Positions 1-23,673 of a DNA stretch of 23,673 nucleotides are shown here, piece after piece. The translations under genes were made by a program, and so were the position numbers. The notes beneath the pieces were generated by a model that was not told where the DNA came from, ran no database searches, and saw only the letters and a program-made list of their open reading frames with translations. The first letter of the stretch is position 1, and each line of letters begins with the position of its first letter. The stretch is from a virus: IMG/VR virus record IMGVR_UViG_3300028840_001027, positions 1 to 23,673 of that record; one strand, given 5' to 3'.

Positions 1-62
1 CTCAAATTTTTGAAAGTATCGCAGAACCCCTGACGTTTCTCGGTAAGAATTACACAAAACAG

Positions 63-91
63 TAGACATTTGCCCGCCACGGTGGTATATT
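63..91 (+). promoter_or_regulatory. Candidate sigma70-type promoter for the late operon
   Basis: TAGACA (63-68) and TATATT (86-91) are separated by 17 bases. Each matches the TTGACA/TATAAT consensus at five of six positions. The bases upstream (1-60) are clearly more A/T-rich than the rest of the window, as an UP element would be. Transcription would start near base 98, about 120 bases before the terminase small subunit gene. This is the only well-spaced promoter I noticed ahead of the densely packed plus-strand genes. It is a consensus match only; phage late promoters often depend on a phage-encoded activator. Confidence 0.5.
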
Positions 92-156
92 GAAGTTGCG
101 GATGTGCAACATCGGACGCTTGGCCGGCGTTCGACTTCTTCACCTCCTGGTAGGGC

Positions 157-189
157 GGGGCATGTGGGGCCCACAAGCCTGCATGCCCC
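157..189 (+). promoter_or_regulatory. Nested hairpin in the late leader
   Basis: GGGGCATG (157-164) is the exact inverse of CATGCCCC (182-189), an 8-bp stem. Inside it, TGTGGGGCCCACA (163-175) is itself a dyad, so two alternative stems compete for the bases around 163-164. There is no T-run after it, so it is not a simple intrinsic terminator. It lies in the transcribed leader just upstream of the terminase small subunit gene, where packaging sites (cos or pac) and leader regulatory structures commonly lie. Its role is not known from the sequence. Confidence 0.45.
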
Positions 190-219
190 GTTCCTTATCC
201 GGGGCGCGGAGAGGGCAGC

Positions 220-720
220 ATGGCACGGCCAGCGACACCCGTACAGCTCCAGGTCCTCGAGGGCAATCCGAACCGCAGGACCAAGAAGCAGCTCGCCGAC
301 CGCCAGGCTGGCGAGATTGTACTCGGCAGTGTCGACCTCAAAGAGTCAGCCCGCCTTCGCGCCAACAAAACCGCCCTCGCCGAGTGGCGGCGCATCGTCA
401 AACTCTACCGCGACAGTAGCGCGACCTTCCTGACAGACGCCGACGTGAAGCTCCTCGAGCGGCGTTGCCTCACCCATGCCGACTATGAGCAGGTCCGCAA
501 CATGCGGGACAAGCTTATGCGGAAGCGCAGCCTGACCTTCGAGGAGAAGATCCGGGCGACCAACCGTGTCGATACGATGCTCAACAGGCTCAACGAGTCC
601 CTGCAGCGCATGGATCGCGAGCTACTCCTCACTCCGCTGTCTCGGATTAGTGGGCTGACGCGGTCCAGCAACAAGGACAAGGAGGACCCGGCCATGCAGA
701 GCATGTTCGGGGACGGATGA
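220..720 (+). CDS. terS: Terminase small subunit, P27-like
   Basis: A 166-residue protein that would recognise phage DNA and load it onto the large terminase for packaging. The N-terminus (about residues 9-23, with the core GNPNRRTKK) has the signature of P27-type small terminases, which typically begin with a leucine-rich stretch and a GNPGKR-like motif. The middle and C-terminal parts are helical and charged. The start at 220 follows GGAGAGGG in good position; longer reading frames in other phases across this region are shadows. Its stop overlaps the start of the large subunit gene (ATGA at 717-720), so the two are translationally coupled. First gene after the candidate promoter. Confidence 0.85.
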   Translation: MARPATPVQLQVLEGNPNRRTKKQLADRQAGEIVLGSVDLKESARLRANKTALAEWRRIVKLYRDSSATFLTDADVKLLERRCLTHADYEQVRNMRDKLMRKRSLTFEEKIRATNRVDTMLNRLNESLQRMDRELLLTPLSRISGLTRSSNKDKEDPAMQSMFGDG

Positions 721-2486
721 GCAGGCGCCGCGTGCACCCCACAACGCAGTACGCCCGTGATGTGGTTGCGGGCAAGTACGTGGCGTGCAAGTGGGAGCGC
801 CTGGCTTGTGAGCGGCACCTGCGCGATCTGAAGTGCGCGAAGGGCGACAAGTGGTTCGCGTGGACCTTCGATGAGACCCGGGCGAACAGGATCTTCCAGT
901 GGTTCCGGCTCTGTCGGCACGTCCGCGGGCCGTACGCTGGCCAGCCGATTGACCTGGAGCCCTGGCAGCAGTTCGTTCTCGGCGCCGTTTTCGGGTGGGT
1001 CCACAAGGAGAGCGGCCGGCGCCGGTTCCGGACGGCGTACATCCGGGTGGCTCGTGGCAACACGAAGAGCACCATGATGAGCGCCATCGCCAATTACGGC
1101 ATGTGCAGTGATGCCTACTACCCGCCCGCCGACGCTGAGGACACTGAGTCGTACATCTTCGAGCGGGCCCCCGAGGTGGTCATCGGCGCCGTCGACCGCG
1201 AGCAGGCGAGCATCGTGTGGGGCGATGCGCGCGAGATGGGCCTGGCATCGCCGGAGATCGTGAAGCGCCTGGACCTGCGCAAGACGAGTGTGAAACACCG
1301 TACCCGCGGCGGGAAGATGGTGAAGCTGTCCCGCGATACGAAGAACAAGGACGGCGGCGCCCCGACCATCATCATCATCGACGAGTACCACGCCCACCCC
1401 ACCTCCATGGTGAAAGACGTGACGAGCTCGGGCAAGGGTAAGCGCGCTCAGTGCCTCGAGTTCATTATCACGACCGCCGGCGAGGACGCCGAGAACAAGC
1501 CGTGCAAGATCGAGGACGACATCGTCAAGAAGGTCCTCGACGGCACCATCTCGAACGAGTCCTACTTCGGCGTCATCTTCGAGCTCGACTCCGACGATGA
1601 CCCCCACAACGAGAAGGTCTGGGAGAAGGCGAACCCGCTCTTTCGCGCTGGCAGCGAGTACTCGACGTTGCTGCGCGAGGAGGTCAAGGAGGAGCACGAC
1701 CTGGCGTTCAATTCTGGCGACAACTCCAAGAAGCGCCAGTGGATGATAAAGCGCGCAAACCTCTGGCAGGTGGACAGTGAGGACCGGTACATGAGTGGAC
1801 ACATGGGGCGGTGGAAGGGCCTGGCTGTGTCTCGTCGCAAGTTCGCCAACCTGGTCCGAGATAAGAGAGCCTACGTCGGGGTAGACCTGTCGAAGAGCAT
1901 TGATCTGACCGCAGCTGCGTTCGTGTTTCCCCTGGACGATGAGCGGTTCGCGGTGTGCGCCCACGGATTCATGCCCGAGGAGACGGCGACGAAACACGAG
2001 CACACTGACCGGGTGCCGTACAAAGACTGGGCCGCGGAGGGATGGTGCACACTGACCCCCGGCAACGTAACCGACGATCGGTACATCAAGCAGTACATAC
2101 ACGACCGCGAGCTCGAAGCTGGCTGGCGCGTGGTGGAGTTCTGCTTCGATCCGTACGGCGCCCGGCAGCTCGCGAACGTGATGGATGATGATGGGTACGA
2201 GTGCGTGGAGGTGCGCCAGGGTGTCCAGACGCTGAGCGAGCCGACGAAGAAATTCCGCGAGCTCGTGCTGCAGGACCGGGTTGTGCACGATGGCAGCCCG
2301 CTGCTGACCTGGTGTCTGTCCAATGCCCGCGAGGTGTCGGACAGCAACGACAACATCAAGCTCAATAAGAAGACGAAGGACGACAGCCAGCGGATTGATC
2401 TGGCGGCCGCCCTCATGAACGCCATGACTCGCGCCATTCTGGCCGAGGTCAGCGTGTACGAAAAGCGGGGGATGCGGAGTCTATGA
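717..2486 (+). CDS. terL: Terminase large subunit
   Basis: A 589-residue packaging motor that combines an ATPase with a headful or cos-cutting nuclease at the portal. The ATPase half has a Walker A-like RVARGNTKST (residues 110-119), a Walker B run of isoleucines ending in DE (D222, E223) and a coupling motif ITTAG (251-255). The C-terminal RNase H-like nuclease shows three well-placed acidic residues: D390 in VGVDLSKS, D478 in FDPYGA and D561 in RIDLAAALMNA. This is the arrangement of HK97/P27-associated terminases and the length is typical. It overlaps terS by ATGA at the start and the portal gene by ATGA at its end. Confidence 0.95.
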   Translation: MSRRRVHPTTQYARDVVAGKYVACKWERLACERHLRDLKCAKGDKWFAWTFDETRANRIFQWFRLCRHVRGPYAGQPIDLEPWQQFVLGAVFGWVHKESGRRRFRTAYIRVARGNTKSTMMSAIANYGMCSDAYYPPADAEDTESYIFERAPEVVIGAVDREQASIVWGDAREMGLASPEIVKRLDLRKTSVKHRTRGGKMVKLSRDTKNKDGGAPTIIIIDEYHAHPTSMVKDVTSSGKGKRAQCLEFIITTAGEDAENKPCKIEDDIVKKVLDGTISNESYFGVIFELDSDDDPHNEKVWEKANPLFRAGSEYSTLLREEVKEEHDLAFNSGDNSKKRQWMIKRANLWQVDSEDRYMSGHMGRWKGLAVSRRKFANLVRDKRAYVGVDLSKSIDLTAAAFVFPLDDERFAVCAHGFMPEETATKHEHTDRVPYKDWAAEGWCTLTPGNVTDDRYIKQYIHDRELEAGWRVVEFCFDPYGARQLANVMDDDGYECVEVRQGVQTLSEPTKKFRELVLQDRVVHDGSPLLTWCLSNAREVSDSNDNIKLNKKTKDDSQRIDLAAALMNAMTRAILAEVSVYEKRGMRSL

Positions 2487-3757
2487 ACGTCTTCGGTCGC
2501 ATGAAGATCGCCTTGAACCAGGCCTCGTGGGATCAGTACATGCGGGACTGGCTGTCTGGCAAGGACCCCTCGGATGGCGACGGAGAGATTGCGGTCACCG
2601 AGGATCGCGCCATGAAGTTCTCGGCCGTGTTCGGTTGCTGCCGGGTCCTCGCCGAGACATTTGCGAGCGTGCCGGTGATGGAATACAAGCGCATCGACGA
2701 CCGGGACCGCGAGCGGACCCGCGATACGGACGCGTACGAACTGTTGCACAACGTGCCGAATGAGGAGATGAGCGCGTATCACCTGGCCGAGATGGGCATG
2801 TATCAGCTCAACACCGGGGGCAATTTCGTGGCCCTGGTGCGACGCACGAACGGCGGCGGGCTGCATTCGCTGTCTCCGCTCCTCATGAACAACCTGACCA
2901 TCGAGCGGAGCAAGGAGTCGGGCGGCATTGTTTATCGGTACAGCCAAGGCGGGCCCGGTGCCGAGAAACGATCCTATGACCGTCGGCAGGTGTTTCACGT
3001 GCCCGGCCCGACCATGAATGGCATCACGGGCATGTCGCCGATCTCCTACGCCACCCAAGCGATTAAACTCGGGCTCAGCTACGAGACGTTCGGGATCAAG
3101 TACTACCAAAACGGCATAGCGCCGTCGGGGCTGTTCAAACACCCGAAGAGCTTGGAGCCCGAAGCGTACAAGCGCCTGAAAAAAGACCTCGAGGGAAACT
3201 ACGGCTCTTTTCTGAACAAGGGCAAGCCGATCCTCGCCGAGGATGGGCTCGACTTTATCCCCTTCCAGCTGAACCTGGTCGACGCGCAACTGCTCGAGAG
3301 CAAGAAATTCCAGATCGAGGACATCTGCCGAATCTACCGAGTGCCGATGCACATGGTGCAGAACCTGGACCGGGCGACAAACAACAACATCGAGCACCAG
3401 TCCCTCGAGTTCGCCATGTACACGATGCTGCCCTGGTTCAAGCGGTGGGAGTCCTGCGCGAACGCGCAGCTGCTCAGCCACAAGCAGCGCCAGGACGGCT
3501 ACTACCTCGAGTACAACATGGCGGCGCTGCTGCGCGGCGACTCGAAAAGCATGGCCGATGCGTTCGCCCGCGGCCGGCAGTGGGGCTGGCTGTCGGTGAA
3601 CGACATCCGCCGGCTGCTCAACATGAACCGAATCGAGAACGGCGACATCTACCTGCAGCCGGTTAACATGACGGCGGCGGGGACGACTGGCGCCGATGAC
3701 CAGCTGAAACAGCTCACCGATGAGGTGCATGCCCTCATCGAGTCGAGAAGGGAGTAA
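2483..3757 (+). CDS. Portal protein, HK97 family
   Basis: A 424-residue protein expected to form the dodecameric portal ring at one capsid vertex, the DNA channel and the docking point for terminase and connector. Recognisable family stretches are the N-terminal helix region around residues 38-70 (VTEDRAMKFSAVFGCCRVLA onwards), VFHVPGPTMNGITGMSPI near 170-187, ICRIYRVPMHMVQ at 281-293, and GWLSVNDIRRLLNMNRI at 368-384. The last two match the hallmark 'I.RI.GVP...L' and 'G..T.NEIR' segments of HK97 portals. Length is normal. It starts inside the terL stop and ends three bases before the protease start; the protease ribosome binding site lies in its last codons. Confidence 0.93.
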   Translation: MNVFGRMKIALNQASWDQYMRDWLSGKDPSDGDGEIAVTEDRAMKFSAVFGCCRVLAETFASVPVMEYKRIDDRDRERTRDTDAYELLHNVPNEEMSAYHLAEMGMYQLNTGGNFVALVRRTNGGGLHSLSPLLMNNLTIERSKESGGIVYRYSQGGPGAEKRSYDRRQVFHVPGPTMNGITGMSPISYATQAIKLGLSYETFGIKYYQNGIAPSGLFKHPKSLEPEAYKRLKKDLEGNYGSFLNKGKPILAEDGLDFIPFQLNLVDAQLLESKKFQIEDICRIYRVPMHMVQNLDRATNNNIEHQSLEFAMYTMLPWFKRWESCANAQLLSHKQRQDGYYLEYNMAALLRGDSKSMADAFARGRQWGWLSVNDIRRLLNMNRIENGDIYLQPVNMTAAGTTGADDQLKQLTDEVHALIESRRE

Positions 3758-3760
3758 CCC

Positions 3761-4534
3761 ATGGCCAAGTGGTGGAGAATCACCAACCAGGGCAACAAGA
3801 CCGCGGAGGTGCAGATCTACGGCGTCATCTCCGATGAGAAGTGGTACGAGGACGACGTGACGCCAAACGAGTTCAAGGCGGAGCTCGACGCCCTCGGCGA
3901 TATCGACCTGCTCAACGTGCATATCAACTCGCCCGGCGGGAGCGTCTTCGCCGGGTTCACGCTGTACAACATCCTGAAGCGGCACCCGGCCGCGGTGGCG
4001 ACCCATGTCGACGGCATGGCTGCCAGCATCGCGTCGGTGGTGCTGCAGGGCGCCGACGAGCGGGTCATGGCCACAAACGGGATGGTGATGATACACAACC
4101 CGATGGCGATCGCGCTCGGCTACGCCGAGGACCTGCGCAAGGTCGCCGACGACCTGGACAAGATCCGCGAGCCGATCGTGAAGTCATACAGCGACCGGGT
4201 GAGCGTCTCGGACGACGAGGTCAAGGCTATGATGGACGCCGAGACCTGGATGACCGCCGAGGAGGCGGTCGAGAAGGGCTTCGCGGACAGGATCGACGAG
4301 TCGACGTTCGCCTCGGCCACGGCCAAGGGGTCAAGCCTCGTCGTCAATGGCATGACGTTCGACGTCGGCCGATTCAAGAATTTCGACGCGTCGCGGTTCG
4401 GCATCACCGCTACGGCGCAGCCGGCGCCGCGCCCGCAGCAGGACCCGGAGCCGCCGCCGGCGGATCCCATCGACTACTCAGAGTACGAGACCGCCCTGCA
4501 GAACACGCAGGAGGTCCTCGACAAGGCACAGTAA
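3761..4534 (+). CDS. Head maturation protease, ClpP-like (S14)
   Basis: A 257-residue serine protease that should cleave the capsid delta domain and itself during prohead maturation. The ClpP fold is visible: INSPGGSVFAGFTLYNIL (55-72, oxyanion-hole region), DGMAASIASVV (84-94) with nucleophile S89, and MVMIHNP (108-114) with H112. The third triad residue is less certain: MDAETWMTAEEAVEKGFAD (158-176) aligns with the ClpP acidic position, with D159 or E161 as candidates. The C-terminal 60 or so residues are rich in proline and acidic residues and may act as a self-cleaved or scaffold-binding tail. Located between portal and capsid genes, the usual place. RBS AAGGGAG precedes the ATG. Confidence 0.92.
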   Translation: MAKWWRITNQGNKTAEVQIYGVISDEKWYEDDVTPNEFKAELDALGDIDLLNVHINSPGGSVFAGFTLYNILKRHPAAVATHVDGMAASIASVVLQGADERVMATNGMVMIHNPMAIALGYAEDLRKVADDLDKIREPIVKSYSDRVSVSDDEVKAMMDAETWMTAEEAVEKGFADRIDESTFASATAKGSSLVVNGMTFDVGRFKNFDASRFGITATAQPAPRPQQDPEPPPADPIDYSEYETALQNTQEVLDKAQ

Positions 4535-4565
4535 CACCAAACCACACTCCCGAAGGAGGAGCGAA

Positions 4566-5843
4566 ATGGACTGGTTGACTGTCATGAAGGACGCCAAGGC
4601 AAAGCAGGAGGCCCTGCTGGCCAAGGCGAAGGAAGAGAACCGGGCCTTCACCGACGAGGAGAAGGCGAAGTTCGCGGAGCACCAGGCGGAGATCGAGAAC
4701 GCGCAGGCCATGATCGAGGCGGAGAAGAAGGTTGCCGCCACGAACAAACACTTGAACGACCCGGCCGATCCGCCGGCGCCCCGCGTCGATCCGAAGGATG
4801 ACGGCCCGAAGTGGAAGGCTGGCTTCGGTGAGTTCCTGATCGCCGTGCGTAACGCAAAGCTGAACCCGGCGAACACTGACCCGCGTCTCGTTCAGAACGC
4901 TGCTTTGGGCAGCAACGAGGGGTCTGGCGAGGACGGTGCTTTTCTCGTCGAGCCTGAGCATGCCCCGGCTATTCTGAAGCGGGCATACGAACTGTCGCAG
5001 GTTGCGAGTCGCTGCACGCGCAACTCCATCTCGAGCAACCGGGTTACGCTGAACTATGTGAAGGAAACCTCACGTGCCAACGGGTACCGTCAGGGCGGAG
5101 TCCTCGGGTACTGGATACCCGAGGCCGGAACCATCACGGCATCGACCCCGAAGTTCGGACAGATGGAGCTCAAGCTCAAGAAATTGGCCGGGCTCTACTA
5201 CGCCAGTGAGGAGGTCCTCGAGGACGCCGTGGCGCTCGAGTCGTTTGCCACTCAGGCGTTTGCTGATGAGTTCGCCTTCCTGCTTGACGAGGCGGTCTTC
5301 AGCGGCTCCGGTACGCAGGAGCCTTTGGGTGTTTTCAACGCCGGCTGCAAGGTTGACGTTGCGATCGAGGCCGGACAGACTGCTGCCACTATCGTGTTCG
5401 AAAACATCGTGAAGATGTGGGCCCGTATGTGGGGCAGGAGCCGTGCCAACGCGGCATGGTTCATCAACCAGGACATCGAACCCGAGCTTATGACCATGGC
5501 ACAGACTGTCGGCACGGGTGGTGTTTCGGTGTACATGCCGGCGAACGGCCTCTCCGCGAGCCCGTACTCGACACTCATGGGTCGCCCAGTCATACCGTGC
5601 GAGCACTGTGAGACACTTGGGACCGTCGGCGATATCGTGCTGGCGGACATGAGCCAGTATCTGCTCGTGGACAAGGGCGGTCTGAAGCGGGCCGATTCCA
5701 TTCACGTGCAGTTCGCCACCGACCAGCACGCGTTCCGGTTCATTTACCGCGTGGACGGACAGCCCAAGTGGCAGAGCGCCCTGACACCGGCGAAGGGGTC
5801 GAACACGCTCAGCCCGTTTGTGCGTCTGGCAACCCGGTCGTAA
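4566..5843 (+). CDS. Major capsid protein, HK97 fold, with N-terminal delta domain
   Basis: A 425-residue shell protein. Residues 1-62 form a highly charged Lys/Glu/Ala coiled coil, followed by a proline-rich linker (66-82); together this is the delta domain that acts as internal scaffold and is removed by the upstream protease. The mature protein probably starts around residues 105-118, before GSNEGSGEDGAFLVEPE. The rest contains typical HK97 fold segments, including MELKLKKLAGLYYASEEVLE, the DEFAFLLDEAVFSGSG helix region and GRPVIPCEHCE. Total length equals that of HK97 gp5-like proteins. The very strong Shine-Dalgarno AAGGAGG (4553-4559) suits the most abundant virion protein. A hairpin follows in the downstream gap. 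Confidence 0.94.
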   Translation: MDWLTVMKDAKAKQEALLAKAKEENRAFTDEEKAKFAEHQAEIENAQAMIEAEKKVAATNKHLNDPADPPAPRVDPKDDGPKWKAGFGEFLIAVRNAKLNPANTDPRLVQNAALGSNEGSGEDGAFLVEPEHAPAILKRAYELSQVASRCTRNSISSNRVTLNYVKETSRANGYRQGGVLGYWIPEAGTITASTPKFGQMELKLKKLAGLYYASEEVLEDAVALESFATQAFADEFAFLLDEAVFSGSGTQEPLGVFNAGCKVDVAIEAGQTAATIVFENIVKMWARMWGRSRANAAWFINQDIEPELMTMAQTVGTGGVSVYMPANGLSASPYSTLMGRPVIPCEHCETLGTVGDIVLADMSQYLLVDKGGLKRADSIHVQFATDQHAFRFIYRVDGQPKWQSALTPAKGSNTLSPFVRLATRS

Positions 5844-5860
5844 CCACTGAGAGGGGTGTA

Positions 5861-5882
5861 GGGCGGTCCATTGTGGCCGCCC
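5861..5882 (+). promoter_or_regulatory. Intergenic hairpin after the capsid gene
   Basis: GGGCGGTC (5861-5868) pairs with GGCCGCCC (5875-5882) through an 8-bp stem with one G-T pair and a six-base loop. GGGT and ACCC just outside could extend it across a small bulge. No T-run follows, so it is unlikely to be a strong intrinsic terminator. A position just after the capsid stop suits an RNA element that protects or processes the mRNA 3' end or tunes read-through. Confidence 0.5.
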
Positions 5883-5913
5883 ACCCAAACCCAAAACGAG
5901 AAGGAGAGACACA

Positions 5914-6372
5914 ATGGACAGCTATCTGCACCTTGTCAAGGGACTGGACCCGATTGCCGACGCGTTCGCCGGCACCGTGTACAGCGACGTTATCAACCTG
6001 AAGCACCACGATGAGGTGGTGTTCGTGATCTACAAGGGCGTAGGCACGACCGGCACCTCCACCATCACGGTGAACAGCTGTGATGACACGACACCCTCGA
6101 CGGAAACGGCGATTGCCTTCGAGTACCAGGCTATTACCAGCGGCGACACCCACGGCGCAATGACGGCCGCCACGACTGCCGGGTTTACAACCACGGCTGG
6201 CAGCTCGCAGCTGTACCTGGTGCGGGTCAAGGCACAGAGCCTGGCGAGCGACGACAGCTACGTGCGGCTCCAGGCAGTCGAGGTCGCGAATGACCCTGTG
6301 CTCGGCGGCATCCTTGCTATCCTGCGTGGCCCCCGGTACGACCAGGCCGTCCAGGACAGCGCGATTGTGTAA
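5914..6372 (+). CDS. Small head or decoration-like protein
   Basis: A 152-residue protein of unknown function with a well-placed Shine-Dalgarno (AAGGAG, 5901-5906). The sequence is rich in Thr, Ser, Gly and Val, with alternating hydrophobic strands such as HHDEVVFVIYKGVGTTGTST and SQLYLVRVKAQSL, and has no signal peptide or membrane segment, suggesting a beta-sandwich. Genes of this size and composition directly after the major capsid gene often encode capsid decoration or accessory head proteins, so that role is inferred from position only. The C-terminus (VLGGILAILRGPRYDQA) is more hydrophobic and may be helical. Confidence 0.7.
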   Translation: MDSYLHLVKGLDPIADAFAGTVYSDVINLKHHDEVVFVIYKGVGTTGTSTITVNSCDDTTPSTETAIAFEYQAITSGDTHGAMTAATTAGFTTTAGSSQLYLVRVKAQSLASDDSYVRLQAVEVANDPVLGGILAILRGPRYDQAVQDSAIV

Positions 6373-6386
6373 CCATTGACCGAGTC

Positions 6387-6410
6387 GGCGGGGGCTTCTG
6401 AGCTCCCGCC
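6387..6410 (+). promoter_or_regulatory. Intergenic hairpin
   Basis: A 10-bp stem with a TCTG tetraloop: GGCGGGGGCT (6387-6396) against AGCTCCCGCC (6401-6410), with one G-T pair. It fills most of the gap between two small head genes and sits directly upstream of the Shine-Dalgarno AAAGGA of the next gene. There is no T-run. Confidence 0.55.
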
Positions 6411-6432
6411 AGCTCACCGAAAGGATCACCAC

Positions 6433-6903
6433 ATGTCAGTACTCAACGATCTCCAGTCCTTCCGAAAGGCGGTACTGGGCGAGCGCGTGTACCGGGCGAC
6501 CGACACCCTGCCGGCAGGAACCGATGAGGCGTTGTTCACCATCACCGGCGGCCGCGTGATGGTCACGTCCATTCTGGGCGAGGTCACGACCGTAATCCAG
6601 ACCCAAGCCAACAACACCAAACTGAAGTTCAATCCGACGGCGGCCGGCGCCGACACGGACCTCTGTGCCGTGCTCGACATCAGCGGCGATGCGGTCGGAA
6701 CGCTGTACAGCATCACTGGCGACTTCTCGGACGGGATGGTGGCCGGGCTTCTCTGCCTCGAAACCGACGCGCTGCTGGAGAGACCGATCGTCTTTTCCGA
6801 GGGTGACATCGAGCTCGACTGCGCCGCCACGAACACCGGATCGATTTCCTGGATGATAACGTACATCCCGCTGGATGACGGAGCGAGCATCGCCGCGGCG
6901 TAA
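6433..6903 (+). CDS. Small head protein, possible decoration protein
   Basis: A 156-residue protein. An in-frame TTG at 6376 exists, but I chose ATG 6433 because AAAGGA lies just before it and because the longer form would read through the hairpin at 6387-6410. The protein is beta-rich and acidic (LFTITGGRVMVTSILGEVTT, DTDLCAVLDISGD, GTLYSITGDFSDG), with no membrane segment. The layout looks like a jelly-roll or similar sandwich found in phage head accessory proteins. It lies between the capsid and connector genes, consistent with a head-surface role; this is inference from position and composition, not family recognition. Confidence 0.7.
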   Translation: MSVLNDLQSFRKAVLGERVYRATDTLPAGTDEALFTITGGRVMVTSILGEVTTVIQTQANNTKLKFNPTAAGADTDLCAVLDISGDAVGTLYSITGDFSDGMVAGLLCLETDALLERPIVFSEGDIELDCAATNTGSISWMITYIPLDDGASIAAA

Positions 6904-6908
6904 GGGGA

Positions 6909-6963
6909 CCTGCAAAGCAGGATCAAGGAAAGCAACCCGCGGGCGCAGAGATGCTCCCGCGGG
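6909..6963 (+). promoter_or_regulatory. Two hairpins built partly from repeated CCCGCGGG
   Basis: The gap after 6903 holds CCTGC-AAA-GCAGG (6909-6921), then the self-complementary octamer CCCGCGGG at 6936-6943 and again at 6956-6963. A seven-base partial copy, CCCGCGG, follows at 6967-6973. The two full copies can pair with each other around a 12-base loop, or each can pair within a duplex. The third copy abuts the Shine-Dalgarno of the next gene, so alternative pairing could expose or mask that site. Confidence 0.5.
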
Positions 6964-6983
6964 ATTCCCGCGGAGGGAAGACG

Positions 6984-7133
6984 ATGAGACTGAAACTGCG
7001 CTACAGGTTGACCGTCCGGCCGGATGAGAACGGGGAGTATCCCGAGGCCCTGGCGAAGCGGCTGATCTCGGCCGGGTTGGCTGAGCCCGACCACGATGAG
7101 CCGGTTGCGAAGCGGCGGAGGAAGGCAAAATGA
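6984..7133 (+). CDS. Small basic protein of the head-tail junction region
   Basis: A 49-residue protein starting at ATG 6984, eight bases or so after GAGGGAAG. A start at 6951 would add 11 residues but would lie inside the hairpin loop, so I reject it. The sequence has a strand-like N-terminus (MRLKLRYRLTVRP), a short helix (EALAKRLISAGLAEP) and a strongly basic C-terminal tail (AKRRRKAK), which could touch DNA or RNA. Small proteins like this often lie between the capsid and connector genes of siphoviruses. The stop overlaps the next start (ATGA at 7130). Confidence 0.65.
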   Translation: MRLKLRYRLTVRPDENGEYPEALAKRLISAGLAEPDHDEPVAKRRRKAK

Positions 7134-7711
7134 GCCGACTGCGCGTGGTCACCGGTCCGACGGATGAGCCCGTCGAGACCTACGACGTGAAGACCTACAC
7201 CCACGTGAGCCACTCGGTGGAAGACTCGCTGATCGCCGCGTGGATCAAGACCGCGCGCCAGCTGGCCGAGGACTACCAGGGGCGGGCCTACATCGAGCAG
7301 ACGCTCGAGCTGTCGTTCGACGCCTTCCCGGACATGCCCATCTATCTGCCCCGGGCGCCGCTGCAGTCGGTTACCAGCATCAAATACACCGACTACGAGG
7401 GCTCCGAGACGACGCTGTACGAGTCGGGCACCGAGGACATGTTCATCATCGACACCGCGGGTGAACCAGGGCGCATCGATCTGGCCTGGGGCGAGAGCTG
7501 GCCAGCTGTAACGCTGCGCTCCATCGACGCCGTGCACGTGCGGTACGTGGCCGGCTACGGAGATGCGGCAACTGATGTACCGGGGTTTGTCCGCGACGCC
7601 ATCAGGCTGTACTGCGGGTGGCGATATGAGAACCGGGCGGCCGAGTCAGGCCAGGTTCCGGAAGCGTTCTATGGTTTGCTGCGGGCAGATCGCGTGCACA
7701 CGACATGCTGA
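7130..7711 (+). CDS. Head-tail connector, gp6-like (phiE125 gp8 type)
   Basis: A 193-residue protein expected to form the ring that sits under the portal and joins head to tail. Family features are an N-terminal helical region (SVEDSLIAAWIKTARQLAEDYQ) followed by a beta insertion (YLPRAPLQSVTSIKYTDYEG), and a C-terminal segment with VRYVAGYGDAATDVPGFVRDA then helices (IRLYCGWRYENR). The 'YLPR.PLQSV..I.Y.D..G' and 'V.Y.AGYG....VP..V..AI' patterns are characteristic of the phiE125 gp8 / gp6-like connector group. Length is typical. It is coupled to the preceding small gene and leads the connector block. Confidence 0.85.
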   Translation: MSRLRVVTGPTDEPVETYDVKTYTHVSHSVEDSLIAAWIKTARQLAEDYQGRAYIEQTLELSFDAFPDMPIYLPRAPLQSVTSIKYTDYEGSETTLYESGTEDMFIIDTAGEPGRIDLAWGESWPAVTLRSIDAVHVRYVAGYGDAATDVPGFVRDAIRLYCGWRYENRAAESGQVPEAFYGLLRADRVHTTC

Positions 7712-7725
7712 GCTGAGGTGTACCC

Positions 7726-8073
7726 ATGATGGACCGCCAGCCACGCAAGACCCTCCGTACCGCCGCCAGACACTTGGTCTGGGTGGAGACACCTACCCGG
7801 GTCTCTGACGGCGAGGGGGGCATGTCTGAGCAGTGGGCGGCGCGCACAGGGGCCCAGGTATGGGCGAGCATCTCCCCCATCCAGGCCCGCAACCAGACGC
7901 AGTACAAGACGGTCGGCGTGGACGCGACGCACCTGGTCCGGGTCGACGGGTACGTGGAGGTGGAGGAGAAGGATCGCATCCGGTTCGGGACTCGGCATCT
8001 CGAGGTCCTGACTGTCGAGAACCTGCAGGAGCGGTCGTTCGAGAAGGTGTGTACGTGCCTGGAGAGACGATAA
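7726..8073 (+). CDS. Head-tail adaptor (head closure) protein
   Basis: A 115-residue protein resembling the phage head-tail joining family (SPP1 gp16-like). The typical pattern is present: an opening 'TP.RVSDGEGGMSEQW' segment, 'WASISPIQARNQTQYKTVGVDATHLVRVDG' and 'RIRFGTRHLEVLTVENLQERS'. These proteins are small beta-barrels that close the connector and bind the tail. Two adjacent ATGs exist (7726 and 7729) after GAGGTG (7715-7720); the second gives slightly better spacing, so the true length may be 114. The stop overlaps the next start (TAATG). Confidence 0.82.
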   Translation: MMDRQPRKTLRTAARHLVWVETPTRVSDGEGGMSEQWAARTGAQVWASISPIQARNQTQYKTVGVDATHLVRVDGYVEVEEKDRIRFGTRHLEVLTVENLQERSFEKVCTCLERR

Positions 8074-8444
8074 TGCCAGGGTTCGCACGAGTTCGGAGTT
8101 TCACCGATGCGATCATGAAGGATCTGCAGCGGTCTGACAGGCGGCTGCGCCAGAAGGCGGGACTGCATGTGAAGGCCCAGGTGAAGGCGAAGATCAACAA
8201 GGGCGGAACATCGATCCCCGGAGAACCACCGGGCAAGGTGACCGGAAACCTGCTGAAGGGGCTGGCTGTGAAAACGCACCCCTCGACTACACTGGTGGGG
8301 TTCAAGGCGCCGGCGTACCATGCCCGGATGCTTGAGTTCGGCACATCGAAGATGGCAGCTCGGCCGGTGCTGTTTCCGACGTTTGCGGAGGAGGCACCAA
8401 CGGTCAAGAAGATCCTCACAGACGGCGACTGGCTCGCAGGGTAG
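8073..8444 (+). CDS. Neck / tail-completion protein, HK97 gp10-like
   Basis: A 123-residue protein. I start it at ATG 8073, which overlaps the stop of the adaptor gene; the upstream in-frame extension would lie entirely inside that gene. The helical N-terminus and basic middle lead to the family signature 'YHARMLEFGTSKMAARPVLFP', which is the 'Y....EFGT....ARPFL.PA' motif of HK97 gp10-like proteins. These act at the neck, where they help complete the tail or attach it to the head. The stop is directly followed by the next ATG. Confidence 0.85.
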   Translation: MPGFARVRSFTDAIMKDLQRSDRRLRQKAGLHVKAQVKAKINKGGTSIPGEPPGKVTGNLLKGLAVKTHPSTTLVGFKAPAYHARMLEFGTSKMAARPVLFPTFAEEAPTVKKILTDGDWLAG

Positions 8445-8873
8445 ATGACAGTGTTCGAGGCTGCAATGTACACGAAACTGAGCGGGGACGGGACCCTCAC
8501 GGGATACCTGTCGAGCTACGGCGGGCTGCCTGCGGTGTTCAGTGACGCGGCGCCGGAGGACGCTGAGGAGATGTACCTGGTGTACACCATCGACCGCCTG
8601 GCTGACGAGAACCTGGCCATCATGGCGTTCAACGTAATGGTCGACCTGTACGGGCGCTCCTCCACCCGGGCCCAGGTCCGCTCGGCGTCGGAGCGCGTCG
8701 AGTTTCTGCTCGACCACGCGACACTCACCGACCCCCGCGCCAGGCACGACACGATACGGACGTACCTCTTCTCGGCAGGGCCCGTTCCGGAGCCCGACTC
8801 GCAGAAGATTCACTACAACCTGCAATTCACAGCCCGCGCCGGCCGCAAGGCCTGGGCGGCACAGCTCACGTAG
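8445..8873 (+). CDS. Tail terminator-like protein (DUF3168-like)
   Basis: A 142-residue protein directly abutting the gp10-like gene. The N-terminal helix (FEAAMYTKLSGDGTLTGYL), the middle 'YLVYTIDRLADENLAIMAFNVMVDLYGRSSTRAQVRSASERVEFLLD' and late beta strands match the layout of DUF3168-type tail terminators. In other siphoviruses these form the ring that caps the growing tail tube and sets its end. Position (last connector gene, just before the tail tube gene block) is the expected one. The family call rests on layout and position rather than a sharp motif. Confidence 0.7.
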   Translation: MTVFEAAMYTKLSGDGTLTGYLSSYGGLPAVFSDAAPEDAEEMYLVYTIDRLADENLAIMAFNVMVDLYGRSSTRAQVRSASERVEFLLDHATLTDPRARHDTIRTYLFSAGPVPEPDSQKIHYNLQFTARAGRKAWAAQLT

Positions 8874-8893
8874 CACCACGAAAGGGGTGTAAC

Positions 8894-9229
8894 ATGGCAG
8901 CGTCAGAACTCACAGTTCAACAGATTGTCGACACGGGCCTCGAGGCGGCCGCGGCTGCCTCGGCGAACGCCGACGGCAACTACTTCACCAACAACGGGCG
9001 AACTTACATCCGCATCACCGACACCGGTACCACGGCGCCGACCATGACGGTTGCAAGCCAGGTGGAATGCAGCCAGGGGGAAACCCACGACGTTGACGTT
9101 GTGGTGCAGTCAGGTGAGCAGCGTCTCGCCGGCCCGTTCCCGACTGATCGGTACAATGACGAGGATGGGTACGTCCAGCTGACGTACGACGCCCACACCG
9201 ACGTGACGGTCGAGGTGTTCAGCCTGTAA
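8894..9229 (+). CDS. Small beta-rich structural protein of unknown function
   Basis: A 111-residue protein with a helical Ala-rich N-terminus (VDTGLEAAAAASANADGNYF) and a beta-strand C-terminal half. The segment 'LAGPFPTDRYNDEDGYVQLTYDAHTDVTVEVF' resembles short sandwich domains seen in small phage head or tail surface proteins. It lies between the tail terminator and tail tube genes. Shine-Dalgarno AAAGGGG-type sequence precedes the ATG. The 8-bp hairpin begins directly after its stop codon. I cannot assign a role; a virion decoration or tail-surface protein is plausible. Confidence 0.7.
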   Translation: MAASELTVQQIVDTGLEAAAAASANADGNYFTNNGRTYIRITDTGTTAPTMTVASQVECSQGETHDVDVVVQSGEQRLAGPFPTDRYNDEDGYVQLTYDAHTDVTVEVFSL

Positions 9230-9230
9230 C

Positions 9231-9253
9231 CGCCAACCTCGCGCCGGTTGGCG
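9231..9253 (+). promoter_or_regulatory. Intergenic hairpin before the tail tube gene
   Basis: A perfect 8-bp stem CGCCAACC (9231-9238) and GGTTGGCG (9246-9253) with a seven-base loop begins one base after the TAA stop. No T-run follows. It lies about 20 bases upstream of the tail tube start and ahead of its GGAG site. Confidence 0.6.
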
Positions 9254-9273
9254 CGGAGAATGGAGCATAGATC

Positions 9274-9846
9274 ATGGCACAGACACACGGCATCACTGCC
9301 AACACCTACACCCGGTTTATCATTGATTCGGGTGCGGTGTACAAAAATTACGGGGAGGCCAACGAGCTCCTCCTCGGCGCCACCCGCGGGGGCAACACGT
9401 TCAAGATCGAGACCGAGATCCGGCAGATGGATGTGGACGGCGCACGCGGTCCGGTGAAGGGCGGGGAACGCATCGTAAGCGTCATCGCGAGCATCACCGC
9501 AAACTTCGTCGAAGTGAAGAAGGAGCTGCTGCTGTACGCGCTTCCGGGCGCCACGGCCGCGGACCATCCTGTTGCGCCGGCAACGAAGACCCACGACCTG
9601 ATCACGCGGGCGGCCGATATCGCCACCACCGACTACCTGACCAACATCGCCATTGTCGGGGAGTCGACGCAGTCGGAAACGAACTACGTGATATGCCTGA
9701 TCAAGAACGTCATCTCCGACGGCAACCTCGAGGTCTCGTTCGCGGACAAGGACGAGTCGGTGCTGCCGGTGACGTTCCGGGCCCACTTCGACCCGAGCGC
9801 CCTGACAACGGAGCCCTGGGAGATATACAGCCCGATTATCGCGTAG
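9274..9846 (+). CDS. Major tail protein (tail tube)
   Basis: A 190-residue protein expected to polymerise into the tail tube around the tape measure. The sequence fits siphovirus tail tube proteins of the TP901-1 / phi13 kind: an N-terminal 'FIIDSGAVYKNYGE...LLLGATRGGNTFKIETEIRQMDVDGARGPVKGGERI' region with the frequent G-G-x-x-F and strand-loop pattern, and a C-terminal 'NLEVSFADKDESVLPVTFRAHFDP' strand region followed by a short tail. It lies immediately before the tail assembly chaperones and tape measure gene, the nearly invariant place. RBS GGAG lies before ATG 9274. Confidence 0.82.
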   Translation: MAQTHGITANTYTRFIIDSGAVYKNYGEANELLLGATRGGNTFKIETEIRQMDVDGARGPVKGGERIVSVIASITANFVEVKKELLLYALPGATAADHPVAPATKTHDLITRAADIATTDYLTNIAIVGESTQSETNYVICLIKNVISDGNLEVSFADKDESVLPVTFRAHFDPSALTTEPWEIYSPIIA

Positions 9847-9877
9847 TGACACCACCAACCGAGGAGAAGGGGACGCC

Positions 9878-10375
9878 ATGAGTGAGACGCAGTCCGCAGT
9901 TACCGCGGCCAAGTACCGCATCCGCCCGCTGATCAAACGTGACCAGCGGGTGGTTGCGGGTATGCTGAGCAAGCTGGCTGACGAGTTCGACGAGTCGACG
10001 CTGCGCGATATCATCTCCAGCACCCGCAGTACTGCCGGGGACGGCGAGGGTGCCGGTTCCGCCGAAGTGCAGCGGGCTCGGGTTGTGGAGGTGTTCTTCG
10101 CGCTTTTCCGTCGTTGTCTGGTGCAGATGACGGCCGACGTGGAGGCGTGGCTGGCCGAGCTTATCGGCGTCACTCCGGAGCAGTACCAGGAGCTGCCGAT
10201 TGATATCGACGTGCAGATCCTGAACCAGATGAAGGAGGCCCCGGAAGTCGAGCGTTTTTTTACTGGTGCATTGCAGCTGTTCAGCGGGACCGGGTGGTTT
10301 CAGACAGCGTTGTCGAGAGCGAAAGACGCGTTCGGTTCCGTGAGCGGATCTCTACAGAGCAGCTCGAAGGACTGA
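9878..10375 (+). CDS. Tail assembly chaperone, upstream protein (gpG-like)
   Basis: A 165-residue mostly helical and acidic protein. Its position between tail tube and tape measure, and its overlap with a second reading frame in the -1 phase, identify it as the short form of a tail assembly chaperone, which coats the tape measure during assembly and is absent from the finished tail. The slip site lies at codons 126-128 (RFF), so the last 37 residues are made only by ribosomes that do not slip. A strong site GGAGAAGGGG precedes the ATG. There is little sequence conservation in this family, so the call rests on context and the frameshift. Confidence 0.85.
   Translation: MSETQSAVTAAKYRIRPLIKRDQRVVAGMLSKLADEFDESTLRDIISSTRSTAGDGEGAGSAEVQRARVVEVFFALFRRCLVQMTADVEAWLAELIGVTPEQYQELPIDIDVQILNQMKEAPEVERFFTGALQLFSGTGWFQTALSRAKDAFGSVSGSLQSSSKD
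10255..10261 (+). promoter_or_regulatory. Programmed -1 ribosomal frameshift site, T TTT TTT
   Basis: Seven T residues lie in the zero frame as CG(T TTT TTT) ACT, which is a perfect X-XXY-YYZ heptamer. After a -1 slip the next codon is TAC at 10261. The -1 frame is open from 10204 to the TGA at 10651-10653, and has a TGA at 10201, so the slip must happen in 10204-10375; the heptamer is the obvious site. I see no strong stem just downstream. This is the known tail chaperone arrangement of long-tailed phages. Confidence 0.85.
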
Positions 10376-10653
10376 GGTGGGAGGAGTTCGTTTTCCGCGT
10401 TGACATGATCGAGGCGGAGCGGGCGGAGCGGTTTAAGAACACGATGACCGGCGCCGCTTTCGTGGGTTGGCAACTAGGACAGCAATCGGGGTCTCTGAAG
10501 AAGGAATTGCCGTTCTCGAAATACCTGCGGCTGTTCGGGCTGAGTGACGACCCCCCGCCCCTGGACCCTGAGCAGCGCAAGGCGGTTACAGCCCGGGCCC
10601 TGGCGACGGCGGAGAAGATCAGCGCGGCATTCAAGGCGAAGAAGGCGACATGA
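10261..10653 (+). CDS. Tail assembly chaperone, frameshifted part (gpT-like)
   Basis: The second part of the G-T fusion, 130 residues read after the -1 slip, giving a predicted 258-residue fusion with the first 128 residues of the upstream protein. The reading frame has no convincing start of its own; its first candidate is GTG 10294, deep inside the upstream gene and without a good ribosome binding site. The sequence is charged and helical (VRFRERISTEQLEGLRWEEF, RWEEFVFRVDMIEAERAERF) and ends with a Lys/Ala-rich tail. The T part usually contacts tail tube subunits. Its stop overlaps the tape measure start (ATGA at 10650). Confidence 0.8.
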   Translation, partial: YWCIAAVQRDRVVSDSVVESERRVRFRERISTEQLEGLRWEEFVFRVDMIEAERAERFKNTMTGAAFVGWQLGQQSGSLKKELPFSKYLRLFGLSDDPPPLDPEQRKAVTARALATAEKISAAFKAKKAT

Positions 10654-13070
10654 GAGAAGTATTCAAATTGGTGGGGCGCATCACCACCGAGGGCTTCGGG
10701 GATCTCGGCACGAAGCTGGACAAAGCGGGAAAAGTTGTCGAGAAGACAGCGAAGCGTATAGATCGTTTCGGCCGCCAAGTGCAGAAGGTTGGGGTGGGTG
10801 TTACGAAGCTGACGGCGCCCCTGGCCGCGGCCGCTGGCGGGATGGTGCTTCTGGCGACGAAGACGGGCCAGTATGCCGACAAGCTGCTTGATCTGGAGCA
10901 GATCACCGGCTTGTCAACCGACACTCTCCAAGAAATGGAGCACGTTGCGCGCGCAGCGGGCGTCAATTTCGAGGCCTTGACAGGCACGGCCTCAAAACTC
11001 GTGCAGCGGCTGCCGCAGTTGGTGAAGGGGGAAGGAGCGGCCAGCGACGCTATCAAGGCCCTCGGGGTGAACATGTTCGACGCGAACGGCGAAGTTCGGG
11101 ACATGAACGATCTGTTTCCGGAGATGATTGCCCGACTACAGAGTATTCCGAATGTGTCGGAGCGTAACGCGATTGCCATGCAGCTGTTCGGGCGCAGCAT
11201 GCAGGATCTGGCGCCGGTCCTGGGCATGACCGAGGAGCAGCTGAACAAAATTCGCGGCGAGGCTCACGGCATGGGCTTGGTGATGAGCAAGGACAGCATC
11301 GAGGCCGCGAACAAGCTGCGCGGGTCGTTCGAGAAGGTCAAGGGGCAATTCATCAGCCTCGGCCGCGAACTCGCGGTGAAGTTCGTACCGATCCTGCAGG
11401 ACACCATCGTTCCCCTCATCACCGAGAGCGTCATACCGGCGTTCCGGAAGATCATCGAGTGGATCGGTACCGCGGCCGACTGGTTCAACAATCTCAACCC
11501 GTTCGTGAAAGACCTGGCGGTTGGTCTGGGCATCTTCGCCGTCACCCTCGGGCCGCTGCTCATCGGTGTCGGAAAGATGCTCGGCCTGGTGAAGGTCGCG
11601 GTGATGGTGTTCAAGTCGTTCAACATGGTCCTGCGCGCGAACCCCATCGGGCTCATCATCACCCTCATCGGCCTTCTCGTGGTCGCCGGCATTGCGCTGT
11701 ACCGCAACTGGGATACGGTCAAGGAGAAGATGCTCGAAGTGTGGGACGGGATTGTCTACGCTGCGAAGCAGGGGGTCGGGTACGTCAAAAAGCTCGCGTT
11801 TCGCCTCGCGCACGCGGTCCTCGGCGCCGTCTCCTCAATGGCCAAGTTCATTCCGGGGCTGAGCAAGAAGATAGACGGGCTGCGCCTGAAGCTCGGGCAG
11901 CTGTGGGCCGAGGAAGACGCGGAGATGAAGATCCGGCGGCGGGCCCGGGCCGAGACCGTCGCCAAGATCAAGGCCGAGAAGGAGCTGGCCGACGCAATCG
12001 AGAAGGCGAAGCAGGAGACCGAGAAGTACAAGACCTCCACACTCGGCGAGATCGAGCTGAGGAAGAAGGACGCGAAGGCCACGAAGGAGCAGATCGACAC
12101 CGAGGAGGACCTGGCCAAAGCCCGCGCGGACTTCGAAGCGGGATGGACCGACAAGCTGCGCGGCGAAACCATGACCCGGGCAGAGCTCCTCGAGTACGAG
12201 TATGAGCAGGCCCTCGCGAAGGCCTCCGAGTACGGCGCCAGCCGGCAGGATATCGAGGCGTACTACCAGATCCAGCGCCTGAAGCTCGCTGAGGATGAGG
12301 CGAAGGAGAAGGCCCGCCTGGCCGAACAGGAGGTCCAGAAGCGCCGAGAGACGGCCCAGGCGACGTATGGTATGGCGGTCGAGGCGGTGAACCAGATATT
12401 CAGCCTCATGTCTCAGTCGACCGACAACGAGCTCGCCCGCTTGGACCAGGAGACGACCGCGAAGAAGGCGGCAATCGACGCGAGCACTCTGGGCGAGGAA
12501 GAGAAGGCGAAGCGCAAAGAGGAGATCGACAAGAACGCCGACAAGAAGAAGCGTGAGCTCATGCGGGAGCAGGCGAAGCGGGACAAGGCCGCCGCCGTCT
12601 TCTCGGCCATTATCAACGGGTTCCAGGCGGTAAGTAAGGCATTGACGCTGGGGTTCCCCCTGGGGCTCATCATGGCCATTCTGTTTGGGGCGCTGGCTGT
12701 GGCTCAGATCGCACTCATCGCTGCGGAGCCACTGCCGCCATTGGCCCAGGGTGGAGTAGTGAGACGCAGCAACAGCGGTACCGCGGTGGTTGCCGGCGAG
12801 GGTGGGCAGGACGAGATGATACTGCCCATGCAGAGCGGTGTCAGCAAGGTAGTCGACCAGGTCGTGCAGGGGATTCGCGGGCTGGCGGCGGCTCCGGCCC
12901 TGCCGGCGTCGATGGGTGGGGCGAGTGCCGCCGCTGCAGCCGGCGCCGGTGGCGGGGGCATGCACCTGCACGTCGGGATGCTCATCGCCGACGACAGCGG
13001 TCTGAAGCAGCTCGAGCGGGTGCTGCTGCGGTTCCGCAATCAGGAACAGCAGCGGAAAGGTGAGTCCTGA
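10650..13070 (+). CDS. Tape measure protein
   Basis: An 806-residue protein that sets tail length. Residues about 85-190 carry the minor-tail/tape-measure core: TGLSTDTLQEMEHVARAAGV, then RNAIAMQLFGRSMQDLAPVL. Two hydrophobic segments follow near 293-320 and 335-358, the latter with the familiar 'NPIGLIITLIG' motif, which may insert into the membrane on DNA ejection. Residues about 400-640 are a charged coiled coil, then a third hydrophobic region near 650-690 and a Gly/Ala-rich tail with 'AQGGVVRRSNSGTAVVAGE'. At about 1.5 angstrom per residue the tail would be near 120 nm, which is an inference. Overlaps the preceding and following genes. Confidence 0.93.
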   Translation: MREVFKLVGRITTEGFGDLGTKLDKAGKVVEKTAKRIDRFGRQVQKVGVGVTKLTAPLAAAAGGMVLLATKTGQYADKLLDLEQITGLSTDTLQEMEHVARAAGVNFEALTGTASKLVQRLPQLVKGEGAASDAIKALGVNMFDANGEVRDMNDLFPEMIARLQSIPNVSERNAIAMQLFGRSMQDLAPVLGMTEEQLNKIRGEAHGMGLVMSKDSIEAANKLRGSFEKVKGQFISLGRELAVKFVPILQDTIVPLITESVIPAFRKIIEWIGTAADWFNNLNPFVKDLAVGLGIFAVTLGPLLIGVGKMLGLVKVAVMVFKSFNMVLRANPIGLIITLIGLLVVAGIALYRNWDTVKEKMLEVWDGIVYAAKQGVGYVKKLAFRLAHAVLGAVSSMAKFIPGLSKKIDGLRLKLGQLWAEEDAEMKIRRRARAETVAKIKAEKELADAIEKAKQETEKYKTSTLGEIELRKKDAKATKEQIDTEEDLAKARADFEAGWTDKLRGETMTRAELLEYEYEQALAKASEYGASRQDIEAYYQIQRLKLAEDEAKEKARLAEQEVQKRRETAQATYGMAVEAVNQIFSLMSQSTDNELARLDQETTAKKAAIDASTLGEEEKAKRKEEIDKNADKKKRELMREQAKRDKAAAVFSAIINGFQAVSKALTLGFPLGLIMAILFGALAVAQIALIAAEPLPPLAQGGVVRRSNSGTAVVAGEGGQDEMILPMQSGVSKVVDQVVQGIRGLAAAPALPASMGGASAAAAAGAGGGGMHLHVGMLIADDSGLKQLERVLLRFRNQEQQRKGES

Positions 13071-13438
13071 TGGCGCTGAACGACATAAAGCTCGGCGAGA
13101 GCGGCTCTGAGGTCCTGCTGAGCGCATTCGCGCGCGAGTTTTCCGAGCACCTAGTCGCGGTCACCCGGGAGGACAGGACGGCGTCCGGGCGACTCGTCCG
13201 CGACGTTATTGCCACGAAGCGCAAGTTCACCATGGCATACGAACTGATACACCAGGATGACCTTGACACCTTCGGTACGCTGTACGCCCTCGACGACGAG
13301 CTCAGCCTGCTCGTGACCAGACCGGATAGTACCATCGACTCGTACACCGTGCTCCTGCAGCCGTTCGACAAGACCCGGGCGAAGAGCGTCGGCATGGACT
13401 ACTGGACCGGGGTGACCATCGAGGTGGAGGAGGTGTAG
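13070..13438 (+). CDS. Small tail protein, possible tail-tip subunit
   Basis: A 122-residue protein starting within the tape measure stop (TGATG). It is beta-rich after a helical start and ends in 'SVGMDYWTGVTIEVEEV', a strand pattern seen in small tail proteins encoded just after tape measure genes. The helix-strand stretch 'YELIHQDDLDTFGTLYALDDELSLLVTRP' is compact. Its position is that of a distal tail or tail-completion protein, but at 122 residues it is shorter than full Dit proteins. No family is recognised with certainty. Confidence 0.75.
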   Translation: MALNDIKLGESGSEVLLSAFAREFSEHLVAVTREDRTASGRLVRDVIATKRKFTMAYELIHQDDLDTFGTLYALDDELSLLVTRPDSTIDSYTVLLQPFDKTRAKSVGMDYWTGVTIEVEEV

Positions 13439-13439
13439 C

Positions 13440-13673
13440 ATGCAGGTGGAGCTCGGCATTGTCATAGCGATCGCGTCGATGGCGTTTTCCGCGGGGATCG
13501 CCGTTGGCATGTTCAGCCTCAGGTTTGTCGCGCGCAGCGAATGTGCCCGGACACGCGAGACGGTTTGGGCTCGAATAGACGCGATTCAGGACGCGCTGAC
13601 CGGGGGGTCCTACACGTTCGAGGTCCGCCTGGTGCCGAAGCGGCAGCCGGACGACCAGACAGGCGGGAGGTAG
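13440..13673 (+). CDS. Small single-helix membrane protein, possible holin or tail accessory
   Basis: A 77-residue protein with one hydrophobic helix near the N-terminus (about residues 5-27: LGIVIAIASMAFSAGIAVGM and a few more), followed by a charged, probably cytoplasmic tail (RSECARTRETVWARIDAIQD). It has no lipobox or cleavage site. It starts one base after the preceding stop. A single-spanning small membrane protein could be a holin, but it lies 8 kb from the amidase gene; a tail-gene-linked membrane protein is equally possible. No family is recognised. Confidence 0.65.
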   Translation: MQVELGIVIAIASMAFSAGIAVGMFSLRFVARSECARTRETVWARIDAIQDALTGGSYTFEVRLVPKRQPDDQTGGR

Positions 13674-13675
13674 AC

Positions 13676-14038
13676 ATGGCTGAGTACCATAGAAACTTCG
13701 CGCGTAAGGACTGCGCCGAACTGAGGGATGGCGACATCCTGACACGGTGTAACGTGAGCCAAGAGAAGGCTCACACACGTCTGGCGTGCGAAGACAGGAG
13801 CGTCACGTTCAGACGGTGCAACATGAAGAACGTCGAGCTGTGGCCGGAGGCCGTGGTTGAGGACTGCTCGCTGGTCGGTATTCATGCTGATATGGTTGAG
13901 AAGCCCCGGCCGGATCCGGTGGTAGAGGCTCGGATACACCTTGGGTGGCTCAAGGCTGACCTCGGGGAAGACGCGTTGAAGGAGGCGGCGAAGAGCGAGT
14001 TGTCCCTGAAGGACGAAACAGCGGTGGAGATACCCTAA
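13676..14038 (+). CDS. Hypothetical protein with a short pentapeptide-like segment
   Basis: A 120-residue protein. I start it at ATG 13676, two bases after the stop of the membrane protein gene, rather than at an upstream in-frame start within that gene. Residues about 43-68 (VTFRRCNMKNVELWPEAVVE then DCSLVG) have the 'F..CN..NVE....AVVEDC' pattern of short beta-solenoid turns, similar to pentapeptide repeats. The C-terminus is helical and Glu/Lys-rich. It precedes the beta-helix gene with overlapping stop and start (TAATG), so the two may be partners. No function is assigned. Confidence 0.7.
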   Translation: MAEYHRNFARKDCAELRDGDILTRCNVSQEKAHTRLACEDRSVTFRRCNMKNVELWPEAVVEDCSLVGIHADMVEKPRPDPVVEARIHLGWLKADLGEDALKEAAKSELSLKDETAVEIP

Positions 14039-15078
14039 TGGCCAACTGGTATGTCAAACAGAGTACTGGCGACGACTCGACTGGCGACGGTTCCAGCGGG
14101 AACCCGTACAAGACGATCACGAAGGTCGACACCGTCGCGTCTGCGCTTGACCATGTCTACGTAGCAGAGGACAGCCCGTCTGGGAGGTCCGACACCTTCA
14201 CCAAGAAGCTATTCATCCACGGCTGCAACACGTCATGGACGGTCGGTGCCGCGACACCAGCTATCGACGGCACCGGCCAGACGAACTGTCTCGTAGCTAA
14301 CGATACCGCGTGTGACGGGTCTCTCCTCGAGTACTTGGAATTTAAGAACGCGACTGGCGACGGATTTGACGCCGTCGCTGGCGTCGTCGAGCTCGGTCTC
14401 TTCAGGTGCATCGCGCATGACAATGGGCTATCTGGGTTCGGGCCAGCGACAACGTCGACGATCAGCAACTGGATGTACTTGTTGTGCTACGCCTATGACA
14501 ACGGGCTATCTGGCATTGTCCTCAGTGCGTACTGTAAGGCCATATTGTGTGTGGCCGAGGGAAACGGGACATACGGCATCTATGGGGTGACGACTGCGTC
14601 GGAGGCCATTCTTTGTCTTACGTATGACAACGCGACGGATGGAATCGGCCATTCCCTCAGAGGGGTGTCGGTGATGAACCGCTGCTATGGGAACGCTGGC
14701 AGTGGGGGTATCGTTGTCGGACAGTCGTCAACGGTGGTGCTCAACAGATGTACGGACAACGACTACGGCATCGCGTATGGAACAGCGGACTACTGGTCAA
14801 TGGTGGCGTACAACGCGGTCCTGGGTAACACCACCGACGACCTCACCCCGACGGCAGACACAATCGAGGTCCTGGAAGGGAATGAAGAGTCTGGTGACAA
14901 GGGATGGCGCGATACCGCCTCAGACGACTACGCTGTCATCCCCCCAGCAGCGATATTCAATGACCCGCTCGACTTGCCTGACAGTATCAACCAGCTGTTT
15001 ATCACGGCTGGGTATCTTCCCGACTACTACGGGAACTCTGGCGCCGGCCGGGCACACTTCATCGGACAAGGTAACTGA
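14038..15078 (+). CDS. Beta-helix protein, probable tailspike or adsorption protein
   Basis: A 346-residue protein. The N-terminus (NWYVKQSTGDDSTGDGSSGN, then PYKTITKV) has the 'TGDDS.GDGS..NPYKTI' motif that opens many right-handed beta-helix surface proteins. Residues about 95-260 contain solenoid-like rungs with repeated aliphatic, Cys and Asn/Asp-Asn-Gly turns, for example DNGLSG at two places 26 residues apart (encoding bases 14417-14435 and 14495-14513 are nearly identical). No clear catalytic residues for a depolymerase can be assigned. It could bind or cut surface polysaccharide. The base composition is lower in G+C than the neighbouring genes, suggesting replacement by recombination. 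Confidence 0.75.
   Translation: MANWYVKQSTGDDSTGDGSSGNPYKTITKVDTVASALDHVYVAEDSPSGRSDTFTKKLFIHGCNTSWTVGAATPAIDGTGQTNCLVANDTACDGSLLEYLEFKNATGDGFDAVAGVVELGLFRCIAHDNGLSGFGPATTSTISNWMYLLCYAYDNGLSGIVLSAYCKAILCVAEGNGTYGIYGVTTASEAILCLTYDNATDGIGHSLRGVSVMNRCYGNAGSGGIVVGQSSTVVLNRCTDNDYGIAYGTADYWSMVAYNAVLGNTTDDLTPTADTIEVLEGNEESGDKGWRDTASDDYAVIPPAAIFNDPLDLPDSINQLFITAGYLPDYYGNSGAGRAHFIGQGN
14417..14513 (+). repeat. Near-identical 19-base repeat pair encoding beta-helix turns
   Basis: ATGACAATGGGCTATCTGG (14417-14435) and ATGACAACGGGCTATCTGG (14495-14513) differ at one base and lie 78 bases (26 codons) apart. They encode DNGLSG in consecutive rungs of the beta-helix, so they are best read as recently duplicated coil units. 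Confidence 0.75.
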
Positions 15079-15080
15079 CC

Positions 15081-15803
15081 ATGCAAGCCAAGATATCGAC
15101 AGACACATGGTTTCCGGTGGTCCTCCTGGATGCGACGGATGGCGACACCGAAGAGACGGGGGTCGCGTACAGTGACCTGACGGTGAAATACGTCAAGATG
15201 GATGGCACCGACACCCTCGCCACCTACTCAGTCGCGTCGGGCAACTGGGACGAGAAGGGAGAGGGAATCTACTCGCTTCAGATCGGGGCCAGCGAGTTCG
15301 ACAGCGAGGGCATTTGGGAGGTGAGCGTCTCCGCCGCCGTCGCAAAGAAGTACCGCTTCTATGTCGACGTGGTGGACAAGACGCACGCGGAGCTGGTCGA
15401 CGACGTTGCCACGGTAGACGGGAACGTCGACGCGATACTCGTCGACACGGGGACCACCCTACCCAGTACCCTCTCCACCATTGCAGAGTACATCGACACT
15501 GAGGTGGCAGCAATCAAGGCCGTGACCGACAACCTGCCGAACGGTGGCGCGCTGACAGACCTGGCCACCGCGGCCGCCCTGGCAACGGTCGACTCGCTCG
15601 TCGACCAGCTGATCGCCGACATCGTCACGGCCAGCTGCATCGACACCGGGTTCACGCTCAAGACCGCCGTGAAGCGCATGCTGGCGGTTCTCGATGGCAC
15701 TGTGACGCTCGACGGGACGAAGAAAATCCACACCATCAAGAACAAGGCGGCCTCCACGGAGACCACACACACACTGAGCGATTCGGGCAGGACCATAAGC
15801 TGA
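15081..15803 (+). CDS. Tail fibre or baseplate upper-protein-like protein
   Basis: A 240-residue protein. The first 95 or so residues form a beta-sandwich-like domain (WFPVVLLDATDGDTEETGVA ... YRFYVDVVD), comparable to N-terminal attachment domains of siphovirus baseplate or fibre proteins. A short spacer of heptad-like repeats follows (about 102-150: DVATVDGNVDAILVDTGTTL, IAEYIDTEVAAIKAVTDNLP), typical of trimeric coiled-coil stalks, then an Ala/Val-rich section and a C-terminal beta hairpin (MLAVLDGTVTLDGTKKIHTI). Its stop overlaps the next start. Likely a receptor-binding or stalk component; exact role unknown. Confidence 0.7.
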   Translation: MQAKISTDTWFPVVLLDATDGDTEETGVAYSDLTVKYVKMDGTDTLATYSVASGNWDEKGEGIYSLQIGASEFDSEGIWEVSVSAAVAKKYRFYVDVVDKTHAELVDDVATVDGNVDAILVDTGTTLPSTLSTIAEYIDTEVAAIKAVTDNLPNGGALTDLATAAALATVDSLVDQLIADIVTASCIDTGFTLKTAVKRMLAVLDGTVTLDGTKKIHTIKNKAASTETTHTLSDSGRTIS

Positions 15804-17965
15804 TGGCAATGACGGCCGGCGACTACTATGCGTACCTGAGCGGGGGTGTCATCACCAACGCGACGGGGTCCATTGTCGTCGGCGAGTGGTACTCCTACAT
15901 GTCGCACGGCCTGGTCTCGGGTGACGGCTCGGGCGAGATGACCTTCGACCAGGCGGCGATCGCCACGGTGCGCAAGCCCATCGGCCGGGTGACGGTGCAC
16001 TGGGGCGGGGCGAACCTGGACAACCTCGAGGTCACCTGGCCCTCGACTACGGCCAACTGGATACACAGCCAGGTGCCGGAGCTGCAGGGACACGTTGCCG
16101 ACGGCATCACGACGGTCTCCCACAAGTGGTTCCGGTGCGACGGGGTTGCCACCCTCAACGATATGGTCCTGGCGCCGGGAGACGCGGCTGCCGCGGCCCT
16201 GTACCAGTTCGGCTGGTGGGGCGGGACGTTCTCAGACGGCGCAGGCGTGTTTTCGAGTACGCAGTACCTGCGGCTGCGCCTGGTCGAGCAGGCGGTTGCG
16301 ACTGTGAGTGTCACCGGTGACTCAGCCCTGGGCGAGTACCCGGTTGACTTCACCGTGATGGTGTTCAGCGGGCCGGGCGGCGCCGTCCTCGAGGACAGTG
16401 TCGAGATCACTGCCAACGCCCAGGTCAGTCGCGACGTGTCGGTCGGGCCGGTGTCCGAGGCCACGGCGATCGTGCTGGCCATCACCAAGTGGTCGGCCGC
16501 GAACGCGGTCGTGAAGATGGCCGAGCTCTTCAGCTCCGCGGTCGAGGTGTACGACGGCGACGAGATCATGAGCATCAACGTCCTGGAGGAGAACGAGATC
16601 AAGGACGCCACGCTGCCGGCCGGGAACATCTCTGCCAACGAGCTCGAGCTGCAGCTGAACAACGTCGACGACAAGTTCTTCCCGGCCAACGACGACGCCC
16701 CGTACCACGCCATGGTGCGCAAGGGCCGCAAGATAGAAGTCGAGCTCGGGTTCAATATCCCCGGTGTGGGCGAGACCTACGTTGACATGGGGACGTTCTG
16801 GTCGGGCGACTGGAAGGTATCGGAGAAGGGTACCACGGCGAGCACCACGGCCTACGACCGCATGGGCCGGCTGCAGAAGATCACATACAGCGGCAGCACG
16901 GTCCAGCTCAGCGAGACGATCGGCACGCTGGCCGCGCAGGTCCTCGACGCGGCCATGCTCGAGCATGGCATGGGTGACCTGACATACTCCATCGACGACG
17001 CCCTGTACGGGTCGGAGTACACGGTGCCCGTGGCCTGGTTCGATCGCATGAGCTACTTCGACGCACTGAAGCAGCTCGCGGGGGCGTGTCTGGGGCGGGT
17101 GTACGTGGACCGCGACGACGTGATTCAGTTCAAGGCGCCGGCCGCGGTGGGCATCCACGAGTACGAGCTCACGGCCGACGACTACTACGAGCGCACGCAG
17201 CCCGAGGAGGCCGAGAGCGTCGAGAACCGCATCGAAGTCTGTACGCAGCCGCTGCGGATAGTGCCTCCCGAAGGCGGGGCGCCGGCAACCGAAGTGTACC
17301 GCTCGAGCGAGGCCATCACGATGGCGGCCGATGAGCAGCGGACGTTCACCATCGTCTACAGCGACAAGCCTGTCTACGACGCAACCGCAAGTGCTGAAGC
17401 AACTGACGGGTCGAGCTTTGTCGGTAGCATAGTCAGTGCCAGTACCGACTACTATGCCTGGGGCGCCGAGGTGGTCGTGCAGTGTACAACTGGTGGTGAG
17501 ATGGAGATCGTCATCGACGGCGACCTGTACGCGATCCAGGGCAAGGAGGTGGTCGTCCAGGAGGACTCGGACAGCCAGTTCCAGTATGGACTGCAGCGGT
17601 ACGAGCTCAAGGAGAACCCGCTCGTGCAGACGCGCGCCCTGGCGGACCTCATCGCGGCCACCCTCCTGGAGACGTACAAGGACCCGGCCAGGGACGTCGA
17701 GCTCAACTGGCGGGGCAACCCGAATATCGGTCTCGAGACTGTCGTCCGGGCGCCTGAGTACGTCCGCGGGGCGGTCAGCAACAAGTCAGACTTCGAGGTG
17801 TACAAGCAGAAGCTCCAGTTCGACGGCACGCTGCGCTCGATGCTCAGCGGGCGCCGGGTGCGTGAGGTCACGGTGCTCGAAATGCAGGACACCGACGACA
17901 GCGGCTACGACCTGCAGGACACCGACGACAGCGGCCTGCTGAGCCTGCAGGATTCGGATTCGTGA
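15803..17965 (+). CDS. Tail hub or baseplate protein with C-terminal QDTDDSG repeats
   Basis: A 720-residue protein, the largest tail-tip protein here. Residues about 1-230 are beta-rich and unrecognised. From about 247 it has 'YDGDEIMSINVLEENEIKDA', 'LPAGNISANELELQLNN' and 'RKGRKIEVELGF', segments familiar from phage tail proteins in the Tal/hub position, followed by a probable alpha/beta hub region to about 640. The last 27 residues repeat a 10-residue unit (MQDTDDSGYD, LQDTDDSGLL, SLQDSDS). It starts within the preceding stop (TGATG). There is no peptidase motif I can point to. Role inferred from size, position and the middle domain. Confidence 0.78.
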   Translation: MAMTAGDYYAYLSGGVITNATGSIVVGEWYSYMSHGLVSGDGSGEMTFDQAAIATVRKPIGRVTVHWGGANLDNLEVTWPSTTANWIHSQVPELQGHVADGITTVSHKWFRCDGVATLNDMVLAPGDAAAAALYQFGWWGGTFSDGAGVFSSTQYLRLRLVEQAVATVSVTGDSALGEYPVDFTVMVFSGPGGAVLEDSVEITANAQVSRDVSVGPVSEATAIVLAITKWSAANAVVKMAELFSSAVEVYDGDEIMSINVLEENEIKDATLPAGNISANELELQLNNVDDKFFPANDDAPYHAMVRKGRKIEVELGFNIPGVGETYVDMGTFWSGDWKVSEKGTTASTTAYDRMGRLQKITYSGSTVQLSETIGTLAAQVLDAAMLEHGMGDLTYSIDDALYGSEYTVPVAWFDRMSYFDALKQLAGACLGRVYVDRDDVIQFKAPAAVGIHEYELTADDYYERTQPEEAESVENRIEVCTQPLRIVPPEGGAPATEVYRSSEAITMAADEQRTFTIVYSDKPVYDATASAEATDGSSFVGSIVSASTDYYAWGAEVVVQCTTGGEMEIVIDGDLYAIQGKEVVVQEDSDSQFQYGLQRYELKENPLVQTRALADLIAATLLETYKDPARDVELNWRGNPNIGLETVVRAPEYVRGAVSNKSDFEVYKQKLQFDGTLRSMLSGRRVREVTVLEMQDTDDSGYDLQDTDDSGLLSLQDSDS
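16952..16969. repeat. 18-bp perfect palindrome inside the hub gene
   Basis: GCCATGCTCGAGCATGGC reads the same on both strands. It encodes AMLEHG in the hub protein. A perfect palindrome of this length is uncommon by chance in a 23.7-kb window, but codon choice around a CTCGAG core makes it less surprising. Confidence 0.9.
17883..17935 (+). repeat. Tandem 30-base repeat at the hub gene 3' end
   Basis: A 23-base unit, beginning TGCAGGACACCGACGACAGC, occurs at 17883-17905 and again at 17913-17935, a period of 30 bases (10 codons). A degenerate third unit follows. It encodes acidic LQDTDDSG repeats at the protein C-terminus. Confidence 0.85.
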
Positions 17966-17980
17966 CAAGGGAGATATGCC

Positions 17981-19699
17981 ATGCCTAGCAACGTAACCAC
18001 CGTCTCGGGTGCCAGCCCGTTCGACTTCTGGCTGGGGAACTACTCCTATGCCGACTTCGCGGCGAGCGGAGAGACCCTACGGATGAAGCTGTGCACCAGC
18101 ACCCATCGTCTGATCTGGAAGAACGCCGCGGGGACGGTGGTCAAGGCGATGGCTGACGCCTCGACGACCAGCAATCACGCACAGAAACGGGTGCTGTTCA
18201 CCGACGCGAACGGCGCCGCGAACACGAACAGCAAGCTGCTGTACGACAACGACACCGACGTGCTCGGACTCGGTCTGGAGACACTACATTCCTGGAAGAG
18301 CACTCACTCGGCGTTCGACATCGGCTCCCAGGGTGCCCTCTCCTACGGGGCGGCCGAGCTCGGACTCGAGGAGAACGCCTACTACGACGACACCGATGAC
18401 CGCTGGGAGTACATCGGCACCGGGTACGCGACGCGGATCGTGCAGACGGCAGGCACGATTGCGCTGACGTACGCCGCGAGCGGGACGGCCGACAACCCGA
18501 TCACGTGGGTGACCGGGCTACACATGACCACGGCAGGAAAGGTGCTCATCGGGAATGACACCTCGCCGGCGTCTCTACTCCACCTGTACGACGCCGACAC
18601 GGGCGTCTCGCCGATCGCCGGCACCCTTCTCACCCTCGAGCAGGACGCCGACACGTGGATCAGCCTACTCGTCGACGGGGCTGGCACGAAGAAAGCAGGG
18701 TTGTACGTCATCGACGACATCAACTACGGCGGCAAGGTGTTTTTCGATGCTCAGACGTTCGCGTGGAAATGTACTCTCGCGCCGACCGCTGAGAAAGAGG
18801 TGTGGCGGGCGAGCTCCGGCGACGGTGGGTCGACTGTCCAGTTCGTGCTGAACGAGGGCGGTCTGCCGATGGACGTGCGGATGGAGTCAGACAACCTGAC
18901 GCATGCCTTCTTCCTCGACGGCTCGGAGGACAAGTTCGCCTTTGGGCATGGGACTCCCGATGTGTTCGTGCACATCGAGCAGGACACCGCCACGACAGAT
19001 GCGGTGCAGTATCTGCTGCGCCTGACGGAGACGTGTGGCGATACGGTTGGCGACGGGTTCGGTGTGGGCATGCAGTTCGAGCTGGAGTCTTCAACGCAGG
19101 CCACCAACTTTGTCGCCGGGACGCTGGCTGTCGAGTGGGAGGACGAGAGCAGCGGGGATGCTAACATAGTGGTGAGGCTGGTGAATGGCTGGAGCATCGG
19201 GGAGGTAGCGCGGTTCGCGAGCAATGGAAAACAGGTGTGGAGCCGTGCGGCAATAACATGGACGGCAGACCAAAGGTTCGCGTTTGGTATTGATGACGGG
19301 AACTTTGCCAAGCTGTTCTCCGCAAACGGAGACAATGGTGGTGCTGAGCTAGTGGGGTACAACAAGGCGACAGACTCAGAAAAGACGATCTACGCATTGG
19401 CGTATGCTGAGAATGAGCCAGACGGAGGCGATGGGCTTTTCCATTTTCGCGGGATTAAGCACGACGGTGCTGGCGGCACAGAGGCGTTTTCGGCGGCGAG
19501 TAAGATGTTTTCAATCAAGAACAACACCACTCAGTTGCTTGAATTGCTCGGCGACGGCGCGCTGACGCTGTTGGGGGTCGGTGCAGATGACGTGTCATAC
19601 GCCGCTGCTGCTGCTGGCAAGTACCGCCTGCTATACTGCGATGAGGACGGCAATGTGGTGGTTGGCGACAATGACCTAGCCAACAACAACGTTACATAG
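17981..19699 (+). CDS. Tail fibre-like protein
   Basis: A 572-residue protein with AAGGGAG upstream of ATG 17981. It is made of short beta segments and repeated motifs common in side-fibre proteins, such as 'KRVLFTDANGAANTNSKLLY' with 'DNDTDVLGLGLE', 'MTTAGKVLIGNDTSPASLLH' and a C-terminal 'KYRLLYCDEDGNVVVGDNDL'. The pattern 'GKVLIG.DTSPASLLHLYD' is typical of fibre-shaft domains in environmental phages. No chaperone (S74) domain is clear. From about base 19150 the third-codon G+C preference weakens, so the distal part may have been exchanged by recombination. Probable host-recognition fibre. Confidence 0.75.
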   Translation: MPSNVTTVSGASPFDFWLGNYSYADFAASGETLRMKLCTSTHRLIWKNAAGTVVKAMADASTTSNHAQKRVLFTDANGAANTNSKLLYDNDTDVLGLGLETLHSWKSTHSAFDIGSQGALSYGAAELGLEENAYYDDTDDRWEYIGTGYATRIVQTAGTIALTYAASGTADNPITWVTGLHMTTAGKVLIGNDTSPASLLHLYDADTGVSPIAGTLLTLEQDADTWISLLVDGAGTKKAGLYVIDDINYGGKVFFDAQTFAWKCTLAPTAEKEVWRASSGDGGSTVQFVLNEGGLPMDVRMESDNLTHAFFLDGSEDKFAFGHGTPDVFVHIEQDTATTDAVQYLLRLTETCGDTVGDGFGVGMQFELESSTQATNFVAGTLAVEWEDESSGDANIVVRLVNGWSIGEVARFASNGKQVWSRAAITWTADQRFAFGIDDGNFAKLFSANGDNGGAELVGYNKATDSEKTIYALAYAENEPDGGDGLFHFRGIKHDGAGGTEAFSAASKMFSIKNNTTQLLELLGDGALTLLGVGADDVSYAAAAAGKYRLLYCDEDGNVVVGDNDLANNNVT

Positions 19700-19710
19700 G
19701 AGCCTGACCA

Positions 19711-20259
19711 ATGCACATCTATTCTATTGTTTACGGCACGGTCCCGGCAGAGCTGGAGCCAATCATCACACACAATGAGCGGGAGTACGGGCTGGTGCTC
19801 GTCGAGCAGCCCGCCGTCGAGGGTGTCACTGACACGATCGCGCTGGCCGAGGCGCACACGGTAGCGAGCGACGTGTACAGGTGGGAGCGAGCAGCCCGCG
19901 CAACGGAGCCGGAGCTGTACGTAGACCTCGACTGCAAGCTGCTCACAATGCCGGATCTGGTCGAGAGCGAACCGAACCTGCCATACTGGCCGCTGCCCGG
20001 CGATGGCTACACCGCCGACCCGCAGCCCGACTCGTTCCTGATGTACGTCCCGGCGCAGTTCGCGATTGACGTACTGGAGAAGGCCCAAGCATACTGCGGC
20101 CTCGACCAGTACTGCTGGCCGCGTAAGGTGCTGCGGGACTGGCCCGGCATCAAACAGATCGACCCGTCGTACTACGAGCACCTCATGTACTCGACCAACA
20201 AACGCCGCCAGCTGCAGCGCGCAGCGAAAGCGGTCACCAACCCCAACCCGGAGGAGTAG
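19711..20259 (+). CDS. Minimal DXD glycosyltransferase-like protein
   Basis: A 182-residue protein. Residues 51-58 (VASDVYRW) and 69-79 (LYVDLDCKLLT) together match the conserved core of sugar-binding DXD glycosyltransferases of the GT-A type, 'SD..R......YLD.D..L'. D72 and D74 would bind the metal and nucleotide sugar. The downstream 'DSFLMYVPAQFAIDVLEKAQ' and 'YYEHLMY' fit the rest of a small GT-A domain. It is much shorter than usual (often 250 or more residues) and has no signal peptide or membrane segment. The role is unknown; it could modify virion or host glycans. TAGGAG precedes the start. Next to tail-fibre genes on both sides. Confidence 0.55.
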   Translation: MHIYSIVYGTVPAELEPIITHNEREYGLVLVEQPAVEGVTDTIALAEAHTVASDVYRWERAARATEPELYVDLDCKLLTMPDLVESEPNLPYWPLPGDGYTADPQPDSFLMYVPAQFAIDVLEKAQAYCGLDQYCWPRKVLRDWPGIKQIDPSYYEHLMYSTNKRRQLQRAAKAVTNPNPEE

Positions 20260-20261
20260 GT

Positions 20262-20495
20262 ATGCAGGACCTGAGCAACACGGACAAGCTGGACATCATC
20301 GACGAGAACCTGCGCCGGCTGAACGTCCTGCTGTACGACGCCAACCTGAACAAGATGGTGTCGGAGAAATGCGGCGAGGCCAAGAAGATGGAGGCGGCCC
20401 TGAAAAGAGCCACCGGCCTTGAGCGCGAGATCGCTGCCCTGCAGGAGATCCGCGCGACCACCCCGGCCGACCCGGCGCCGCTGGACCAGGAGTAG
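20262..20495 (+). CDS. Small helical protein of unknown function
   Basis: A 77-residue protein predicted to be two or three amphipathic helices (DKLDIIDENLRRLNVLLYDA, KKMEAALKRATGLEREIAAL) with a short Pro/Ala-rich acidic tail. No cysteine pair, signal peptide or transmembrane helix. It is preceded by GGAGG (overlapping the end of the previous gene) and starts two bases after that stop. Helix-rich small proteins among fibre genes may be assembly chaperones, which is a guess. Confidence 0.65.
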   Translation: MQDLSNTDKLDIIDENLRRLNVLLYDANLNKMVSEKCGEAKKMEAALKRATGLEREIAALQEIRATTPADPAPLDQE

Positions 20496-20498
20496 TCG

Positions 20499-20963
20499 AT
20501 GGCGTGGTCGGACCCGAAGATCGACTTCGACGGTACGGAAGCCATCCCCCACACGGTGCCGAACGTGTGGGGTGAGGACATGCTTGTCCTAAATGGTGTC
20601 GAGTACTCGGGCCGGTACTACGGCACGTTCGGGGCCCACACCGGCCGGAACATTGGGTACGCTCTCGTGAAGGTGCCGGACCTGCACACACTCGTGCTCT
20701 CGCACTGGCGGTTCCACCTGCACGACCCCGACATGCGCCTGCACGTGCTGTACCATCTCGAAGGGGTTGGTCTGTTGGGTACGTACAACGAGTCCGACGA
20801 CTACTACGGTGACGAAGCCCTGACGGATGCGGCGTACCAGAACACAACCGGCGTGGACAAATACGTCCGCGGGCTCATCCGTCTGAGGAACACCGCGGGC
20901 GCGTCGACCGGTCCGATATCGGTGGGCTGGTGGATGCGGTTCGCGATCGAGGATCTCCAGTAG
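20499..20963 (+). CDS. Fibre-tip-like protein, paralogue 1
   Basis: A 154-residue protein paralogous to the next gene. Shared blocks in the same order are MAW..PK, YSGR..G, LVKVPD...LVLSHWRF, D.DM.L, GVG.LGTY..S..YY.DE, N.TG.DKY and GWW..F..ED. The compact, Trp- and Tyr-rich beta structure is like carbohydrate-binding fibre tips. No enzymatic motif is visible. AGGAG lies in the preceding codons. Probably a receptor-binding or virion-surface protein. Confidence 0.75.
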   Translation: MAWSDPKIDFDGTEAIPHTVPNVWGEDMLVLNGVEYSGRYYGTFGAHTGRNIGYALVKVPDLHTLVLSHWRFHLHDPDMRLHVLYHLEGVGLLGTYNESDDYYGDEALTDAAYQNTTGVDKYVRGLIRLRNTAGASTGPISVGWWMRFAIEDLQ

Positions 20964-20985
20964 GACAGCAGAGAGGACTGTCACC

Positions 20986-21447
20986 ATGGCATGGACGGAA
21001 CCGAAGACCAACTGGGGTGCGACCGACCCGGTCACCCACACGCAGCTGAACGCCATCGGTGCGAATCTGGTGTTCCTGAATCGTATCGTCTACTCCGGCC
21101 GCTGGCGGGGATCACTGGGCGGGTGGGACTACGCGTACCCGCAGAAGTGTCTCGTCAAAGTGCCGGACGGCCAGAAGCTGGTCCTCTCGCACTGGCGGTT
21201 CTATCTCGACGACTCGGACATGCTGCTGTTGCTCTACTGGTACGTCGTCGGGGTCGGCTACCTCGGCACGTACGAGCAGTCGAGCAGCTACTACGCCGAC
21301 GAGGACAAGGCTGTGACTGCCTACTCGAACAGCACCGGGAGCGACAAGTACGCATACTGCGACGTTGCCCTCAAGAACAACGCCGCCGCGGGGGTGGGAG
21401 ACATCGAAACCGGCTGGTGGCTGCAGTTCCACCTGGAGGACGTGTAG
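20986..21447 (+). CDS. Fibre-tip-like protein, paralogue 2
   Basis: A 153-residue protein paralogous to the preceding gene over its full length, roughly 40% identical by eye. Its N-terminus 'PKTNWGATDPVTHTQLNAIG' resembles the attachment segment of many phage fibres ('TNW...D.VT...LN.I..N'), which is degraded in the first copy. It has its own Shine-Dalgarno (AGAGGA) and a 22-base gap before it, so both copies should be made. Duplication followed by divergence suggests either a heteromeric tip or broadened receptor range. Confidence 0.78.
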   Translation: MAWTEPKTNWGATDPVTHTQLNAIGANLVFLNRIVYSGRWRGSLGGWDYAYPQKCLVKVPDGQKLVLSHWRFYLDDSDMLLLLYWYVVGVGYLGTYEQSSSYYADEDKAVTAYSNSTGSDKYAYCDVALKNNAAAGVGDIETGWWLQFHLEDV

Positions 21448-21449
21448 CC

Positions 21450-21995
21450 ATGGCCAAGGTCGCAATCTATCCCGGCCACGTGGGCAAGGACTCGGGCGCC
21501 GTTGACGGTACCGACGCGGCCACCGGGGACCAGCTGCACACGATCGAGGCAGTCATCTCCTGGGCGATCGCCGACAAGGTCGCCGGCCTGCTCGGCGACA
21601 TGGGCATTGAGCACACCGTCGGCATCGGCCCCTTCGACGACCGTATCCGCGACACCCGCGACTGTGACCTGGGTGTGAGCATCCATGCTGACTGGCTGCC
21701 GGTGCGTCGCGTGCACGGCTACCATGTCATCTACAACGGCGACGCCAGGGACCGGGAGCTGGCGCACGCGATCGACGCTGCCATGTCCGTGGTGTCGGAC
21801 CGTGCCCGGCAGGTGCATATCCGGCGAGACCTGTACATCCTGCGCCAGACAGCGTTTCCGTGCGTCCTGGTCGAGTGCGGGTTCTTGAGCAACCGCGAGG
21901 AGGAGGCCGCGCTCATGCTGCGCAGCCGGCAGCACCGGTCCGCCTGGGCCATCGTGAGCGGCATCATGCGCTACGTCTACAACGGCAAGGAGTGA
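21450..21995 (+). CDS. N-acetylmuramoyl-L-alanine amidase endolysin (Amidase_3)
   Basis: A 181-residue zinc amidase that cuts the amide bond between MurNAc and the stem peptide. The Amidase_3 residues are all in place: H10 in YPGH, E33 in HTIEA, H79 in SIHAD as zinc ligands, and E142 in VLVECGFLSN as the catalytic residue. It has no signal peptide and no extra cell-wall-binding domain, so it needs a holin or other exit. I start it at ATG 21450; the longer in-frame reading would run through the previous gene. GGAGG lies inside that gene's end. Followed by the esterase gene. Confidence 0.93.
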   Translation: MAKVAIYPGHVGKDSGAVDGTDAATGDQLHTIEAVISWAIADKVAGLLGDMGIEHTVGIGPFDDRIRDTRDCDLGVSIHADWLPVRRVHGYHVIYNGDARDRELAHAIDAAMSVVSDRARQVHIRRDLYILRQTAFPCVLVECGFLSNREEEAALMLRSRQHRSAWAIVSGIMRYVYNGKE

Positions 21996-22000
21996 GCCCC

Positions 22001-22684
22001 ATGGCCGAGTCCGAGAGCATCTACTCCCGGCGGGTGGTACTCGCAGACCTGTGCCGGCGGGCCCGGCCGGGCGGTGACTGGTTGGGGTACCGGCCGGCAG
22101 CCTTCGAGAGCAAACGGACCGATACGCAGTGGTTCTTCCTCGACCTGCCGTATGCCTACCTGATCCTCTTTCGCGGTACCGAACCGCGCAAGGCGCGGGA
22201 CTGGCTGACAGACCTCATGTTCCGCCAGCGTGTCATCCCCTACGGCAACACCGGCAGCCGCATCCGCGTGCACCGTGGGTTCCTCGGGGCGTACAAGTCG
22301 GTGCGGGACCAGGTTCACGAGGCCGTGGGTGCCTACGTACACGACCGCAAGCCGGTAGTGGTTCTCGGCCACAGCCTGGGCGGGGCACTGGCAACACTGT
22401 GCGCCGTCGACCTGCAGTACTGCATGCAGCCCGGCCGGGAGCTGTTCGAGCATGCCCGCATCATCCACGCCTACACGTTTGGGAGCCCGCGTGTGGGCAA
22501 TGGATCGTTCGGGCGTTCCTACCGGCGCCGGGTGCCGCGGACGTGGCGATACTGGGGCTGGTGGGATATCGTCGTAAAGGTGCCGCCGGCACTGTTCGGG
22601 TACCGGCACGTGGTCGCCGGGACGGGCCTGCGCTGCCGTCACGACATCCGCTGCTACATCCAGCAGATCGCCAGACAGACGTGA
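22001..22684 (+). CDS. Class 3 lipase-like esterase in the lysis cassette
   Basis: A 227-residue alpha/beta-hydrolase of the lipase class 3 type. Visible features are LILFRGTE (54-61, oxyanion region), HRGF (91-94), the nucleophile elbow GHSLGGAL with S125, FGSPRVGN (160-167), WWDIVVKVPP with D189, and GYRHVV with H203, giving a complete Ser-Asp-His triad. I start it at ATG 22001 after AAGGAG; an upstream start would overlap the amidase. No signal peptide or lipobox. Directly downstream of the endolysin, it may cleave lipids or esters of the host envelope, as LysB-type enzymes do for mycobacteriophages, although it is not of the LysB/cutinase type. Confidence 0.88.
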   Translation: MAESESIYSRRVVLADLCRRARPGGDWLGYRPAAFESKRTDTQWFFLDLPYAYLILFRGTEPRKARDWLTDLMFRQRVIPYGNTGSRIRVHRGFLGAYKSVRDQVHEAVGAYVHDRKPVVVLGHSLGGALATLCAVDLQYCMQPGRELFEHARIIHAYTFGSPRVGNGSFGRSYRRRVPRTWRYWGWWDIVVKVPPALFGYRHVVAGTGLRCRHDIRCYIQQIARQT

Positions 22685-22687
22685 GTT

Positions 22688-23167
22688 TCAGAGTCCGGTC
22701 AAATCCTTGAACTTTGCGGTGGCGACGTTGTCCTCGAGACACATGGCTTCGAATTTCCAGACACCGTTCGCCTCAAGGTTGCTCACGTTCGCGAGGGCGG
22801 TGCCGATCTGCGCGTTCTCGCGGTCGTAGAGATTGAACGAGATTTGGGCGTATCCATATTCCTTCGAGCTGTTGTTCCTGACCTTGCCAGTGATCTTCAC
22901 ATTGCCGTACTCGCCCCGCGTCACCTTCCACCCCTCGAGCAGCTCGAGCTTCGGTTGGGCCACTGCCGAGGAGACGGTACTCACCGGGCCCGTGTCCGTC
23001 TCCGATATTGTGCCGATGAGTGACCCGAACACCCCAATGATGATCAAGGCGAGCAGCGTGATTAGGATGGGGTGACGGCCGGGCAGTTTCGCCCCGCAGT
23101 TTGGACATGCCTTTGCGGACTTGCTCACCTCGTGTCCGCAGTCTTTGCACTTGATCAGCTTGGCCAT
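22688..23167 (-). CDS. Zinc-ribbon, transmembrane and FxLyD-domain protein
   Basis: A 159-residue membrane protein. Order: zinc ribbon with C7, C10, C21 and C24 (CKDCG ... CPNCG), a transmembrane helix (about 34-54), a Ser/Thr linker, then an extracytoplasmic beta-sandwich with the FxLyD hallmark FNLYD (111-115). The start at 23167 follows AGGAGG at ideal spacing. Such proteins are common in bacterial genomes and have unclear roles in the envelope. It is convergent with the lysis genes, 3 bp away, and is downstream of the lipoprotein gene. It may be a moron (lysogenic conversion or exclusion) or a host gene next to a prophage. Confidence 0.88.
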   Translation of the reverse strand: MAKLIKCKDCGHEVSKSAKACPNCGAKLPGRHPILITLLALIIIGVFGSLIGTISETDTGPVSTVSSAVAQPKLELLEGWKVTRGEYGNVKITGKVRNNSSKEYGYAQISFNLYDRENAQIGTALANVSNLEANGVWKFEAMCLEDNVATAKFKDLTGL

Positions 23168-23195
23168 GGTGGCCTCCTGGTGGTTGGTGTGGGAA

Positions 23196-23582
23196 TCAGT
23201 CGTACCCGAGGAAGCGGAGAGTGTCCTCGGGACTACGCCCTGAGTCACAGTCCGAGCCCCCGGTGGATACGCAGAGTAGCGGGCTGGCGGGGGAGCAAAT
23301 GCGTGCGCGCACGTAGATGCAGTACTCCTCCGAGGTGTCAAGCACAAAGGTGTGGGTGTCGGGGAGGTCGAAGAAGTAGGCCGTTTCAGTGTCGCCGGGG
23401 TGTGCGTACTCGATGGTACCGGTATCATCCAACAACCAGCCTGCATGGTCGCCGGTTGGCTCTCTCACGATTACGGTCACCGGGATTGTGTGCGTGGGCT
23501 CCTCATCCCCGGCGCCGGTCGGGGTGGAGTCGGAGCAGCTGAGCAGGAAAGCGAGGATGAGGAACGTCGCGGCGATCCGCAT
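23196..23582 (-). CDS. Small secreted lipoprotein
   Basis: A 128-residue protein with a lipoprotein signal peptide (MRIAATFLILAFLLS, then C16 in LLSCSDS) and a mature region of Ser/Thr/Asp-rich sequence. Residues about 30-100 are beta-rich (TIPVTVIVREP, TAYFFDLPDTHTFVLDT). Four cysteines near the end (YCIYVRARICSP, LLCVSTGGSDCDS) could form disulfides in the periplasm or on the surface. GGAGGTG precedes the ATG. No family recognised. It leads the two-gene minus-strand unit. Confidence 0.82.
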   Translation of the reverse strand: MRIAATFLILAFLLSCSDSTPTGAGDEEPTHTIPVTVIVREPTGDHAGWLLDDTGTIEYAHPGDTETAYFFDLPDTHTFVLDTSEEYCIYVRARICSPASPLLCVSTGGSDCDSGRSPEDTLRFLGYD

Positions 23583-23673
23583 GGGGCACCTCCGTGCATG
23601 AGTTCACACTGAAGGGTACATCGCGCACGGATGCAGCGCAAGGAGTTCGTGACAGACGCGAAGTGCTACTTCG
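23583..23673. other. Leader of the minus-strand pair and window end
   Basis: About 90 bases upstream of the lipoprotein gene. I find no convincing minus-strand promoter here. The last 15 bases (23659-23673) form an inverted repeat CGAAGT-GCT-ACTTCG that touches the window end and may continue beyond it. A plus-strand reading frame from ATG 23631 (MQRKEFVTDAKCYF) is open to the end but has only weak ribosome binding site support, so I do not call it a gene. Confidence 0.4.

Follow-up and report, generated by a model that had tools for sequence, protein, structure and literature searches.

A zinc-ribbon/FxLYD membrane protein gene beside an orphan lipoprotein gene in a probably temperate phage: a candidate superinfection-exclusion moron

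The DNA analyzed in the current work (referred to as the window) corresponds to an IMG/VR record in full, a whole virus contig of 23,673 bp. Close to its right end two genes are located on the minus strand, one specifying a membrane protein with a zinc ribbon and an FxLYD domain, the other a lipoprotein, both facing the late genes present on the plus strand. The relevant features are given below, where L006 designates contig IMGVR_UViG_3300028840_003775 (16,483 bp), which was retrieved through the search with the lipoprotein.

1..42, no strand: 42 bp identical to one end of L006, consistent with a closed circle
10650..13070, plus strand: tape-measure protein of the window phage, not adjoining the gene pair (PHROGs)
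21444..21995, plus strand: Amidase_3 endolysin, convergent neighbour (Pfam, PHROGs)
22001..22684, plus strand: class 3 lipase/esterase, last gene of the late operon, ending 3 bp from the FxLYD gene (Pfam, PHROGs)
22688..23167, minus strand: gene of the zinc-ribbon/TM/FxLYD membrane protein, 159 aa, candidate superinfection-exclusion moron (ORF, Pfam, NCBIfam, PHROGs, alignment, model)
22697..22909, minus strand: FxLYD domain with an Ig/FNIII-like beta sandwich, residues 87-157, predicted to lie outside the membrane (NCBIfam, AlphaFold model, fold comparison)
23012..23068, minus strand: predicted TM helix, about residues 34-52 (TM peak and model)
23084..23152, minus strand: zinc ribbon CxxC...CPxC, residues 6-28, predicted to be cytoplasmic (Pfam Zn_Ribbon_1)
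23173..23178, minus strand: Shine-Dalgarno sequence AGGAGG of the FxLYD gene
23196..23582, minus strand: orphan lipoprotein gene, 128 aa (ORF, codon usage, lipobox)
23530..23673, no strand: 144 bp identical to the other end of L006, which runs on into the immunity region
23535..23567, minus strand: signal peptide core and lipobox TFLILAFLLSC (Cys16; PROSITE-type pattern)
23589..23593, minus strand: Shine-Dalgarno sequence GGAGG of the lipoprotein gene

An earlier note on this DNA had described these two minus-strand ORFs as a lipoprotein gene and a zinc-ribbon/FxLYD membrane protein gene, each preceded by a strong Shine-Dalgarno site and together abutting the genes on the lysis side by 3 bp, and this description was borne out. 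AGGAGG is located 5 nt upstream of the ATG of the FxLYD gene and GGAGG(T) 5-6 nt upstream of that of the lipoprotein gene, the lipase-like ORF ends at 22684 and leaves a gap of positions 22685-22687, and the identities of the two products follow from the lipobox, the Zn_Ribbon_1 and NF038353 matches and the TM peak.

The 159-aa protein matches Pfam Zn_Ribbon_1 with 29.2 bits (Pfam cut-off 25), the NCBIfam FxLYD family NF038353 with 79.2 bits (cut-off 23), and phrog_14275 over nearly its full length (residues 3-151, E 5.7e-28). It possesses the CxxC/CPxC zinc ribbon, the single TM helix and the FxLYD domain above the curated cut-off that characterize proteins of the phrog_14275 type, and as judged from its sequence it is a member of phrog_14275, a phage family to which no function is assigned. 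An AlphaFold model built from an alignment of eight sequences has a pLDDT of >90 for most of the outer domain, and comparison of this domain by VIA-align returned Ig domains of GH2 enzymes with a Z of about 10, and also IrmA and DUF1425. The modelled fold is an Ig/FNIII-like sandwich, which carries no specific functional information. A full-text literature search, covering papers under open licences, retrieved no paper on FxLYD, nor any that connects membrane proteins bearing a zinc ribbon with superinfection exclusion exerted by prophages, and the PADLOC models of anti-phage defence contained no family matching the FxLYD protein or the lipoprotein at E <= 1.

The 128-aa ORF satisfies the criteria for a bacterial lipoprotein, having its Cys at position 16 (allowed 15-35) and an n-region charged through Arg2, while its third-position GC of 0.80 and a codon score that is best in its own frame support coding in that frame only. 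The lipobox, the third-position GC and the codon score taken together indicate that this ORF is very probably a real gene despite the failure to find a relative: searches of phages, plasmids, IMG/VR and 398 Pseudomonadota genomes returned the adjoining contig and one insignificant match only. Its single-sequence structure model (pLDDT 40) was unusable.

The sequence context of the two genes beyond the window was provided by L006, both ends of which overlap exactly with the window, in a consistent orientation, the gene contents complementing each other without redundancy. The most economical interpretation of these sequence data is that the two contigs represent a single phage genome, circular or circularly permuted, which was assembled as two pieces and has a size of about 39,970 bp (23,673 + 16,483 - 144 - 42). 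The first gene encountered past position 23673 is a minus-strand ORF of 135 aa (L006:15906-16313), which is regulator-like in look and position; no family match and no confirmed HTH family was obtained for it, and an alignment failed to link it to the short HTH regulators occupying the same slot elsewhere. This is followed by a divergent plus-strand gene of the Cro/CI type with an HTH, a Dam methylase, a Cas4-type exonuclease, a tyrosine integrase and an HNH gene, and then by the terminase. The presence past position 23673 of the Cro/CI-type HTH gene, the early genes and the tyrosine integrase indicates that the phage is probably temperate. Two further observations concern this contig: its early region encodes a radical SAM protein (phrog_9298; L006:5474-6367, minus strand), and it carries two DNA N6-adenine methyltransferase-like genes, at L006:14585-15226 and L006:3232-3708 (both minus strand), the first of which, being the sole one tested, matches Pfam Dam.

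Based on this arrangement, the gene pair is flanked by the end of the late operon on one side and the immunity region on the other, and would be transcribed away from the latter. The earlier note had left room for the possibility that the two genes belong to the host and flank an integrated prophage, considering that they lie on the opposite strand and at a contig end. Yet L006 closes the circle, extension past position 23673 leads into phage immunity genes, early genes and an integrase rather than host genes, and this integrase is situated about 7 kb from the pair, which is thus not at a prophage end, provided that attP lies near the integrase. Moreover, when 84,980 species genomes were scanned for the pattern of the FxLYD protein, two partial N-terminal relatives were the sole matches, and no such pair was uncovered. 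With phage genes on both sides, a host origin is ruled out if the join of the two contigs is right, and on the whole is regarded as extremely improbable. A candidate terminator-like hairpin at the right end of the window was discarded, as it folds no better than shuffled sequences.

With regard to the convergent genes, which the earlier note had labelled lysis genes, this label holds for the Amidase_3 endolysin, and for the class 3 lipase a role in lysis is inferred. The latter gene (22001-22684, plus strand), directly 3' of the endolysin gene, could specify an enzyme for lysis of envelope lipids. A search of IMG/VR for genes closely related to the lipase, endolysin and regulator-like genes returned nothing beyond the adjoining contig. 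Just 5' of the endolysin gene two adjacent paralogues (20499-20963 and 20986-21447, plus strand) encode MAWxxPK... proteins of 154 and 153 aa, the genes being 78% identical in DNA sequence over 74 bp and possibly representing a duplicated tail or fibre accessory. Since a TM protein and a lipoprotein are encoded next to endolysin and lipase genes, they may be viewed as an accessory to lysis, i.e. a spanin-like pair of an inner-membrane protein and an outer-membrane lipoprotein. Such a role appears very unlikely, considering that the pair is located on the opposite strand from the lysis genes, that no spanin family of Pfam or PHROGs is matched, that neither a zinc ribbon nor FxLYD is a spanin feature, and that the relatives sit away from lysis genes.

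Relatives were sought with the family alignment and then with the anchor (zinc ribbon and TM helix) alone, which yielded 75 loci (some contigs being represented twice) and, among them, 47 distinct zinc-ribbon/TM proteins whose outer domains fall into 17 clusters without detectable mutual similarity. Twenty of these 47 proteins are encoded directly beside a tape-measure gene, where about 3 would be expected for random genes of the same loci; 19 of the neighbours were recognized by phmmer, seeded from these very loci, and one (in L060) by Pfam TMP_3. PHROGs independently assigns ten of these neighbours as tape-measure proteins (in L025, the third gene on). At the level of outer-domain clusters, 5 of the 17 have a member adjacent to a tape measure, as compared to 0.73 expected, a figure biased towards this result because the adjacent member was picked as representative. 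In L046 the zinc-ribbon gene adjoins the tape-measure gene on the opposite strand, as would be expected of an inserted moron. The FxLYD subgroup is scattered: none of its genes is directly beside a tape-measure gene, L025 alone is near one (three genes upstream), and others precede terminase-like genes, as in L028, or, in L109, separate portal-like from scaffold-like genes, these neighbours being judged by eye. In the window phage, a plus-strand ORF of 77 aa with an N-terminal TM helix (13440-13673), two genes past the tape-measure gene, recalls in length and layout HK97 gp15 (62 aa, N-terminal TM) or a holin.

The second recurrent position of the anchor family is near a repressor gene. Among annotated records, the closest complete relatives are the FxLYD proteins of C. 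difficile phage-plasmids (36% identity), each encoded close to an HTH repressor, and an XRE repressor gene adjoins the FxLYD gene in these phage-plasmids as well as in L031. An S24-type CI gene is present directly upstream of the anchor gene in L079 and L094, an HTH_3 gene occurs within three genes of it in L045, L048, L089 and L108, and a short DicA/RstR-like HTH gene is located directly upstream in the cellular loci L137 and L138. Further relatives are found at cI in phage D14O and between a regulator and the integrase in LPM4. As far as its sequence context indicates, the FxLYD gene of the window fits this repressor slot, and its placement on the repressor side of a temperate phage suits a lysogenically expressed envelope gene, in agreement with the envelope and lysogenic profile that the earlier note had attributed to the pair.

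Considering that the two slots occupied by the anchor family coincide with the two slots of known exclusion genes, the best reading of the FxLYD protein is that of a candidate superinfection-exclusion protein acting in the lysogen, a function to which, judging from the genomic positions of relatives, we assign about an even chance. In the envisaged mechanism, leftward transcription of both genes would start in the vicinity of the regulator-like gene and run against the late operon. The FxLYD protein would be placed in the cytoplasmic membrane, with the zinc ribbon inside and the Ig-like FxLYD domain outside, and when a long-tailed phage attempts infection, the outer domain would contact its tape-measure protein or else its membrane channel, so that DNA entry is stopped. 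The lipoprotein would be exported independently of the FxLYD protein, and may contribute to this process or have another site of action in the envelope. Against exclusion it must be considered that the FxLYD gene of the window phage is not beside the tape-measure gene, that an Ig-like domain fits many other functions, and that co-expression with a repressor is conjecture, as the regulator-like neighbour has no HTH family match.

Two other functions were weighed against these data. The envelope proteins may be lysogenic-conversion products of another kind, with an effect on the fitness of the host (stress, adhesion, surface) rather than on phages. This would agree with a general Ig/FNIII-like domain whose fold is closest to GH2 Ig domains, IrmA and DUF1425, with the occurrence of FxLYD proteins on plasmids that have no visible phage genes nearby, and with the anchor relatives in the chromosomal loci L135 and L136, where phage structural genes are likewise not visible; as it leaves the tape-measure slot of many relatives unexplained, we consider it rather unlikely. 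Alternatively, the protein may serve membrane signalling or regulation, the zinc ribbon binding a cytoplasmic partner and the outer domain sensing envelope events, for example to tune induction. A conserved zinc ribbon combined with variable outer domains and repressors close by would be in line with such a role, but it does not predict the tape-measure slot and is deemed improbable.

The proposal of superinfection exclusion made in the earlier note is strengthened for the FxLYD protein by the slots that its relatives occupy next to tape-measure and repressor genes. A 'cassette' made up of the two genes is not supported. The FxLYD gene alone recurs, the lipoprotein is without relatives, and lipoprotein genes as neighbours occur at background level. 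A partner rule (a zinc-ribbon gene adjoining a lipoprotein gene) was rejected, as 2 of 71 neighbours conformed to it versus a background of 1.1%, which is not clearly above. Lipoprotein genes directly downstream of zinc-ribbon/TM genes are present at L079:6422-7054 and L114:6622-7581. Co-transcription of the lipoprotein gene and the FxLYD gene in the window phage is likely, since the former is located between the regulator-like ORF and the latter.

A broader possibility, which we put forward tentatively, is that of a widespread and hitherto undescribed exclusion family, in which a constant anchor of zinc ribbon and TM helix would carry interchangeable outer domains, each matched to a type of tape measure, and whose genes would lie beside either the tape-measure gene or the repressor gene, the window gene being the FxLYD version in the repressor slot. 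If this is true, a common and nameless type of phage protein would acquire a testable function, further members could be found by the rule of a zinc-ribbon/TM gene adjoining a tape measure or repressor, and the matched set of outer domains and tape measures would allow one to ask how prophages recognise the DNA-injection machinery of their rivals, a question that also stands for gp15 and SieA-type systems.

The closest known counterparts in sequence are the C. difficile phage-plasmid proteins (pCDBI1, pESS17301c; phrog_14275), which share with the window protein the full-length arrangement of zinc ribbon, TM helix and FxLYD domain and the location beside an HTH repressor gene, but originate from low-GC Firmicute hosts and are encoded by a single gene without a lipoprotein. 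Among the membrane defences that engage the tape measure, SNIPE is a membrane nuclease acting on injected DNA (PMC13190303); it differs in being a nuclease with a DUF4041 domain, neither of which is matched by the FxLYD protein. HK97 gp15, TP-J34 Ltp and Tuc2009 Sie2009 are exclusion proteins of long-tailed phages that block DNA entry at the membrane, and Ltp and gp15 are overcome by changes in the tape measure, or in tail tube plus tape measure (PMC10883804; PMC4737114). No local alignment between the FxLYD protein and gp15 was obtained at E <= 100, and neither window protein matches the Pfam family of the Ltp lipoprotein at E <= 1; in view of this lack of a sequence link to gp15 or Ltp, the claim is that the FxLYD protein may work like these proteins, not that it is a member of their families. 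The proven exclusion moron gp15 differs in its size of 62 aa, without zinc ribbon or outer domain, and in that the window gene lies on the lysogeny side, past the lysis genes; like the FxLYD protein, it is a phage-encoded membrane protein, and its gene is annotated exactly between the tail chaperone and the tape measure, the same slot that is filled by relatives of the anchor. Ltp, a proven exclusion lipoprotein whose target is the tape measure and whose gene is part of the lysogeny module and transcribed in the prophage (PMC3952083; PMC4737114; PMC10883804), resembles the predicted FxLYD protein as a membrane-tethered outside protein encoded in the lysogeny module of a temperate siphophage (PMC3952083).
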